Shown piece after piece: positions 1 to 64,000 of a stretch of DNA of 64,000 nt. The notes under the pieces were generated by a model. It saw only the letters and a program-made list of their open reading frames with translations, was not told where the DNA came from and did not search any database. How positions within the stretch are numbered: the stretch's first letter is position 1; each line of letters begins with the position of its first letter. This DNA comes from Halorubrum halodurans (GTDB taxonomy: Archaea > Halobacteriota > Halobacteria > Halobacteriales > Haloferacaceae): assembly GCF_002252985.1 (NCBI RefSeq), contig NZ_NHPJ01000060.1, positions 1 to 64,000 of the forward strand, written 5' to 3'. A program made the position numbers and the translations under genes.

Positions 1-1
1 C

Positions 2-1096
2 CTGCCCGATCCCGACCTCGAGGCCGCCTTCGAGGCGGTCGTCTCGGACCCCACCGCCGCCAGCAAGCGCTGGGTGTACCGGCAGTACGACCACGAGGTC
101 GGGACGCGGACCGCGATGAAGCCCGGCGACGACGCCGCGATCCTCGCGATGCGCGAGGCGGCCGCGGGCGCGACCGCGGACGACCCGGAGCCGGTCGACG
201 ACGGAACCGGTGCGGCCGAGACCGCCGCGGACCGCGTCGACGGTACGACGGGTTCGACCGGCGTCGGCCTCGCGCTCTCCTCGGGCGCGAACCCCCGCTG
301 GACGACCGTCGCGCCCTACGACGGGGCGCGTGCGGTCGCGCTCGAGAACGCGACGAACCTCGCGGCGAAGGGGGCGACCCCGCTCGCCGCGGTCGACTGT
401 CTCAACGGCGGCAACCCGGAGAAGCCGGACGTGTACGGCGGCTTCGAGGCGATCGTCGACGGGCTGGCGGACGCGTGTGCCGCCCTCGACGCGCCGGTCG
501 TCGGCGGCAACGTCTCGCTGTACAACGACAGCGTCGAGGGACCGATCCCGCCGACGCCGACGCTCGCGCTGCTCGGCACGCGCGCGGGCTACGACGCCCC
601 GCCGGCCCGACTGGACGGCGACGTCGCGGGCGACTCTGAACTCCTCGTCGTCGGCCACGCGGGCGACGCGCTCGGCGGGTCGGCGTACCTCGCGGCGGCG
701 GGCGGATCTGACCGGTTCCCGGCGCTGCCGGAGGAGCCGGCGGCCGTCGTCTCGTCGCTCGCGGCGGTCGCACGCCACGAGGGCACCCTCGCGAGCCACG
801 ACGCCAGCGACGGCGGGCTCGCGGTCGCGCTCGCCGAGCTCGTCGACGACGACGCGGGCGCGGACGTGTCTCTCCCGGACCACACGGCGGCGTTCGAGGA
901 GACGCCGGGTCGGATCGTCGTCCAGACGACCGATCCCGGCGCGGTCGCCGACCTAGCCGGCGACCTCCCCGTCTTCCGGCTCGGGGACGTGACGACGGAC
1001 GGCACGCTGTCGCTGTCGGTCGGCGAGGAGTCGATCGCGGTCGACGCCGACGCGGTTCGGGAGCTCCGCGGCGTGATCGAGCGCGAACTCGCCTGA
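2..1096 (+). CDS. purL: Phosphoribosylformylglycinamidine synthase subunit PurL, C-terminal part
   Basis: This is the 3' part of a gene that enters from the left edge; the frame is open from base 2, so the first ATG at 74 is internal. PurL converts FGAR to FGAM with ATP and glutamine-derived ammonia in purine synthesis. The visible part begins with the family's YRQYDHEV segment and the PG-D-AA motif, followed by the AIRS-type second half with a glycine-rich SGANPRWTTVAPYDGA stretch and VVGGNVSLYND. Its ending 'RELRGVIERELA' is typical for the protein. The gene stops at 1096 with a short spacer before the next, independently promoted gene. Confidence 0.93.
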   Translation: MPDPDLEAAFEAVVSDPTAASKRWVYRQYDHEVGTRTAMKPGDDAAILAMREAAAGATADDPEPVDDGTGAAETAADRVDGTTGSTGVGLALSSGANPRWTTVAPYDGARAVALENATNLAAKGATPLAAVDCLNGGNPEKPDVYGGFEAIVDGLADACAALDAPVVGGNVSLYNDSVEGPIPPTPTLALLGTRAGYDAPPARLDGDVAGDSELLVVGHAGDALGGSAYLAAAGGSDRFPALPEEPAAVVSSLAAVARHEGTLASHDASDGGLAVALAELVDDDAGADVSLPDHTAAFEETPGRIVVQTTDPGAVADLAGDLPVFRLGDVTTDGTLSLSVGEESIAVDADAVRELRGVIERELA

Positions 1097-1177
1097 GACG
1101 GCCCCGCTCGCGCCGCCGCGAGCGCTTCGCATCCGCCGATCGGTCGCCCCTTCCGAGCGCCGCCGCGAACGACACGC

Positions 1178-1200
1178 TTTTAGGTTCTCCTAAAATATAT
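1178..1200. promoter_or_regulatory. DtxR/IdeR-like palindrome overlapping a TATA element
   Basis: The sequence TTTTAGGTTCTCCTAAAA at 1178-1195 is a perfect inverted repeat with 7-base arms and a 4-base centre, running into TAAAATATAT at 1191-1200, a good archaeal TATA box. The predicted transcription start would be about base 1225, 20 bases before the ATG of the ABC ATPase. TTAGG...CCTAA half-sites are those of metal-dependent DtxR-family repressors. A repressor bound here would occlude TBP. Its assignment to iron control is inference. Confidence 0.6.
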
Positions 1201-1244
1201 GGCCACAACCACCGGACGCCGCTTCGATCGGCGTCCGAACGCAC

Positions 1245-2438
1245 ATGGCTCACTCACAAGGCACGGACTCACGACAGGCGACGGATCGCGCGGGCGGCGC
1301 GTCGACCGCCTCGGCAGGGACGGACCGGTCCGCCGCGGAGGCCCCGTCGGACGGGTCGGACCCCGGCGACGGGGCAGATACCGTGTTGACGCTCTCGGAC
1401 GTCTCGAAGGAGTTCGGCCCCGAGCGCGCCGTCGACGAGGTCTCCCTTGAGGTCCGCTCGGGGGAACTGCTCACCTTCCTCGGTCCCTCGGGCTGCGGGA
1501 AGACCACCACCCTCCGGATGATCGCGGGCCTCGAGGAACCGACGACGGGCTCGATCGCGCTCGCCGGCGAGACGGTCGCGGACGCCGACGCCGGGACCGC
1601 CTTCGTCGAGCCCGAGCGCCGCGACGTGGGGATCGTCTTCCAGAACTTCGCGCTCTTCCCGCACCTCACCGTCCGCGAGAACATCGCGTTCGGGCTGGAG
1701 GTCGACGGGGCGGACGCCGACGCCCGCGTCGACGAGCTGCTCGACCTCGTCGAGATGACCGAGCACGGCGAGAAGACGCCCGACCAGCTCTCCGGCGGCC
1801 AGAAACAGCGCGTCGCGCTGGCGCGCTCGCTCGCGCCCGAGCCCGACGTCCTCCTCCTCGACGAGCCGTTCTCGAACCTCGACGTGCGCCTGCGCGTCGA
1901 GATGCGCGAGGAGGTGCGCCGCATCCTGAAGGCTGCGGGCGTCACCGCCGTCTCCGTCACCCACGACCAGGAGGAGGCGCTCTCCATCTCCGACCGCGTC
2001 GCCGTGATGAACGACGGCTCCATCGAGCAGGTGGGCCGCCCCGAGACCGTCTTCGAGCGGCCCGAGTCGAAGTTCGTCGCCTCCTTCCTCGGCCGAGCCT
2101 CCTTCCTCGAGGGGAGCCTCCGGGAGGGCCAGGTCGAGACCGGCGTCGGCCGGTTCAACGCCGCCACGCTGGAGGGGTACGATACGACCTACGACGGCGC
2201 GCCCGTCGACGTGCTCGTCCGCCCCGACGACCTGCGGGCGACGCCCGCCGACGAGGACGTCGCCGACGGCGTCGTGGTCTCCAGACAGTACGTCGGTCCC
2301 TCGTTCATCTACCGGGTCGAACTCGACTCCGGCGAGGCGGTTCACTGCCTCCACAACCACGTCGAGGAGTTCGAGCTCGACCAGCCGGTGAGCATCGACC
2401 TCATCGCCGACCACCCGCTGGCGTGGTACCCGCGGTAG
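1245..2438 (+). CDS. ABC transporter ATP-binding protein (iron/spermidine/sugar CUT1-like type)
   Basis: ATPase of an importer in the MalK/PotA/FbpC group, acting at the inner face of the membrane. Residues 1-45 are a low-complexity Ser/Asp/Gly tail. The ABC domain follows, with Walker A GPSGCGKTT near residues 80-88, Q-loop QNFALFPHL, signature LSGGQKQR, Walker B LLLDEP and the switch histidine in THDQEEA. Residues about 290-397 form a TOBE domain ending HPLAWYPR. No permease or binding protein is nearby, so the partner is encoded elsewhere. The DtxR-like palindrome upstream favours an iron(III) system (FbpC-like). The substrate is not provable from the sequence. Confidence 0.85.
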   Translation: MAHSQGTDSRQATDRAGGASTASAGTDRSAAEAPSDGSDPGDGADTVLTLSDVSKEFGPERAVDEVSLEVRSGELLTFLGPSGCGKTTTLRMIAGLEEPTTGSIALAGETVADADAGTAFVEPERRDVGIVFQNFALFPHLTVRENIAFGLEVDGADADARVDELLDLVEMTEHGEKTPDQLSGGQKQRVALARSLAPEPDVLLLDEPFSNLDVRLRVEMREEVRRILKAAGVTAVSVTHDQEEALSISDRVAVMNDGSIEQVGRPETVFERPESKFVASFLGRASFLEGSLREGQVETGVGRFNAATLEGYDTTYDGAPVDVLVRPDDLRATPADEDVADGVVVSRQYVGPSFIYRVELDSGEAVHCLHNHVEEFELDQPVSIDLIADHPLAWYPR

Positions 2439-2478
2439 CCGGTCGACGCGACGGTTCTCGAGGGCCGGCTCTCGGCGT

Positions 2479-2625
2479 CTAGATCAGCAGCGCCGGCAGC
2501 ACGTACGCGACGAGCAGCCCGAGGAGCGTGACGGCCGCGCCGATGCCGACCTCGCGGCCCCCGAACTCCTGCATCGGGGCGGTCACGCGCTTCTCCGGGT
2601 CGGGTTCGTGGGAGTGGTCGTCCAT
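2479..2625 (-). CDS. Small single-span membrane protein (48 residues)
   Basis: The start ATG is at 2625. The protein has a polar, His/Asp-rich N terminus (MDDHSHEPDPEKR) followed by the motif APMQEF and one hydrophobic segment of about 20 residues ending YVLPALLI at the C terminus. I have the impression of a short haloarchaeal family with this layout but cannot name a function. A minus-strand TATA-like TTTTTGTATCC lies at about 2645-2656, placing transcription initiation close to the ATG, as in leaderless genes. It is convergent with the ABC ATPase, with 40 bases between the stop codons. Confidence 0.7.
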   Translation of the reverse strand: MDDHSHEPDPEKRVTAPMQEFGGREVGIGAAVTLLGLLVAYVLPALLI

Positions 2626-2724
2626 GCCCGAGGGTGTGCCCGCCGGATACAAAAACGCACCTGAACGGGCGCGTGACCCGCACCGATCCGAACGCGACTT
2701 ATCCGCCGACCGTCTGGATCGGTC

Positions 2725-3528
2725 ATGGACGTGTACGAGCTGGGCGAGGGCCCGGCGGAAGTCGCGGTCGTCGCGGCGATCCACGGCGACGAGCCCTGCG
2801 GGGTTCACGCGGTCGAGCGGCTCGTCGCCGAGGAGCCCGACGTCGAGCGGACGGTGAAGCTGATCGTCGCGAACGAGGAGGCGCTCGCGGCGGAGACTCG
2901 CTACCTCGAGGCCGACCTCAACCGCGCGTTTCCGGGCGATCCGGACGCCGACGCCCACGAGGAGCGGCTCGCCCACCGGCTCCGGTCGGAGCTCGTCGGC
3001 TGTACCACTCTCGCCATCCACTCGACGCAGTCGTACGCCGAGCCGTTCGCCGTCGTCGACTCGATGGACGAGGTGGCCCGCGCGGTCGCGCCGCACCTCC
3101 CGGTCGACGCCGTCATCCAGACCGACGCCTTCACCGAGGGCCGGCTGATCGAACACCCGCACACCATCGAGATCGAGGCGGGACTCCAGGGGTCGGAGGA
3201 CGCGGCCGACAACGCCTACTGGATCACGCGTGCGTTCCTCGCGGCGACCGGCGCGCTGCCGGCGCCCGGCTCCGACGACGTGATAGACGCGGGCGGCCGC
3301 GAGCAGGTCCCCGTCTTCCGGCTCCGCGACCGGATCCCCAAGCCCGACGCCGAGGAGTACGAGGTGTTCGCGCACAACTTCGAGCGCGTCGAGGCCGGCG
3401 ACCGGTTCGCGACCGCCGACGGCGAGCCGCTTCGCGCCGAGGAGCCCTTCTACCCCGTGTTGCTGTCGGCGTACGGCTACCGCGACCAGTTCGGGTACGT
3501 CGCCGAGCGGGTCGGCGCGATAGAGTAG
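2725..3528 (+). CDS. Succinylglutamate desuccinylase/aspartoacylase-family hydrolase
   Basis: A 267-residue zinc-dependent deacylase of the M14-like AstE/AspA superfamily. Visible zinc and substrate residues are HGDE at 20-23, the DLNR motif at about 64-67 (Asn-Arg pair binding the substrate carboxylate), and a third metal-ligand His in AIHSTQSYAEPF near residue 99. The C-terminal part carries IEIEAGLQG with the likely catalytic Glu. The physiological substrate is unknown; the family removes acyl groups from amino acids or acts on small amides. A TATA-like CTTATCC about 25 bases before the ATG suggests its own promoter, divergent from the small membrane protein. Confidence 0.85.
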   Translation: MDVYELGEGPAEVAVVAAIHGDEPCGVHAVERLVAEEPDVERTVKLIVANEEALAAETRYLEADLNRAFPGDPDADAHEERLAHRLRSELVGCTTLAIHSTQSYAEPFAVVDSMDEVARAVAPHLPVDAVIQTDAFTEGRLIEHPHTIEIEAGLQGSEDAADNAYWITRAFLAATGALPAPGSDDVIDAGGREQVPVFRLRDRIPKPDAEEYEVFAHNFERVEAGDRFATADGEPLRAEEPFYPVLLSAYGYRDQFGYVAERVGAIE

Positions 3529-3547
3529 ATCGGCCGCCGATCGGGGC

Positions 3548-3934
3548 CTACTCGACGAGCTCGATCGTGTCGTCGCCGTTCGGCACCGCACAGAGGAACG
3601 CGCCGTCCTCGTCGCCCTCGTTCCGGTACCAGTGGTCGACGCCCGCGGGGATCAGGAGCGAGTCGCCCGCCTTCACCGTGTGCTCCTCCTCGCCGATCCC
3701 GACGACGTACTCGCCCGCGAGGACGTGTTGTTCGTGTTCGACCGCGTTGGTGTGTCGCGGGACCTCGCTGCCGGCGGCGAGCTCGAACCGCCGGATCGCG
3801 AAGTTCGGCGCGCCGTCGGACTCGTCGAGGAGGACGCCCTTCCGGAGCCCCTCGGCCGCGTCGACGGCCTCGTAGACGACGTCGCTCGCGCGTTTGACGA
3901 CCGGTTCCGGGTCGGCGTGGGTCGGTCCGCTCAT
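3548..3934 (-). CDS. Cupin domain protein
   Basis: A single-domain cupin of 128 residues. Motif 1 has His61, His67/Glu68/His70 and the AGEYVVGIG turn; motif 2 is the P-AGVDHWYRN stretch with His101. These residues would bind one metal ion in the beta barrel. The start at 3934 was chosen because it follows the shared divergent promoter directly; an in-frame ATG further upstream lies inside that promoter. It is divergent from the aminotransferase at 4001 and convergent with the hydrolase ending at 3528. The reaction or ligand cannot be told; possibilities include a small-molecule sensor or an isomerase. Confidence 0.82.
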   Translation of the reverse strand: MSGPTHADPEPVVKRASDVVYEAVDAAEGLRKGVLLDESDGAPNFAIRRFELAAGSEVPRHTNAVEHEQHVLAGEYVVGIGEEEHTVKAGDSLLIPAGVDHWYRNEGDEDGAFLCAVPNGDDTIELVE

Positions 3935-3958
3935 GTCGGGTCGATCGTCGGGAGCCGG

Positions 3959-3974
3959 TATAAATGGATTTATT
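3959..3974. promoter_or_regulatory. Shared divergent promoter with palindromic TATA
   Basis: TATAAATGGATTTATT lies midway between the cupin start (3934) and the aminotransferase start (4001). The core TAAATGGATTTA at 3961-3972 is a palindrome with 5-base arms, so a TATA element is readable in both directions, about 25-35 bases from each ATG. This fits two leaderless transcripts from one site and coordinated control of the pair. Confidence 0.55.
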
Positions 3975-4000
3975 GTGGTACGAAAGACCATGATCGACGT

Positions 4001-5341
4001 ATGCAAGAGAACGTACCTCACGCCGGCCGCGGCGAGGCGGGCGGGGAGACGATCCCGCACTGGCACGACCCGGAGGGCGAGGCGATGACCATCGTCGAGG
4101 GCGAGGACGCGACGGTGTACGACGACGAGGGCGCCGCGTACCTCGACTTCGTCTCGCAGCTCTACTGTACGAACGCCGGTCACAGCAACGAGGCCATCAC
4201 GGACGCGATGACCGCCCAAATGGAGCGGATCCCCTACGTCTCCTCGGCGAAGGGGAACGACGTCCGCGACGCGCTGGCCGCGGACCTGGCGGAGATCGCG
4301 CCCGGATCGCTCTCGGAGGTGTACTTCTCGATATCGGGGAGCGAGGCGAACGAGTCGGCCGCACAGATAGCGCGGACGGTCCAGGACGCTCCGAAGGTGC
4401 TGACGCGGTGGCAGTCCTATCACGGCGGGACCGCCGGCGCGGGCGCGCTCACCGGCGACCCGAGCACGCGGTCGACCGTCGGCCGCTATGCCGCGACGAC
4501 CGGGTCGGGGAAGTTCCTGCCGCCCCTGCCGACGGCGTTCGACGCCGACTCCCCGGCGGACCTCGCGAAGCAGGCCGCGGACCACGTGGAGTTCGTGATC
4601 CGGAACGAGGGGGCCGACTCCGTCGCCGCGATCATGATGGAGCCGGTCGGCGGATCGAGCGGCGGCTATCCCGCGCCGCCGGGCTACTTCGACCGGCTCC
4701 GTGCCATCTGTGACGAGTACGACGTGTTGTTGATCGCGGACGAGGTGATCACGGGGTTCGGCCGCTGTGGCGACTGGTTCGGCATCGACACCGAGGACGT
4801 CGAACCCGACATGATCACGTTCGCGAAGGGGGTCACGAGCGCGTACGCCCCGTTGGCCGGCGTGATCGCCGACGACTGGATCGGCGAGGCCGTCCGCGAG
4901 GAGGGGTACGACCTGGGACAGACGTTCGCCGGGCACCCCGTGGCCTGTGCCGCCGGCCGCGCCGCGATCGAGGAGTACGAGTCACACCTCATCGACGACG
5001 TTCGGGAGCTGGCGCCGGTGCTCGAGTCCCGCCTGACGGAGCTGGCGGACGCACACGACGCGGTCGAGACCGTGCGCGGCCGCGGATTCCTCTGGAGCGT
5101 CGTCTTCGCCGACCCCGAAACGGGCGAGCCCTTCGTCCACCCGTGGGCCGCCGACGCCGACGAGGCGGAGGAGAACCCGGTCGCGGCGGTCCGGGAGGCG
5201 GCTGCGGAGAAGGGGGTCCTCTTCGGCAGCGGCCGGCCGGACGTACAGATACTCATCTCGCCGCCGCTCTGTACCACCCGCGAGGAGATCGAACGCGGCA
5301 TCGCCGCCCTCGACGAGGCGATCGAGGAGACGTTCGAGTAG
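4001..5341 (+). CDS. Class III PLP-dependent aminotransferase
   Basis: A 446-residue fold-type I aminotransferase of the omega-amino acid/GABA/ornithine group. Cofactor motifs are SGSEANESA near residue 110, Asp247 in LLIADEVITGFG (pairs with the pyridine nitrogen) and Lys276 in TFAKG (Schiff base). The C terminus has the usual ISPPLCTTREEIERGI segment. The start ATG at 4001 lies just after the divergent TATA; the longer open frame upstream is not needed. The substrate is not decided by sequence; beta-alanine, taurine, putrescine or GABA-type donors are all possible. The adjacent cupin may belong to the same pathway. Confidence 0.88.
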   Translation: MQENVPHAGRGEAGGETIPHWHDPEGEAMTIVEGEDATVYDDEGAAYLDFVSQLYCTNAGHSNEAITDAMTAQMERIPYVSSAKGNDVRDALAADLAEIAPGSLSEVYFSISGSEANESAAQIARTVQDAPKVLTRWQSYHGGTAGAGALTGDPSTRSTVGRYAATTGSGKFLPPLPTAFDADSPADLAKQAADHVEFVIRNEGADSVAAIMMEPVGGSSGGYPAPPGYFDRLRAICDEYDVLLIADEVITGFGRCGDWFGIDTEDVEPDMITFAKGVTSAYAPLAGVIADDWIGEAVREEGYDLGQTFAGHPVACAAGRAAIEEYESHLIDDVRELAPVLESRLTELADAHDAVETVRGRGFLWSVVFADPETGEPFVHPWAADADEAEENPVAAVREAAAEKGVLFGSGRPDVQILISPPLCTTREEIERGIAALDEAIEETFE

Positions 5342-5434
5342 CGGCCCGTCGCTCGGCTTCCGCCGACCCGGCGGGATCGACCGACGACCGCCCCACGGTC
5401 AACAGTTAAACGGCCGCCCGATCAACACGGGAGC

Positions 5435-6613
5435 ATGCGTGGACTCCGGATCGGGACCGTCGTCGGCATTCCGGTCAGACTCAACTGGACGTTCCTGATC
5501 GTGTTGCCGCTCTTCGCCTACCTCATCGGCTCGGAAGTGGAGACGATCGCCGGCGTGATGAACGAGACGCTGGGTGCCGGCATCGACACGGCCGCGGTCG
5601 GAGCCGGGGCCACCCCGTGGCTGCTCGGGCTGGCGGCCGTGGTGGGGCTGTTCGGCGGCGTCCTCCTCCACGAGTTCGGCCACTCGCTCGTCGCGATGCG
5701 GTACGGCTACGAGATCGAGTCGATCACGCTGTGGCTGCTCGGCGGGCTCGCGAACTTCGCGGAGTTCCCCGAGGACTGGCGACACGAGTTCTGGATCGCG
5801 GTCGCGGGTCCGATCGTCAGCCTCGGCGTCGGCGCGGTCTGTTACGGCGTGTTCGTGCTCGCGCCCGCGAGCGCGAACGCCCTGCTCTTCGTGTTCAGCT
5901 ACCTCGCGGTGTTGAACGTCGTCCTCGCCGGGTTCAACATGCTCCCGGCGTTCCCGATGGACGGCGGGCGCGTCCTCCGGGCGCTGCTCGCGCGCAACCA
6001 GCCGCACGCGCAGGCGACCCAGCGCGCGGCCGCGATCGGCAAGATATTCGCGTTCCTGATGGGCGTCTTCGGCCTGCTGACGTTCCAACTGCTGCTCATC
6101 GTGCTCGCCTTCTTCATCTACATGGCGGCCTCCGGCGAGGCCCAGCAGACGACGCTGAAGGCGGTCTTCGAGGGCGTCACGGTCGCGGACGTGATGACGC
6201 CCCGCGATCGGCTCCACACGGTGACCGAGACCACCTCCGTCGCCGACCTGATGAGCCGGATGTTCGAGGAGCGACACACCGGCTATCCGGTGATGGACGG
6301 CGGGACCCTCGTCGGCATGGTCACGCTGGAGGACGCCCGCGAGATCCGGGAGGTCGAACGCGACGCCTACCGCGTCGAGGACGTGATGGAGACGGACGTC
6401 GCCTCCGTCACCGCGGGCACGGACGCGATGAGCGCCCTCCAGGTGATGCAGGAGCACGGCGTGGGACGACTCCCCGTCCTCGACGCGAACGGGGAGCTGG
6501 TGGGGCTCATCTCGCGGTCCGACCTGATGACCGCGTTCAACATCATCCAGACCGGCGGCACGCCGAGCGTGATCACCGGCCGGCGCGCCGAGGAGGACGG
6601 GCGGATCCTCTGA
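5435..6613 (+). CDS. Site-2-protease-type zinc metalloprotease (M50) with two CBS domains
   Basis: A 392-residue intramembrane protease. Zinc ligands are His79 and His83 of HEFGH in the second hydrophobic segment, with Glu80 as catalytic base, and Asp176 in the PMDGG motif. About six membrane segments span residues 1-230. A CBS pair (about 245-375) begins TVADVMTPRD and ends LISRSDLMTAF; such pairs usually bind adenine nucleotides and could gate the protease by energy status. TATA-like AGTTAAACGG lies about 30 bases upstream. The substrate is unknown. Confidence 0.9.
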   Translation: MRGLRIGTVVGIPVRLNWTFLIVLPLFAYLIGSEVETIAGVMNETLGAGIDTAAVGAGATPWLLGLAAVVGLFGGVLLHEFGHSLVAMRYGYEIESITLWLLGGLANFAEFPEDWRHEFWIAVAGPIVSLGVGAVCYGVFVLAPASANALLFVFSYLAVLNVVLAGFNMLPAFPMDGGRVLRALLARNQPHAQATQRAAAIGKIFAFLMGVFGLLTFQLLLIVLAFFIYMAASGEAQQTTLKAVFEGVTVADVMTPRDRLHTVTETTSVADLMSRMFEERHTGYPVMDGGTLVGMVTLEDAREIREVERDAYRVEDVMETDVASVTAGTDAMSALQVMQEHGVGRLPVLDANGELVGLISRSDLMTAFNIIQTGGTPSVITGRRAEEDGRIL

Positions 6614-6634
6614 CGGGGTCGTCCCCCGGCCGGC

Positions 6635-8395
6635 TCAGTCGTCCGCGGAGCCGACCGGCGTCGACGTCGACGTCCCGTCCGCGCTCTCGCCGTCGCCGCC
6701 CTCGCCGTCGCCAAGCTCCGAGAGCCGGTCGAGCGCGTCGACCATCGCGACGACGCTCGCGCGCGTGATGTCGGCGTCCGACGCCGAGACCGACACGGAG
6801 CGGTCGCCGCGCGAGAGGTCGACCGCGACCGTGACGACGGCGTCCGTGCCGCCGGTGATCGCGTCGACGTGATACGAGTCGAGCTCGAAGGAGACGGCGT
6901 CGACGCCGCCGCTCTCGTCGGCGAGCGCGGCGCGAACCGCCTCGAGGCCGGCGTCGACCGGCCCGGAGCCGGTCCCCGAGGCGACCCGCTCCTCGTCGCC
7001 GACGCGGAGCCGCACCGAGGCGGTCGGCAGGTTGCCGCCGGAGGTCGCGGAGAGGTCGACCAACTCCACGTGGCGGTCGCGCTCGCGACCCTGGACGTCC
7101 TCGGTGATCGCCAAGAGATCCGCGTCGGTGACGCGTTTCCCGCGGTCGCCGAGTTCCTTGACCCGCGAGACGACCTCCCGGAGCTCGTCCTCGTCGACGT
7201 CGACGCCGTGGTCGGCGAGCGCGGCCGCGACGCCCGCGCGCCCGGCGTGTTTGCCCAACACGAGCCGGCGCTCGCGGCCGACCGTCTCCGGCGGGTACGG
7301 CTCGTACATCGTGCCGTCCTTCAGCGTGCCGTCGGTGTGGATCCCGGACTCGTGGGCGAACGCGTTCGCGCCACACACCGCCTTGTTGGGCGGGACGGCG
7401 ACGCCGGTCACCTCCGAGACGCGCCGGCAGAGCCGATAGAGGCGCTCCACCTCTATCGTCTCCACGTCGTAACAGCGGTCGAGCGCGATCGCGACCTCCT
7501 CCAGGGCCACGTTGCCGGCGCGCTCGCCGACGCCGAGGACGGTGCCGTGGACCGTGTCCGCGCCCGCCTTCAGGCCCGCGTGGACGTTCGTCACGCCGAA
7601 CCCGAGGTCGTCGTGGGTGTGGAGGCTCGTCGGCCCCAGATCGGCGAGCCGGGAGACGACCTCGGCGGTCCGCTCCGGGCCGGCCGCGCCGACGGTGTCA
7701 CAGTAGCAGACGCGGTCCGCGCCCGCGTCGAGGCCGGCACCCATGAGCCGCTCGAGGTACTCGAGGTCGGCCCGCGAGCCGTCCTCGCCGAGCACCTCGA
7801 CCCAGAGGTCGTGCTCTTTGGCGTACTCGACCAGCTCGACGGTGGTCTCGACGACCTCCTCGCGGCTCGAGCCCACCTTCGTCTCGACGTGTTTGTCCGA
7901 GGCGGGCACGACGAGGTTGACGCCGTCGACGCCGCAGTCGAGCGCGCGGTCGATGTCCGACCGGACGCCGCGCGCGAAGCTGGTGACGGTGGCGTCGAGG
8001 CCCCCGCGGGCGACGCGGCGGATCCCCTCGCGTTCGCCCTCCGAGGTACACGCCGAGCCGGCCTCGATCACGTGGACGCCCGCGGCGTCGAGCTCGCGGG
8101 CGACGTCGACCTTGTCCGCGGGCGTGAGCGAGACGCCGGGCATCTGCTCGCCGTCGCGCAGCGTCGTGTCCAGTAGCTGTACCTCCTCGAGGTCGGTGAG
8201 TGGGTTCGGGTTCAAAAGGGTCTCCGTGGTCCGCGTCGGTGTCGGTCGGTCGGTTCCGCCGTCGGAAACGAGAACGGGCGGGTCGGCGTTCGGCGCGTCG
8301 GCTGACGCGGCGTCTGCCGCGGCGTGATCGTTACTGTCGGCGAATTTCACGGCCAGCCGCCGCGAGGCGACTTGCTCTATCCTCCGAACGACCAC
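6635..8395 (-). CDS. cimA: (R)-citramalate synthase / 2-isopropylmalate synthase family protein
   Basis: A DRE-TIM metallolyase condensing acetyl-CoA with a 2-oxo acid for isoleucine or leucine synthesis. The core begins QLLDTTLRDGEQMPG (Arg80, Asp81), metal ligands His259 and His261 lie in SLHTHDDLGFG, and a C-terminal regulatory domain (about 450-560) follows. The VQLLDTTLRDGEQ/EAGSAC pattern matches haloarchaeal proteins I know as CimA better than LeuA, but the split is uncertain. The GTG at 8395 gives a 60-residue, poorly conserved, Ala/Asp-rich N terminus. A TTG at 8215 would give the family's usual length, so the start is doubtful. Convergent with the protease. Confidence 0.75.
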   Translation of the reverse strand: MVVRRIEQVASRRLAVKFADSNDHAAADAASADAPNADPPVLVSDGGTDRPTPTRTTETLLNPNPLTDLEEVQLLDTTLRDGEQMPGVSLTPADKVDVARELDAAGVHVIEAGSACTSEGEREGIRRVARGGLDATVTSFARGVRSDIDRALDCGVDGVNLVVPASDKHVETKVGSSREEVVETTVELVEYAKEHDLWVEVLGEDGSRADLEYLERLMGAGLDAGADRVCYCDTVGAAGPERTAEVVSRLADLGPTSLHTHDDLGFGVTNVHAGLKAGADTVHGTVLGVGERAGNVALEEVAIALDRCYDVETIEVERLYRLCRRVSEVTGVAVPPNKAVCGANAFAHESGIHTDGTLKDGTMYEPYPPETVGRERRLVLGKHAGRAGVAAALADHGVDVDEDELREVVSRVKELGDRGKRVTDADLLAITEDVQGRERDRHVELVDLSATSGGNLPTASVRLRVGDEERVASGTGSGPVDAGLEAVRAALADESGGVDAVSFELDSYHVDAITGGTDAVVTVAVDLSRGDRSVSVSASDADITRASVVAMVDALDRLSELGDGEGGDGESADGTSTSTPVGSADD

Positions 8396-8411
8396 GAGTG
8401 TCTCGTGTCAT
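8331..8411 (-). other. Possible 26-codon upstream reading frame before cimA
   Basis: A minus-strand ATG at 8411 opens a 26-codon frame (starting MTRDTRGRSED, ending REIRRQ) overlapping the first codons of the cimA frame in another phase. A TATA element TTTTATTA (8440-8447) lies about 30 bases before it, so the transcript may begin at this ATG. It is not rich in Leu, Ile or Val, so classical attenuation is not supported. It may be a chance frame. Confidence 0.25.
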
Positions 8412-8519
8412 TCGTACCCGTGCGGACGGCCCTCAGGGTAATAAAACGGACGGTTCGCGTCCGAACTCGCCGATCGATCGTCGGCTTCCCCCGGTAGTTC
8501 GGTGACGATCCCTCACCGA

Positions 8520-9179
8520 TCATCCCAGAAGCGACCGGAGCGTTCGGCGGCGGGTCCCGCACCGATCGCGGTACTCGCAGGACGTACACCGGCCGTCGTC
8601 GACGCGGGCCGGCGGACCGTCGATCGCGCGCACGGCCCGCAGCGCCCGGCGGTACGCCGCCTTCCGGCGGGTCGTGAGCCGGACCTCACGGACGACGCCG
8701 ACGGCGGGATACTCGAGGATCGCCCGCGGGACGGGGCGTTCCCGCTCCCACGCGAGCGCCTTGGCGGCCGCGACCGCCCGGACCGACTGGGGCTCCCAGA
8801 CGCCCGACTCGGGCGGCTCGCCCGGCGAGCAGAGGACGGGGACCGGCGGGCCGCCGTCGACGCCCGCCAGCAGCTTGTGGACGACCCCGTGACACTCGCG
8901 TCCCGAGAGGAACGTCCGCGTCTCGGCGGGGTCGACGAGCCCGCCGTACAGGTCTCGCTCGCGGAGCCGCGAGAGGTTCCGACGGTACGCTGCCGGCTCG
9001 CGCCGGATCGGGAGCCGCCGGAGGACGGCGTCGGGGGCGTCGACCAGCTCCGGGTAGCGGTAGGCCAGATCGATCCGGTCGTGGACCTCCGCCGGGAGGC
9101 TCCGGTCGTCCTCGCGGCGGCGGTAGTAGAGCTGGCGGGGGCAGTACGCCGCGGCCGCGAGGTCGCTGAAGGGGGTCAC
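8520..9179 (-). CDS. Cas4/Dna2-like protein with degenerate nuclease motifs
   Basis: A 219-residue stand-alone protein with the Cas4 layout: Cys13 in YCPRQLYYRR at the N terminus and Cys198, Cys201 and Cys207 in CTSCEYRDRCG at the C terminus, the four ligands of a [4Fe-4S] cluster. Between them, the region matching the nuclease core lacks the canonical residues: the GxxD position reads HGVVHK (97-102) and the ExK position reads VLCSPGE (115-121). The later Q-rich helix is recognisable (WEPQSVRAVAAAKAL). No cas1, cas2 or CRISPR array is present. A TATA element TTATATAC (about 9200-9207) lies just upstream, giving a leaderless start at 9179. Confidence 0.75.
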   Translation of the reverse strand: MTPFSDLAAAAYCPRQLYYRRREDDRSLPAEVHDRIDLAYRYPELVDAPDAVLRRLPIRREPAAYRRNLSRLRERDLYGGLVDPAETRTFLSGRECHGVVHKLLAGVDGGPPVPVLCSPGEPPESGVWEPQSVRAVAAAKALAWERERPVPRAILEYPAVGVVREVRLTTRRKAAYRRALRAVRAIDGPPARVDDGRCTSCEYRDRCGTRRRTLRSLLG

Positions 9180-9276
9180 GGGAGGGATCGCCGCGATATC
9201 GTATATAAGGAGTCGGTGGATCCGGACGGATCCGGAGAGCGGAGTTCATCGGGGGCCATACGTTATCATCGATAGC

Positions 9277-9524
9277 GGTGGCGCGCCTCCGAGTGCCCCT
9301 TCGGGGCACGAGGAGCCCGCGAGGGACGCCGCGAGCGCGTGGAACGCGCGAGCAGCGAGGCTGGGGAGGCGTGAGGTGCGGGGCGGTCGCGGTCGGGTGG
9401 GACTCAACGGGGCAGTCGCGAGGACGAAGACGCGTGACGTAAGCACCGCAACGAGCGCATCGAGTCCTCGCGACTGGGGCTTTGGAGGTGTTTTTCCCAG
9501 TCGCGTTCACCGCGCCAGCAACGA
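9277..9524 (+). repeat. Dispersed intergenic repeat, copy A
   Basis: The 430-base gap 9180-9609 contains no gene that I can support. It holds a repeat starting GGTGGCGCGCCTCCGAGTG and containing GAGGCTGGGGAGGCGTGAGG, then a hairpin with 13-base arms (9413-9425 and 9464-9476, CAGTCGCGAGGAC/GTCCTCGCGACTG), and ending CGCGCCAGCAACGA. The same blocks occur in the same order, inverted, at 37586-37853. The hairpin loop shares the sequence AAGCACCGCAACGAG with the other copy. No transposase is linked to it. Confidence 0.8.
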
Positions 9525-9609
9525 CGTACGTCCGAGCGACTGGGGCTTCGAGACCGACCCCCGCTTCGCTGTCGGGTCAACGAATCGGACGCGACACGTG
9601 ATTCACGAT

Positions 9610-10227
9610 CTACAGCGACACGTCGGTCTCGATGTCCTCGGTCGCCTCCCGGAGCCCGTCCTCGCGGGCGGTCGCGGCGTGGGCGTCCTCGATGTCGGCG
9701 TCGGTGAGGAGCGCGCGGAACTCGTCGCGGAAGCGGTCGTTCACGCGCGTGGACGCGAGGTCGGCGCGGGCGACGGGGACGAACTCGCGAACCGTCTCGA
9801 CGTCGGCCTCCAACTCCGCCGCGGCCGCCTCGACCGAGCGGTCGGCCGCCAGCAGGCGCTTCAGCGCCGCGTACTCGAAGGGAGCGTCGCGGTCCGCGTC
9901 GGCGACGAGGTGGAGGTCGAGGCGGGCGTCGCGAACCGCGCGGGCGTCGACCGCCGATCCGGAGCCGCCGACGACGTCGGCGATCGCCGCGTCGTCCTCG
10001 CCGTCGAAGAAGCCGGCAGCGACGCGTTCGTACTGGGCGTCGTCGAGGTCGGAATCAAACCCGTACCGCTCGCGCATCGTCGCGACGAGCGCCGCGACCC
10101 GGTCGGCGACCGCGTCGTCGTCGCGGTCGAGGAGGCTTCCCGGCGGCTCCTCCTGTCGGTCGGTCACCGTCTCCGAGCCGGTGGCGTCGACGAAGAGGTC
10201 CCGAAGCTCCTCGGTCTTCTCGTCCAT
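9610..10227 (-). CDS. CMI4-like haloarchaeal conserved protein
   Basis: A 205-residue acidic protein starting MDEKTEELRDLF at the ATG at 10227. From memory, this N terminus matches the haloarchaeal 'conditioned medium-induced protein 4' family, whose molecular function is unknown. The body (about residues 45-190) is alpha-helical by composition, with repeated DADR/VARADL-type segments; two stretches (about 75-105 and 135-165) could be helix-turn-helix-like units (YERVAAGFF and VEAAAAELEADVETVREF). No signal peptide or membrane span. It is divergent from bioY, so it faces the BirA-type operator. Confidence 0.65.
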   Translation of the reverse strand: MDEKTEELRDLFVDATGSETVTDRQEEPPGSLLDRDDDAVADRVAALVATMRERYGFDSDLDDAQYERVAAGFFDGEDDAAIADVVGGSGSAVDARAVRDARLDLHLVADADRDAPFEYAALKRLLAADRSVEAAAAELEADVETVREFVPVARADLASTRVNDRFRDEFRALLTDADIEDAHAATAREDGLREATEDIETDVSL

Positions 10228-10321
10228 ACCCTCGGAGGAAGGCGTCGAGACGGAAAAAACGTGTCGGCGGGATCCGCGGCTCGGACGGGGAGGCCGGCGC
10301 GGAGGCGACGCCGACCCGCGT

Positions 10322-10353
10322 TCGTAAACCACCATTCTCAAATGAGTTTACGA
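10322..10353. promoter_or_regulatory. BirA-type biotin operator
   Basis: Two perfect 8-base arms, TCGTAAAC (10322-10329) and GTTTACGA (10346-10353), are separated by 16 bases, 13 bases before the bioY ATG at 10367. This closely matches the classical BirA site (TTGTAAACC, 14-16 bases, GGTTTACAA), whose presence in archaea has been reported. The downstream genes are a complete biotin transporter. A bound biotin-protein ligase repressor would cover the transcription start. Confidence 0.75.
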
Positions 10354-10366
10354 GAGACGAGGGTCC

Positions 10367-10948
10367 ATGTCGACCCGAACCGAGTCAGTCGATCTCGTCG
10401 GCGACGAGGCGGCGACCAACCTCGCGCGCGCCGCGCTGTTCGCCGCGCTCGTCGGCGCGTTCGCGTACGTCACCTTCCCGAACCCGGTCTCGCCGGTCTC
10501 CGTGACGCTCCAGGTGCTCGGCGTCTTCCTCGCCGGGATCTACCTGGGTCCGGCGTGGGGGCCGGCCGCGCTCGTGTGCTATCTGGCCGCGGGCGCGCTC
10601 GGCGCGCCGGTGTTCGAGGGCGGCTCCGCGGGCGTCGGCCAGCTCCTCGGCCAGTCGGCCGGCTACCTCTGGTCGTACCCGCTGGCGGCGGGCGTCGTGG
10701 GCGCAGTCGTCCACCGCGGCACCGCCCTCCGCGACCCCGCGTCCGCCGGGCTCGCGACGCTCGTCGGTGCGATGGTCCTCGGGACCGCCGTCATCTACGC
10801 GCTCGGGGTCGCCGGCCTCGCGCTCGTGCTCTCGCTCGGTCCCGTCGAAGCGGTGACGGTGGGCGCCGTCGCGTTCCTCCCCGCGGAGGCGCTGAAGATC
10901 GCCGCCGCGGTCGGGATCGTCCGCTCGGACGCGATCGCGGCCGCCTGA
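10367..10948 (+). CDS. bioY: Biotin ECF transporter S component BioY
   Basis: A 193-residue membrane protein of the BioY family, the substrate-binding (S) subunit of an energy-coupling factor biotin importer. It has about six hydrophobic segments; the conserved region VSVTLQVLGVFLAGIYLGPAWG near residues 43-65 and the GAPVFEGGSAGVGQLLG loop are characteristic. It is the first gene of bioY-bioM-bioN, with only 3 bases before the ATPase gene. The BirA-type operator just upstream indicates repression when biotin is plentiful. Confidence 0.92.
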   Translation: MSTRTESVDLVGDEAATNLARAALFAALVGAFAYVTFPNPVSPVSVTLQVLGVFLAGIYLGPAWGPAALVCYLAAGALGAPVFEGGSAGVGQLLGQSAGYLWSYPLAAGVVGAVVHRGTALRDPASAGLATLVGAMVLGTAVIYALGVAGLALVLSLGPVEAVTVGAVAFLPAEALKIAAAVGIVRSDAIAAA

Positions 10949-10951
10949 CCC

Positions 10952-11752
10952 GTGATCGCCCTCGAGAACGTCACGTGTCGGTACGAGGGCCGCGATCGCG
11001 GCGACGACGAGAGCGAAGCCGACGAGCACGGAGCCGACGGCGGCGGGACCGTCGCCGTCGACGACGTCACCCTCTCGATCCCCGACGGCGAGTTCCTCGT
11101 CGTCGCCGGCGCGAACGGGTCGGGCAAGACGACGCTCGTCCGCACGGTCAACGGGCTCGTGCGGCCGGAGTCGGGGACCGTCTCGGTGAACGGAACGCCC
11201 GTCGAGGAGGACCTCGTCGCCGCGCGCGCCGCGATCGGGATGGTGTTTCAGGACCCCCGCGACCAGTTGGTGGCCGCGACCGTCGGCGGCGACGTGGCCT
11301 TCGGCCCGGAGAACCTCGGACTCTCCCACGCCGAGATCGACCGACGGGTTTCGGCCGCGCTCGAGGCGGTGAACATGGCCGGCCGCGAGGACGATCGGAT
11401 CGCGACGCTGTCCGGCGGCGAGCGCGAGCGCGTCGCGATCGCCGGCGCGCTCGCGATGGAGCCCGACCACCTCGTCTGTGACGAGCCGTTCGTCGGGCTC
11501 GACGAGCCGGCACGCGAGTCGGTTCTCGCCCGCCTGCGCGACCTCCACGCGGCGGGGACCGGCGTCGTCGTCGTCACCCACGACCTCCGGGATCTGTGGG
11601 GGATCGCCGACCGCGTCGTCGGCCTCGCCGACGGGCGAGTCGTCGTCGACGGGCCGCCGGACGCGGCCCTCCCGGACCTCGCCGGACTCGGCGTGCGGGT
11701 GCCCGAGGCGTTCGACGCCGCCGGCGACGCGGAGGGATCGACCGAGCCGTGA
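10952..11752 (+). CDS. bioM: Energy-coupling factor transporter ATP-binding protein (BioM/EcfA)
   Basis: A 266-residue ABC ATPase of the CbiO/BioM type, starting at GTG 10952. Walker A is GANGSGKTT near residues 53-61, the Q-loop FQDPRDQ is characteristic of ECF ATPases, the signature is LSGGERER, and Walker B is LVCDEPFVGLD. A short acidic insert at residues 14-32 (RDRGDDESEADEH) interrupts the first beta strands. Its stop overlaps the GTG of the next gene (GTGA), implying translational coupling. With BioY upstream it most likely powers biotin uptake. Confidence 0.9.
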   Translation: MIALENVTCRYEGRDRGDDESEADEHGADGGGTVAVDDVTLSIPDGEFLVVAGANGSGKTTLVRTVNGLVRPESGTVSVNGTPVEEDLVAARAAIGMVFQDPRDQLVAATVGGDVAFGPENLGLSHAEIDRRVSAALEAVNMAGREDDRIATLSGGERERVAIAGALAMEPDHLVCDEPFVGLDEPARESVLARLRDLHAAGTGVVVVTHDLRDLWGIADRVVGLADGRVVVDGPPDAALPDLAGLGVRVPEAFDAAGDAEGSTEP

Positions 11753-12459
11753 CGCTCGCGTACGTTCCGGGCGACTCGCTCGCCCACCGGCTCGACCCCC
11801 GGACGAAGCTGCTCGTCCAGGCCGGCTTCGCCGCGGCCGCCTACGCGCACACGACGCCGCGAGGGTTGGCGGCGCTCACGCTCCTCGCCGGCGGCTGTCT
11901 GTGGGCCGCCGACGGCGACCTCGCCGACCTGTGGGCGTACCGGGTCGCGTTCCCCGTCCTCTTCTTCGCCCCCCTCGTCGCCGGCGCGACGCTCGGGTCG
12001 CCCTGGTTCCGGCCGGCCCGCGCCGCGACGACGGCGCTCGCGAGCTATCGCGTCCTCCTCCTGCTCGTCGTCGCCGCGGCCTACGTGCGGTCGACCCCGG
12101 TTCGCGACTCGCGGGCGGCGATCCAGCGGACCGTGCCGGGGCGTCCCGGCGCGTTCCTCGGGGCCGGGGTCGCGCTCGTGTTCCGCTTCCTCCCGCTGCT
12201 CCGGCGCGACCTGGCGGCCGCGCGCGAGGCGGTTCGCGCCCGCGGCGGCGACCGGCTTCCCGTCCGCGAGCGGATGCGTCTGGTCGCGGTCGCCGGGACG
12301 AACCGGGCGCTCGGCCGGGCTGACCGGCTGGGGACCGCGCTGGCCGCCCGGTGTTTCGCGTGGAACCCGACGCTCCCGCGACTGGCGTTCGGGGCGGCGG
12401 ACTACCCCGCGATCGCGCTCGGCGTCGGGCTGTTCGCGTTCGCGGCCACGGCGGCGTGA
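11749..12459 (+). CDS. bioN: Energy-coupling factor transporter transmembrane protein (BioN/EcfT)
   Basis: A 236-residue T component linking BioY to the ATPase. The GTG at 11749 overlaps the stop of the ATPase gene by four bases, and the protein begins with the family's HRLDPRTKLLVQ motif. It has about four to five membrane segments and a long cytoplasmic loop carrying RARGGDRLPVRERM, equivalent to the coupling helices of EcfT (Ala-Arg-Gly signatures). It completes a three-gene biotin uptake operon. Confidence 0.9.
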   Translation: MTLAYVPGDSLAHRLDPRTKLLVQAGFAAAAYAHTTPRGLAALTLLAGGCLWAADGDLADLWAYRVAFPVLFFAPLVAGATLGSPWFRPARAATTALASYRVLLLLVVAAAYVRSTPVRDSRAAIQRTVPGRPGAFLGAGVALVFRFLPLLRRDLAAAREAVRARGGDRLPVRERMRLVAVAGTNRALGRADRLGTALAARCFAWNPTLPRLAFGAADYPAIALGVGLFAFAATAA

Positions 12460-12525
12460 GCGGCGGCGGCGACCCGGTCGCCCCGCGTGGCAAGTTTTAA
12501 CCCGAACGTATGCCCCTGATAGATC

Positions 12526-14712
12526 ATGACTGCGCTGCAGGCGGCCACCCGCGAGACGTTCTGGACCATCGGTCCGGTCGGGAAGGCCGCGTTCTACTGG
12601 CTCGCCGCGGTGGCGGTCCTCGCGTTCGGCTACGGCGTCTACGCCCGGTTCGCGGCGTACGCACGAGGGCGCGAGGACCCGCGTGACCGACTCTCGAACC
12701 TCCCCGGCCGCGTCGTCTCGGCGACGCGGACCGTCCTCTCGAACGAGAACCAGTTCGACGGCGACCTGTACGCCGGGGTGATGCACACGTTCGTGCTCTG
12801 GGGGTTCCTCGTGTTGCTCGTCGCCACGACGATCCTCGGGATCGACATCGACCTCTACCGCCCGCTCGCCGGCGAGTCCTTCTGGGTCGGCGACTTCTAC
12901 CTGGTGTACCAGTTCGCCGTCGACGCGTTCGGCCTGCTGTTCGTCGTGGGCGTCGGGATGGCGATGTACCGGCGCTACCGCGAGCGCGACGGACGACTGT
13001 GGGGCAAACACACCTCGCTCGAGGACGACGCGTTCGTCTGGACCCTGTTCCTCCTCGGCGTCGGCGGCTTCGTCCTCCAGGCGATCGGGATCGTCGGCCA
13101 GCCCGCACGCGCGGACGAGACCGTGAGCTTCGTCGGCATGGCGATGGCCGCGGGGCTCGAGGCGATGGGGCTGACGACCGCCGGCGCCGAGGCGGTGTAC
13201 GGCGTCGTCTGGTGGAGCCACTCGCTTCTCGCCTTCGCGTTCATCGCGTGGATCCCGTACGCGAAGCCGTTCCACATGATCTCCTCGTTCGCGAACGTCG
13301 TCGTCCGCGACGAGACGGCCGGCGCGCGGCTGCCGAACGTCCCCGCCGACCTCGACCACACGAACGCCGAGTCGCTCGAGGACTTCACCTGGAAGGAGCT
13401 GCTGGACGGCGACGCCTGTACCAAGTGCGGCCGGTGTACCGACGCCTGCCCGGCCGACACGGTCGGACGGAACCTGGACCCCCGCGACGTGATCCTGGAC
13501 CTGAAGGCGTACCGCGAGTCGGTGGTCGACGATCCGGTGGCGGGGAGACGCGACGACGGAACCGTCGCGACCGACGGCGGCGTGGCGAGTTCCGCCGCCG
13601 GCGACGGCGGCACCGTCCCCATCGTCGCCGACGAGGGCGGGGTCATCGCCAGCGAGTCGATGGAGTCGTGTATGTCCTGTATGGCGTGTATGGACGCCTG
13701 CCCCGTCGACATCGAGCACCTCACCTCCTTCACCCGCATGAACCGCCAGCTGGTCGACGAGGGCGCGGTCGACTCGAACCTCCAGGACGTCTTCCAGGAC
13801 GTGATGCAGAAGGGGAACACCTTCGGCGAGTCGCAGTCGACGCGGGGCGACTGGACCGACGACCTCGCGTTCGACGTCGACGACGCCCGCGAGACCGAGG
13901 TGGAGTACCTCTGGTACGTGGGCGACTACCCGAGCTTCGACGACCGGAACAAGCGGGTCGCCCGCTCGCTCGCCCGGCTGTTCGAGGAGGCCGGCGTCGA
14001 GTTCGGGATCCTCTTCGACGACGAGAGGAACGACGGCAACGACGTCCGGCGGATCGGCGAGGAGTTCCTCTACCTCGAGCTGGCCGGCCACCACGTCGAG
14101 ACGTTCGCCGACTGCGAGTTCGAGACGATCGTCTGTACGGACCCGCACTCGTACAACACGATGAAAAACGAGTACCCCGAGGTCGACTTCGCGGAGTTCG
14201 CCGACGACCCGATGATGCCGTTCGAGCGCGAGGAGCCGTGGAACGCCGACGGCGAGATCGACGTGCGCCACTGGACGCAGGTCGTCGAGGAGCTCGTGGC
14301 GGACGGCCGGCTCGACCTCTCGGGCGACGAGCTCGACTACACCGTCACCTACCACGACCCCTGTCACCTCGGGCGGTACAACGACGAGTACGAGGCCCCC
14401 CGCGAACTGATCCGCGCGACCGGCGCCGACCTCCACGAGATGCCTCGCTCGCGGTCGGACTCCTTCTGTTGTGGCGGCGGCGGCGGCGGCCTCTGGACCG
14501 AACACGACGAGGAGGTCAAACCGAGCGAGGAGCGGCTCCGCGAGGCGCTCGAGGACACCGACGCGGGCGATGCCGTCGAGAAGTTCGTCGTCGCCTGTCC
14601 GATGTGTACGACCATGTTCGAGGACGGCCGGAAGACGGGCGGGTTCGAAGAGGCGGTGGAGATCGTCGACGTGGCGGAGCTGCTGATCGAGGCGGTGGAG
14701 GCGACGAACTGA
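12526..14712 (+). CDS. HdrDE-like membrane (Fe-S) oxidoreductase
   Basis: A 728-residue fusion. Residues 1-260 form a membrane part with about six spans resembling the b-type cytochrome subunit of nitrate reductase/HdrE. Two [4Fe-4S] motifs follow, CTKCGRCTDAC (about 298-308) and CMSCMACMDAC (about 383-393). The C-terminal 300 residues carry CCG-type domains with DPCHLGRYNDEY, CCGGGGGGLW and ACPMCTTMF, as in HdrD/GlpC. Such haloarchaeal proteins probably pass electrons from a flavoprotein (for example ETF) to menaquinone; this is inference. A TTTTAA TATA element is about 30 bases upstream. Confidence 0.85.
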   Translation: MTALQAATRETFWTIGPVGKAAFYWLAAVAVLAFGYGVYARFAAYARGREDPRDRLSNLPGRVVSATRTVLSNENQFDGDLYAGVMHTFVLWGFLVLLVATTILGIDIDLYRPLAGESFWVGDFYLVYQFAVDAFGLLFVVGVGMAMYRRYRERDGRLWGKHTSLEDDAFVWTLFLLGVGGFVLQAIGIVGQPARADETVSFVGMAMAAGLEAMGLTTAGAEAVYGVVWWSHSLLAFAFIAWIPYAKPFHMISSFANVVVRDETAGARLPNVPADLDHTNAESLEDFTWKELLDGDACTKCGRCTDACPADTVGRNLDPRDVILDLKAYRESVVDDPVAGRRDDGTVATDGGVASSAAGDGGTVPIVADEGGVIASESMESCMSCMACMDACPVDIEHLTSFTRMNRQLVDEGAVDSNLQDVFQDVMQKGNTFGESQSTRGDWTDDLAFDVDDARETEVEYLWYVGDYPSFDDRNKRVARSLARLFEEAGVEFGILFDDERNDGNDVRRIGEEFLYLELAGHHVETFADCEFETIVCTDPHSYNTMKNEYPEVDFAEFADDPMMPFEREEPWNADGEIDVRHWTQVVEELVADGRLDLSGDELDYTVTYHDPCHLGRYNDEYEAPRELIRATGADLHEMPRSRSDSFCCGGGGGGLWTEHDEEVKPSEERLREALEDTDAGDAVEKFVVACPMCTTMFEDGRKTGGFEEAVEIVDVAELLIEAVEATN

Positions 14713-14740
14713 CGGGAACCGGGCGATCGGGGTCGGCGCG

Positions 14741-15043
14741 TCAGGCGCGGCGCGGGGCCGAATCGACCGCGTCGTCGGTCCGGCGGAGCAGCGCCCGGCC
14801 GGGCGCGCGGTCACGAACGGGGGCGTCGCCGAGGTAGTCGACGAGGGCGTCCCGGAGCAGCGCCGTTCCGTCCGCGTCGAGCGCCTCTCCACGTTCGATG
14901 TCGGCGATCGGGCGGCGGTACGGAGCGGCGTCCCCGCCGGCGTCGACGGCGCGCTCGCAGGCGTCGAGCAGCGCCGCGTGCGCGACCCACGCCTCCTCGC
15001 GGGAGAGGGCTAAGTCGGCCGCGTCGGTTCTCCGAGAGGGCAT
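14741..15043 (-). CDS. Conserved haloarchaeal hypothetical protein (100 residues)
   Basis: A small soluble alpha-helical protein starting MPSRRTDAADLALSREEAW. No cysteine pairs, membrane spans or recognisable catalytic motif apart from a repeated basic/acidic helical pattern (ERGEALDADGTALLRDALVDYLGD). It is convergent with the HdrDE-like gene (28 bases between stops) and divergent from the winged-helix regulator at 15126, sharing the promoter region at 15068-15103. I do not recognise a function. Confidence 0.6.
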   Translation of the reverse strand: MPSRRTDAADLALSREEAWVAHAALLDACERAVDAGGDAAPYRRPIADIERGEALDADGTALLRDALVDYLGDAPVRDRAPGRALLRRTDDAVDSAPRRA

Positions 15044-15067
15044 TCACCTGGGTTCTCCAGAGGGAGG

Positions 15068-15103
15068 GTCTTAAAAGTATGCCCGAGTTCGATGGTTTAA
15101 GAC
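15068..15103. promoter_or_regulatory. Divergent promoter pair with inverted repeat
   Basis: GTCTTAAA (15068-15075) and TTTAAGAC (15096-15103) form an 8-base inverted repeat separated by 20 bases, between the starts at 15043 (minus) and 15126 (plus). Each arm contains a TATA-like element about 25 bases from one of the starts, so the symmetry may simply reflect two promoters. It could also be an operator for the winged-helix protein encoded next to it. Confidence 0.5.
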
Positions 15104-15125
15104 TCGCCGGACGAAAGCGCCCGGT

Positions 15126-15509
15126 ATGGTGCGGGATCCGTCGCGCGATGAGGACCCACCCGACCCCGCGGAGGTGCTCGACGCGCTGGCCGACGAGGCC
15201 GCTCGACGGATCGTCGTGGCGCTCGCGGAACCGAAGACGGCGAGCGAACTGTCAGAGGAGTGTGACGTCCCGCTCTCGACGACGTACCGGAAGCTCGAGA
15301 AGCTCACCGACGCCTCCCTCCTGAACGAGTCGACCGACATCCGGCGCGACGGCCAGCACACGACGCGGTACAGCGTCGCGTTCGAGGAGGTGGCCGTCTC
15401 GATCGACGAGGACGGCGGACGCGAGCTGACCGTCGAGTTCGAGCGGCCGGAACCGACGCGCGACGAACGGCTTGCCGACCTGTGGTCGGAGCTTCGTGAG
15501 GAAACATGA
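15126..15509 (+). CDS. Winged-helix (ArsR-like) transcriptional regulator
   Basis: A 127-residue regulator. The winged helix occupies about residues 15-85: VLDALADEAARRIVVALAEP, then the recognition region ELSEECDVPLSTTYRKLEKL, then a wing with RYSV. The C terminus is acidic. No metal-binding Cys pair is present, so metal sensing is unlikely. Its last four bases overlap the start of the membrane protein gene (ATGA), so the two are translated together. It probably controls itself and its membrane partner. Confidence 0.8.
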   Translation: MVRDPSRDEDPPDPAEVLDALADEAARRIVVALAEPKTASELSEECDVPLSTTYRKLEKLTDASLLNESTDIRRDGQHTTRYSVAFEEVAVSIDEDGGRELTVEFERPEPTRDERLADLWSELREET

Positions 15510-15784
15510 CAACGCACATCGATCTGACGATAATCGTGGCAAAGACCGCCATCCTCGTGTTGGGTGGCTCGATCACCTACTACGCGCTCCGGGCGTTCGA
15601 TCGCACCGGCGACCGCTCGCTGCGGGCGCTCGGGATCGGCTTCGGCGTGGTGACCGTCGGCGCGCTGGTCGGCGGGGTCTCCCACCAGATCATCGGCGCG
15701 GACCTCGCGGTGGGGATCGCGATCGACAGCCTGCTGACGGCCGCCGGCTTCGCGGTGATCGTCTACTCGCTGTACGTCGAGTGA
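15506..15784 (+). CDS. Small three-span membrane protein (DUF7521-like)
   Basis: A 92-residue hydrophobic protein with three predicted membrane helices (about 7-27, 40-60, 68-90) and a short tail YSLYVE. The first segment contains KTAILVLGGSITYYALRAF, which I associate with a haloarchaeal family always found beside a winged-helix gene. The start overlaps the regulator's stop by four bases. It may be a membrane sensor or anchor for the regulator; no biochemical role is known to me. Confidence 0.7.
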   Translation: MTTHIDLTIIVAKTAILVLGGSITYYALRAFDRTGDRSLRALGIGFGVVTVGALVGGVSHQIIGADLAVGIAIDSLLTAAGFAVIVYSLYVE

Positions 15785-15865
15785 GCCGCGGGCGCGGACC
15801 GGCCGACCACGCCCACCGACGACGAACGGTAGCCTTTTGCGGGGCTCACGCGTGGTATCGGACAG

Positions 15866-16570
15866 ATGAGTGAGGCCCCACGCGAGGAGCTCTCCCGCCG
15901 GATAGCCGGCGAGATCACGCTCAGCGACGACCCCGGAGCGACGCTCCGGAAGTGGCGGACCGACTTCGACGTCTCCCAGACGGAGCTCGCCGACCAGCTC
16001 GGGGTCTCCTCGTCCGTGATATCCGACTACGAGAGCGGCCGCCGCGAGAGTCCCGGCATCGGCGTCGTCCGCCGGACCGTCGAGGGGTTACTCGACATCG
16101 ACGAGCGGCGCGGCGGCGGCCGGCTCCGCCAGTACGCCCGCGTCCTCTCGGCGGGGTTCGAGAGCGACATCGTCCACGACCTCCGGGAGTACGCGACCGC
16201 GGTGCCGCTCGAGGACTTCTACGAGGCGATGGGCGCGACGGAGGTCGTCCGCGGCGACCGCGACCGCGTCAACGGCCACACCGTGATCGATTCCATCCAG
16301 GCGATCACGCGGCTGTCGAGCGAGGAGTTCTACCGGCTGTACGGCCAGTCGACAAACCGCGCGCTGGTGTTCACGCGGGTCACCCGCGGGGAGTCGCCGC
16401 TCGTCGCGATGCGGGTCGTGAGTCCGACCCCGAACGCCGTCGTGCTCCACGGGATCGACGCCGACGACCTCTGGGAGCACGCCGGCGACCTCGCCCGCGT
16501 CGACGGCTTCTCGCTCGCGACCTCCACGCGCGACCTGGACGCGTGTCTGGCGGACCTGCGGGAGCTGTGA
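15866..16570 (+). CDS. XRE-family helix-turn-helix regulator (archaeal MJ0586-like)
   Basis: A 234-residue protein. Residues about 25-80 are a Cro/C1-type HTH (LRKWRTDFDVSQTELADQLGVSSSVISDYESGRR in order). The rest (about 95-234) is a ligand-binding-like domain with VNGHTVIDSIQAI and NRALVFTRV. This two-domain arrangement is typical of an archaeal regulator family whose effectors are unknown. A TATA-like CCTTTTGCG lies 35 bases before the ATG. It is monocistronic. Confidence 0.83.
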   Translation: MSEAPREELSRRIAGEITLSDDPGATLRKWRTDFDVSQTELADQLGVSSSVISDYESGRRESPGIGVVRRTVEGLLDIDERRGGGRLRQYARVLSAGFESDIVHDLREYATAVPLEDFYEAMGATEVVRGDRDRVNGHTVIDSIQAITRLSSEEFYRLYGQSTNRALVFTRVTRGESPLVAMRVVSPTPNAVVLHGIDADDLWEHAGDLARVDGFSLATSTRDLDACLADLREL

Positions 16571-16634
16571 CCGTGGCGGGACGCGGAGCGACGCGACCGC
16601 GACGCTGAAACCGTTGGCCCGTCTCGGTCCGACC

Positions 16635-17183
16635 ATGGACGACCAGGGATACGCCGACCGGCTCGCCGCCAACCGCGAGGAGAAGGACGAGTTCTTCGCC
16701 GAACACCCGCAGTCGCCGATCCCGCCGGAGCACCGCGAGGGGTTCGACGGGCTCGAGTACTTCCCGCCGGACCCCGACTACCGCGTCGAGGCGACCGTGA
16801 CCGTCCACGACGAGCCCGAGCCCGTCGAGATGGAGACGACCGCGAGCAACCCGGTCCGCTACCTCCGGGTCGTGACCTTCGCCTTCGAGATCGACGGCGA
16901 GGAACACGCGCTCGCCGGCTACCGTCAGGAGGGCGAAGAGGGGGAACTATTCGTCCCGTTCCGCGACAAGACCACGGGCCAGCAGACGTACTACCAGGGG
17001 CGCTACATGGAGCTGGACCCGGCCGAGGAGCTCGCGGACGGCGACGCCGTCGTGATCGACTTCAATCTCGCGTACAACCCCTTCTGTGCGTACAGCGAGA
17101 CGTTCGCGTGCCCGCTGCCGCCGGAGGAGAACTGGCTGGAGACCGTGGTCCCCGCGGGCGAGAAGGCACCCGATCTGGGGTAG
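16635..17183 (+). CDS. DUF1684 family protein
   Basis: A 182-residue soluble protein starting MDDQGYADRLAANREEKDEFF. The conserved family blocks are PIPPEHREGFDGLEYFPPDP, then FRDKTTGQQTYYQGRYMEL, and finally DFNLAYNPFCAYSETFACPLPP with two cysteines near the end. The ATG at 16635 was preferred to a TTG 21 bases upstream because it begins the conserved N terminus. The function of DUF1684 is unknown; it is monomeric-looking with a beta-rich core. Confidence 0.85.
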   Translation: MDDQGYADRLAANREEKDEFFAEHPQSPIPPEHREGFDGLEYFPPDPDYRVEATVTVHDEPEPVEMETTASNPVRYLRVVTFAFEIDGEEHALAGYRQEGEEGELFVPFRDKTTGQQTYYQGRYMELDPAEELADGDAVVIDFNLAYNPFCAYSETFACPLPPEENWLETVVPAGEKAPDLG

Positions 17184-17212
17184 CCCGGTCGGCTTCGGAG
17201 CGCTCCCCCACG

Positions 17213-17330
17213 CCGGCGCGCGCCGCCGAGCGCCCGGTGGGGCGCGAGGAGCCCGCGCGAGGGAGGTCGAGGGGACCCGCCGGCGGGTCCGGCGGGTCAC
17301 CGAGGCCGAGGCTGGGGAGGCGTGAGGCGC
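17213..17330 (+). repeat. Dispersed intergenic repeat, partial copy B
   Basis: The gap between 17183 and 17416 contains a shortened relative of the repeat at 9277 and 37586. It keeps GGCGCGAGGAGCCCGCG and GAGGCTGGGGAGGCGTGAGG at the expected order and spacing but lacks the CAGTCGCGAGGA hairpin. Between the two blocks are GGTCGAGGGGACCCGC and a CCGGCGGGTCCGGCGGG stretch with local palindromes. It looks like a decayed or truncated copy. Confidence 0.65.
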
Positions 17331-17415
17331 GGTCGGGAGGGCGGACGGTCACGGTGCGTTCGCGGTGCGTTCGCCGATCCGGGCGGTCCCGACGCGTCCG
17401 GCGAGCCGAGCCGCT

Positions 17416-18270
17416 TCAGGTCCCTCCCTCGAACCGCTCGATCGCCCGGTCGGCCCCCACGGAGAGGAACCCGATGTCCGTTCCGGCGATCAGGTAGTCG
17501 TAGCCCGCCTCCATCCACCGGTCGATCAGCTCGTCGCTCGTCGCCAGCGTCCCGACCGGGACCCCTGCGTCGTTCGCGGCGGCGACGGTCTCCTCGATCG
17601 CGTCCACGACCGCGGGGTGGTCGTACTCGCCGAACCGTCCGAACGACGCCGAGAGGTCGGCGGGCCCGACGAACAGCGCGTCGACCCCGGAAACGGCCGC
17701 GATCTCGCCGGCCGCCTCGACCGCACGCGGGGTCTCGATCTGGGCGATCACCGCGATGTCGTCGGCCCCGTGCCGGAGATATCCGTCGAGCCGCCGTCCG
17801 AAGTCCGAGGCCCGGCTGCCGGCGACCCCGCGCCGACCGCGGTGGCCGTCGGCGTCGACGCGGTCCGCCGGGTCGGGCGCCCCCGTCGTGTCGGTCGACG
17901 CCGACGCATCGTCTCCGCTCGCGCTCGCGGCCTGTGGCGGGTATCGGCACAGCTCGACGAGCTCGCGCGCGGCCGCCGGCGAGTCGATCTGCGGGGCCAT
18001 GATCGCCGACGGCCCCGCGTCCAGCACGCGCTTGATCCGGGCCGCCTCGACGTCGGCGACGCGCACCAGCGCCTCCGTGTCGCCGGGGGCCGCCTCGATC
18101 GCCCGCAGCATGTTCTCGACGGACTCGACCGTGGCCGCCGAGTGCTCGGTGTCGACGGTCACGAAGTCGAAGTCGGCGGTCGCCAGCACCTCCGCGACGC
18201 CCGGCGAGGGCGTCGCACACCAGCCGCCGACCGGGCGCTCCCCCTCGACGAGCTTACGTTTCAGGTCCAT
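17416..18270 (-). CDS. HpcH/HpaI family aldolase/citrate lyase-like protein
   Basis: A 284-residue class II aldolase of the HpcH/GarL group, cleaving or forming 2-keto-3-deoxy acids with a divalent metal. It shows VTVDTEHSAAT near residue 38, the metal Glu in AQIETPRAVEAA (about 175) and the metal Asp in FVGPADLSASFG (about 200). An Asp/Ala/Ser-rich insert (about residues 113-145) is unusual for the family and looks like a surface loop. TATA-like TTTTTGTATCC lies about 25 bases before the ATG. The natural substrate is not known. Confidence 0.85.
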   Translation of the reverse strand: MDLKRKLVEGERPVGGWCATPSPGVAEVLATADFDFVTVDTEHSAATVESVENMLRAIEAAPGDTEALVRVADVEAARIKRVLDAGPSAIMAPQIDSPAAARELVELCRYPPQAASASGDDASASTDTTGAPDPADRVDADGHRGRRGVAGSRASDFGRRLDGYLRHGADDIAVIAQIETPRAVEAAGEIAAVSGVDALFVGPADLSASFGRFGEYDHPAVVDAIEETVAAANDAGVPVGTLATSDELIDRWMEAGYDYLIAGTDIGFLSVGADRAIERFEGGT

Positions 18271-18401
18271 ACGCCACGTTCACGAACGGGATACAAAAAC
18301 GCCGGTGCGGCGGCCATCGTCGGGGGGTACACCGCAGACCTGTGGCCGGCGACTCGACGATACGGAGAACACGAGGTGCCGACGCCGGCGTGAGGACCCG
18401 A

Positions 18402-18668
18402 CTACAGGCGGCCGACGTTCTCGACGGCGACGGACTCGACGTCCTCGACGTCCGCGAAGGCCTCCTCGACGGCCTCGGTGCCGCCCGCGTCGTCGGGGAC
18501 GATCACGGTCGGGAGCAGCGCGACGAGCCCGAACGCGACGTCGTCGCGCTCGAAGCCGCGGATGCGCGCACCCTGCGGGAGGGCCGCCTCGAGGTCGTCC
18601 TGAAGCTCGTCGAGGTCGACCTCGGGGCTGTTCGGCATGACCTTGATCTTGGCGGCGACGTCCCCCAT
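18402..18668 (-). CDS. ef1b: Archaeal translation elongation factor 1-beta (aEF1B)
   Basis: An 88-residue guanine-nucleotide exchange factor for aEF1A, corresponding to the C-terminal catalytic domain of eukaryotic eEF1B. It starts [19 protein letters not shown] and contains [23 protein letters not shown], the typical ferredoxin-like fold core, then [19 protein letters not shown]. The ATG lies one base after the stop of the zinc-finger gene, so both are on one transcript. Confidence 0.92.
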
Positions 18669-18669
18669 C

Positions 18670-18849
18670 TCAGGGCCCCCGGAAGCCGCAGTCGTGACAC
18701 TCGTACAGGTTGCTCTGCTTCCGGCACTTCGCGCACCGGTGGATCGTCGCGCCACAGTCCGGGCAGGAGAACCGCGCGGCGTTCATCCCGGACACCTGGA
18801 TGCCACAGGAGACACACTGCTTCGTGCCCCGGCTTTCGGTATCGCTCAT
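18670..18849 (-). CDS. Two-zinc-finger microprotein (HVO_2753-like)
   Basis: A 59-residue protein with four CxxC pairs: CVSC (12-15), CPDC (29-32), CAKC (39-42) and CHDC (51-54). These would build two zinc fingers. The length, pattern and coupling to aEF1B match the Haloferax HVO_2753 microprotein, whose loss was reported to affect swarming and biofilm formation. The close link to an elongation factor gene suggests an additional translation-related role, which is inference. TTAAAC 25-30 bases upstream serves as TATA element. Confidence 0.88.
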
Positions 18850-18959
18850 ACCAGTTCTCACCGGCGCGTGACGTTTAACCGTTGTTCTTTGCCCTCGATC
18901 CGGGGCGTCCGTGGACGGAACGGGTGCCCGCGGCGGCGCCTCGACCCGACCACCCGCGG

Positions 18960-20195
18960 TCACCCGAGCATCAACGGCCCGATCAACACCCCCATCAGGT
19001 GGACGCGCCGCGCGCCGAGCCGCGGGGGTACCATCCCCAGCGCCGCCGCGACGACGAAGACGCCGACGCCGAAGGCGCCCGCGAACGCGTAGGAGACGCA
19101 GCCGAGCAGACAGAGGACGCCGACCGAGAGCCGGGTGTAGTCGACGTTCCCGACCACCCGGAGGTACGCGTCGCCGACGAGGAGGAGGAGCGCGAAGCCG
19201 CAGGCCGCCGCGGCGGCGCAGGCGACGAGGAGGATCGGCAGCGCGAGCGGCACCTCGGCGCGGTCGATCGCGACCGTGACGCCGGTCCGCGGCGTGCCGA
19301 GCGCCGCGAGCGCGAACAGCGCGAAGACGGTGTTGGCCGTGTTGGCCCCGCTCGTGGCGACGATGAACCCGCGGTCCGCCTCGCTTTCCGGGACCGCGGG
19401 CAGCGCCGCGACGCTCGCGATCGCCGCAGATATCCCCGGCACGTAGCCGACGACGGCGCCCGCGAGCGACCCGGCGGTCGCGCTGACGCCGAGGTCGCGT
19501 CTCCCCATCGTGATGCGGGCGTCGGACTGCGGCGGCACTCCCGCCCCGCCGAGCGCGTCGACGAGGACCGGGGCGCCGAACAGCCCGGCGAAGAGCGGGG
19601 CGAGCACCCCGCCCGCGTCCAGCGGGGCCGACGGGTCGACGTCGAGGGTGGCGACGCCGAGCGCCGCGCTCGCGAGGAGGGCGACCACCCCGCCGACCGC
19701 GGCCCGTTTCGACGACTCGGTGACGACGAGAAAGACCACGACCGCCCCGAGCAGGAGGGGGAGGTGCGCCCTGACGGTCGGGTACCCCCGCGCCATGACC
19801 CACGTGATCGGGACCGCGAACGGCACCGCCAGCGCGACCGCGAGCCCGGACCCGACCGCGGAGAGGCGGATGGCCTCGCGGCCGCGCCCGGCGACCACGA
19901 GCCGGTGGCCGGGCAGCGCGGCGACCGCGGTCGCGGCGTCGGGCACGCCGAGCGCGAGCGCGGGGACGATGTCGAGAAACGAGTGGACGACGCCCGCCCC
20001 GAGCATGGCGACGCCGACGAGCAGGGGATCGGCGGGGATCGAGGGCGCGAGCCCGGCGAGCAGCAGCGCGAAGTTGTTCGCGTGGAGTCCGGGAACCAGC
20101 CCGCTCACGGCCCCCAGAGCCGCCCCGCAGAACAGGAAGGCGAGCGCGGCTCCGGCGAAGGTCGGATCCAGCACCGGCCGGACGAGCGCGTCCAT
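18960..20195 (-). CDS. TctA-like tripartite tricarboxylate transporter permease family protein
   Basis: A 411-residue membrane protein with about 11-12 spans. It has the two inverted-repeat signatures of the TctA family, GLVPGLHANNFALLL (about 32-46) and GYVPGISAAIASVAALP (about 248-264). No TctB or periplasmic TctC partner is encoded nearby, as is usual for the shorter archaeal branch, so it may work alone or with distant partners. The substrate is unknown; the charged pore glycine-proline loops are conserved. It is downstream of, but separated from, S17e. Confidence 0.8.
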   Translation of the reverse strand: MDALVRPVLDPTFAGAALAFLFCGAALGAVSGLVPGLHANNFALLLAGLAPSIPADPLLVGVAMLGAGVVHSFLDIVPALALGVPDAATAVAALPGHRLVVAGRGREAIRLSAVGSGLAVALAVPFAVPITWVMARGYPTVRAHLPLLLGAVVVFLVVTESSKRAAVGGVVALLASAALGVATLDVDPSAPLDAGGVLAPLFAGLFGAPVLVDALGGAGVPPQSDARITMGRRDLGVSATAGSLAGAVVGYVPGISAAIASVAALPAVPESEADRGFIVATSGANTANTVFALFALAALGTPRTGVTVAIDRAEVPLALPILLVACAAAAACGFALLLLVGDAYLRVVGNVDYTRLSVGVLCLLGCVSYAFAGAFGVGVFVVAAALGMVPPRLGARRVHLMGVLIGPLMLG

Positions 20196-20275
20196 CCCGG
20201 CGAGGTGGCCGCGGCTTCGGGGATAAACGTGCGCCGACGCGTCGGGCTATCGGAACGGACGACGAGATCCGAGAA

Positions 20276-20470
20276 TCAGGCCGAAGCGGCCGCCTGCGAC
20301 TTCTTCTGGGTGATGTAGCCGGCGATGCGGTTGCGGACGCCCTTGGACTCGACGGTCGTCAGCGCGGAGACGCTCTCCTTGTTCGTCTCGAAGTCGGTGT
20401 TGAACGACTCCGGATACTGCTCCAGGAGGACGTTCGCGAGCTGTTTGATGTACTTGGGCTTGATGGCCAT
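20276..20470 (-). CDS. rps17e: 30S ribosomal protein S17e
   Basis: A 64-residue archaeal/eukaryotic-type small-subunit protein. It starts MAIKPKYIKQLANVLLEQYP and has the typical F-TDFETNKE and VRNRIAGYITQKK segments. The TATA element TTTTAGT lies about 30 bases upstream of the ATG, indicating a single-gene or first-gene transcript. It is a stand-alone gene away from the main ribosomal cluster, as usual in haloarchaea. Confidence 0.95.
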   Translation of the reverse strand: MAIKPKYIKQLANVLLEQYPESFNTDFETNKESVSALTTVESKGVRNRIAGYITQKKSQAAASA

Positions 20471-20524
20471 ACCGAGCGATACCGGCGGACCGAACTAAAA
20501 GGGTTCGTTCCCGCACGAGCGGCT

Positions 20525-20549
20525 GTACGGGGGAACGACGCCCCCGTAC
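20525..20549 (-). terminator. Hairpin after the cofD operon
   Basis: GTACGGGGG (20525-20533) and CCCCCGTAC (20541-20549) form a perfect 9-base stem with a 7-base loop, 14 bases beyond the stop of the DUF447 gene and before the S17e promoter on the same strand. No T-run follows, so it may be an RNA 3'-end stabiliser or processing site rather than an intrinsic terminator. Confidence 0.5.
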
Positions 20550-20562
20550 CCCCGGAGACGTC

Positions 20563-21243
20563 TCACGGCGAGTCGTCCGAGTCGTTTGAACCATCCGAGT
20601 CGTCCGAATCGTCCGCGATCACGACCACGTCCGCGTCGCGTCCGCGTTCCGCCGCGGTCGCCCGCCAGCCGGTCGCCCCGTCGATCCGCGCGAACGCCTC
20701 GCGCTCCGCCGGACCGCCGCAGCGGTCGACGACGTCGGCGAAGTACCGCAGGCGGTCGAGCAGCTCCGCCGTGTCGTACGCGGGGATGTCGAGCCGCGAG
20801 GCGGCCACGGTCGCGTCGACGACCGCGCCGAACCCTCGGTTGATCGTGGGCACCCGCTCGGAGACGACCGCGCTCTCGACGGGGTCGAGCGCCCACGTCC
20901 GCACGGTGACGTCTCCCCGCGTCTCGGCGTCGACCTCGATCGCGTCGACCTCGACCCAGGCGTCCGCGTCCGGGAGGACGGGATCGGCCTCCTCGCGGAC
21001 GGTGAGCGCCGCGTCGACGAACTCCCGAGGATCGGCGGTGAACTGGACCACGCCGCCGCCGCGCTCGGTGAAGTTCCGCCAGGTCCGGGTCCGGCCGTAC
21101 GTCCGGGCGGTGACGGGGTCGTCCGGGCCGTCCGGCGCGTGGAGGCCGAGCGCGGCGACGTTCCACAGGTCGTTCGGACCGAGGGTGGCGACGACGGACT
21201 CCGTGACTCCCCGGAGATCGACCGGCCAGCCGTCCGGGCTCAC
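20563..21243 (-). CDS. DUF447 family protein (cofD-operon member)
   Basis: A 226-residue protein starting at GTG 21243, inside the stop of the preceding gene (GTGA overlap). It shows the DUF447 blocks VDLRGVTESVVATLGPNDLWNVAALG, then TRTWRNF and VPTINRGFGAVVDATVAASRL. The fold resembles flavin-reductase-like split barrels, so FMN or F420 binding is plausible but not shown. An Asp/Ser repeat tail (SDDSDGSNDSDD) is low complexity. It is last of four overlapping genes beginning with cofD; a homologue lies in methylotroph H4MPT gene clusters, as I recall. Confidence 0.8.
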   Translation of the reverse strand: MSPDGWPVDLRGVTESVVATLGPNDLWNVAALGLHAPDGPDDPVTARTYGRTRTWRNFTERGGGVVQFTADPREFVDAALTVREEADPVLPDADAWVEVDAIEVDAETRGDVTVRTWALDPVESAVVSERVPTINRGFGAVVDATVAASRLDIPAYDTAELLDRLRYFADVVDRCGGPAEREAFARIDGATGWRATAAERGRDADVVVIADDSDDSDGSNDSDDSP

Positions 21244-22241
21244 GGCTCCGCCTCCCTCCCGTTTCTCGACGCTCCCGCTTCGCCCGTCTCCGCCCCGCGC
21301 CGGAGCGCGACGTACAGCGCCCCACAGGTGAGATCCGCCGTGGTCCCCGGATTGATCCCCCGCTCGAGAAACGACGCCGCGAGCGACTCGGCCGCCTCGA
21401 GGTCGATCCCGTGGACCGCGTCGGCGTCGGGCGGGGTGCCCTCGCGGGGAGCCGTCGGGTTCGCGTCCGTCGCCGGGTTCGCGTCCGTCGGGTTCGCGTC
21501 CGAGACGACCCCGCGCGCCTCCGCGCTCGCCTCGCGCGCGGTCGCCGGCCCGTGCGCCGTCGCGACGAGCGTGTCCGGCTCGGTCGCGAGCAGGCCGAGG
21601 AACGTCCTGGCGGCCCGGTCCGCCAGCGGCCCCTCGTCGGCGAGGATCCACTCGGCGGCGCGGAACGTCCGCGGGAACCCCTCGACCCACTCCTGGGCGT
21701 TGCGATCCGGGACGCGTTCGGCGTCATCCCCGACGTTCGCCGACGTCGCCATCACGTCGCGGAGGGTGAGCCCGCGGCCGCGGAGGTCCGGTTCGGCGTC
21801 GGCCCCCCGGCGCACGTCGAGAGCGGGCGCGTCGGCGGGCGGGTCGCCGACCGCGACGTCGACGCGTTCGAACCCGCGGTAGAACGCGACCGCGTCGTCG
21901 ACGGTGGTCTCCCGAGCCACGCGGTCGACTCCCGAGGGGGAGAGGTCGCCGGTCCGGGTCGCCCGGAGGAGCGGAACGAGAAGCAGGAGACAGCCGAACT
22001 GCGTGTTCGTCCGCGCGCGCGCGGCCATGCCGGCGACCGCCCGCTCGAAGGCGTGGCCGACCGCCGCGCCGCGGGCCGCGCGCTCGAGGCCCTCGCGAGC
22101 CCCCACCGCGCCGCCGAGGAACGACTCGAACCGGAGGTCCGCGAGGTCGCGGCGCCGGTCGACGTTCCCCGGTTTCGGCGTCCCGGCGACCTCGAGCAGC
22201 AGCGCGAGGACAGCGTCGTCCGCGGGTGAACGCGTCGTCAC
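21240..22241 (-). CDS. Triphosphoribosyl-dephospho-CoA synthase-like protein (CitG family)
   Basis: A 333-residue CitG/MdcB-family protein, starting at GTG 22241 overlapping the stop of the upstream gene by four bases. The family motif GTPKPGNVDRRRDL lies near residue 18-31, with NTQFGCLLLLVPLL and an ERGINPGTTADLTCGALYVAL C terminus. True CitG makes the citrate lyase prosthetic group, but no citrate or malonate lyase genes are present, so this copy probably has another phosphoribosyl-transfer role. A tandem DANP-repeat loop (about 255-275, bases 21459-21510) is an insertion. Confidence 0.75.
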   Translation of the reverse strand: MTTRSPADDAVLALLLEVAGTPKPGNVDRRRDLADLRFESFLGGAVGAREGLERAARGAAVGHAFERAVAGMAARARTNTQFGCLLLLVPLLRATRTGDLSPSGVDRVARETTVDDAVAFYRGFERVDVAVGDPPADAPALDVRRGADAEPDLRGRGLTLRDVMATSANVGDDAERVPDRNAQEWVEGFPRTFRAAEWILADEGPLADRAARTFLGLLATEPDTLVATAHGPATAREASAEARGVVSDANPTDANPATDANPTAPREGTPPDADAVHGIDLEAAESLAASFLERGINPGTTADLTCGALYVALRRGAETGEAGASRNGREAEP

Positions 22242-23116
22242 CGTGACACCTCCCGCCCCCGCCCGTCGGATCGCTCGGTCAGGTCCCCGTCGCGCCACGC
22301 GGCGACCGCGTCCGCGACCCGCGAGAGGACCCGCGGGTCGTCGCTCGGCCGGCCGACGCTCACCGCGTCGGCCCCGTACGCCGCGTACTCCCGAACCGTC
22401 TCGCGACCCCTGACGCCGTTGTTGGCGACGACCCTCGGGGAGACGAGAGCCTCGGCGTCGGCGGGCGCGGACGCGTCCGCGCCCGCCGACCGCGCCGCCG
22501 CCGCGACCTCGGCGACTATCCCCTCCGAGTCCATCGCGTCGACGTGGATCCAGTCCGCGCCCGCCTCGGCGACCCCGCGGGCGACGGCGGCGAGGTCGAC
22601 GCCTTCGACCTCCGTGCGGACCTTCACGCCCGTGTGTGCGCCCGCTCCGGCCGCGGCGGCGACGTAGTCGGCGAGGCGGTCGCGGTCCGCGAGCAACGCC
22701 TCCCCGCAGCCGGCCGCGCGGAGCTCCGGCTGCCGGCAGTGGGCGTTGATCTCACACACCGCTCCGTGATCGGCACAGACCGCGGCCGCCTCGCGGACGG
22801 GTTCGAGGGTCGCGCTCCGGACGTTGACGCCGAGTCGGACCGGCGCGTCGGCGAGCGATCCCAACTGCCGGTCGATCCACGCGATCGGGTCCTCGGGGAG
22901 GAACTCGGAGCGCCCGCGGGCGACGAGGTCGCGGGCGGCATCGCGGCTCGCCGGGTCGAGCGCGATGCCGCCCAGCACCGCGCAGTCGACGTGCTCGGCG
23001 GCCGCCCGCGCCCACGCCGCGTCCGACTCGCCGCTGAGGCTCGCGGCGACGAGGAACGGGTCGGCGGCCGCGGGGGCCGCCGGCGGAGACGACGGCGTCG
23101 GCGACGGGGCGGTCAC
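22238..23116 (-). CDS. Dihydrouridine synthase-like TIM-barrel protein
   Basis: A 292-residue flavoprotein-like TIM barrel related to Dus/dihydroorotate dehydrogenases. Visible are [19 protein letters not shown] (with the catalytic-type Cys region), [21 protein letters not shown] and [17 protein letters not shown] with a phosphate-binding end. It is shorter than true Dus and lacks the tRNA-binding C-terminal helical domain, so tRNA modification is doubtful. It overlaps cofD by four bases (ATGA). Its location suggests F420 or a related cofactor. Confidence 0.7.
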
Positions 23117-24117
23117 GACGCCGCCTCCAGCGCCTCCAGCGCGCGATCACACGCGCGGGCGACGCGCTCGGCGTCGTCGGCGTCGTCGATCCGGGTGTCG
23201 GTTCGCTCGACGTGGCGGTCGGGATCGGTCGGGTCGGCGTCGTCGAGGACGAACGCGTCCGCGAACGGGTAGGCGTCGACGACCCCCGCGGTCGAGGGCT
23301 CGAGGCCGACGCCCGCCATCAGCTCCGCCGCGGGCCCGGAGAACACCCGGTCGCCGACGAACGGCGAGACCGCGACGACGGGCGTCGCCTCGAGCGCCGC
23401 CTCGATCTCGGGCATCGCGAGCATCGGGCCGATGCTCGTCACCGGGTTCGACGGTCCGATCACGACGGGGTCGGCGAGGGCGGCGCGGACCGCGTCGGTC
23501 GGCTCGGCCGCCTCCGCGCCGCGGAACTCCACGTCGGCGACGGCCGGCTCGCCGCGCCGGGCGACCCAGTACTCCTGGAAGTGGAGCGTCTCGCCATCGG
23601 TCGTGTGGACGAGCGTCGCGACCGGGTCGTCGGACATGGGGAGCAGATCGACGTCGAGATCGAAGGCGTCCGCCAGCACGGCGATGGCCTCGGTGAGCGT
23701 GTGGCCCTCGTCGAGCAGTCCGGTCCGCGTGAGGTGGACGGCGCGGTCGCGGTCGCCGATCTCCATGAACTCCGCGACGCCGGAGAAGCGTCGCCACCGG
23801 GAGAGCCGTCGACCGGCCGTCTGGGCGTCGTCGTCGAGGTAGCGCGGCCCGGACGCGAGCCCCGCCGCCTCCGCGAGCCGGGCTAACTCGTCGTGGGTCG
23901 CCGTGGTGTCGCCGTCGATCCCCCACCAGCGCTCGCGGTCGAGGACGTCGCCGCCCGCGAACAGCACGGTGTCGACGTCCGGGCAGACGAGGTGGCCGGC
24001 GAGCTCGACGTCGTCGCCCGTGTTGGCGACGACCGTCACGTCGTCGCGATCCCAGCGGGCGCTCGTGCCCTCGAGCAGCTTCGGCGTTCCCGTGCCGCCC
24101 GCGAGGAACGTGACCAT
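23113..24117 (-). CDS. cofD: 2-phospho-L-lactate transferase CofD
   Basis: A 334-residue enzyme of coenzyme F420 biosynthesis, joining the lactyl-2-diphospho-guanosine group to the deazaflavin Fo to give F420-0. It begins with the family motif [14 protein letters not shown], has [24 protein letters not shown], and PLMS-like [14 protein letters not shown] plus [14 protein letters not shown] for nucleotide and metal binding. It is first in a four-gene overlapping operon; ACAAATCC on the coding strand serves as TATA element about 25 bases upstream. Confidence 0.92.
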
Positions 24118-24260
24118 ACGCCCGCAAGGCGGGGGGCGGATTTGTATCCTCGGCTCCGCGGTCGGAGGCGGGCGGACCGCCGGCGCGGCCGCGAGGGTCC
24201 GGCCGGCGGTCGCCGTCGCCGACCAAACAACTAATCGGATGGGGACGCTCGTCCACGACG

Positions 24261-25766
24261 ATGAGTGCCGGCGACCGCGCGCCAGCGGCCGAGCTCGGCC
24301 TGTTGGACGCGACGATGATCGGGATGGGGGCGATGATCGGTGCCGGCATCTTCGTGTTGACGGGGCTCGCGGCGGACATCGCCGGTCCGGCGGCGATCCT
24401 CGTGTTCATGTTCAACGGGGTCGTCACGGCGTTCACCGGCCTGTCGTACGCCGAGCTGGCCGCCTCGATCCCGAAGTCCGGCGGCGGGTACGCCTTCGTC
24501 CGCGAGACGTTCGACGACCTCCCCTCGTTTCTGATGGGGTGGATGCTCTGGTTCGCCTACATGATCGCGGGCGGGCTGTACGCGCTCGGGTTCGCCCCGA
24601 ACTTCCTGGAGCTGTTACACGTCTACGGGCTCACCGCCGCGCCGGGCGAGGTCGGAGCCGTCGCGGTCCCGGCGGTGCCGGTGTCGATCCCGGCCTCCGT
24701 CGGGCTCGCGCTCGCCGCCGTGGGACTGCTCGTGACGGTCAACGCCGTCTCGACCGCCGCGAGCGGCAGCGCGGAGACCCTGTTCACCGCCGTCAAGGTC
24801 GCGATCCTCGTCGTCTTCGTCGCCTTCGGGTTCCTCTCGGCGGGCGGCGGCGGCGAGACGAGCTTCACGCTCCAGCAGTTCGACCCCCTGTTTCCGGAGG
24901 GCACCTCGGCGTTCGCGATCCTGCCGGCGATGGGACTGACCTTCATCGCCTTCGAGGGGTACGACCTCATCACGACCGTCACCGAGGAGGTCGAGAACCC
25001 CCGCGAGAACATTCCGCGTGCGATCTTCTACAGTCTGGGTGCCACGGTGGTCGTCTACGCGCTGGTCGTGGTCGTCGCCATCGGCACCCTCGGCGCGGAC
25101 GGGCTCGCCGCGGCCGGCGAGGCGGGGATCGCGAAGGCCGCCACCTCGTTCATGCCCTCGGGACTGCCGATCATCCGCAACGGCGGGGCGCTCATCGTGT
25201 TCGGCGCGGTGTTCTCGACGCTGACGGCGCTGAACGCGGTCGTCATCGCCTCCTCGCGGGTCGCCTTCTCGATGGGACGGGAGGGGCAGCTCCTCCCGCG
25301 GTTCGGCCGCATTCACCACCGCTACGGGACGCCGTTCGTCGCCATCCTCGTGAGCGCGGTCGTGATGCTCGGGTCGGTCGTGCTCCCGACGGAGAGCGCG
25401 GGCAACGTCTCCAGCCTCTTCTTTCTCCTCTCGTTCGTCGTCGTCAACGCGGCCGTGATCAAGCTCCGACGGGAGCGGCCGAACATGCGGCGGCCGTACG
25501 AGATGCCGTACTACCCGATACCGTCCGTGTTGGGGATCGCGTTGAACCTCCTCCTCACCGGCGTCCTCGTGGTCTATCTGGTCCGAACCGATCCGCTGGC
25601 ACTGGCGTTGAGCGTCGGCTGGATCCTCGCTGGCGTCCTCGCGTACTACGCCCTGCGCGCTCGCGGCGAGGGATCGACCCCGGAACGGCGGGGCGCTTCC
25701 GACGCGGAGCCTTCCGGCGCGGACGCTCCGACGGACACTTCTAATGCGGAGGGTGGCGTCGACTGA
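24261..25766 (+). CDS. APC superfamily amino acid permease
   Basis: A 501-residue transporter with 12 predicted membrane helices. The first helix carries the broken-helix glycine motif [13 protein letters not shown] (about 23-35), and helix 6 carries [23 protein letters not shown], both substrate-site features of cationic/neutral amino acid permeases. The C-terminal tail (460-501) is hydrophilic and acidic. It is followed, after 3 bases, by a gene encoding a Trk-type RCK protein, suggesting nucleotide-gated control. The amino acid transported is not known. Confidence 0.88.
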
Positions 25767-25769
25767 CGC

Positions 25770-26420
25770 ATGGACGGGAACTTCCGGATCGTCATCGCCG
25801 GCGGCGGTCGCGTGGGGAACCGCGTCGCCCACATCCTCGACGACAGGGGCCACGACGTGACCGTCATCGAGCAGGACCCCAACAGGGCGGAGGCGCTCAG
25901 CGACGACTACGTTGCCACGGTCATCGAGGGCGACGCCACGCGACCGGGCGTCCTCGAACAGGCGGACTTGGAGCGGGCCGACGTGGTCGCCGCGCTGACG
26001 AGCCTGACGGGGACGAACCTCGCGGTCTGCCTGCTCGTCCGGGAGCTGGCTCCGGACACGCAGACCGTCGCTCGGACCGAGCGCGAGCCGGGCGAGGAGT
26101 TCGACCGCTTCGTCGACGAGGTCATCTTCCCCGAGCGCGCCGGCGCGCGCGCCGCGGTCAACGCCATCGAGCCCGACGTGAGCGCGCTCGAGGACGTCAC
26201 CGGGACGCTCGACATCCTCGAGGTCCACGTCGTCGAGGGTGCGCCCGTCGCCGGCCGGTCGCTCGACGAGGTGTCGCTGCCACGCGGGAGCCTCGTCGTC
26301 TCCGACGCCGCCGGCGACACCCTCGCCGGCCCGGAGACGGTGCTCCGCCCCGGCGAGTCGTACCTCGTCGCCGTCGAGCCGTCGGTCGTCGACGAGGTGT
26401 TGAACCTCTTCCGCGGCTGA
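25770..26420 (+). CDS. TrkA-like RCK domain protein (NAD-binding plus TrkA_C)
   Basis: A 216-residue cytoplasmic protein. The RCK_N Rossmann domain (1-125) has the GGGRVGNRVA dinucleotide motif and acidic residue E33 binding the ribose (VIEQD). RCK_C occupies about 140-216 (VHVVEGAPVAGRSLDEVSLPRGSLVV). In the TrkAH potassium system such proteins bind NAD(H)/ATP. No Trk potassium channel is nearby; the permease gene starts only 3 bases upstream, so this one more likely regulates amino acid uptake. Confidence 0.85.
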   Translation: MDGNFRIVIAGGGRVGNRVAHILDDRGHDVTVIEQDPNRAEALSDDYVATVIEGDATRPGVLEQADLERADVVAALTSLTGTNLAVCLLVRELAPDTQTVARTEREPGEEFDRFVDEVIFPERAGARAAVNAIEPDVSALEDVTGTLDILEVHVVEGAPVAGRSLDEVSLPRGSLVVSDAAGDTLAGPETVLRPGESYLVAVEPSVVDEVLNLFRG

Positions 26421-26450
26421 GCCGCGCCCGACCGGCGGCGTCGTACCGGC

Positions 26451-27362
26451 TCACTGCCGCGTCGCCGCGCTCGTCTGCATCGCCTCGGTGTTGAACGCGC
26501 CGCCGACCCCCTCGTCCCCGCAGACGATCACGCCCGCCCGCGAGCCGGTCGCGTCCTCGAACTCCGCCATCGCCCGTTCGGCCGCGGCCTCGGCGTCGAG
26601 ACCCTCCTCGAGCAGGTCGACCGCCCGGCGCGTGAGCGTCACCCGCGCGATGTCCTCGCCGGCTCCCGTCGCGCTCGCGCCGCCGGCGTCCGTACAGAAG
26701 AACCCCGACCCGACCTGCGGGACGTCGCCGACGCGGCCCGCCAGCGCGAACGAGCGTCCGCCGGTCGACGTCGCCGCCGCGAACGTCTCGCCGTCCGTCG
26801 CGACCGCGCCGACGGTGTCGTGATCGGGGGCGTCGCGCTCGGACCGGTCGGGGGTCCCCGCGCCGCCGGCCTGATCCGACCCCGACCCGAACCGCGACGC
26901 CAGCCAGTCGAGGTGTTCGCTCGGGGTCCCCTCCGGCGGGGCCTCGGCCTCGTAGCGTTCGCGCTTCTCGTCGGTCAGGAGGTCGACGCCGGTCTCGACG
27001 CCGAAGTCGGATGCGAGGTCGACCGCGTGCCCGCCGGAAACGAGGACGTGGGGCGTCTCCTCCATGACGACGCGGGCGGCCGAGACCGCGTGTTCGACGC
27101 CGGGCATCGAGCAGACCGCCCCGACGGCGCGGTCGGAGGTCATCGCGCCCGCGTCCGTGCGGACGACGCCGTCGGACTGGACCGCGCCGCCCACGCCCGC
27201 GTTGAACCGCGGGCTCGACTCGAGGACGCGGATCCCGGCTTCGACCGCGTCCAGCGGGGTCGACGCGGCCGCGCCCGTCTCGGCCGCCTCGTCGAGGACC
27301 GTCTGTCTGGATCCGGGGTCGTCCGGAGCGCCGCCCGCGCCGCCGTGGAGTATCACGCGCAT
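26451..27362 (-). CDS. Isoaspartyl peptidase/L-asparaginase (plant-type, Ntn hydrolase)
   Basis: A 303-residue precursor starting MRVILHGGAGG. It should self-cleave before Thr183 in the DHDTVGAVATD motif, exposing the N-terminal threonine nucleophile of the beta subunit. The substrate loop RVGDVPQVGSGFFC and the glycine-rich GGAFNTEAM end fit the family, which hydrolyses L-asparagine and beta-aspartyl peptides. A Gly/Ser/Asp-rich linker (about 158-180) just before the cleavage site is probably disordered. An ATG nine codons upstream exists but lies in the TATA region. Confidence 0.88.
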   Translation of the reverse strand: MRVILHGGAGGAPDDPGSRQTVLDEAAETGAAASTPLDAVEAGIRVLESSPRFNAGVGGAVQSDGVVRTDAGAMTSDRAVGAVCSMPGVEHAVSAARVVMEETPHVLVSGGHAVDLASDFGVETGVDLLTDEKRERYEAEAPPEGTPSEHLDWLASRFGSGSDQAGGAGTPDRSERDAPDHDTVGAVATDGETFAAATSTGGRSFALAGRVGDVPQVGSGFFCTDAGGASATGAGEDIARVTLTRRAVDLLEEGLDAEAAAERAMAEFEDATGSRAGVIVCGDEGVGGAFNTEAMQTSAATRQ

Positions 27363-27471
27363 GGTCGCCCCCTCCGCGGGCGACGGCATAAGGCTCCGGA
27401 AAGCGGCGGGGCGGGCAGCTCCGGGGCCGACCGACGCCCCGCTTTTGTACCCCGCCGTCGAACCGTCGGGC

Positions 27472-28392
27472 GTGACCGACCCGCCGCCGACCTCCGTGCT
27501 CCTCCCGACCGTCCGCTGGACCGACGCCTGCGCGGAGGTCGCCGCGATGCTTCGCGCGGACGACGAGCTCCTCGTGATCGCGGACGACGCCGACGACCCG
27601 GTCGCCGACCGGCGAGGGGAGACGGACGACGGGGTTCGGGTCGTCCTCGCCGGCGAGCCGGAGGGGTGTTCCGGCAAGGCGAACGCGATCGCCGCGGGGA
27701 TGGAGACGGCCCGCCACGACCGGATCGTCTGGACCGACGACGACTTCCGGCACCCGCCGGGGTGGCTCGACGACCTCCACGCCGACTACGAGCGGCGGGG
27801 GCCGACGACGGAGCTCCCGGTCTTCGTCGGCCGCGACCCGCTCGGAGTCCTGCTCGAACCCGCCTACCTCGTCGGGGGAACCCTCGCGGTCGCCGCCGGC
27901 GGGATCGCGTGGGGCGGCGCGGTCGTCTTCGAGCGCGACGACCTCGACGAGGCAGCCCTCGTCGCCGACCTCCGGCGAACCGTCAGCGACGACGGGACCC
28001 TCTCGGAACACCTCGCGGTGACCCCGACGAGACGGACGCGGATCGTGCCCGCCGGCGGGTCGGTCCGCGCCTCGCTGGAGCGGTCGGTCCGCTTCCTGTG
28101 GATCGTGCGGTATCACGTGCCCCGCGCGAGCGCGGTCAACGTCGGCCTCGCGGCGGCGTTCGCGACGCTGTGTCTCGCGGCGCCGGTCCTCGGGATCGGG
28201 TTCGTGACCCTGATCTCCGCGACGACGTACGCCTGGGCGGGACTCCGCCGGCCGACGTTCCTGCTCGCGGGGCCGGCGGCGATCGCGATGCCGGCGCTTT
28301 TGGCGTACGCGTTCGCTCGGCGGACGTTCGCGTGGGGCGGCCGCCGATACCGGTGGGTACGGAAGGACGACGTTCGCGTGTGCGCCGAGTGA
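27472..28392 (+). CDS. Membrane-bound glycosyltransferase family 2 protein
   Basis: A 306-residue enzyme starting at GTG 27472 after a TATA-like CTTTTGTA. The GT-A fold includes SVLLPTVRWTD, then the metal-binding DDD of WTDDDFRHPPGWL (about 88-90) and a distal QxxRW-like region reduced to RASLERSVRFLW. Two or three membrane helices at 220-285 end with basic RRTFAWGGRRYRWVRKDD. It resembles ceramide-glucosyltransferase-type or polyprenyl sugar transferases. The acceptor and sugar donor are unknown. Confidence 0.8.
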   Translation: MTDPPPTSVLLPTVRWTDACAEVAAMLRADDELLVIADDADDPVADRRGETDDGVRVVLAGEPEGCSGKANAIAAGMETARHDRIVWTDDDFRHPPGWLDDLHADYERRGPTTELPVFVGRDPLGVLLEPAYLVGGTLAVAAGGIAWGGAVVFERDDLDEAALVADLRRTVSDDGTLSEHLAVTPTRRTRIVPAGGSVRASLERSVRFLWIVRYHVPRASAVNVGLAAAFATLCLAAPVLGIGFVTLISATTYAWAGLRRPTFLLAGPAAIAMPALLAYAFARRTFAWGGRRYRWVRKDDVRVCAE

Positions 28393-28473
28393 GATCGGGA
28401 GCGATCCCGGTCCGGATCCGATCGCGCGGAAAGCGGCAGGCACTTTACGGCGGTCTGAGAACGCTCCACCGAC

Positions 28474-29736
28474 ATGAGCTACGAGAAGATCGACGTCCCC
28501 GACGACGGGGAGCGTATCACGCTCGCCGACGAGGAGACTGGCGAACTCGACGTTCCCGAGAACCCGATCATCCCGATCCTCCACGGGGACGGCATCGGAA
28601 CCGACGTCGGCCCGGCCGCCCAGCAGGTACTCGACGCGGCCGCCGAGGCGACCGGCCGCTCCATCGCGTGGATGCGCGTGTACGGCGGCGAGAGCGCCCG
28701 CGAGAAGTACGACGAGAACCTCCCGGACGACACCGTGAACGCGATCCGCGAGTTCCGCGTCGCGATCAAGGGCCCGATGACGACGCCGGTCGGCTCCGGC
28801 TTCCGCTCGCTGAACGTCGCGCTCCGGCAGACGCTCGACCTGTACGCGAACGTCCGCCCGACCTACCACCTCGACGGCGTCCCGTCGCCCGTGAAGAACC
28901 CCGAGGAGATGGACATGGTCACCTTCCGGGAGAACACCGAGGACGTCTACGCCGGCGTCGAGTGGGAGGCCGGCACCGACGAGGTCGAGCAGGTCCGTGA
29001 CTTCCTCGAGGAGGACATGGACGTCGAGGACGTGCTCCACGACGGTCCCATCGGGATCGGCGTCAAGCCCATCTCCGAGTTCGCCTCCAAGCGGCTCATC
29101 CGCGAGGCGCTCGACTACGCGCTCGCGAACGACCGCGACTCCGTCACGCTCGTTCACAAGGGGAACATCATGAAGTTCACCGAGGCGCAGTTCCGCGACT
29201 GGGGCTACGAGCTCGTCGAGGAGGAGTACGGCGACGAGTTCATCACCGAGGACGAGCTGTGGGAGGAGTACGACGGCGAGCAGCCCGAGGACACCATCGT
29301 CGTCAAGGACCGCATCGCGGACAACATGCTCCAGCAGCTGCTCACCCGGACGGGCGACTACTCCGTCATCGCGACGATGAACCTCAACGGCGACTACATG
29401 TCCGACGCCGCCGGCGCGCAGATCGGCGGCCTCGGCATCGCGCCCGGCGTCAACTACGGCCACGGGCGCGCGCTCGCCGAGCCCGTCCACGGCTCCGCGC
29501 CCAAGTACGCCGGCGAGGACAAGGTCAACCCGACCGCGATGATCCTCTCCGGCCGCGAGATGCTCGACTACCTCGGCTGGTCGGAGGCCGCGGACCTCGT
29601 GCGCGACGCCGTCGAGGAGACGATCTCCTCCGGGAAGGTCACCTACGACCTCCACCGGCAGATCGAGGGCGGTGAGAAGCTCGCCACGAGCGAGTTCGCC
29701 GACGCCGTCGTCGAGAACATCGAGAAGCTCGCCTAG
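28474..29736 (+). CDS. icd: Isocitrate dehydrogenase (NADP-type)
   Basis: A 420-residue TCA-cycle enzyme oxidising isocitrate to 2-oxoglutarate. It contains HGDGIGTDVGPA, the substrate motif VGSGFRSLNVALRQTLDLYANVRP (substrate serine and three arginines) and FRENTEDVYAGVEW, then KGNIMKFTEAQFRDWGY with the catalytic lysine, and AEPVHGSAPKYAGEDKVNPTAM at the C terminus. Length and motifs match haloarchaeal Icd. It is monocistronic with a TATA-like CACTTTACGG 30 bases upstream. Confidence 0.95.
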   Translation: MSYEKIDVPDDGERITLADEETGELDVPENPIIPILHGDGIGTDVGPAAQQVLDAAAEATGRSIAWMRVYGGESAREKYDENLPDDTVNAIREFRVAIKGPMTTPVGSGFRSLNVALRQTLDLYANVRPTYHLDGVPSPVKNPEEMDMVTFRENTEDVYAGVEWEAGTDEVEQVRDFLEEDMDVEDVLHDGPIGIGVKPISEFASKRLIREALDYALANDRDSVTLVHKGNIMKFTEAQFRDWGYELVEEEYGDEFITEDELWEEYDGEQPEDTIVVKDRIADNMLQQLLTRTGDYSVIATMNLNGDYMSDAAGAQIGGLGIAPGVNYGHGRALAEPVHGSAPKYAGEDKVNPTAMILSGREMLDYLGWSEAADLVRDAVEETISSGKVTYDLHRQIEGGEKLATSEFADAVVENIEKLA

Positions 29737-29841
29737 GCGAGCTTTTCGAGCGCCCGGCGGTCGGACGTCCGCCGGAACGCGAGTATCATCGGGGAGAACC
29801 GATCACCGTGTTTTAAATGCGGATGGCGCCTAACCGGAGTA

Positions 29842-29976
29842 ATGAAAGTCCAGTTCGAGTGCTCGTGTTCCGAGGAGATCTCCGAGTTCACTCGAGGGCA
29901 GACGAGCCGGGGGGTTCACGTCGAATGCGGCAACTGCGGGGCGGTGTACGCGGTCACGATCACCGAGCTCGAGTGA
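29842..29976 (+). CDS. 44-residue zinc-finger microprotein
   Basis: Short frame too small for normal gene finders, starting MKVQFECSCSEEISEF and ending CGNCGAVYAVTITELE. Cys7 and Cys9 (CSC) pair with CxxC at 31-34 to give a probable zinc ribbon. A strong TATA-like TTTTAAATG (29812-29820) lies 22-30 bases before the ATG, fitting a leaderless transcript. The last 17 bases overlap the 3' end of the convergent histidine kinase gene, which supports neither but is unusual. Haloarchaea encode many such microproteins; function unknown. Confidence 0.75.
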   Translation: MKVQFECSCSEEISEFTRGQTSRGVHVECGNCGAVYAVTITELE

Positions 29977-30901
29977 GGCGCTCTCCGATCCCTCCGTGCG
30001 GCGACGCCTCCGCCGACCGGAACCGGAGCAGGACGGTGGTCCCGTCGTCGGTGGCGTCGAACGCCACGGTGCCGCCCTGAAGCTCGCACATCCACTTGAC
30101 GAGCCACAGCCCGATGCTGCTGGCGTGTGAGAGCGGGGTCTCCTCCTCGGCCCGCAACACCGCCCGCTCGTCCTCGGGGATCCCCGGCCCGTTGTCGTGG
30201 ACCTCCAGCCGGGTCGTCGTCCCGTTCGTCTCGACCCGCGCGCGGACTCGTCGGTCCGGCTCCTCGTTGTGGGCGAGCGCGTTCTCGAACACCTCCCGGA
30301 CCGGGTAGCTCACCGACTCGTCCGCGCGTATCCAGGCCTGGTCCGGGAGGTCGAGCGAGAACTCCGCGTCCGTCCGCTCGTCGTCCAGCTCCGCGACCGT
30401 CTCGTGGACGACCGCCGTGAGGTCGACCCGATCCTCGACGGGGCCGGGCGCGGCGTCCTCGATGACCCGGAGCTTCTCGCTTATCTCGACCATGTCCTCC
30501 GTCGTCTCCCGGATCGTCGCCAGACACTCGCGGCTGCGCTCGTCGTCCAGGCGGCGCTCGAGCAGGTCGGCGTACCCCTGGACGACGTTGAGGTCGTTCC
30601 GGACGTTGTGTCTGAACACCCGACTCACCACCTGGAGCTGCTGGTTCGAGGTCTCGAGTTCCCTGCGGGCGGTGACGGCTCGGCGTGAGTGGTGGCGCAC
30701 CGCGCCGTAGACGAAGAGCCCGGAGCCACCGACGAGCGCCAACCCGCCCGCGATCCGGGCGGGCGCGAACGGGGCGGGGGACCCGGCGAGCGCCCCGACC
30801 GCGACGTCGACCGCGACCACGCACGCCGCGCCGAAGAGGAGGTACAGGCCCGCGACGGCGCGCGGCGACCGATCGAACAGTCGTTCCGGATCCGGTCTCA
30901 T
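29960..30901 (-). CDS. Sensor histidine kinase (two membrane spans)
   Basis: A 313-residue HTR-type kinase. Two membrane helices (about 17-35 and 50-68) are followed by the dimerisation/phosphoacceptor helix with His98 in VFRHNVRNDLNVV, and the HATPase domain with N box ENALAHNEE, G1 box DNGPGIPEDE and GLWLVKWM. There is no PAS or GAF domain, so the signal may be read by the membrane part. No response regulator lies next to it, as is common in haloarchaea. Convergent with the zinc-finger microprotein and overlapping it by 17 bases. Confidence 0.87.
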   Translation of the reverse strand: MRPDPERLFDRSPRAVAGLYLLFGAACVVAVDVAVGALAGSPAPFAPARIAGGLALVGGSGLFVYGAVRHHSRRAVTARRELETSNQQLQVVSRVFRHNVRNDLNVVQGYADLLERRLDDERSRECLATIRETTEDMVEISEKLRVIEDAAPGPVEDRVDLTAVVHETVAELDDERTDAEFSLDLPDQAWIRADESVSYPVREVFENALAHNEEPDRRVRARVETNGTTTRLEVHDNGPGIPEDERAVLRAEEETPLSHASSIGLWLVKWMCELQGGTVAFDATDDGTTVLLRFRSAEASPHGGIGERLTRAR

Positions 30902-31055
30902 CTATATAGTGGTTAACCCCGCGGTAGATAGTGCGTAACTAACGGCTCGATCCGACGTGTATTAAGTGTTCTCCGCGGTGGAACGAGCCCGCGGATCGCC
31001 GGACCGAACGCCCGTCTTCCGGATCAGGGCTCCGGCGGATCGGCGACGCGAACGG

Positions 31056-31325
31056 CTACCACTCCGCACAGTCGGCACAGACGAGGTCGGCGTCGTCGCG
31101 CCAGCGTCGTTCGACCGTCGCGCCGCAGCGATCGCAGTCGGCCCCCTCCGCCGACCACGTCGACGTCGACTCGGCGGGGGCGACGTCGTTCGAACCCTCG
31201 TCCTCGACCGCCGGATCGCCCTCGGCGACCGCGTCGTCCCCGTCCGTCGAGTCGCTTCCGTCCGTCGAGTCGCCCCCGCCGGCTCCGGCGGCCGCGAATT
31301 CGTCGAGCGATCGGTCTCCGGACAT
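31056..31325 (-). CDS. Zinc-ribbon protein downstream of lysS
   Basis: An 89-residue protein with a low-complexity Gly/Ser/Asp/Glu N-terminal two-thirds and a C-terminal zinc ribbon, CDRCGATVERRW...CADC (about 64-87), with four cysteines. Its ATG directly abuts the lysS stop codon, so it is the third gene of pyrH-lysS. A role in tRNA charging or RNA binding is conceivable from context but not shown. Nothing else is seen in the adjoining 31326 boundary. Confidence 0.65.
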   Translation of the reverse strand: MSGDRSLDEFAAAGAGGGDSTDGSDSTDGDDAVAEGDPAVEDEGSNDVAPAESTSTWSAEGADCDRCGATVERRWRDDADLVCADCAEW

Positions 31326-33122
31326 TCACGCCTCCCGCCGCAGCCTGGCGACGACGAACTCGCGTTCCAGTTCGCCGAGGAACTCGCCGAGCCGGGGACC
31401 CTGCGGCTGGTCGAAGAAGAGCCGGTAGCCCGCCTCGAAGAAGTCGGCGACCTCGACGCCGTGGTCGCGGGCGGTCTCGTACATCTCGGCCTGGATCGCC
31501 TCCCCGTCGTGACCCGCGGCGACGAAGTCGGCGAGCGCGTCGAGCGCCGCGGCCGCGTCGTCGTCGAGGTCGACCGCCGGGAGCTCGGTCTGGAGCCGGT
31601 AGTTGTACTCGTTGTCGGTGCGCTCGGCCCACGTCCGCGCGCGCTCGACGCGGGCGAGCGCCTCCCGAACCGCCCACTCCGGGGTGTCGTCGTCGACGTG
31701 GCCCTCGTCGCGCGCGAGCTGCTCGCGCAGGTCCTCGTCCTCGACCATGCCGAGGACGGCGGCGAAGGTGTACGGGAACCGGACCCGATCGGCGGGGTCG
31801 GCGTCCGCGGGCCGGTCGGAGAGCGCCCGCCCGTCCCCGGACCGGCCGTCGGGCGACTCGCCGCCCCACCCCATCACGAACGGGTACGCGCGCTCGGCGA
31901 ACCGGGTCAGCTCCTCGTCGTCGACCTCGCCGAAGTACGCCCGCTCGAAGCGGTCGAAGCGGTCCACGAGGAGGTCGATCCGCTCGAGGTCGAGATCGCG
32001 CGCCTTCTTCGGGTGGAGCGCGAAGAAGTAGCGGACCACCTCCGGCTCCAGTACCTCGAGCAGCTCGGGCACCGTGACGACGTTGCCCGCCGACGAGGAG
32101 AGCGCCTCCCCGCCGAGCGTGAACCACTCGTACACCATCGGCACCGGCGGCTCGATGCCGAAGACGGTCCGCGCGAGGTCGACGCCGGAGGGCCACGACC
32201 CCTCGGCGTGGTCCTTGCCGAACGGCTCGAAGTCGACGTCGAGCACGTCCCACTGGGCGGGCCACTCCAGCCGCCACGGCAGCTTCCCCTCCCGGAACGT
32301 GGCGGTGCCCTCGTGGCCGCAGCCCTCGATGACGTCGTCGCCGACCTCCAAATCCGTACAGACGTACTCGACCGTCTCCGCCTCGAGGTCGACTGCCGTC
32401 ACCGTCTCCGTGACCTTCCCGCACGCCGCACAGACCGGGTTGAACGGGACGTACTCGTCGTCGACCTTGTCCTGGTACGCCCCGAGCGTCCCGCGGAGCG
32501 TCTCGAGGTCCGACAGCGCCGTCCGGACCGCGTCGTCGAAGCGCCCGTCGGCGTACAGCGCCGTGTTCGAGACCATCTCGACGGGGACGCCGAGCCGGTC
32601 GGCGTCGGCGGAGAGCAGCGCCGCGAAGTGGGCCGCGTACGACTCGCGCTCGCCGAACGGGTCGGGAATCGCGGTGTACGGCTTCCCGAGGTTGCGGCCG
32701 AGCGCGCCCGCGTCGACGTCGCCGAGGCCGACGATCTCCCCGTCGGCGTTCGCCAGCTTCCGCGGGAGCTTCCGGAGCGGGTCCTTGTCGTCGGAGGTGA
32801 ACAGCTGGCGGACCTCGTGGCCGCGCTCGCGGAGCACCTCGGCGACGAAGTAGCCGCGCATGACCTCGTTGACGTTGCCGACGTGCGCGACGCCGGAGGG
32901 CGAGACGCCGCCCTTGATCACGATCGGCTCGTCGGGGTCGCGCGCCTCGATCTCGTCGGCGACGACGTCCGCCCAGAAGGCGTGGAACTCGCCGTCGTCC
33001 CCCGAGAGCCCGCCCCCGGAGTCCGCCTGCTCCGAGAGGATGTGCGGGGAGTCGGCGCTCGCCGAGTCGTCGTCCGCCGAACTTTCGCTCGCCGAGTCGT
33101 CGTCCGCCGGGTCGCCGGTCAT
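31326..33122 (-). CDS. lysS: Lysyl-tRNA synthetase, class I
   Basis: A 598-residue archaeal-type class I LysRS, attaching lysine to tRNA-Lys. The HIGH equivalent is PSGVAHVGN (75-83) and the KMSKS equivalent is ALSSSAGN (about residue 340); a zinc-finger-like CAACGK...CTDLE...CGHEG region lies around 230-275. The first 45 residues are an acidic Ser/Asp tail with two near-identical copies of a 15-residue stretch. The ATG overlaps the pyrH stop (ATGA). Confidence 0.93.
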   Translation of the reverse strand: MTGDPADDDSASESSADDDSASADSPHILSEQADSGGGLSGDDGEFHAFWADVVADEIEARDPDEPIVIKGGVSPSGVAHVGNVNEVMRGYFVAEVLRERGHEVRQLFTSDDKDPLRKLPRKLANADGEIVGLGDVDAGALGRNLGKPYTAIPDPFGERESYAAHFAALLSADADRLGVPVEMVSNTALYADGRFDDAVRTALSDLETLRGTLGAYQDKVDDEYVPFNPVCAACGKVTETVTAVDLEAETVEYVCTDLEVGDDVIEGCGHEGTATFREGKLPWRLEWPAQWDVLDVDFEPFGKDHAEGSWPSGVDLARTVFGIEPPVPMVYEWFTLGGEALSSSAGNVVTVPELLEVLEPEVVRYFFALHPKKARDLDLERIDLLVDRFDRFERAYFGEVDDEELTRFAERAYPFVMGWGGESPDGRSGDGRALSDRPADADPADRVRFPYTFAAVLGMVEDEDLREQLARDEGHVDDDTPEWAVREALARVERARTWAERTDNEYNYRLQTELPAVDLDDDAAAALDALADFVAAGHDGEAIQAEMYETARDHGVEVADFFEAGYRLFFDQPQGPRLGEFLGELEREFVVARLRREA

Positions 33123-33838
33123 CGATCCCCCGCCCAGGCCGCCGGCTCGGTGCTGCCCTCGGGGACCACGCTCGTCCCGGTGTGTTCGCCCCGGAGGACC
33201 GCGTCGACGACCGCGTCCGGGTCGGTGCCGTCGAGGACGACGGAGCGGATCCCGGCGCGGTCGATCAGCTTCGCCGCGAGCAGGTCGACGGGGGCGGAGG
33301 AGCCGGCGTTCCGGCTCATCGGGAGCACCACGTCGACCAGCTCGGCCGGCGACAGCGACTCGAACCGGGTCGCGTCGTCGTGGCGATTCGGGTCGACGTC
33401 GTACACCCCGTCGGCGCTCGTCGCGAACACGAGCAGGTCGGCGTCGACCGACTCCGCGAGCGCGACCGCGACCGCGTCGGTCGTCTGGCCGGGCGTTATC
33501 CCGCCCATCACGGGCACCTCGCCCCGACGGAACGCGGTCGCCGCCTCGTCGTACCCCGTCACCGGGGCGGGCGCGGCCGCGTCGCCGAGCGCCGCTATCA
33601 GCAGGCGAGCGTTGAGCCGCGTGGTGCCGATCCCGAGCTCGTCGAGCTCGACCTCGTTGCCGCCGAGCTCGCGGGCGGTCGTGATGTACTCGCGAGCGAC
33701 GCCGCCGCCGCCGACGACCGCGGCGACCGACCACTCCTCCGCCGTCAGCCGCTCGATCGCGTCGGCGTAGGCGGCGACACGTTCGGGATCGAGCTCCGGC
33801 GCGAGCACGCTCCCGCCGATGGACACGACGACTCTCAT
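33119..33838 (-). CDS. pyrH: UMP kinase
   Basis: A 239-residue archaeal UMP kinase of the amino acid kinase fold, converting UMP to UDP with ATP. It begins VVVSIGGSVLAPELDPE, has VVGGGGVAREYI, then PVMGGITPGQTTDAVAVALAE, and FATSADGVYDVDP, all nucleotide-binding loops. It is first in an operon with lysS and the zinc-ribbon protein; CCTTAAGCC at about 33864-33872 provides a TATA element on the minus strand. Confidence 0.93.
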   Translation of the reverse strand: MRVVVSIGGSVLAPELDPERVAAYADAIERLTAEEWSVAAVVGGGGVAREYITTARELGGNEVELDELGIGTTRLNARLLIAALGDAAAPAPVTGYDEAATAFRRGEVPVMGGITPGQTTDAVAVALAESVDADLLVFATSADGVYDVDPNRHDDATRFESLSPAELVDVVLPMSRNAGSSAPVDLLAAKLIDRAGIRSVVLDGTDPDAVVDAVLRGEHTGTSVVPEGSTEPAAWAGDR

Positions 33839-33955
33839 TGCGCCGAGGTAGCCGTGTCGCCGGCTTAAGGATTGTCAAGCGGGGGCGGCGACGGCGCCTC
33901 CAGCGGGGCGTTTCTCATGGAAAACAGTTTAGGACCGTCCGGGAGTCACTCCGCC

Positions 33956-35815
33956 ATGAAGGTCCACGTCGGGTCGGCGGCGACGGCCGAGGAGGCCGAG
34001 GCGATCGCCCGGTCGCTCGCGGCGCACCTCGGCGTCGGCGTCGAGGTTCACGTCGGGGACGACGGGGAGCCCGTCGCGAGCGCGGACCCTCCCGAGACGG
34101 CCTATCCCCTCGAGGACGATCTGGGCCCCACCGACCGCGAGCGCGACCTCCGGGCGGAGATCGCGGACATTCGGGAGGGCGGCCCCGCGAAGTACCGCGA
34201 GCGACTGGAGGAGCAGGGGAAGCTGTTCGTCCGCGACCGGCTCGACCTCTGGTTCGGCGGCGAGGGCGGGACGCGCGGCGCGGGCGACGCGTCCGCCGGC
34301 GGCCCGGCCGGAGTGCGCTTCGAGGACGGGACGTTCGCCGCCTTCGACGACTGGCACCCGGACGCGCCGGGACGGGACGGCGGGAGCGACGGCGGCGACG
34401 AGGGCACCGGCGACGACGCGGACGGCGAGAGCGATGGCGCGGAGGCGTCCGACGACGGCGACCGCCTCCCGGCCGACGGCCTCCTGACGGGCGGTGCCGA
34501 GTTCGAGGGGCGCGACGTCCACTTCATGGCCAACGACTTCACGGTGAAGGCGGGGTCGATGGCGGCGAAGGGCGTCGAGAAGTTCCTCCGGATGCAACGA
34601 CGCGCGCTGAAGACGGGCAACCCGGTTCTCTACCTGATGGACTCCTCGGGCGGGCGGATCGACCGGCAGTCCGGCTTCTTCGCCAACCGCGAGGGGATCG
34701 GGAAGTACTACTACAACCACTCGATGCTGTCGGGGGCGGTCCCGCAGATCTGCGTGCTCTACGGCCCCTGTATCGCCGGGGCGGCGTACACGCCCGTCTT
34801 CGCCGACTTCACCGTGATGGTCGAGGACGTCTCCGCGATGGCGATCGCCTCCCCCCGAATGGTCGAGATGGTCACCGGCGAGGAGATCGATCTACGGGAA
34901 CTGGGCGGTCCGCGGATCCACGCCGAGGAGTCCGGCTCCGCGGACCTCGTCGCCCGCGACGAGGAACACGCCCGCGAGCTCGTCGCCGACCTGATCGGCT
35001 ACCTCCCGGACCGGGCCGGCGAGAAACCCCCGCGATCCGATCCGAAGCCGCCGAAGTTCTCGCCCGAGGGGATAGACGAGCTGATCCCCGAGTCGCCGAC
35101 CCGCCCGTACGACGTTCGCGACCTCCTCGACCGGATCGCGGACGCGGAGTCCGTCTTCGAGCTGAAGTCGGGGTACGGATCCGAGATGCTCACCGCGTTC
35201 TGCCGGATCGACGGCCGGCCCGTCGGCGTCGTCGCCAACCAGCCGACGGAGCGCTCGGGCGCGATCTTCCCCGACGCCGCCGAGAAGTCCGCGGAGTTCG
35301 TCTGGACGTGTGACGCCTACGAGATCCCCCTCTTATACCTCTGTGACACCCCCGGCTTCATGGCGGGGAGTCAGGTGGAGAGGGACGGGATCTTGGAGAA
35401 GGGAAAGAAGCTGATCTACGCCACGTCGTCCGCGACGGTCCCGAAACAGACGGTCGTGGTTCGAAAGGCGTACGGCGCGGGGATCTACGCGATGGGCGGG
35501 CCCGCCTACGACCCCGAGAGCACCATCGGGCTCCCCTCCGGCGAGATCGCGATCATGGGGCCGGAGGCCGCGATCAACGCGGTGTACGCCAGAAAGCTCG
35601 CCGAGATCGACGACCCCGAGGAGCGGGCCGCGGAGGAGGCGCGGCTCCGCGAGGAGTACCGCGAGGAGATAGACGTCCATCGAATGGCGAGCGAGGTCGT
35701 CATCGACGAGATCGTCCCACCCTCCGACCTCCGCGCCCAACTCGCCGCCCGCTTCGACTTCTACGAGGACGTGGAGAAGGACCTCCCCGAGAAGAAACAC
35801 GGGACGGTGCTGTAA
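33956..35815 (+). CDS. Acyl-CoA carboxylase carboxyltransferase (beta) subunit
   Basis: A 619-residue carboxyltransferase (propionyl-/acetyl-CoA carboxylase beta or methylmalonyl-CoA decarboxylase alpha type). The carboxyltransferase core begins DVHFMANDFTVKAGSM, with the oxyanion-loop GGRIDRQSG, then GPCIAGAAYTP and YLCDTPGFMAGSQVERDGILEKGKK, and MGGPAYDPE. Residues 1-45 look like an extra N-terminal domain and an Asp/Gly/Ser linker (about 100-175) splits the N half. No biotin carrier or carboxylase gene is adjacent. Divergent from pyrH. Confidence 0.82.
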   Translation: MKVHVGSAATAEEAEAIARSLAAHLGVGVEVHVGDDGEPVASADPPETAYPLEDDLGPTDRERDLRAEIADIREGGPAKYRERLEEQGKLFVRDRLDLWFGGEGGTRGAGDASAGGPAGVRFEDGTFAAFDDWHPDAPGRDGGSDGGDEGTGDDADGESDGAEASDDGDRLPADGLLTGGAEFEGRDVHFMANDFTVKAGSMAAKGVEKFLRMQRRALKTGNPVLYLMDSSGGRIDRQSGFFANREGIGKYYYNHSMLSGAVPQICVLYGPCIAGAAYTPVFADFTVMVEDVSAMAIASPRMVEMVTGEEIDLRELGGPRIHAEESGSADLVARDEEHARELVADLIGYLPDRAGEKPPRSDPKPPKFSPEGIDELIPESPTRPYDVRDLLDRIADAESVFELKSGYGSEMLTAFCRIDGRPVGVVANQPTERSGAIFPDAAEKSAEFVWTCDAYEIPLLYLCDTPGFMAGSQVERDGILEKGKKLIYATSSATVPKQTVVVRKAYGAGIYAMGGPAYDPESTIGLPSGEIAIMGPEAAINAVYARKLAEIDDPEERAAEEARLREEYREEIDVHRMASEVVIDEIVPPSDLRAQLAARFDFYEDVEKDLPEKKHGTVL

Positions 35816-35858
35816 GGCGAATACGGTTTTGGAGTCGGAGCCGTATGATCCCGTCGTG

Positions 35859-36479
35859 ATGCTGGACGTGAGTACGTGGAGAAGCGACGTTCGAAGGGAG
35901 TACCAGCGAACGTTCGTCGCCGAGACGCTTCGGGAGATCGACGCCATGATCGACGTGTTCCCCCGGTCGGTTCGAGCCGAGGCGAGGTTCGAGGAACACA
36001 GCGTGGACGTGGAGTCGGTCTACGGGAGCCTCCACACCGAGATCGAATCCCCCGAAGATCTCGAAGCGGCGGTCTTCGAAGAGAGGCGGGACTCGTGGGA
36101 GGCCTCCCGCGAGTTCGTCGAGTCGTTACGCCTGCTCTCGGGTACTGTGGCCGTTCTCGCGCCGGTCGACGACGACGGCGACCTTCCCGAGGACGGGGAC
36201 GAGCCGGTCATCGAAACGATGTGGACGGTACAGTTGGTCGATCGGCGGTTCGAGACCCTCCAGTCGTTGGTCACCGGATCGATATCGGGCAAGGCAAAGA
36301 GCAAGATAAAGAGCGTGTTCGGCTGGATCAGGAACACCCTCTCGTCGATATCGTCGCGGCTGTGGAGCCTGGTCTCCTCCCACACCAGTCTTCGGGAGTG
36401 GAGCGTCACCGGCGGGGCCGGCGTCTCGATGTTCGGCCTCCAGGGCACCGCCGACGTGTCGTTGACGTTCGGTCCCTGA
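35859..36479 (+). CDS. Hypothetical soluble protein (206 residues)
   Basis: Starts MLDVSTWRSDVRREYQRTF at 35859; a TATA-like GGTTTTGG lies about 30 bases before. It is unrecognised. The N half is alpha-helical and acidic; residues about 130-165 are lysine-rich and helical (SGKAKSKIKSVFGWIRNTLSSISSRLW), amphipathic and unlike the rest of the acidic proteome; the C terminus is glycine/valine-rich (VTGGAGVSMFGLQGTADVSL). It could be membrane-associated or an effector-like protein. Base composition is slightly lower in GC than the neighbours. Confidence 0.6.
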   Translation: MLDVSTWRSDVRREYQRTFVAETLREIDAMIDVFPRSVRAEARFEEHSVDVESVYGSLHTEIESPEDLEAAVFEERRDSWEASREFVESLRLLSGTVAVLAPVDDDGDLPEDGDEPVIETMWTVQLVDRRFETLQSLVTGSISGKAKSKIKSVFGWIRNTLSSISSRLWSLVSSHTSLREWSVTGGAGVSMFGLQGTADVSLTFGP

Positions 36480-36557
36480 TCGGCTCCGGAGCGGTCCGAT
36501 CCCCGGAACCCTGTGGATGGTGATCTTATATGCGGCGCACGCGACCGTGAGCGAACG

Positions 36558-37085
36558 ATGATCGAGACCGGCGTCAAAGCCCCCGACTTCGCCGCGCCGG
36601 CGGTCGCCGACGGGCGGGCGACCGAACTCGCGCTGTACCGGCTCGTGGAGGCGCATCGCGCGGTCGTCCTCGCGTTCGCGCCGGCGACGTTCGTCCCGAC
36701 GACCACGGCGGCGTTCGCGGCGGTCCGGGACGCCGGATGGCACGACCGGGAGGACCTGGCCGTGGTCGCGCTGACCGGCGACTCGCTGTACGCCGGGTTC
36801 GCGTACGTCGACCGCTTCGACCTCCCGTTCCCGGTCGTCTCGGACTTCCACGGCGGGATCGCCGACTCCTATGACCTGCTGGCCGACTCGTGGGAGGGGC
36901 ACGCCGACGTCCCGCGCCGCGCGACCGTCGTGATCGACGGCGACTGGCGGGTGCGGTTCGCCGAGGCGACGACCGACGCGCTCGACCGCCCCGCGCCCGC
37001 GCCGGTCGAGAACGCGACCGCGACGCTCCGCGAGTCGGGCGTTGACGTCGACCACCCGCGCGTGAACTACGACGGACCGTGGTGA
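36558..37085 (+). CDS. Peroxiredoxin-fold (redoxin) protein without cysteine
   Basis: A 175-residue AhpC/TSA-fold protein. It starts MIETGVKAPDFAAPAVADGR, the usual Prx N terminus, and the active-site strand reads LAFAPATFVPTTTAAF (38-53), where the peroxidatic cysteine of the F-P-x-x-F-x-P-x-C-T pattern is replaced by Thr49. No cysteine occurs anywhere in the protein, so Prx peroxidase chemistry is excluded. Downstream VVSDFHGGIADSYDLL and RRATVVIDGDWRVRF are kept. TATA CTTATATGC is about 30 bases before the ATG. Probably a regulatory or scaffold role. Confidence 0.85.
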   Translation: MIETGVKAPDFAAPAVADGRATELALYRLVEAHRAVVLAFAPATFVPTTTAAFAAVRDAGWHDREDLAVVALTGDSLYAGFAYVDRFDLPFPVVSDFHGGIADSYDLLADSWEGHADVPRRATVVIDGDWRVRFAEATTDALDRPAPAPVENATATLRESGVDVDHPRVNYDGPW

Positions 37086-37162
37086 GACCGCCGCGTCGTC
37101 TCACCGACCTCGGAGCGGAGTCGAACTGTCGTTATTTGTGTCTCGAGGGAGACACGGGGACC

Positions 37163-37462
37163 ATGCCCTCCGTCCTCTCCGACCTCGTGTTCGACGAGCC
37201 GTCCGGTCGACCCGACGCGCTCGTCCAGTTCGCGGGAGCGATCGCGTTCCTGGGACTGTACGGCTACTCCAGGATCGTCGGCGACATCGACTCGAGCGAC
37301 TGGCTGCTCGTCATGGCTCTCGGGGCCACGCTAGCCGGCGTCGCTGAGTCCCTTCCGCACGACCGGCGTCTCGCGGCCGGCACGCTTCGACTGGCGGCTG
37401 TCTCCGTGCTGTCGTGTCTGATCGTCGCCATCGTCCTCGATCCGGGGGTCGTCGTCGGCTGA
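37163..37462 (+). CDS. Small membrane protein (99 residues)
   Basis: Starts MPSVLSDLVFDEPSGRPD at 37163; an in-frame ATG further upstream lies before the TATA-like TTATTTGTG (37134-37142) and is discounted. Three hydrophobic segments (about 22-42, 50-66, 78-98) suggest three membrane spans with the C terminus ending DPGVVVG. No motif is recognised. It follows the redoxin-fold gene on the same strand but has its own promoter. Confidence 0.6.
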   Translation: MPSVLSDLVFDEPSGRPDALVQFAGAIAFLGLYGYSRIVGDIDSSDWLLVMALGATLAGVAESLPHDRRLAAGTLRLAAVSVLSCLIVAIVLDPGVVVG

Positions 37463-37585
37463 CGCGGGCGGGTTTGGCTCCGTTGAACTCCCTCCTTCGG
37501 ATACGATTTGGACCGAAACGGTCGATCGATCAAGAGTGGGTATACGACGGGTGTTTCGTGAGTGATCGGGCTGAGTAGAAAGATA

Positions 37586-37853
37586 TCGTTGCTGGCGCGG
37601 TGAACACTGCCAAAGCCCCAGTCGCGAGGAGGCCGTACGCTCGCTGCGCTCCTCACTCGGTCGCTCGGTTTACTCGCTTCCTCGTTGCGGTGCTTGCGTC
37701 ACCTACGGCCTCCTCGCGACTGCCCCTTTGAATCCCACCCTAGGCCGCACAGCACCATACCTCACACCTCCCTAGCCTCGCTGCTCACTTCGTTCGCAGC
37801 ATCTCTCGCGGGCTCCTCGTGCCCCTTCGGGACACTCGGAGGCGCGCCACCGC
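37586..37853 (-). repeat. Dispersed intergenic repeat, copy C (inverted relative to copy A)
   Basis: The 627-base gap 37463-38089 contains no gene I can support. Its first part is the same repeat as at 9277-9524, in the opposite orientation: GGCGCGCCACCGCTCC at the right end and GTTGCTGGCGCGGTGAAC at the left. The central hairpin has 19-base perfect arms (37619-37637 and 37704-37722; CAGTCGCGAGGAGGCCGTA and its complement) around a 66-base loop containing the AAGCACCGCAACGAG sequence in complement. The rest of the gap up to the tRNA holds a chain of hairpins described separately. Confidence 0.8.
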
Positions 37854-37955
37854 TCCGGCGATCGCTCACTCCTTCCCTGTATTGACCACGACCGGAGTCT
37901 GACCTGTCCTCTACGGCGGATTTCAGCAGAGCCGCGAGTTTCAAGTCGCTACTGC

Positions 37956-38090
37956 CGACCGAAAGCGGTCGATGGCGTCGAACCTCTGGGTGCTTTCGAC
38001 CACTTGGTTCACAGAAAGCACCGGCCGAGACTCCCGTGAACGGAGTGAACGGGAGTCAGGCCGGTGGATCTTCGAGCGCAGCGAGAAGAT
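37956..38090 (-). other. Hairpin cluster flanking tRNA-Gly with a copy of its 3' end
   Basis: Four consecutive or overlapping stem-loops: CGACCG/CGGTCG (37956-37961, 37966-37971); GGTGCTTTC/GAAAGCACC (37989-37997, 38014-38022); a compound stem CACCGGCC plus GACTCCCGT with ACGGGAGTC plus GGCCGGTG (38019-38037, 38049-38066); and ATCTTC/GAAGAT (38068-38073, 38085-38090). The second and third share bases and are mutually exclusive. GCACCGGCCGAGA (38018-38030) exactly repeats the tRNA-Gly 3' end at 38091-38103. It could be tRNA 3' processing/termination or an attachment-site scar. Confidence 0.55.
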
Positions 38091-38160
38091 GCACCGGCCG
38101 AGATTTGAACTCGGGTTGCAACCATGGCAAGGTTGCGTGATACCACTACACTACCGGTGC
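38090..38160 (-). tRNA. trnG-GCC: tRNA-Gly (GCC)
   Basis: On the minus strand the gene starts GCACCGG and ends CCGGTGC plus discriminator A, a perfect 7-base acceptor stem. The D arm reads GTAGTGGTATCAC, the anticodon stem CAACC/GGTTG encloses the loop TTGCCAT with anticodon GCC (plus-strand bases 38126-38128), and the T arm is CCGAGTTCAAATCTCGG. Length is 71 bases with no intron and no encoded CCA. It decodes GGC/GGU, the dominant glycine codons here. Confidence 0.95.
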
Positions 38161-38203
38161 GTGCTTCGCGGTCGTAGCTCCGCCGGTGAGACACTTAAAC
38201 CTG

Positions 38204-38545
38204 TCACATTCCCGGCTCCGTGAGATCGATCGTCACCGACTCCGTCGACAGGTCGTAGAGGTTCATCTCGCGTCCCTTCGTCGAGTACCGCACCCCGACG
38301 GGCGCGATGAGGTCGACGCGCTGGAGCCGGCGCAGGTGGTAGGTGACCGCCTGAAGCGAGACGTCGAGTTCGTCGGCGATCTCGGAGGGTGTCGACGGCG
38401 ACTCGCGGACGACGGCGATCACCTCGCGGGCAGTCGTCGACGCGAGGACTTCGAGAAGCCCGTCGGACTCCCCGATCGAGACCGTGCGACGGTCCCGGTC
38501 GGCATCGGACTCCGTCGCCGACGGGGAGAGCTGTTCGAGCGTCAT
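38204..38545 (-). CDS. ArsR-like winged-helix regulator
   Basis: A 113-residue protein, start ATG at 38545. The winged helix (about residues 30-95) contains LLEVLASTTAREVIAVVRE, then ETPSEIADELDVSLQAVTYHLRRLQ as recognition region, and a wing VGVRYSTKGREMNLYDL. No metal-binding cysteines or histidine pairs. Its gene is next to the tRNA-Gly 5' end on the same strand and divergent from the CARF-like gene at 38792, with a palindrome between them. Confidence 0.83.
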   Translation of the reverse strand: MTLEQLSPSATESDADRDRRTVSIGESDGLLEVLASTTAREVIAVVRESPSTPSEIADELDVSLQAVTYHLRRLQRVDLIAPVGVRYSTKGREMNLYDLSTESVTIDLTEPGM

Positions 38546-38718
38546 CGTCGCGGATCCGTGGCGGACGATCGGCGGACTCGGGCGGCTCCATCGACGGCGG
38601 AGACGTCGGCGGCGGGGGCGGAACCTCGGTCGGGGAGGAACCACTCGATCGAATGACCGTTCTCTCTCGATGAAACGAGCATCGGCTCTCTGAAGCGACG
38701 GGATGCGGCCGGATAGGT

Positions 38719-38734
38719 ATTGTGTCGTCACAAT
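38719..38734. promoter_or_regulatory. Palindromic operator candidate
   Basis: ATTGTGTCGTCACAAT has 6-base arms (ATTGTG/CACAAT) and a 4-base centre, in the space between the divergent regulators. It lies 58 bases before the ATG at 38792. The same spacer has a second CAATAC-type element. It is a plausible binding site for one of the two adjacent DNA-binding proteins. Confidence 0.45.
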
Positions 38735-38791
38735 CGTCACGGTCGACACGACCAGCACAACACTCAATACCCGCAGGTCGTACCCACGGAC

Positions 38792-39550
38792 ATGGCCGAC
38801 CTGGACGCGCCGAGGCGGATCCACGTGGTCCCGCTCGGATACGAGAAGGACCGCATCGTCGACCCGGTCGTCGACGCCGACGCCGACGAGGCGCTCCTGT
38901 TGGAGCCGAACCCCGCCGACGAGGGCGTCGACCGCCCGGCCTACCACGAGGAGGTCAGAGAGCGGATCCGGGACGCCGGGACCCGGACGGAGACGATCGA
39001 GTGCGACATCTTCGATCTGTACAGCTCGCTGGGGACGATCGCGGAGGTGGCCAATCGCTTCCGCGATCACAGCGTCTACGTCAACCTCGCGTCCGGCTCG
39101 AAGGTGACCGCGATCGGGGGGATGATCGCGTGTATGGCGACCGGAGCAGTCCCGTACTACGTGCGCGCGGAGACGTACGCGGGCGGCGAGGAGCGGCCGG
39201 TCGCCTCGGGCGCGAGGCCGCCCGAGACGCTCCCGAAGTACCACATCGAGGAGCCGAAGCGCGAGCACGTCGCGGTCCTCGACCACGTCGACCGCGAGGG
39301 GTCCGTCACGAAGCGGGAGCTCATCGAGCACGGCCGTCGCGAGGGGCTTCCGTTCGTGGAGCGGTACGACGCGGAGGGCGTCCAGAACCCCGATCGAGGG
39401 TACTACCGGCGGCTCAACGCGCGCATCGTCGACCCTCTCGAAAGCCGCGGCTTCATCGAGATCGAGGAACACTCCAAGTACCAGTACGTCTCGCTCACGG
39501 AGAGCGGCGAGAACCACCTCCAGGCGTTCGGATACCTCCTCGAGGAGTGA
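38792..39550 (+). CDS. CARF-like domain plus winged-helix regulator (HFX_2341/DUF6293-like)
   Basis: A 252-residue protein with a Rossmann-like N-terminal domain (1-160): RRIHVVPLGYEKDRIVDPV, then VYVNLASGSKVTAIGGMIA (97-115), which resembles the nucleotide-binding turn of CARF domains of Csa3/Csm6. The C-terminal winged helix (about 165-250) includes KREHVAVLDHVDREGSVTKREL and YRRLNARIVDPLESRGFIEI. In Csa3 such a domain binds cyclic oligoadenylate. No CRISPR-Cas genes are present here, so the ligand is an open question. Confidence 0.75.
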   Translation: MADLDAPRRIHVVPLGYEKDRIVDPVVDADADEALLLEPNPADEGVDRPAYHEEVRERIRDAGTRTETIECDIFDLYSSLGTIAEVANRFRDHSVYVNLASGSKVTAIGGMIACMATGAVPYYVRAETYAGGEERPVASGARPPETLPKYHIEEPKREHVAVLDHVDREGSVTKRELIEHGRREGLPFVERYDAEGVQNPDRGYYRRLNARIVDPLESRGFIEIEEHSKYQYVSLTESGENHLQAFGYLLEE

Positions 39551-39598
39551 TCGCGGACCGGAACTCGACCTCCCGCGGTCCGCGCCCCCGTCAGCCCT

Positions 39599-40723
39599 AT
39601 GTCACTCTCGCACCGAGGGGATCCCATGGGGGTTCGTGGCACGCTCTCGGGGGCCCTCGACCGCCTCGAGCCGCCGCCGCGGCTCGTCGACTGGTCGCTT
39701 CTCGCCGTCGTGCTCGCGGAGGCGGGGACCGGGCTGGTCTCGTTCACGATCGGGACGCCCGCCGGCCGGCCGGTGTTCTGGCTCCATCGCGCGCTCGGGC
39801 TCGCGATCGTCGTCCTGCTCGGCTGGAAGCTCGCCCGCGTCCGCCATCGCCTGACCGACCGGACGCTGTGGCGGCGATCGACCGCGCTCTCGGTGCTGGC
39901 GCTCGTCGCCGCGGTCGGGACGGTCTCGACGGGGATCGTCTGGGTGTTCGGGCTCGACGTCCGGCTCTCCTACTGGACGCTGTTATCCGTCCACGTCGGC
40001 TTCGGGCTGGCGCTCGTGCCCCTCGTCGCCGCCCACGCCGCGACGCGGTTCCGGCCGCCGAGGCGGGTCGACTTCGAGGGGCGGCGGACCGCGATCCGGT
40101 ACGGAATACTGTTGATCGCGGGCGCGGTCGTCTATCGGCTCCAACAGGGCGCGAACCGGCTGCTCTCGACGCCCGGCGCGGACCGGCGGTTCACCGGGTC
40201 ACAGCCGCGAGAGGGGGAGGGGAACGGCGCGTTCCCGGTCACGTCCTGGGTCGCCGACGACCCCGACCCGATCGACCGGGCCGACTACCGGCTCTCGGTG
40301 ACCGGGCTCGTCGCGGATCCGCGGGAGTTCGCCGCTGACGACCTCGAGCGCGTCGGCGGCGACGAGACGTCGGCCCTGCTCGACTGTACGAGCGGCTGGT
40401 ACACGGTCCAGGAGTGGGGCGGCGTACGCGTCGGCGACCTGCTCGCGGCGGCCGGCGGGGTGGCGGGGGACGATCCGGCGTACGTCCGGTTCGTCTCCGT
40501 CACGGGGTACCGGTGGACCCTCCCGATCGCGGAGGCCGAGGACGCCCTGCTCGCGACCCGCGTCGGCGGCGACCGGCTCTCGCACGGCCACGGCGCGCCC
40601 GCACGGCTCGTCGCGCCGGGTCGTCGGGGGTTCCAGTGGGTGAAGTGGGTGACTCGCGTCGAGGTGCGCGCGGAGCGCGACCCCGCACAGTGGGTCGTCA
40701 CGCTGGTGAGCGGGTTCGACTGA
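39599..40723 (+). CDS. Cytochrome b-like membrane domain fused to a molybdopterin (SUOX-type) oxidoreductase domain
   Basis: A 374-residue fusion. Residues 30-190 have five predicted membrane helices carrying His63, His132 and His146 as candidate haem b ligands, as in MsrQ/YedZ and ferric reductase-like proteins. Residues 195-374 form the molybdopterin domain with the metal-binding Cys263 in LLDCTSGWYTV and RGFQWVKWVTRVEV near the end, as in MsrP/YedY. In bacteria these are two proteins; here they are one chain in reversed order. No signal peptide is needed. It may reduce sulfoxides outside the cell; the substrate is uncertain. The start could be the second ATG at 39626. Confidence 0.78.
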   Translation: MSLSHRGDPMGVRGTLSGALDRLEPPPRLVDWSLLAVVLAEAGTGLVSFTIGTPAGRPVFWLHRALGLAIVVLLGWKLARVRHRLTDRTLWRRSTALSVLALVAAVGTVSTGIVWVFGLDVRLSYWTLLSVHVGFGLALVPLVAAHAATRFRPPRRVDFEGRRTAIRYGILLIAGAVVYRLQQGANRLLSTPGADRRFTGSQPREGEGNGAFPVTSWVADDPDPIDRADYRLSVTGLVADPREFAADDLERVGGDETSALLDCTSGWYTVQEWGGVRVGDLLAAAGGVAGDDPAYVRFVSVTGYRWTLPIAEAEDALLATRVGGDRLSHGHGAPARLVAPGRRGFQWVKWVTRVEVRAERDPAQWVVTLVSGFD

Positions 40724-40806
40724 GCCCGGTCGATGGCCGGGCAACCCCGAAACCCCCGGCAGGACGCGTGTGAACGCCCCACAGCCCGGAACGCGGACCG
40801 CTATCC

Positions 40807-40813
40807 TTTTAGT
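40807..40813 (+). promoter_or_regulatory. TATA element of the ribosomal superoperon
   Basis: TTTTAGT lies 36 bases before the first gene (ATG 40849) of a run of 25 coding frames on one strand without an obvious internal promoter. It is the best candidate for the initiation site of the cluster's transcript. Confidence 0.45.
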
Positions 40814-40848
40814 CCGTCGTCCGGAATCACGGGTACAGTCTCGCCACG

Positions 40849-41715
40849 ATGCGCACCGAGGACGGACTCACGATATGTGTTCCGTCCTCGGTCGTCCGGG
40901 AAGCCGAGGACGACCGCGAGGCGACTCGCAAACTCGGCTACGTCGCCCGCGCGGCGGCGGTGTTCCGGGCGGACCGGCTCGTCGTCTTCCCCGACGGGGA
41001 GGGCGAACGACGCCGGGGCGGGGAGTACGTCCGTGCCGTGCTGGGGTACGCCGCGACGCCCCCGGAGCTCCGAAAGGACCTCTGGGGCGAACGCGACGAG
41101 CTCCGGTACGTCGGCGTGCTGCCGCCGCTGCGCGTGCCGTGGCGGACCGGCTCGGCCCCGAACGGGGACGAGTCGACAACACAGGGACTCGTGACCGAGG
41201 TCGGACCTGAAGGCCGCGTCCGGGTCAATTCCCCGCTGCGGGAACACCCGATCTCCCTGCTCGTGCCCTCCGGAATGGAGGTCGAGCGGGGGGAGCGCGT
41301 CACCATCAGGGTCTCTTCGAGAGAACCGGTCCGCGCCCGCATCACCGGGAAGCCGGAGGTCGGCTTCCAGGTCGTGGGTGCGGACCTGTCGGAAGCGCTC
41401 GCCGGCGACGGACTCGCCGTCGCCACGTCGCGACACGGGGAGGAACTCTCCGTGTCGCGGCTCGGCGACCTCGTCGCCGACGCGCGGGAGGCCGACGGCT
41501 ACACCGTCGCCTTCGGCGCGCCGGAACGGGGGCTTCCGGAGATGCTCGGGCTCTCGCCCGAGGACGTTCGGGCGGCCGTCGCCGACGGCCGCCGAGTCGA
41601 ACCCGATCCGGGGTTCGACCTCTGGCTGAACACGATCCCGGCACAGGGCAGCGGGGTAGTCCGAACGGAGGAGGCTCTGTTCGCGACCCTCGGCTCGCTC
41701 ACACTCACGGAGTAA
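40849..41715 (+). CDS. SPOUT-family RNA methyltransferase (C9orf114/MTH1-like)
   Basis: A 288-residue predicted RNA N3-uridine-type methyltransferase. The first segment ICVPSSVVREAEDDREATRKLGYVARAAAVF is the family's start; an OB-like region (about 95-155) is inserted; and the knotted C-terminal domain has VAFGAPERGLPEMLG and TIPAQGSGVVRTEEALFATL. It sits 4 bases upstream of rpl3, a position conserved in haloarchaea as I know it, linking it to ribosome assembly. The RNA target is not known. Confidence 0.8.
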   Translation: MRTEDGLTICVPSSVVREAEDDREATRKLGYVARAAAVFRADRLVVFPDGEGERRRGGEYVRAVLGYAATPPELRKDLWGERDELRYVGVLPPLRVPWRTGSAPNGDESTTQGLVTEVGPEGRVRVNSPLREHPISLLVPSGMEVERGERVTIRVSSREPVRARITGKPEVGFQVVGADLSEALAGDGLAVATSRHGEELSVSRLGDLVADAREADGYTVAFGAPERGLPEMLGLSPEDVRAAVADGRRVEPDPGFDLWLNTIPAQGSGVVRTEEALFATLGSLTLTE

Positions 41716-41719
41716 ACAC

Positions 41720-42736
41720 ATGCCACAACCAAGCCGACCACGAAAAGGCTCGCTGGGCTACGGCCCACGCACCCGCGCGGACAGCGAGGTACCGCGTATC
41801 CGCTCGTGGCCAGACGACGACGGGGCGCCCGCACTACAGGGCTTCGCCGGCTACAAGGCCGGAATGACCCACGTCATGATGGTCAACGACGAGGCGGACT
41901 CGCCGCGGGAGGGGATGGAGGAGTCCGTCCCCGTCACGGTGGTGGAGACGCCGCCGATGCACGCCGTCGCCGTGCGAGCCTACGAGGAGACGCCGTACGG
42001 ACAGAAGCCGGTTGCCGAGGTCTGGGCGACCGAGTTCCACGAGGAGCTCGACCGCGCGCTCGACCTGCCGGCGGAGGACACCTTCGAGGAGGACCGAACG
42101 GAGCTCGAGGAGCTGCTCGAGGCGGGCGTGGTCGATGACCTCCGCGTCATCACCCACACGACTCCCGCCGAGCTCGCGAACGTGCCGAAGAAGAAGCCCG
42201 ACGTGATGGAGACGCGCGTCGGCGGCGGCTCCCTCGAGGAGCGCGCCGACTTCGCGCTCGATCTCGTCGCGGACGGCGGTGCCCACGAGTTCGGCGACGT
42301 CTTCCGCGCCGGACAGTACACCGACGTCTCCGGCGTCACGAAGGGGAAGGGGACGCAGGGTCCCGTCAAGCGCTGGGGCGTCCAGAAGCGGAAGGGCAAA
42401 CACGCCCGCCAGGGATGGCGGCGTCGGATCGGCAACCTCGGTCCGTGGAACCCCTCCCGCGTGCGCTCCACCGTCCCCCAGCAGGGCCAGACCGGCTACC
42501 ACCAGCGCACCGAGCTCAACAAGCGCCTCATCGACTTCGGCGAGGGCGACGACGCCTCCGTCGACGGCGGCTTCGTCAACTACGGCGAGGTCGACGGCGA
42601 GTACGCGCTCATCAAGGGCTCGCTGCCGGGGCCGGACAAGCGCCTGCTGCGCTTCCGCCCGGCCATCCGGCCGAACGACCAGCCGCGCCTCGACCCCGAG
42701 GTCCGGTACGTATCCACCGCATCCAACCAGGGATAA
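41720..42736 (+). CDS. rpl3: 50S ribosomal protein L3
   Basis: A 338-residue primary large-subunit assembly protein. It starts MPQPSRPRKGSLGYGPR and has AFAGYKAGMTH-type GFAGYKAGMTHVM near residue 41, KGKGTQGPVKRWGVQKRKGKHARQ near residue 220, and TVPQQGQTGYHQRTELNKR. The basic residues around 210-260 reach the peptidyl-transferase centre. First ribosomal gene of the cluster, 3 bases before rpl4. Confidence 0.97.
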   Translation: MPQPSRPRKGSLGYGPRTRADSEVPRIRSWPDDDGAPALQGFAGYKAGMTHVMMVNDEADSPREGMEESVPVTVVETPPMHAVAVRAYEETPYGQKPVAEVWATEFHEELDRALDLPAEDTFEEDRTELEELLEAGVVDDLRVITHTTPAELANVPKKKPDVMETRVGGGSLEERADFALDLVADGGAHEFGDVFRAGQYTDVSGVTKGKGTQGPVKRWGVQKRKGKHARQGWRRRIGNLGPWNPSRVRSTVPQQGQTGYHQRTELNKRLIDFGEGDDASVDGGFVNYGEVDGEYALIKGSLPGPDKRLLRFRPAIRPNDQPRLDPEVRYVSTASNQG

Positions 42737-42739
42737 TCC

Positions 42740-43486
42740 ATGAACACGACAGTACACGACCTGGACGGCGGGGACGCGGGCAGCGTCGAGCTGCCGGCGA
42801 TCTTCGAGACCGCGTTCCGACCGGACCTCATCGGTCGGGCGGTCAGCGCCGCACAGGCTAACCGGAAACAGGCCTACGGGGCCGACGAGTTCGCCGGACT
42901 GCGAACCCCCGCGGAGTCGTTCGGCTCCGGGCGCGGGCTCGCGCACGTCCCGCGTTCCGAGAACGTCGCCCGCCGCGTCCCGCACGCGGTGTCGGGTCGC
43001 GCCGCGCACCCGCCGAAGGCCGAGAAGGACCAGACGAAGAAACTGAACGACAAGGAGCGCCAGCTCGCCGTTCGATCGGCGATCGCTGCCACCGCCGACG
43101 CCGAGCTCGTCGCCGAGCGCGGCCACGCGTTCGACGAGGATCTCGAGCTCCCGCTCGTCGTGAGCGACGAGTTCGAGGACCTCGAGAAGACCCAGGAGGC
43201 CCTGGGCGTGCTCGAGGCGGTCGGCGTCGACGCCGACGTCGACCGGGCCGACGAGGGTCGTTCGGTGCGGTCCGGCCGCGGGAAGACCCGCGGTCGCAAG
43301 TACAGCCAGCCGAAGTCCGTCCTGGTCGTCACGAGCGAGGAGACGTCGCGGGCCGCCCGCAACCTCGCCGGCGTCGACGTCGCGACCGCCGGCGAGGTCA
43401 ACGCGGAGGACCTCGCGCCCGGCGCGCATCCGGGTCGGCTCACGCTGTGGACCGAGTCGGCGATCGAGGAGGTGGCCGACCGATGA
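42740..43486 (+). CDS. rpl4: 50S ribosomal protein L4
   Basis: A 248-residue archaeal L4 (L1e family), starting MNTTVHDLDGGDAGSVELP. It includes the long exit-tunnel loop with SFGSGRGLAHVPR and RRVPHAVSGRAAHPPKAEKD, and the VLVVTSEE and RLTLWTESAIEEV C-terminal helices. Its last four bases overlap the start of rpl23. Confidence 0.97.
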   Translation: MNTTVHDLDGGDAGSVELPAIFETAFRPDLIGRAVSAAQANRKQAYGADEFAGLRTPAESFGSGRGLAHVPRSENVARRVPHAVSGRAAHPPKAEKDQTKKLNDKERQLAVRSAIAATADAELVAERGHAFDEDLELPLVVSDEFEDLEKTQEALGVLEAVGVDADVDRADEGRSVRSGRGKTRGRKYSQPKSVLVVTSEETSRAARNLAGVDVATAGEVNAEDLAPGAHPGRLTLWTESAIEEVADR

Positions 43487-43737
43487 GCTCGATCATTGAA
43501 CACCCGATCGTGACCGAGCAGGCGATGAACGAGATGGACTTCAAGAACAAACTGCTGTTCCTCGTCGACATCGACGCGACGAAGCCGGAGATCCGCGACG
43601 AGGTCGCGGAGCGCTACGACGTCACCGTCGTCGACGTGAACACGCAGGTGACGCCGAAGGGCAAAAAGAAGGCGACGGTCTCGCTCTCGGCGGACGACGA
43701 CGCGACCGACGTCGCCTCCCGGATCGGGGTGTTCTGA
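43483..43737 (+). CDS. rpl23: 50S ribosomal protein L23
   Basis: An 84-residue tunnel-exit protein, start ATG 43483 overlapping rpl4 (ATGA). It begins MSSIIEHPIVTEQAMNEMDF, has IDATKPEIRDEVAERYDVTV with the conserved VDVNTQVTPKGKKKA loop. It forms the docking site for SRP and other nascent-chain factors. Confidence 0.97.
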   Translation: MSSIIEHPIVTEQAMNEMDFKNKLLFLVDIDATKPEIRDEVAERYDVTVVDVNTQVTPKGKKKATVSLSADDDATDVASRIGVF

Positions 43738-43739
43738 CG

Positions 43740-44462
43740 ATGGGACGACGAATCCAAGGACAGCGGCGAGGACGTGGCGGCCCGACGTTCCGGGCCCCCT
43801 CCCACCGCTACAAGGCGGAACTGTCGCACAAGACGCTCGAGGACACCGACCTGATCACCGGCGAGATCGTCGGGATCGAACACGACCCGGCGCGGTCCGC
43901 GCCGCTCGCGGAGGTCGAGTTCGACGACGACGACCGGCGGCTCGTGCTCGCGCCGGAGGGCGTGCGCGTGGGCGAGACGATACAGGTCGGCGTCTCGGCG
44001 GAGATCAAGCCCGGAAACACGCTCCCGCTGGCGGAGATCCCCGAGGGGGTTCCCGTCTGTAACGTCGAGAGCAACCGGGGCGACGGCGGGAAGTTCGCCC
44101 GCGCCTCGGGCGTCTCGGCGACGCTTCTCACCCACGACCGCGACGTCGCGGTCGTCCAGCTTCCGAGCGGGGAAGTGAAGCGGCTCGACCCGCAGTGTCG
44201 CGCCACGATCGGCGTGGTCGCGGGCGGCGGGCGGACGGAGAAACCCTTCGTCAAGGCCGGCAACAAACACCACAAGATGAAAGCGCGCGGGACCAAATAC
44301 CCGCGCGTGCGCGGCGTCGCGATGAACGCCGTCGACCACCCCTTCGGCGGGGGCGGTCGCCAACACCCCGGCCAGCCGAAGTCCGTCTCGCGGGACGCCC
44401 CGCCGGGACGGAAGGTCGGTGACATCGCATCCAAACGGACCGGACGAGGTAGCAACAAATGA
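43740..44462 (+). CDS. rpl2: 50S ribosomal protein L2
   Basis: A 240-residue L2, 2 bases after rpl23. It starts [17 protein letters not shown] and carries the conserved peptidyl-transferase-region motif [21 protein letters not shown] (near residues 190-210), then [14 protein letters not shown]. Its stop overlaps the ATG of rps19 by four bases. Confidence 0.97.
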
Positions 44463-44884
44463 GTTCCGAATACCGCATCGGCCGCGAGGGCGAGGAGTTC
44501 GCCTACCGCGGTCACTCGCTCGACGAGCTGCAGGAGATGGACGTAGAGGAGGTCGCGGAACTGCTCCCCGCACGACAGCGGCGAAGCATCACTCGAGGGC
44601 TGAGCGTCGAGAAGGAGAAGCTTCTCGAGACGGCTCGAAGCCGCGACAAGGAGACGACCGCCGACGACCCGATCCGGACGCATCTGCGCGACATGCCGAT
44701 CCTGCCGGAGTTCGTCGGCATCACCTTCGCCGTGTACAACGGTCACAGCTTCGAACGCGTCCAGGTCGAACCCGAGATGATCGGCCACTACCTGGGCGAG
44801 TTCCACCAGACGCGAAGCACCGTCGAACACGGTCAGGCCGGCATCGGCGCGACCCGGTCCTCGAAGTTCGTGCCCCTCAAGTAA
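44459..44884 (+). CDS. rps19: 30S ribosomal protein S19
   Basis: A 141-residue S19 (S15e-like archaeal form), longer at the N terminus than bacterial S19. It contains [12 protein letters not shown], then [33 protein letters not shown], and the end [29 protein letters not shown]. Start overlaps rpl2. Confidence 0.97.
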
Positions 44885-44887
44885 CCC

Positions 44888-45352
44888 ATGGGAATCAACT
44901 ACAGCGTCGAGGCCGATCCGGAGACCACCGCCAAGGGGATGCTCCGCGACCGGCCCATCAGCGTGAAGGACAGCAAGGAGATCTCCAGGGAGATCAAAGG
45001 CGAGACGGTCGCCGACGCCGAGGCGTACCTCCGAGAGGTCATCGACGAGGAGACCTCGGTGCCGATGCGCCAGCACAACGCCGGCGCGGGCCACCGCTCC
45101 GACATCGACGGCTGGGACGCGGGGCGCTACCCCGAGAAGGCCGCCAAGGACTTCCTCAAGCTCCTGGAGAACGTCAAGCACAACGCCGACGAGCAGGGCT
45201 TCGACGGCGACGAGATGGTGATCAAACACGTCGCTCCCCACAAGGTGGGCGAGCGGCCGGGGCGGAACCCGCGTGCGGCGGGCGCGACGCAGTGGAACAC
45301 CACGCTCGCGGACGTCGAGCTGATCATCGAGGAGCCGGAGGCTGAGAACTAA
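44888..45352 (+). CDS. rpl22: 50S ribosomal protein L22
   Basis: A 154-residue L22 (L17e family), start ATG 44888. It includes [27 protein letters not shown] and the tunnel-lining hairpin region [20 protein letters not shown] at the C terminus. It shares one base with the start of rps3 (TAATG). Confidence 0.97.
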
Positions 45353-46293
45353 TGGCTGACGAACACCAATTCATCGAGGACGGCCTTCGCCGTTCACAGA
45401 TCAACGAGTTCTTCGCGGACGAGCTCGGCCGAGCCGGCTACGGCGGCATGGACGTCGCCAAGACGCCGATGGGCACGCAGATCGTCCTGAAGGCGGAGAA
45501 GCCCGGCATGGTGATCGGGAAGGGCGGGAAGAACATCCGCAAGATCACCACCGAGCTCGAGGACCGCTTCGACATGGACGACCCGCAGATCGACGTTCAG
45601 GAGGTCGACGAGCCCGACCTGAACGCCCAGATCGTCGCCGACCGGCTCGCGAACGCCTTGGAGCGTGGCTGGTACTTCCGGAAGGCGGGCCACACCACGA
45701 TCGACCGGATCATGGACGCCGGCGCGCTCGGCGCGGAGATCGTCCTCTCCGGGAAGGTCACCGGGGCGCGCTCGCGCGTCGAGAAGTTCAACCGCGGCTA
45801 CATCAAGCACAACGGCGAGCCCGCGGAGGAGGTCGTCGACCACGGCAAGGGCGTCGCGGTGATGAAGCTCGGCACCATCGGGGTCAACGTCAAGATCATC
45901 CCGCCGGGCGCGGAGCTGCCCGACGACTTCGGCGTCCGCGAGGACGCCGAGGTGCCCGAGGTCGACCAGGCCGACGCGGCCGGCGACGAGGGCGTCGAGT
46001 CGCTCCTCGAGGAGGAGCCGGAGGAGGTTCCGGACGTCGGTGACGACGACGAGGACGTGGCGGTCCCGGACGAGGACCCGGCCGACGTCATCGACGAGGA
46101 GATCGTCGAGGAGGTCGTCGAGGAGACGGGCGAGACCGCGACGGAGGCGACGGACGCCCCCGCGGAGGAGCCGGTCGAGACCGGCGACGTCGACGAGGAG
46201 CTCGACGAGCTCGACGAGGAGATCGAATCGGAGGCGGCCGACCTGGTCGCCGAGATGGAGGCGGCCGACGAGGAAGCCGAGGAGGACGAATAA
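45352..46293 (+). CDS. rps3: 30S ribosomal protein S3
   Basis: A 313-residue S3. The type II KH domain has [20 protein letters not shown] at about residues 46-65, followed by the [25 protein letters not shown] section and [20 protein letters not shown]. Residues 205-313 are an Asp/Glu/Val-rich tail, long even for haloarchaea, that is probably disordered and serves salt adaptation. Confidence 0.97.
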
Positions 46294-46506
46294 ATGGCGA
46301 TCCTCTACACCGACGAGATCCGCGACATGACCGCTGCGGAGCGGGAGGTCGAGCTCGAGGAGCTCGAGACCGAACTGCTCAACACGAAGGCACAGCAGGC
46401 GGCCGGCGGGATGCCCGAGAGCCCCGGCCGCGTGAACGAGCTGAAGAAGACGATCGCCCGGATCAAGACGATCCAGGCGGAAGAAGGCGACTTCGACGAC
46501 GAGTAA
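46294..46506 (+). CDS. rpl29: 50S ribosomal protein L29
   Basis: A 70-residue helical L29 that begins at the base after the rps3 stop. It has [20 protein letters not shown], the [24 protein letters not shown] middle and [13 protein letters not shown], the usual long two-helix layout. Confidence 0.96.
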
Positions 46507-46508
46507 CG

Positions 46509-46955
46509 ATGATCTCCCCCGAAACGCTCGTACGGCACGAACTCGTCGGCCTCCCGGTTCGGGTGGCCGACGCCGACAGCGACGCCCACGTCGGGATCGC
46601 GGGTCGAGTGCTGTTCGAGACGGAACGCACCCTCGTGGTGCGGACCGGGTCGGGGGACAAGCGAGTGCCCAAGTCGGGCACGACGTTGGAGTTCGCGGTC
46701 GTCGAGCAGGCGACCGCACGCACAGATGAAGCCGCCGACGACGGCCAATCGTCGGGGTCCGCGTCCCAACTCGGGTCGGATACTGCGGGGGTCCGCCCCC
46801 GTCAGTCCGGCCCGTCCGCGGTCGGCGCACGGAGCGTCGACGCGGCGAGCCGGCGAGGCGAGTGCAAAGACGCGGTCTACGTAACGGTGGATGGCACGCG
46901 GTTGCGGGATCGGCCCGCCGAACGCACCGAACGAGGTGTCTCACAATGGCGATAG
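46509..46955 (+). CDS. rnp1: Ribonuclease P protein component 1 (Rpp29/Pop4-like)
   Basis: A 148-residue subunit of archaeal RNase P, which matures tRNA 5' ends. The Sm-like beta-barrel strands are HELVGLPVRVADADSDAHVGIAGRVLFETERTL and VRTGSGDKRVPKSGTTLEF. A Ser/Gly/Asp-rich insert of about 40-45 residues (about 72-115) separates the last strands, then AVYVTVDGTRLRDRPAERTERG follows. The insert is not in the compact family. It overlaps rps17 by 10 bases. Confidence 0.92.
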   Translation: MISPETLVRHELVGLPVRVADADSDAHVGIAGRVLFETERTLVVRTGSGDKRVPKSGTTLEFAVVEQATARTDEAADDGQSSGSASQLGSDTAGVRPRQSGPSAVGARSVDAASRRGECKDAVYVTVDGTRLRDRPAERTERGVSQWR

Positions 46956-47290
46956 GAATCGACGTACCCATGCCTCCGGAGCCAGACGACCCGGAGGATT
47001 ACGACTACGAGAAGTGCCCGTTCTACGGGCAGCTTCCCGTCCGCGGCCAGCTCCGAGAGGGGACGGTCGTGTCGACGGATATGGAAAAGACCGTCATCGT
47101 CGAGCGAGAGTACGACGTGTTCGTACCGAAATACGACCGGTACATGAAGCGTCGCTCGCGCATCCCGGCACACGTGCCGGGCGTGCTCGACTCGCTCGAG
47201 GAAGGTGACGAAGTGACCATCGCGGAGACGCGACCGCTCTCGAAGACGAAATCACACGTCGTCGTCGAGAACCTGTCGGGTGATGCGTGA
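46946..47290 (+). CDS. rps17: 30S ribosomal protein S17
   Basis: A 114-residue S17 (S11e-like) starting [18 protein letters not shown] at 46946, inside the last codons of rnp1. The OB-fold contains [42 protein letters not shown] in that order and [22 protein letters not shown] at the end. Confidence 0.96.
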
Positions 47291-47688
47291 TGGAGGCGCT
47301 CAAAGCCGACGTCACGCAGGGGCTCTCGAAGGGCTCTCTCATCACGTGTGCCGACAACACCGGCGCGCGTGAGCTGAAGGTGATCTCCGTGTCGGGCTAC
47401 TCCGGCACGAAGAACCGCCACCCGAAGGCGGGTATCGGCGACAAGGTGACCGTCTCGGTCACGAAGGGGACGCCGGAGATGCGGCGGCAGGTGCTGGAGG
47501 CGGTCGTCGTCCGCCAGCGCAAGCCGATCCGCCGTCCCGACGGCACGCGCGTGAAGTTCGAGGACAACGCGGCCGTGATCATCGACGACCTCGACGAGCC
47601 GCGGGGCACGGAGATCAAAGGCCCCGTCGCCCGCGAGGTCGCCGAGCGCTACGGAAGCATCGCGTCCACCGCGACGATGATCGTGTAA
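47290..47688 (+). CDS. rpl14: 50S ribosomal protein L14
   Basis: A 132-residue L14 (L23e). ATG 47290 overlaps the rps17 stop; a GTG codon three bases earlier is also in frame but the shorter start fits the family. It begins [20 protein letters not shown] and has [14 protein letters not shown] and [25 protein letters not shown], binding the 23S rRNA and subunit interface. Confidence 0.97.
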
Positions 47689-47690
47689 CC

Positions 47691-48047
47691 ATGACGAAAC
47701 AGCCACGCAAACAACGAAAACAGTCGGAGACCGCGCCGCTTCACGAGCGGCAACGGAAGGTCCGATCCCCGCTCACGCCCGAGCTCCGCGAGGAGTACGG
47801 CCGGCGGAACGTCCGCGTCAACGCGGGCGACACCGTCGAGGTGCTCCGCGGCGACGCCGCGGGGACCGAAGCGGAGGTCCTCTCGGTGGATCTCACCGCC
47901 GAGCGGATCACCGTCGAGGACGTCACCGTCGAGCGCGCGGACGGGGAAGAGGCTCCCCGTCCGATCCCGGCGAGCAACGTCCGCGTGACGGAGCTGGACC
48001 TCTCGGACGACCGCCGCGAGGCGCGGCTCCAGGAGGACAACGAATGA
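47691..48047 (+). CDS. rpl24: 50S ribosomal protein L24
   Basis: A 118-residue L24 (L26e) with N-terminal [56 protein letters not shown] with the KOW motif, then [25 protein letters not shown]. Overlaps rps4e by four bases. Confidence 0.96.
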
Positions 48048-48799
48048 CGCGACATCAGAAACGACTGGCGGTACCGAACTCCTGGCCGGTCGAGCGGAAG
48101 ACCCAGACGTTCACCGTGAAGGCCGGCGCAGGCCCCCACGGCGAGGCTGGCGTTCCGCTCGTCGTCCTGCTGCGGGACGTGCTCGGCTACGTCGACTCGA
48201 CGAAGGAGGCGCGCTACGCGCTGAACAACGACTCGGTCCTCGTCAACGGGGACGCGGTCTCGGACGAGCAGCGCCCGATCGGGATGTTCGACATCCTGGC
48301 GTTCCCCGTCCGCGGGGAGTACTTCCGCGTGTTCCCCGACGAGGGGGGTCGACTCGCGCTGACGCCCGTCGACGAGGAGTCCGCGGGCAGCCGGCTCGGG
48401 AAGGTGGCGAACAAGGCGGTCGTCCCCGGCGGGGACGTCCAGCTGACGCTCCACGACGGGACGAACGTCCGCGTGGACGCCGGCACCGAGTACGACACCA
48501 AGGACTCGATCGTCATCGACAACGAGTCGAAGGAGGTCGTCGCCCACTTCGAGTACGAGGAGGGTGCCCTGGTCACCGCGATCGCCGGCCAGCACGCCGG
48601 TCAGATCGGCGAGATCGAGACGATCGACGTCACGCTCGGGTCCGGCTCGAACACGGTCGTCGTCGGCGACGGCGAGGACCGCTACGAGACGGTCGAGGAG
48701 TACGTCGTCGTCATCGACGAGAACTTCACCGACGACGAGGACGCCGCGGACGTGTCCGACTCGGACGACGCCGACGAGGCGGGTGAGACGGATGAGTGA
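48044..48799 (+). CDS. rps4e: 30S ribosomal protein S4e
   Basis: A 251-residue archaeal S4e with the N-terminal [21 protein letters not shown] block, an S4-like domain containing [26 protein letters not shown] and a KOW-containing barrel near residue 150. The last 25 residues are an acidic tail ([22 protein letters not shown]). It overlaps rpl5 by 8 bases. Confidence 0.96.
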
Positions 48800-49316
48800 C
48801 GCCGAGAGCGCGTCCCACGAGATGCGCGAGCCGTACCTGGAGAAGGTCGTCGTCCACATGGGCGTCGGTCAGGGCGGCGAGCCGCTCGCGGACGCGGAGA
48901 ACATCATCGAGGAGGTCACGGGCCAGCAGTCGGTCCGGACGACCGCGAAACGCACCGTCGGCGAGTTCGGCATCCGCAAGGGCGACCCGATCGGCGTCAA
49001 GGTGACGCTGCGCGGCGAGGACGCCCACGCGTTCCTCGAGACCGCGCTCGACCTGGTCGACGTCTCGTCGAGCCAGTTCGACGACACGGGGAACCTGAGC
49101 TTCGGGGTCGAGGACCACACCGACTTCCCGAGCCAGGAGTACGACCCGAACATCGGCATCTACGGGCTCGACGTGACGACGACCATCGTCCGACCGGGCT
49201 ACCGCGTCGCCAAGCGCGACAAGGTGACCCGCTCGATCCCGTCGAACCACCGGATGACCGCCGAGGACGCCATCGCGTTCCTCGAAACGCACTTCGACGT
49301 TGAGGTAACGGAATGA
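48792..49316 (+). CDS. rpl5: 50S ribosomal protein L5
   Basis: A 174-residue 5S rRNA-binding protein (L11e family). It contains [46 protein letters not shown], and [18 protein letters not shown]-type motif in [20 protein letters not shown]. Start MSDAES at 48792 lies inside the rps4e end. Confidence 0.96.
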
Positions 49317-49486
49317 GCGAAGCGAACAACGAGACGGGCGAGCACGCGGCGAAACGCACCGGCCAGCAACACGAGTGCCGGCGGTGCGGCCGCGAGCAGG
49401 GGTTAGTCGGGAAGTACGACATCAACCTCTGCCGACAGTGCTTCCGCGAGGTCGCTCGAGACATGGGATTCGAGAAGTACAGCTGA
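49313..49486 (+). CDS. rps14: 30S ribosomal protein S14 (zinc form)
   Basis: A 57-residue S14 (S29e) too short for many gene finders. It has the zinc cysteines CRRC (22-25) and CRQC (40-43), with GKYDINL between them, and ends [15 protein letters not shown] 49313 overlaps the rpl5 stop and is preceded by GAGGT, a Shine-Dalgarno-like sequence. Confidence 0.94.
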
Positions 49487-49488
49487 TC

Positions 49489-49881
49489 ATGACAGGAAAC
49501 GATCCATTCGCCAACGCACTGGCCGGCATGGACAACGCCGAGAGCGTTGGCCACCTGTCGTACACGGTAGAGCCCGCTTCGAACATCATCGGCTCCGTCC
49601 TCGAGGTCCTCTACGACCGCGGGTACGTCGACGGCTTCGAGTACGTCGACGACGGGAAGGCCGGGACGTTCGAGGTCGAACTGAAAGGCGCGATCAACGA
49701 ATGTGGCGCCGTCAAGCCCCGCTACTCCGCGGGTGCGGACGACTTCGAGAAGTGGGAGAAGCGATACCTCCCCGCCCGTGACTACGGGACGCTCATCGTC
49801 ACGACGAGCCACGGCGTCATGAGCCACTACGAGGCCCGCGAGGAGGGCATCGGCGGCCAAGTGATCGCATACGTCTACTAA
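49489..49881 (+). CDS. rps8: 30S ribosomal protein S8
   Basis: A 130-residue S8 (S15a) starting [20 protein letters not shown]. It has [27 protein letters not shown] and [27 protein letters not shown], with the rRNA-binding SHGVM and GGQVIAYVY end. Gaps of 2 bases separate it from rps14 and rpl6. Confidence 0.97.
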
Positions 49882-49883
49882 CA

Positions 49884-50417
49884 ATGAACAGAGTCGAAAT
49901 CGAGATTCCGGACGACGTCTCCGCCGAGACCGATCACCTCGAACTCACCGTCGAGGGTCCCAACGGGAGCGTCACGCGACGCCTCTGGTACCCCGACATC
50001 GACGTGTCGGTCGAGGACGGTGCTGTCGTTATCGCCTCGGAGAACGAGGACGCGAAGACGAACGCCACGGTCGGCACCTTCGAGAGCCACGTCTCCAACA
50101 TGGTCCACGGCGTGACCGAGGGCTGGGAGTACACGATGGAGGTGTACTACGCCCACTTCCCGATGCAGGTCAGCGTGGAGAGCGAGGAGGTCGTCATCGA
50201 GAACTTCCTCGGCGAGAAGGCGCAGCGACGCACCCCGATCCGCGGGGACACTGACGTACAGGTAGACGGCGAGACGGTCACGCTCTCGGGCTCCGACAAG
50301 GAGGCCGTCGGGCAGACCGCCGCCGACATCGAACAGCTGACCAAGGTGACCGACAAGGACACGCGCGTCTTCCAGGACGGCGTGTACATCGTCGAGAAGC
50401 CGACCGGAGGTGCCTGA
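49884..50417 (+). CDS. rpl6: 50S ribosomal protein L6
   Basis: A 177-residue L6 (L9e). Duplicated RNA-binding fold with [54 protein letters not shown], and [25 protein letters not shown] regions. It contacts the sarcin-ricin loop region. Confidence 0.97.
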
Positions 50418-50418
50418 C

Positions 50419-51126
50419 ATGGCAGACGAACTCGAAGACATCAGCGGCGTCGGTCCCTCGAAGGCGGACGCGCTTCGCGAGGCCGGCTACGAGACGGTCG
50501 AGGACGTGAAGGCCGCCTCCCAGTCGGAGCTCTCCGAGGTCGACGGCGTCGGCAACGCGCTCGCCGCGCGTATCAAGGCCGACGTCGGCGGTCTGGAGGT
50601 CGACGAGGAGGCCGAAGCGGAGATCGAAGACGAGACCGACGAGGAGGCGGCCGAGGCGGCCGAGCCCGACGAGACGGTCGAGACGGAGCTTCGTCCCCGC
50701 GGCCACGCCGACAAGACGCCGGAGCTGGACGAGGAGACCGCTCGCGCGCTCGCACAGAAGCACCGCGAGGGGAAACCGCAGTTCAACCGGCAGGACTACC
50801 ACAAGAAAAAGCGGATCCCGACGTCGTGGCGCAAGCCGCGCGGCGGGCTCTCCAAGCAGCGCCGCCGCATGAAGGCGAAGGGCCCCGTCGTCGAGGCGGG
50901 CTTCCGCTCGCCGACGGCGTCCCGCGGCCTCCATCCGAGCGGCTTCGAGGAGGTCCGCGTTCACAACACGGACGACCTCGAGGGCGTCGACGGCGACACG
51001 CAGGCGGTACGGATCGCCTCGAAGGTCGGCGGTCGGAAGCGCGAACTGATCGAGGACGAGGCGGAAGAGCGCGGTATCCGCGTGTTGAACCCGACCTACG
51101 TCGAGGTGGAGGTGGACGATGAGTGA
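50419..51126 (+). CDS. rpl32e: 50S ribosomal protein L32e
   Basis: A 235-residue L32e. The N-terminal 55 residues form a helix-hairpin-helix-like module ([20 protein letters not shown] and [20 protein letters not shown]), then an Asp/Glu linker (about 60-90), and the conserved core [34 protein letters not shown] and [16 protein letters not shown]. The HhH module is a haloarchaeal-type addition absent from most L32e. Confidence 0.96.
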
Positions 51127-51580
51127 TCTGAAAGCCCAGAAACGACTGGCCGCGGACGAGCTCGACGTCGGCAAGGGCCGCGTCTGGCTCGACCCCGACG
51201 CCCAGGAGGAGATCGCGGACGCGATCACCCGCGAGGACGTTCGCGAGCTGATCGAGCAGGGAACGATCCGCGCGAAGGACGCGAAGACGAACTCCCGCGG
51301 TCGGGCCCGCGAGCGCGCGGAGAAGCGCTCGTACGGCCACAAGAAGGGTGCCGGCTCCCGGAAGGGGAAGGCCGGCGCGCGACAGAACACCAAAGACGAC
51401 TGGAAGGCGCGGATCCGCGCACAGCGGGCCCGTCTGAAGGAGCTGCGTGACGAGGAGGACGTCCTCGACGCCACGGAGTACCGCACGCTCTACAACAAGG
51501 CGAGCGGCGGCGAGTTCGAGGACGTCGCCCGGCTGGAGGCGTACATCCGGACGCAGTACGGTTACGAGGTGAACGACTAA
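51119..51580 (+). CDS. rpl19e: 50S ribosomal protein L19e
   Basis: A 153-residue archaeal/eukaryotic L19e, starting [21 protein letters not shown]. It contains the [30 protein letters not shown] segment and a basic [30 protein letters not shown] region near residues 60-88. ATG overlaps rpl32e by 8 bases. Confidence 0.97.
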
Positions 51581-52137
51581 TGGCGACAGGACCACGATAC
51601 AAGGTGCCGATGCGGCGCCGCCGCGAGGTCCGGACGGACTACCACCAGAGGTTGCGCCTGCTGAAATCGGGCAAGCCTCGCCTGGTCGCTCGGGTGAGCA
51701 ACGCTCACGTCAGGGCGCAGCTGGTCACTCCCGGACCCGACGGCGACGAGACCCACGCGGCCGCCTCCAGCGAGGACCTCGCGGAGTACGGCTGGGAGGC
51801 CCCCACGGGCAACCTCCCCAGCGCGTACCTCACGGGGTACCTCGCGGGCGCCCGCGCGGTCGAGGCCGGCCTCGAGGAGGCCGTCCTCGACATCGGGCTC
51901 AACACGGCGACGCCCGGCAACAAGACGTTCGCGGTACAGGAAGGAGCGATCGACGCGGGCCTCGAGATCCCCCACAACGACGACGTGCTGGCCGACTGGT
52001 CGCGCACGCGTGGCGAGCACATCGCCGCGTACGCCGAGCAGCTCGACGAGCCGCTGTACAGCGGGGAGTTCGACGCCGGCGAGTTACCCGAGCACTTCGA
52101 CTCCGTGCTCGACGAGCTACAGGAGGACCATGAGTAG
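51580..52137 (+). CDS. rpl18: 50S ribosomal protein L18
   Basis: A 185-residue 5S rRNA-binding L18 (L5e-like). It begins [38 protein letters not shown] and has [32 protein letters not shown]. Overlaps rpl19e by one base and rps5 by 8 bases. Confidence 0.97.
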
Positions 52138-52777
52138 ACACAACGACGGCTGGGAGCCGCGAACGCGGCTCGGCCGCAAGGTACAGAACGGCGACGTCAC
52201 GTCGATGGAACAGGCGCTCGACTCCGGGCTCCCGCTGAAGGAGGCCGAGATCGTCGACCAGCTCCTTCCGGGGCTCGAAGACGAGGTGCTGGACATCAAC
52301 ATGGTCCAGCGCATGACCGACTCCGGCCGGCGCGTGAAGTTCCGGTGCGTCGTGGTGGTGGGCAACCGCGACGGCTACCTGGGCTACGCGCAGGCGCGGG
52401 ACGACCAGGTCGGCGGCGCGATCCAGAAGGCGATCGACGTCGCGAAGCTGAACGTCATCGAGGTCGACCGCGGCTCGGGCTCCTGGGAGGACCAGCCCGG
52501 CGGAACGAACTCGCTGACGCGGACGGCGAAGGGCAAGGCCGGATCCGTCACCGTGGAGATCAAGCCCGCCCCGCAGGGGCTCGGGCTGGCCGCCGCGGAG
52601 ACGGTGCGGAACATCTTAGAGCTCGCCGGCGTCGAGGACGCCTGGACGAACTCCGACGGCAACACCCGGACCACGGTGAACCTCGCGAAGGCGACGTTCA
52701 ACGCCCTGGAGAACGCGGCGCAGTCCCGCACGCCCCAGCACGCGCGACAGGTCCACTACGACGAGGTGAGCGAGTGA
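52130..52777 (+). CDS. rps5: 30S ribosomal protein S5
   Basis: A 215-residue S5 (S2e). It starts [22 protein letters not shown] and has the dsRBD-like [34 protein letters not shown] and the [34 protein letters not shown] segment. Start lies in the end of rpl18. Confidence 0.97.
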
Positions 52778-53241
52778 TGCAGGCGATCGTTCAGCTCCGC
52801 GGGGAGGTCAACGTGAACGAGGGCGTCGTCGACACGCTCGACATGCTGAACGTCGGGCGCGTCAACCACGCGACGTTCGTTCCGGAGACCGACTCCTACC
52901 GCGGCATGATCACGAAGGTGAACGACCTCGTCGCCTTCGGCGAGCCGAGCGTCGAGACGGTGGCGGCCACCATCGAGCGGCGCGGCGAGCCCCTCGAGGG
53001 CGACGCCGACGTCGACGACGCGTGGGTCGCGGAGAACACCGACTACGACGACGTGGCGGCGCTGGCCGAGGCGATCGTCGCCGAGGAGACGACGCTGCGC
53101 GAGCAGGGCGTCTCCCCGACGCTCCGCCTTCACGCGCCGCGCGGCGGCCACGACGGCATCAAACACCCGATCGTGGAGGGCGGCGAGCTCGGCCGCCATT
53201 CCACCGAGGAGATGGACGCGCTCCTGGAGGCGATGCGATGA
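52777..53241 (+). CDS. rpl30: 50S ribosomal protein L30
   Basis: A 154-residue archaeal L30 (L7e). It starts [35 protein letters not shown], longer than bacterial L30, and ends with APRGGHDGIKHPIVEGGELGRHSTEEMDALLE. Overlaps rps5 by one base and rpl15 by four. Confidence 0.97.
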   Translation: MQAIVQLRGEVNVNEGVVDTLDMLNVGRVNHATFVPETDSYRGMITKVNDLVAFGEPSVETVAATIERRGEPLEGDADVDDAWVAENTDYDDVAALAEAIVAEETTLREQGVSPTLRLHAPRGGHDGIKHPIVEGGELGRHSTEEMDALLEAMR

Positions 53242-53735
53242 CGGACAAGAACCGCAGACAGCGCGGCTCCAGAACCCACGGCGGCGGCACGCACAAGAAC
53301 CGGCGCGGCGCCGGCCACCGCGGCGGCCGCGGCGCCGCCGGGCGCGCGAAACACGAGTACCACAACTACGGTCCGCTCGGCAAGCACGGCTTCAAGCGTC
53401 CCGAGGACTCGAAGACGGAGGTCCTCGAGGTCAAAGCCCAGAAGCTCGACGAGGACGCGGCGCTGTACGTCGCCGACGGCCTCGCCGAGGAGGACGACGG
53501 CGCGTACGTCGTCGACGCCCGCGACGTCGTCGAGGACGGCCACGACGCCGACGTGGTGAAGGTGCTCGGCGGCGGACAGGTCCGCCGCGAGCTCCACGTC
53601 ACCGCGGACGCGTTCACGGCCGGGGCGGTCGAGGGGATCGAGTCCGCCGGCGGCGAGGCGACGCTCTCGGAGCGCGCCGAGGAGGCCGCCGACGAAGCAG
53701 AAGGCACTTCCGACGACGAGACCGACGAGGCGTAA
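53238..53735 (+). CDS. rpl15: 50S ribosomal protein L15
   Basis: A 165-residue L15 (L27a/L28) starting MTDKNRRQRGSRTHGGGTHKNRRGAGHRGGRGAAGRAKHEY (basic Gly-rich tail), with GPLGKHGFKRPED and the KVLGGGQVRRELHVTADAFTAGAVEGIESAGG globular part. The last 25 residues are acidic. Start overlaps rpl30. Confidence 0.97.
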   Translation: MTDKNRRQRGSRTHGGGTHKNRRGAGHRGGRGAAGRAKHEYHNYGPLGKHGFKRPEDSKTEVLEVKAQKLDEDAALYVADGLAEEDDGAYVVDARDVVEDGHDADVVKVLGGGQVRRELHVTADAFTAGAVEGIESAGGEATLSERAEEAADEAEGTSDDETDEA

Positions 53736-53737
53736 CG

Positions 53738-55216
53738 ATGAGTTGGAAGGAGGTCGCCGAACCGGTGCTCTCGCGGATGCCCGTCGTGGAGCGACCCGCG
53801 GGACACGTCCCGTTCAGACGCAAGCTCATGTGGACGGCGGGGATCCTGCTCGTCTACTTCTTTTTGACCAACATCAACCCGTTCGGTCTCGCGGCCGGAC
53901 AGGGGAGCGACTTCTTCGGACAGTTCCGTTCGGTGTTGGCCGGCCAGCAGGGGTCGCTGTTACAGGTCGGCATCGGTCCGATCGTCACGGCGTCGATCGT
54001 CCTACAGCTGCTCGGCGGCGCGAACCTGCTCGGGCTCGACACCGACGACCCGCGTGACCAGGTCCTCTATCAGGGCCTCCAGAAGCTGCTCGTGGTCATC
54101 GTCACGGCGCTCACGGCCGCGCCGATGGTGTTCACCGGCGAGTTCCTTCCAGCGGACCAGGCCATCGGACAGGCGCTCGGGATCGGCGAGTTCGGCGTCC
54201 AGTTCCTGATCTTCGCACAGATCTTCGTCGGCGGCGTCCTCATCCTGTTCATGGACGAGATCGTGAGCAAGTGGGGCGTCGGCTCCGGCGTGGGGCTGTT
54301 CATCATCGCCGCCGTGAGCCAGCAGATCGTCGGCGGCTTCTTCAGCTTCTCGGCGCTCGGCGCCACCGGCTTCTTCGCGAGCTGGTATGGGATCGTCTTC
54401 GGCGACGTTCCCGTCTCGCTGTCGCCGTTCACGAGCGAGGGGCTCCAGAACCTGCTTTTCACGCCAGGAAACGTCCTCGCGCTGTTCACGACGGTGTTCA
54501 TCTTCGGGATCGTCGTGTACGCGGAGTCGGTCCGCGTCGAGATCCCGCTGTCGCACGCCCGCGTGAAGGGTGCTCGGGGACGGTTCCCGGTGAAGCTCAT
54601 CTACGCGTCCGTGCTGCCGATGATCCTCGTTCGCGCGCTCCAGGCGAACGTCCAGTTCCTCGGGCAGATCCTCTCCTCGCAGTGGGCGGGGATGCCCGCG
54701 TGGCTCGGCGAGTACAGCGACCAGGGTGAACCCCTCTCCGGGCTGTTCTACTACCTGAACCCGATCCAGTCGCGGACCGAGTGGATGTGGTTCCTCGGCG
54801 AGATCCCGGCGTCGGTCGAGCCGTGGATGATCGCCGTCCGGCTCGCCATCGACCTGACGTTCATGGTCGTCGGCGGCGCGATCTTCGCGATCTTCTGGGT
54901 CGAGACCACCGGCATGGGGCCGGAGGCGACGGCCCAGCAGATCCAGAACTCCGGGATGCAGATCCCCGGCTTCCGGCGGAACCCGCAGGTCGTCGAGAAG
55001 GTCATGGAGCGCTACATCCCGCAGGTGACCGTCATCGGCGGCGCGCTCGTCGGACTGCTCGCCGTGATGGCGAACCTGCTCGGCACCATCGGGCAGGTCT
55101 CCGGCACCGGGCTGCTGCTCGCGGTCTCGATCACCTACAAGCTGTACGAGGAGATCGCCGAGGAGCAGCTCATGGAGATGCACCCGATGATGCGCCAGAT
55201 GTTCGGCAACGAGTAA
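53738..55216 (+). CDS. secY: Preprotein translocase subunit SecY
   Basis: A 492-residue SecY/Sec61-alpha channel with ten membrane helices. It has PVVERPAGHVPFRRKLMWTAGILLVYF for helix 1, the plug region FGLAAGQGS, DEIVSKWGVGSGVGLFIIAAV, and IPLSHARVKGARGRFPVKLIYASVLPMIL (cytosolic ribosome-binding loop). It is the last gene of the ribosomal cluster, only 2 bases after rpl15. The customary adenylate kinase gene of many archaea is not next. Confidence 0.97.
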   Translation: MSWKEVAEPVLSRMPVVERPAGHVPFRRKLMWTAGILLVYFFLTNINPFGLAAGQGSDFFGQFRSVLAGQQGSLLQVGIGPIVTASIVLQLLGGANLLGLDTDDPRDQVLYQGLQKLLVVIVTALTAAPMVFTGEFLPADQAIGQALGIGEFGVQFLIFAQIFVGGVLILFMDEIVSKWGVGSGVGLFIIAAVSQQIVGGFFSFSALGATGFFASWYGIVFGDVPVSLSPFTSEGLQNLLFTPGNVLALFTTVFIFGIVVYAESVRVEIPLSHARVKGARGRFPVKLIYASVLPMILVRALQANVQFLGQILSSQWAGMPAWLGEYSDQGEPLSGLFYYLNPIQSRTEWMWFLGEIPASVEPWMIAVRLAIDLTFMVVGGAIFAIFWVETTGMGPEATAQQIQNSGMQIPGFRRNPQVVEKVMERYIPQVTVIGGALVGLLAVMANLLGTIGQVSGTGLLLAVSITYKLYEEIAEEQLMEMHPMMRQMFGNE

Positions 55217-55304
55217 CGAACATCTCCACTTCCTTCGGACGCACTCGACGCTGAGCCGTCGGTCCGTCGTTCCCGAACTGCGGGCCGCCGACCGGCGGAA
55301 GATG

Positions 55305-55316
55305 GATATTTTTTAA
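55305..55316 (+). promoter_or_regulatory. TATA element for the restriction-modification methyltransferase
   Basis: GATATTTTTTAAG at about 55305-55317 is a strong archaeal TATA element in the 167 bases between secY and the methyltransferase. A start about 26 bases downstream falls at 55337-55341, immediately at the ATG of a short upstream frame rather than at the methyltransferase start. Confidence 0.55.
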
Positions 55317-55340
55317 GCGGCCACCCCGAAGCACGGGTAG

Positions 55341-55394
55341 ATGAACCGACGACGCGAGCACGCGTCGCCCCGAGGTGACGGCGATGGGTGCTGA
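55341..55394 (+). other. 17-codon upstream frame overlapping the methyltransferase start
   Basis: ATG at 55341 opens a 17-residue frame ([17 protein letters not shown]) ending with TGA at 55392-55394, after the methyltransferase ATG at 55384. An in-frame stop at 55342-55344 in the methyltransferase phase rules out an earlier methyltransferase start. The Shine-Dalgarno-like GAGGTGA (55372-55378) lies inside this frame, 5 bases before the methyltransferase ATG. The frame may act as a leader that couples or limits methylase synthesis. Confidence 0.4.
55372..55378 (+). promoter_or_regulatory. Shine-Dalgarno sequence for the methyltransferase
   Basis: GAGGTGA matches the haloarchaeal anti-SD complement and lies 5 bases before ATG 55384. 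It supports that ATG rather than the GTG at 55375, which is inside the SD itself. It marks a leadered translation start, unlike most nearby genes. Confidence 0.6.
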
Positions 55395-56529
55395 AGAGAG
55401 CGCGGACGCGCCGGTCGTCGCCAGCTTCTTCGCCGGCTGCGGCGGGCTCGATCTGGGGTTCGAGCGGGCCGGCTTCGACGTGGTCCTGGCGAGCGACCAG
55501 TGGGAGCCGGCCGCGGAGACGTACCGGCGGAACCGACCGGACGTGCGGTTCCTCGAGGCGGACGTCCGCGAACTCGATGACGACGACCTCGAGCGCGCAC
55601 TCCGCGAGACGGGCCACGGGGTCGAGGACGTCGACGTCGTGATCGGCGGTCCGCCGTGTCAGGGGTTCAGCCGGCTCAACAACGAACGCATCGAGCTCGA
55701 CGAGATGGAGAAGGACCGGCGGAACACGCTCTTCGAGGAGTTCCTCCGGATGGTCACGGTCCTCGACCCCCAGCTCGTCCTGATGGAGAACGTCCGCGAT
55801 CTGATAAACCGGGAGACGAGCGACGGCCGGTACGTGAAGGACCTCATCGTCCGGGAGTTCGAGTCGGAGGGGTACGACTGCGAGTACCGTGTGCTCGAGG
55901 CGGAGCGGTACGGCGTCCCCCAGAAGCGCCGGCGGCTCTTCTTCGTCGGGACGAACCGCGACGTGCCGATCCGTTTTCCGGAGCCGACGACGCCGGCTGA
56001 ACCGAGCTGGCGGACGGCGGGCGAGGCGCTCGCCGACGTCGACGACGACCTCCCGAACATGCGGTACGCCGACACCGGCGAGAGGACGCTCGAGCGGATC
56101 CGCCACGTCCCGCCGGGCGGCTACTACCGCGACCTCCCCGACCGTCTGAAGACGAAGAAGTACCGCTGTGACTGTGCGGACACCGACGCCTGCCCGCACG
56201 AGCCGGAGATCGTGAAGCGGTACGGGACGTACCTCCGGCGGCTCCATCCCGAGGAGCCGTCGCTGACGGTGAGCACCAACGTCTTCATCCACCCGACGGC
56301 GGACCGGTACCTCACGCCGCGCGAGATGGCCCGTCTCCAGACGTTCCCCGACGAGTTCGCGTTCGAGGGGACGAAGACGGAGGTCCTCCAACAGATCGGC
56401 AACGCGGTCCCGGTCGGGCTGGCGGAGGCGCTCGCGGATCGGTTCCGCGAGTACTACCCCGAGATCCGCGAGGCGGACCGCGCCGACCCGGACGTGTACG
56501 AACAGCAGTCGCTCACCGACATCGCGTGA
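55384..56529 (+). CDS. DNA (cytosine-5)-methyltransferase
   Basis: A 381-residue m5C methylase with the ordered motifs: [12 protein letters not shown] (15-25), [11 protein letters not shown] with catalytic Cys92, VI ENVRDL (135-140), [14 protein letters not shown] (180-189) and [15 protein letters not shown] (337-350). The target-recognition region contains an unusual CDC...C-H cluster (262-272), perhaps a zinc site. Specificity cannot be read. The convergent gene at 56561 is a probable restriction endonuclease, making a type II R-M pair inserted after secY. Confidence 0.9.
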
Positions 56530-56560
56530 GTCGGGACGCCCCGGCTCGATCCGACCCGGC

Positions 56561-57370
56561 CTACCCGAACGTCACCCGATAGACCGTCTTGATCCGGGGT
56601 TTCCGGGTGCTCCCGCTGTACTGTCCGTACATGTCGATCCGGAACGCGGCCTCGCCGTCCACGTCGAAGAAGATCGAGGTGTCGTTCGACTCCGTCGTGT
56701 AGATCGACAGCTCGCCGGTACCCTCCTGGAACTTCCGGAGCGGGGCGCGCTCCATCGAGGCGAAGCCGTGGAAGTTGCCGGCGGCGGTCACCTTACACGC
56801 GACCACGTTCGCGTCGAGGCGGACGTGCTCGAGGAGTCGCTCGCGAAGCGTGGCCTCGTCGGCGTCCCGGAACGCGCGGAACTTCTCGGCGAAGACCGGC
56901 GTCATCGCGGCGGCCATGTCCGAGCCGCCGCACTCCTCGGCGACGAACTCCCGCGTCACCCGCTCGTAGGTCGCGAACTCCTCGGGGGTCAGAAGCTCGT
57001 CGACGGGCTTCCCGAAGACGTCCTCGGCGACCTTCGACGCGAGGGTGTTCCGGACGTTGATGGCGGTGCTCGAGGTGAGCTTCAGCGAGTACCCCTTGCT
57101 CTGCCCCTCGCCGTGGACGACGACGTCGACGTCGTCGGTCGGGTCGGTCTTCCGCGCGTCGCCCTCCTCGGTCGCGCGCTCGATCGCGAAGGGCGTGTGC
57201 TCGCGGACGAACCGCGCGGCCTCGCGAGCCCCGATCCGCACCCGCTCGCGTTCGTTCGCGTCGAGGTGGGCGAGTTGCGCCTCGGTGTCCGGCTGCGGGT
57301 CGTCCCCGTTGAGTTCGTCGCGCGTCCACGTCTCGTGGGCCTTCCCGAGGCGTTCGGGGCTCCGTGGCAT
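56561..57370 (-). CDS. Probable type II restriction endonuclease
   Basis: A 269-residue protein with no close recognised family. A PD-(D/E)xK-like signature is visible: [23 protein letters not shown], with Asp82 and Lys97 (15 residues apart, YSLK in the usual ExK place). N- and C-terminal parts are basic/mixed ([14 protein letters not shown]). It is convergent with the C5 methyltransferase (31 bases between stops) and nothing else intervenes, so the two are best read as an R-M system. Without the context this assignment would be weak; a modification-dependent nuclease is another option. Confidence 0.6.
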
Positions 57371-57532
57371 GCGTTCTCGCCGAGTCGCCGGGGGGTCTTA
57401 CCTTTTCGGTTCGGCCGCGCGGATCGCCGTTTCGTCCCGCCGGGGCCCGACGCCTCCGGGGGTACGTCGAGGGCGCGGTCCGGGGGACGAACGGAGCGCG
57501 GGCCTTTTGTCCCGTATCGACGAACTCGGGGC

Positions 57533-58660
57533 ATGAACGTCGAGGAGGGCGGGATCACGGTCGACGTCCCCGAGGCTCGCGACGGCGCGAGCGAGGGGAC
57601 CGGCGGGGGGGTCTTCTTCAACCCCACACAGGAGCTGAACCGGGACGTCACGGTCGCGACCCTACGCGCGTACCGCGAGCGCGAGCCGCGCACGGCGACG
57701 TACCTGGACGCGATGGCCGCCTCGGGGATCCGGGGGGTCCGCGCCGCGGCCGAGGGATACGACGCGACCTGCGCCGACGTCGACGCCGACGCGGTCGACC
57801 TGGCCGAGCGGAACCTCGCTGCGAACGGCCTGGACGGCGAGGCGGTCCACCGCGACGTCAACGCGCTGTTGTACGACGAGGGGCCGTTCGACGTGGTGGA
57901 CCTCGACCCGTACGGGACGCCGATCCCCTTCGCCGACGCGGCGTTCGCGAACGGGCGGAACCTCGTCTGCGTCACCGCCACCGACACCGCGCCGCTGTGT
58001 GGCGCGCACCTCGCGAGCGGGATCCGCAAGTACGGCGCGGTGCCGCGGAACACCGACTACCACCCGGAGATGGGCCTCCGGACGCTGATCTCCGCGTTGG
58101 TCCGGACCGCCGCGCGGTACGACAAGGCCGCCCGCCCGATCCTCTCACACGTCTCGCGACACTACGCGCGGACGTATCTCGAACTCGAGTCGGGCGCGCG
58201 CGCCGCCGACGACGCGGTCGAGGAACTGGGGTACGTCGACAACTGCGAGGACTGCCTCTGGCGGGAGCCGACCGCCGGACTGATCGCGGACCCCGTCGAC
58301 GCCTGTCCGGTCTGCGGGGGCGAGCGCGTGCTCACGGCCGGGCCGCTCTGGCTCGGTCCGGTCGCCGACGCCGAGTTCGCTCGGGCCGTCCGCGACCGCG
58401 TCACCGACGACATGGGCGAGGCGAAGCGGGCGCGGAAGCTGCTCGCCACCGTCGCACGCGAACTGGACACGCCGACCCACTACGACCAACACCGGCTGTA
58501 CAAGGAGTGGAGCGAGCCCGCCATCGGCATGGAGGCGTTCGTCGAGCGGCTCCGCGCGGCGGGCCACGAGGCGAGCCGGGCGCACTACCGCGGGACGGCG
58601 GTCAAGTCGTCGGCGTCGATCCCGGAGATGCGCGAGGCGGTCCTCGGCGACGGGGCGTAG
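57533..58660 (+). CDS. trm1: tRNA (guanine(26)-N(2))-dimethyltransferase Trm1
   Basis: A 375-residue enzyme adding two methyl groups to G26 of tRNA. It starts [20 protein letters not shown], has [15 protein letters not shown], the SAM motif [16 protein letters not shown] and catalytic [11 protein letters not shown], then the zinc region with CEDC and CPVCGG (about 240-265), and the [13 protein letters not shown] end. TATA-like CTTTTGT is about 25-30 bases upstream, giving a leaderless start. It is independent of the R-M pair. Confidence 0.94.
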
Positions 58661-58750
58661 CCGGACGGCGGGCGACGCTCCGGGGCGACGACGCCCCGGA
58701 ACGGCGGTCGACCCCGGCGCGCTTTTGGTGCCGTCGGTCGAACCCCGGAC

Positions 58751-60052
58751 GTGTCCCGCCGCCAGCCGCCCACGCTCGACACCGTCCGCCGCGTCGTCGA
58801 CCTCGCGCTGGACCGACAGGTGACGTTCCTCGCGGCCGCGATCGCCTACTACGCGTTCGTCTCGCTCGTGCCCGCGCTGCTGTTGCTCGTCGTCGTCGCG
58901 AGCGCGGCGTTCGGCGAGACGATCGCCGCCGGCCTCCTCGCGGCCGCGGGCGACTTCCTCACGCCCGCGGGCGAGGAGGCCGTCGCCGCGGCCGTCTTCT
59001 CCGCGAGCGGGCGGACTGGGGCGGGACTTCTGGGGGTCGGCCTCCTGCTGTGGTCGACGCTGAAGGTGTTTCGCGGGCTCGATACGGCCTTCGGCGTGCT
59101 CTACGGCGGCGAGTCCCCGCCCGGCTTCCGCGAACAGGTCGCCGACGCGGTCGCGGTCGTGCTCGGCGTCGGCGTCGGTCTCGGCGTGATGGTCGGCCTC
59201 GGCGCGTTCCTGGCGGCCGCGGACGCGATCCCGGCGGTCGAGGCGGCGAGCATCCTCGCGTTGCCCGCCGTGCTCACGGTCGTGTTCCTCCCGCTGTACT
59301 ACGTGCTCCCGGAGCCGGCGATCGGCGTCCGGGAGGCGCTGCCCGGCGCCGCGTTCGCGGCCGTCGGCTGGACGCTGCTCCAGGCCGGCTTTCAGCTGTA
59401 CGCCGCGAGCGCCGGCCGGTACCAGGTGTACGGCGTCATCGGCGGCGTCCTGCTGCTCGTGACCTGGCTCTACCTCGCGGCGGTCGTCGTCGTCGCCGGC
59501 GGCGTGGTCAACGTCGTGCTCGCGGACCGGGACGGGGACGCCGGGGCCGTCGACGACCGACGGCGCGACGACCGTGGTCCGGACCGGCAGTTACAACACG
59601 ACCGCGACCGACCCACGGGTATGAACGGCGAGTCGGACGGTGCCGGGGACGCCGGCGACGCGGAACGCCCCCGCGGCGCGCCGGACGTCGCGGCGCTCGA
59701 GGAGGAGCTCGGCGAGTTGCGCGCGGAGCTCGACGAGTTCGAGACGGACGTCGAGGACCGCACGGTCGACAGACCCGAACTGGAGTCCGAGCTGAAACGG
59801 TACGTCCGCACGCGGATGCGTCGCGGCCACGCCCGCGGCTGGGGGCCGTACCTCGTCCTCCTGTACGGGACGGTGCTGACGCTCGGCGCGTTCGTGTTCC
59901 TCCGGGGGATCTACGCGATCGCGGCGATACTCGTCCTCGGGCTGTCGACGCTGGGGCTGTACACGCTCTTCGTCCTCGTCGGCGTCGGGCTCAACCTCTT
60001 GGAGACGCCCGGCAAGGCGCTCGACTACGCGCGAAACCGCGGGGACGACTGA
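58751..60052 (+). CDS. YihY/BrkB-family membrane protein, apparent fusion with a second membrane protein
   Basis: A 433-residue frame starting at GTG 58751. Residues 1-265 are a YihY (BrkB) protein with six membrane helices (VTFLAAAIAYYAFVSLVPALLLL; GRYQVYGVIGGVLLLVTWLYLAAVVV). Residues 266-290 are a charged Arg/Asp linker (RRRDDRGPDRQLQHDRDRP). Residues 291-433 begin at an internal ATG (59621) preceded by a TATA-like GTTACAAC, contain an acidic coiled coil (LEEELGELRAELDEFETDVED) and two membrane spans. This C-terminal half may be an independent gene read in frame. Confidence 0.8.
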   Translation: MSRRQPPTLDTVRRVVDLALDRQVTFLAAAIAYYAFVSLVPALLLLVVVASAAFGETIAAGLLAAAGDFLTPAGEEAVAAAVFSASGRTGAGLLGVGLLLWSTLKVFRGLDTAFGVLYGGESPPGFREQVADAVAVVLGVGVGLGVMVGLGAFLAAADAIPAVEAASILALPAVLTVVFLPLYYVLPEPAIGVREALPGAAFAAVGWTLLQAGFQLYAASAGRYQVYGVIGGVLLLVTWLYLAAVVVVAGGVVNVVLADRDGDAGAVDDRRRDDRGPDRQLQHDRDRPTGMNGESDGAGDAGDAERPRGAPDVAALEEELGELRAELDEFETDVEDRTVDRPELESELKRYVRTRMRRGHARGWGPYLVLLYGTVLTLGAFVFLRGIYAIAAILVLGLSTLGLYTLFVLVGVGLNLLETPGKALDYARNRGDD

Positions 60053-60057
60053 CGGCC

Positions 60058-61065
60058 GTGACCGGGCTCGTCTCCGCGGAGCGCGGGATCGGCGGGACCG
60101 CCCTCGCCGACGCGCTTCCCGAGATCGTCGTCGTCGTCTTCGCCGCCGTCACCCACCTCGCGGACCCGTGGTTCCTGTTCGCGCTGCTCGCGGTCGGCTA
60201 CTGGTTCGCGGACGACCGGTTCGCGGGGTCGCCGCGTCGGGCCGGCGCGACCGCCATCGCGGTCGTCACCTGTGCGTACGCCGCGGTCGCGGTCGCGAAG
60301 GCCGGCTTCGCGGTCCCGCGGCCGCCCGGCGCGACCGGGCCCGCCGACGTCCCGACGTGGCTGCCCGTCCTGCTCTCTGGGTGGTACGAGGGACAGGTGC
60401 TCTCCGACGGCTTCGGCTTCCCGAGCGGCCACGCCACCGGCGGCGCGGCCGCCTACGGCGCGCTGGCGCTCGCGTACGACCGCCTCTGGACGCTCCGGCG
60501 GCGCGCGGTCGCGGCGGTCGCCGTCGCGGTCGCCGTCGCGGCCTCGCGAGTCGTCATCGAGGTCCACTACGCGGTCGACGTGATCGCCGGGCTGCTGCTC
60601 GGCGCGGCCGTCGTCGCCGGCGCGCTCGCGCTCGCCGGCGACCCGCGGCTCCGGGCGGGAGGGAACGCCGCCGCGGACGCCGTCGCCGCCCCCAGCGCCG
60701 ACGACCCCACCGCCGCGCTCGACCCGACCCTCGCGTTCGTCCTCGCGGCGGCCGTCTCGGCCGTCGCCGCCGGGATCGCCGTCGCCGGGGGCCACACCGG
60801 CGAGGTCGTGGAGGCGGGCATCGGGATCGCCACCGGCGTCGGCGGCGCGGTCGGCTGGCGGTTCGTCGACGGCGACGAGCCGCCGGTCCCGGTCCGGGTC
60901 GCCGTCCCCCCGCTCGCGGTCACCGGCGCGCTCTGGGTCGGCGCGTACGCGCTCGCCGACTCGCTCGTCGTCACGCTCGCCGCGACGACCGTCGCGGTCG
61001 TCGCCGTGGTCGCGCTCCCGGCGCTCGCGGACGGACGGGTCGGTGGAACCGGGAACGCCGTCTGA
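60058..61065 (+). CDS. PAP2-family (type 2 phosphatidic acid) phosphatase
   Basis: A 335-residue membrane phosphatase starting at GTG 60058, 6 bases after the YihY gene. Catalytic motifs are KAGFAVPRPP (C1), PSGHAT (C2, about residue 120) and SRVVIEVHYAVDVIAG (C3, catalytic His). The first 200 residues have six membrane helices; residues 215-335 add four or so further spans of unknown use. It may dephosphorylate a prenyl or lipid pyrophosphate carrier. Confidence 0.87.
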   Translation: MTGLVSAERGIGGTALADALPEIVVVVFAAVTHLADPWFLFALLAVGYWFADDRFAGSPRRAGATAIAVVTCAYAAVAVAKAGFAVPRPPGATGPADVPTWLPVLLSGWYEGQVLSDGFGFPSGHATGGAAAYGALALAYDRLWTLRRRAVAAVAVAVAVAASRVVIEVHYAVDVIAGLLLGAAVVAGALALAGDPRLRAGGNAAADAVAAPSADDPTAALDPTLAFVLAAAVSAVAAGIAVAGGHTGEVVEAGIGIATGVGGAVGWRFVDGDEPPVPVRVAVPPLAVTGALWVGAYALADSLVVTLAATTVAVVAVVALPALADGRVGGTGNAV

Positions 61066-61128
61066 CCGGCGGCGCGTCAGCGACTACCGACGTGGCGGAA
61101 AAAACGGAGAGTCGGGCGTTCGGCGCGT

Positions 61129-62499
61129 TCAGAACGTCTCCAGGTAGCGGTCCTCCTCCCACTGGGAGACCTGGGTGAGGTACTCGCTGAACTCCTGGGA
61201 TTTGGCCTCCGCGAACTTCTCGGAGACGTGCGGGCCGAGCGCGTCCTGGATGACGTCGTCGTCCTCGAGCGCGTCGACCGCGGCGCCGAGGTTCGGCGGC
61301 AGCGTGTCGATGCCGTACTCCTCGCGTTTGGCGTCGTCGAACTCGTAGATGTCCTCGCGGACCGGGTCGCCGGGGTCGGCGTCGTTCTCGATCCCGTCGA
61401 GGCCGGCGGCGATGAGCGACGCCATGCCGAGGTAGGGGTTACACGACGGGTCCGGGCTGCGGACCTCGAAGCGCGCGGAGACGCCCGCGGCGTCGGGGAC
61501 GCGGACCAGCGCCGAGCGGTTCGTGTCGGACCACGCGACGTAGATCGGCGCCTCGTAGCCGGGCACCAGCCGCTTGTAGGAGTTCACGGTCGGGTTCGTG
61601 ACGGCGGTGAACGCGGGCGCGTGGTTCAGGATCCCGCCCATGAACTGGTAGGCGGTCTCGCTCAGGTTGAACTCGTCGTCGTCGTCCGCGAAGGCGTTGC
61701 CGTCCTCGTCGAAGAGCGAGATGTGGCTGTGCATCCCCGAGCCGTTGATCTCGGCTATCGGCTTGGGCATGAACGTCGCGTGGAGGTCGTGTTGGGCGGC
61801 GACCGCGCGGACGACGGCGCGGAACGTCGCGATGTTGTCCGCGGTGGTGAGCGCGTCGGCGTACTTGAAGTTGATCTCGTGTTGGCCCTCGGCGACCTCG
61901 TGGTGGGAGGCCTCGATCTCGAAGCCCATCTCCTCTAAGGTGAAGATGATCTCCTTGCGGACGTCGCTCGCGAGGTCCTTCGGCGCGAGGTCGAAGTAGC
62001 CGCCGTTGTCGTGGGGGATCGTCGTCGCGTTCCCGTCGTCGTCGGTCTTGAAGAGGAAGAACTCCGGCTCGGGGCCGATGGAGACGGAGTAGCCCATCTC
62101 CTCGGCTCTCGCGAGGACGCTCTTGAGCACCTGCCGCGGGCCGCCGACGAACGGCTCGCCGTCGGTGTCGACGATGTCACAGATGAGCCGGGCGGCGGCG
62201 GAGTCGTCGTCGCCGTTGCTGCGCCACGGGAGCACCGCGAACGTCTCGGGGTCCGGGACGAGCCGCATGTCGGACTCCTGGATGCGGACGAACCCCTCGA
62301 TGGAGGAGCCGTCGAAGTAGATGCCCTCGGTGAACGCCTTCTCGGCCTGGTGGGCCGGCACGGAGACGTTCTTCACGACGCCGAGGATGTCGGTGAACTG
62401 TAACCGCAGGAAGTCGACGTTCTCCTCCTCGATCTCGTCGAGTACCGCCTGTTCTTCGGCCGTGAGGCCGCCGTCCGGTTTCGGGTTCTCGCCGGTCAT
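61129..62499 (-). CDS. glnA: Glutamine synthetase, type I
   Basis: A 456-residue GS forming glutamine from glutamate, ammonia and ATP. It has [40 protein letters not shown], and the [35 protein letters not shown] active-site stretch. The start ATG is at 62499; TATA-like TTTATAC is about 30 bases before it. It is divergent from lrp. There is no clear adenylylation-loop test in the sequence. Confidence 0.95.
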
Positions 62500-62526
62500 G
62501 TTTTGGACAGTTACGTCGTTATCTGC

Positions 62527-62602
62527 CAGTATAAAGGCCTTGTCGCTTGACGCATGAACCGCCGTGGCCCCGTCAGTAGTGGACGTTCGTAAAATTCTAA
62601 AC
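62527..62602. promoter_or_regulatory. Divergent glnA/lrp promoter region
   Basis: Minus-strand GTATAAAG (62529-62536) is the glnA TATA element, and plus-strand GTAAAATTCTAAACC (about 62591-62605) is that of lrp. About 125 bases separate the two starts, leaving room for Lrp binding between them. No long perfect palindrome is seen. Confidence 0.5.
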
Positions 62603-62625
62603 CCCCCAAACCGTGATCGAACCCA

Positions 62626-63087
62626 ATGACGTACGAAAACCTCGACGCCAAGCTCGTGAACTCGCTTCTCGGAAACGGTCGCGCCAGCCTCCGGAGCCTC
62701 GGGGACGAGCTCGACGTCTCCGTGACGACCGTCTCGAACCACCTGCGGGACCTCGAGGACGAGGCGGTCATCCGCGGGTACAGCCCGGTCGTCGACTACG
62801 ACCAGCTCGGCTTCGACGTGACCGCGATCCTCCAGTTGAAGGTCGAAGGGAGCGCGCTGCCGGACGTGACCGAGAAGCTCCGCGAGCAGAAGCAGATGAT
62901 AAGCGTCTACGAGGTCACCGGCGACTACGACGTGATCGCGATCGGGAAGTTCACCGACACCGACGGGATGAACGACCAGATCAAGGAGATCCTCACCGAC
63001 GCCGACATCCGCGAGTCGAACACCAGCGTCGTCCTCAACGCGGTGGTCGAGAACAAGCAGTTCGAACTCGACCTCACCGAGGAGTAG
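62626..63087 (+). CDS. lrp: Lrp/AsnC-family transcriptional regulator
   Basis: A 153-residue regulator. The HTH (about 1-55) reads [42 protein letters not shown] and the RAM (ligand-binding) domain follows (about 65-140) with [37 protein letters not shown] and [12 protein letters not shown]. It likely binds an amino acid, possibly glutamine, and the divergent glnA promoter. Such an arrangement is conserved in haloarchaea to my knowledge. Confidence 0.9.
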
Positions 63088-63137
63088 CGGGTCTCGGCGG
63101 GTCGTCCTCGGCGGTCGTGCCGGTCCGACGGCGAGAG

Positions 63138-64000
63138 TTAGCTCTCCGCGAGCCGTCGGACCGCGTCCGCGATCACGTCGACGCCGACGTCGATACACGC
63201 CTCGTCGACGTCGAAGTACGCCGTGTGGTGGCCGTCCGGGTTGCTCCCGCCGACGCCGAGATACGTCGCCGTCCCGCCCCGTTCCTGGACGCGCCGGATC
63301 AGGTAGGAGGCGTCCTCGCTGCCGCCGAACTCCTTCGTTATGACCTCCTCGACCCCGTCGGTCGCGCCCGCCGCCGCCTCGACGACCTCCACGACGGAGG
63401 CGTCGTTCTCGAAGGTCGTCGTCTTCCCGTAGAGGCTCGTCTCGTAGTCCACGTCGTGCATCGTCGCCGCGCCGTCGACGACCTCGCGGGCCCGCCCGAG
63501 CATGTACTCGTTGAGGTCGTGGGTCTCGCCGCGGACCTCGACGCGCATCGTGGTCTCCTCACAGATGACGTTCTGGGCGTTGTCGGCGTTCACCCGCCCG
63601 ACGTTGATCCGGGTCGCGCCGTCGCCGTGTCTGGCGATCCCGTAGAGGTTCCCGATCGCCGCCGTGGCCGCCTGGAGGGCGTTCCGCCCGGCGTGGGGTT
63701 GGCCGCCGGCGTGGGCCGGCGCGCCGGAGAAGGTCACGTCGAGCTTGGCGTTCGAGAGGGGGGCGTCGTAGCTGGAGACGACCGTGCCGGCCGGCTCGTC
63801 GAGGCCGACGTGGACCGCGAGCAGGTGGTCGACGTCGTCGAGGTGGCCCGACTCGGCCATGGGCTTGCCGCCGCGGCCGCCCTCCTCCGCGGACTGGAAG
63901 AACAGCTTGAGCGTGCCGTCGAAGCCGCCCTCCGCGAACGCGCGGGCCACGCCGAGCCCGATGGCGGCGTGGGCGTCGTGGCCGCAGGCGTGCATCTCGC
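63138..64000 (-). CDS. M20-family amidohydrolase, N-terminal part missing
   Basis: The C-terminal 287 residues of a metalloprotein that runs off the right edge; the first residues visible are [14 protein letters not shown], containing the metal-ligand Cys/His of the M20D group. The following metal Glu is in [18 protein letters not shown], and the dimerisation domain includes [48 protein letters not shown] gives the final His ligand. Substrates for relatives are N-acyl amino acids or indole-acetyl amino acids. Confidence 0.88.

Follow-up and report, generated by a model that had tools for sequence, protein, structure and literature searches.

Halobacteria carry an abundant family of dispersed, non-coding structured repeats that is specific to this class, confined to the chromosome and apparently undescribed so far. 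That the folded structure of the element is under strong constraint is well supported, and folding appears to be limited to one strand, the plus strand. We regard as an even prospect the explanation that the family is an SMR- or REP-like chromosomal repeat whose plus strand would be recognised in folded form, probably as single-stranded DNA, and whose copies would be homogenised by recombination.

Anatomy and taxonomic spread of the repeat

The window is the whole stretch of 64,000 nucleotides of Halorubrum halodurans DNA that was analysed. The copies in it have the following parts.

9277-9524, plus strand: copy A, long form
9280-9326, plus strand: H1 hairpin of copy A, CCTCC-GAG-TGCCCC..GGGGCAC-GA-GGAG, with the boundary GCGAGGGA
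9327-9356, plus strand: H2 hairpin of copy A, the arm length and sequence of which differ among copies
9357-9376, plus strand: conserved G-rich core of copy A, GAGGCTGGGGAGGCGTGAGG
9413-9476, plus strand: H3 hairpin of copy A, with its arms at 9413-9425 and 9464-9476 and without the apical hairpin that the ortholog has
9508-9522, plus strand: 3' end of copy A, CACCGCGCCAGCAAC, an inverted match to the 5' end GCGGTGGCGCG
17213-17340, plus strand: copy B, short form, with H1, H2 and core (17308-17327) and without H3
37586-37853, minus strand: copy C, long form, core 37760-37779, H3 arms 37704-37722 and 37619-37637
37854-37895, minus strand: H0 region of copy C, GGTCAATACAGGGAAGGAGTGAGCGATCG, which extends the element on its 5' side in most copies of the window's genome and of the close relative G020
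6613-6631, no strand: element-free site at which G020 has an element

Shortly after the window ends, its contig carries two further copies (C76:65147-65443 and 74302). The long form spans ~250-300 bp between the closing ends GCGGTG..CACCGC and consists of H1, a three-tier hairpin; H2, the length of which is highly variable among long copies; the G-rich core; a short linker; and a long H3, opened by CAAAGGGGCAG and closed by CTGGGGCTTTG. The near-invariant core motif between H2 and H3 is GAGG(C/T)TGGGGAGG(C/T)(G/A)TGAGG, and short forms end after it. Stems are regularly interrupted by GA/GA internal loops, which are compatible with sheared G.A pairs in DNA or RNA. H0 is an extra 5' hairpin with paired arms of variable sequence and an A(A/G)TACAG-like loop; it is present in most copies of the window's genome (G000) and G020 and missing from a clade whose copies are flanked by TTTATAA.

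Copies A and C and their arms are as a sequence-only reading of the window had described them, with a 13-bp arm ending in C-G in copy A and a 19-bp arm with G-C at pair 13 in copy C. The third, shortened copy that it had placed at 17213 is the short form, in which the 5' hairpins and core are present without the 3' hairpin. The "conserved loop" that it had seen in copy A turned out to be a deletion junction: in the closest relative, the orthologous copy is 34 bases longer at this point, the extra bases being the apical hairpin, and the deletion is an indel at short direct repeats. The 20-mer GAGGCTGGGGAGGCGTGAGG is a better tag of the family than this loop sequence. Copy A is better folded than dinucleotide shuffles (RNA z -2.98, DNA z -3.27), as is copy C (RNA z -5.14, DNA z -3.39); copy B, folded as RNA, is no better than its shuffles (z -0.76). 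Copy B sits between convergent genes (DUF1684 and HpcH/HpaI), and its short form is kept at the same place in relatives, indicating that it is stable. A Cas4-like stand-alone gene (PF01930; 8520-9179, minus strand) adjoins copy A. The window also holds a leuA-Halobacteria cis-regulatory RNA (Rfam RF03001, 70.2 bits; 8339-8391, minus strand) and a strong Rfam match, in a haloarchaeon, to the L4-Archaeoglobi ribosomal leader (72.3 bits; 41207-41309, plus strand).

The number of copies is far above the three first reported. The core motif, counted with up to two mismatches and with 0 matches to a reversed-pattern control, occurs at 75 places in the window's genome, which is a draft-genome count (3.32 Mb in 143 contigs), and at 104-195 places in five related genomes (G020, 130; G036, 195; G055, 138; G008, 104; G052, 127). 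All 11 genus relatives first searched carry the element, and identity among copies is mostly 70-91%. A covariance model of H3, R1, was built from 64 diverse copies and matched 183 of 242 Halobacteria genomes and 61 of 74 genera; the best 14 scored matches per genome were taken, so that for genera other than Halorubrum the copy numbers are minimum values. Among 197 genomes sampled across the phylum, 25 were R1-positive, each of them from the order to which the window belongs, and R1 matched 0 of the 164 from other classes. Haloglomus, Halorussus, Halobellus and other Halobacteriales share the same architecture, with the apex GACGCAAGCACCGCAG..GAGGAGCGCAGCGAG and the close GGGGCTTTC(G). Rfam searches at the gathering score and at a permissive setting (E up to 5) gave no family match, one chance match aside. 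We found no earlier description in the literature on Halorubrum and haloarchaea, of which subscription papers were thinly covered, so that an earlier description is possible.

A second, smaller repeat accompanies the element. It is ~49 bp long and has the form TCGCCGGC-stem-GCCGGCTGCCAGAG-stem-CTCGCTG, with stems that are variable yet paired, and is nested in hairpins of L028, L029, L025, L004, L023, L024, L063, L069 and L076; in L028 it splits the H1/H2 boundary, and this site is empty in the G020 ortholog. The 3' end GAGCGGCTGGGGCTTTGGCGGTGTTCACCGC of the element, often with TTTATAA, is tandemly repeated each ~54-63 bp downstream of many copies (L032, L034, L036, L050 and L054, and near 188.2 kb on C11 of G011).

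Constraint on the fold and asymmetry between the strands

Selection on the folded structure, for which the sequence-only reading had argued, is well supported. In alignment A1, 25 of the 32 predicted pairs include sequences with both sides changed and pairing kept. A second, independent set comprised 108 distinct sequences; there, 97.4% of cells pair compared to 79.1% when shuffled, and double compensatory changes affect 27 of the 32 pairs, in 578 cells compared to 158 +/- 10 in shuffles. Sliding the partners by 1-3 columns lowers pairing to 29-37%. The 108-sequence alignment was fitted to the model and hence leans towards pairing, but its stems are nearly ungapped, and a raw, ungapped count over the H3 arms agrees with it (1462 Watson-Crick cells compared to 1164 with arms shuffled among copies). 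Compensatory covariation of this kind cannot separate RNA from single-stranded DNA.

In symmetrically constrained palindromic DNA, G.T and A.C mismatches should be equally frequent, since either one appears as the other when the complementary strand is read. Read on the plus strand, the H3 arms contain 57 G.U and 19 A.C, alignment A1 ~32 and 15, and alignment A2 72 and 29, the latter in 50 and 23 distinct contexts (p=0.002). At pair 4, where T-A and C-G alternate among copies, the intermediate state is T.G in 19 cases and C.A in one. H2 by itself has no G.U excess (15 vs 14). The excess may come from a plus-strand mutation bias inside the elements, and it is also expected of RNA.

RNA hairpins usually favour GNRA and UNCG loops. 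The apices of the element, read in its own orientation, are GNA triloops in 191 of ~410 cases, with 6 GNRA and 0 UNCG; under a stricter loop definition there are 152 GNA triloops, and the tetraloops comprise 27 GNYA, 3 GNRA and 0 UNCG. In G020, with both genome strands taken, GNA-type loops make up 57% of hairpins in element zones and 4-5% elsewhere. GNA loops and tandem G.A pairs are found in RNA too. According to a passage in PMC4686876 that cites Hirao and Yoshizawa, GNA and GNNA loops give extraordinarily stable, nuclease-resistant DNA minihairpins. As to RNA or DNA, a choice that the sequence-only reading had left open, the asymmetry between strands and the kinds of loop favour one strand with a fixed polarity, and the loop preferences suggest that this strand is probably DNA.

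The chief rival to DNA is a structured non-coding RNA, or an RNA domain, encoded in many copies, in which a plus-strand transcript would carry the selected fold, perhaps as a scaffold or sponge, and dispersal would be secondary. The very strong covariation fits such an RNA, as do the excess of G.U over A.C on one strand and the unpaired motifs conserved across genera. In one Halorubrum clade, TTTATAA boxes that could serve as promoters precede many copies by ~20 bp; none of 26 copies inspected in the window's genome has a TATA box upstream, only a few in G020 do, and a TATA box as universal promoter was discarded. RNA-type loops are nearly absent, Rfam offers no match, and two traits described below, an orientation without bias towards genes and whole hairpins that are interchangeable, in one copy along with the loop orientation, also count against an RNA. 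We consider this reading possible, if rather unlikely.

Genomic placement and evolution of the copies

The statement that copies lie outside genes with no transposase holds across 1.28 Mb of the nearly complete G020, where 0 of 71 copies are within genes as called by our own codon-usage script, and no Y1 transposase is present in G020. In the same 1.28 Mb, 29 of the 211 convergent gene pairs contain a copy, as do 10 of the 211 divergent and 32 of the 729 tandem pairs, an enrichment between convergent genes (Fisher p=4e-6 against all other pairs, p=0.002 against divergent ones). Neighbouring gene ends are 3' ends in 90 cases and 5' ends in 52, with a median distance to the stop of 104 bp. Within tandem pairs, 13 copies run along the gene strand and 19 oppose it, which is no orientation bias. 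Collectively, copies keep away from promoters, favour convergent gene ends and are indifferent to gene strand. This distribution could reflect a REP-like 3'-end element, whose hairpins would shield or terminate mRNAs at the 3' ends of genes and keep convergent genes insulated from each other. The convergent enrichment, the surplus of 3' ends and the nearby stops are in its favour; however, tandem pairs show no sense preference although the fold signature is on one strand only, and purifying selection against insertion near promoters would give the same bias. We judge such a role improbable.

The element is restricted to the chromosome. The plasmids pHAR01 (248 kb) and pHLAC01 (431 kb), together 0.68 Mb of Halorubrum DNA, contain 0 copies, against ~22 predicted from the density in G008, and among the places listed for G008, 99 of 99 are on its 3.2-Mb contig. 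A collection of 72,556 plasmid records returned nothing beyond three short, weak matches, and a phage collection returned 0. Counts per 100 kb had seemed regular along the chromosome, but gap statistics equal those of random intergenic placement, and even spacing was dropped.

All 11 testable copies of the window's genome, those with both flanks inside the fetched part of G020, are shared with G020 at the same place and in the same orientation. Between orthologs in this 93%-identical relative, hairpins often differ as whole blocks (H2 in L016, H3 in L017 and L029); in at least one copy, L009, the H1 block differs, and the version in the window's genome is a mis-paired hybrid of two cassettes. 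Since whole hairpins are replaced at once in orthologous copies, much of the re-pairing between copies is probably cassette shuffling by recombination. The earlier argument that stems are re-paired rather than decayed, and thus selected, stands for the fold itself; much of the re-pairing, on the other hand, is the swapping of ready-made hairpins between copies and not base-by-base change only. Re-paired stems among repeat copies can stem from such swaps, and covariation among paralogs thus needs an ortholog control. Such block differences are the footprint expected if gene conversion acts among copies and the conserved blocks supply the homology, which is the probable mechanism.

The intergenic site of copy A is occupied differently across the genus: many species have a long form there, L074, L086 and L089 a reversed element, L064, L065 and L067 a 5'-half form, and L068, L079, L081 and L087 no element. 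In L075, orthologous to this site, the arms of H3 are conserved but the loop that they enclose is inverted, which suggests recombination between the arms. This inversion and the copy A indels at short direct repeats are hairpin-driven DNA changes, as they would be if the palindromes were passive and template switching in long inverted repeats kept the arms complementary without selection. That passive origin is very improbable, given that the G.U excess is strand-specific, that unpaired core and loop motifs are conserved across 61 genera and that other hairpins of the genome lack the GNA excess.

One gain was found, in G020, between convergent genes at the site matching 6613-6631 of the window; five other genomes, including the window's, have no element there. 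This single gain was imprecise, with extra flanks and no clean duplication; a clean insertion with target duplication was therefore rejected. MITEs are characterised by the inverted ends of a resident transposon together with a target duplication. Y1 transposase (PF01797) was rejected as mobiliser, with 0 in G020 despite its 130 copies and 1-2 in the other four genomes. In 1.28 Mb searched, no autonomous form turned up in which the 5' and 3' modules would enclose a gene, and no protein partner of the element was found.

Comparison with known systems and proposed role

The SMRs of Haloquadratum walsbyi are short and transposase-free, with inverted ends unrelated to known transposons, no target duplication seen and unexplained mobilisation; the large plasmid PL100 has none, and copies are commonly >95% identical, with strain-specific insertions (PMC3119063). 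Like them, the present element is haloarchaeal, lacks a transposase, is missing from Halorubrum plasmids and is too short for a transposase gene (250-300 bp; no gene called in 71 copies); its inverted ends (GCGGTG..CACCGC) may be of the same kind. In contrast to SMRs, its copies mostly match at 70-91% with divergent stems, and it is mostly shared with the closest relative and class-wide. SMRs are the nearest described class, and membership fails on copy similarity. REPs are single palindromes of 20-40 bp, tied in many genomes to Y1 (RAYT) transposases (PMC3733652, PMC12306157). The element resembles REP/BIME in being intergenic, palindromic, present in >100 copies and biased away from promoters, whereas its unit is a multi-hairpin of 250-300 bp and G020 combines 130 copies with no Y1. 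The distribution is clearly REP-like, but unit size and the lack of Y1 make membership doubtful. In PATEs, IS200/IS605 ends and integron attC sites, a folded single DNA strand of fixed polarity is recognised, and structure is conserved over sequence. The element would share this folded-strand recognition, but it lacks an anatomy of subterminal palindromes only, a TnpA linkage and a cassette array. Large Rfam RNAs are likewise multi-hairpin and covarying with conserved unpaired motifs, whereas the element is dispersed in >100 copies, has DNA-type loops and does not reach the gathering cut-off.

Under the explanation to which we give an even prospect, the plus strand would have to fold, more likely as single-stranded DNA than as RNA, when exposed in single-stranded form during replication, repair or transfer. 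The folded strand would be the unit recognised, by a putative host factor, and the element would act as a site and not as a gene, like Haloquadratum SMRs or bacterial REP/BIME. Copies would be inherited vertically, homogenised and supplied with new hairpins by recombination among them, and new sites would arise only rarely. A more specific form is tentative and in our view doubtful: most Halobacteria would keep chromosome-specific single-stranded DNA folding sites, at which the plus strand forms minihairpins, resistant to nucleases and with GNA/GNNA loops and sheared G.A pairs in tandem, that a putative chromosomal factor recognises by an attC-like logic, and which gene conversion among 100-200 copies refreshes in polyploid cells.

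If right, the family would be among the commonest non-coding features of Halorubrum chromosomes, carried by most Halobacteria though it has no Rfam entry and no description that we found. It would offer a natural test case for selection on a folded DNA strand rather than on RNA, and it would make the traces of gene conversion among repeats visible in archaea that are polyploid. It would also serve as a sequence mark by which the main chromosome can be told from plasmids.
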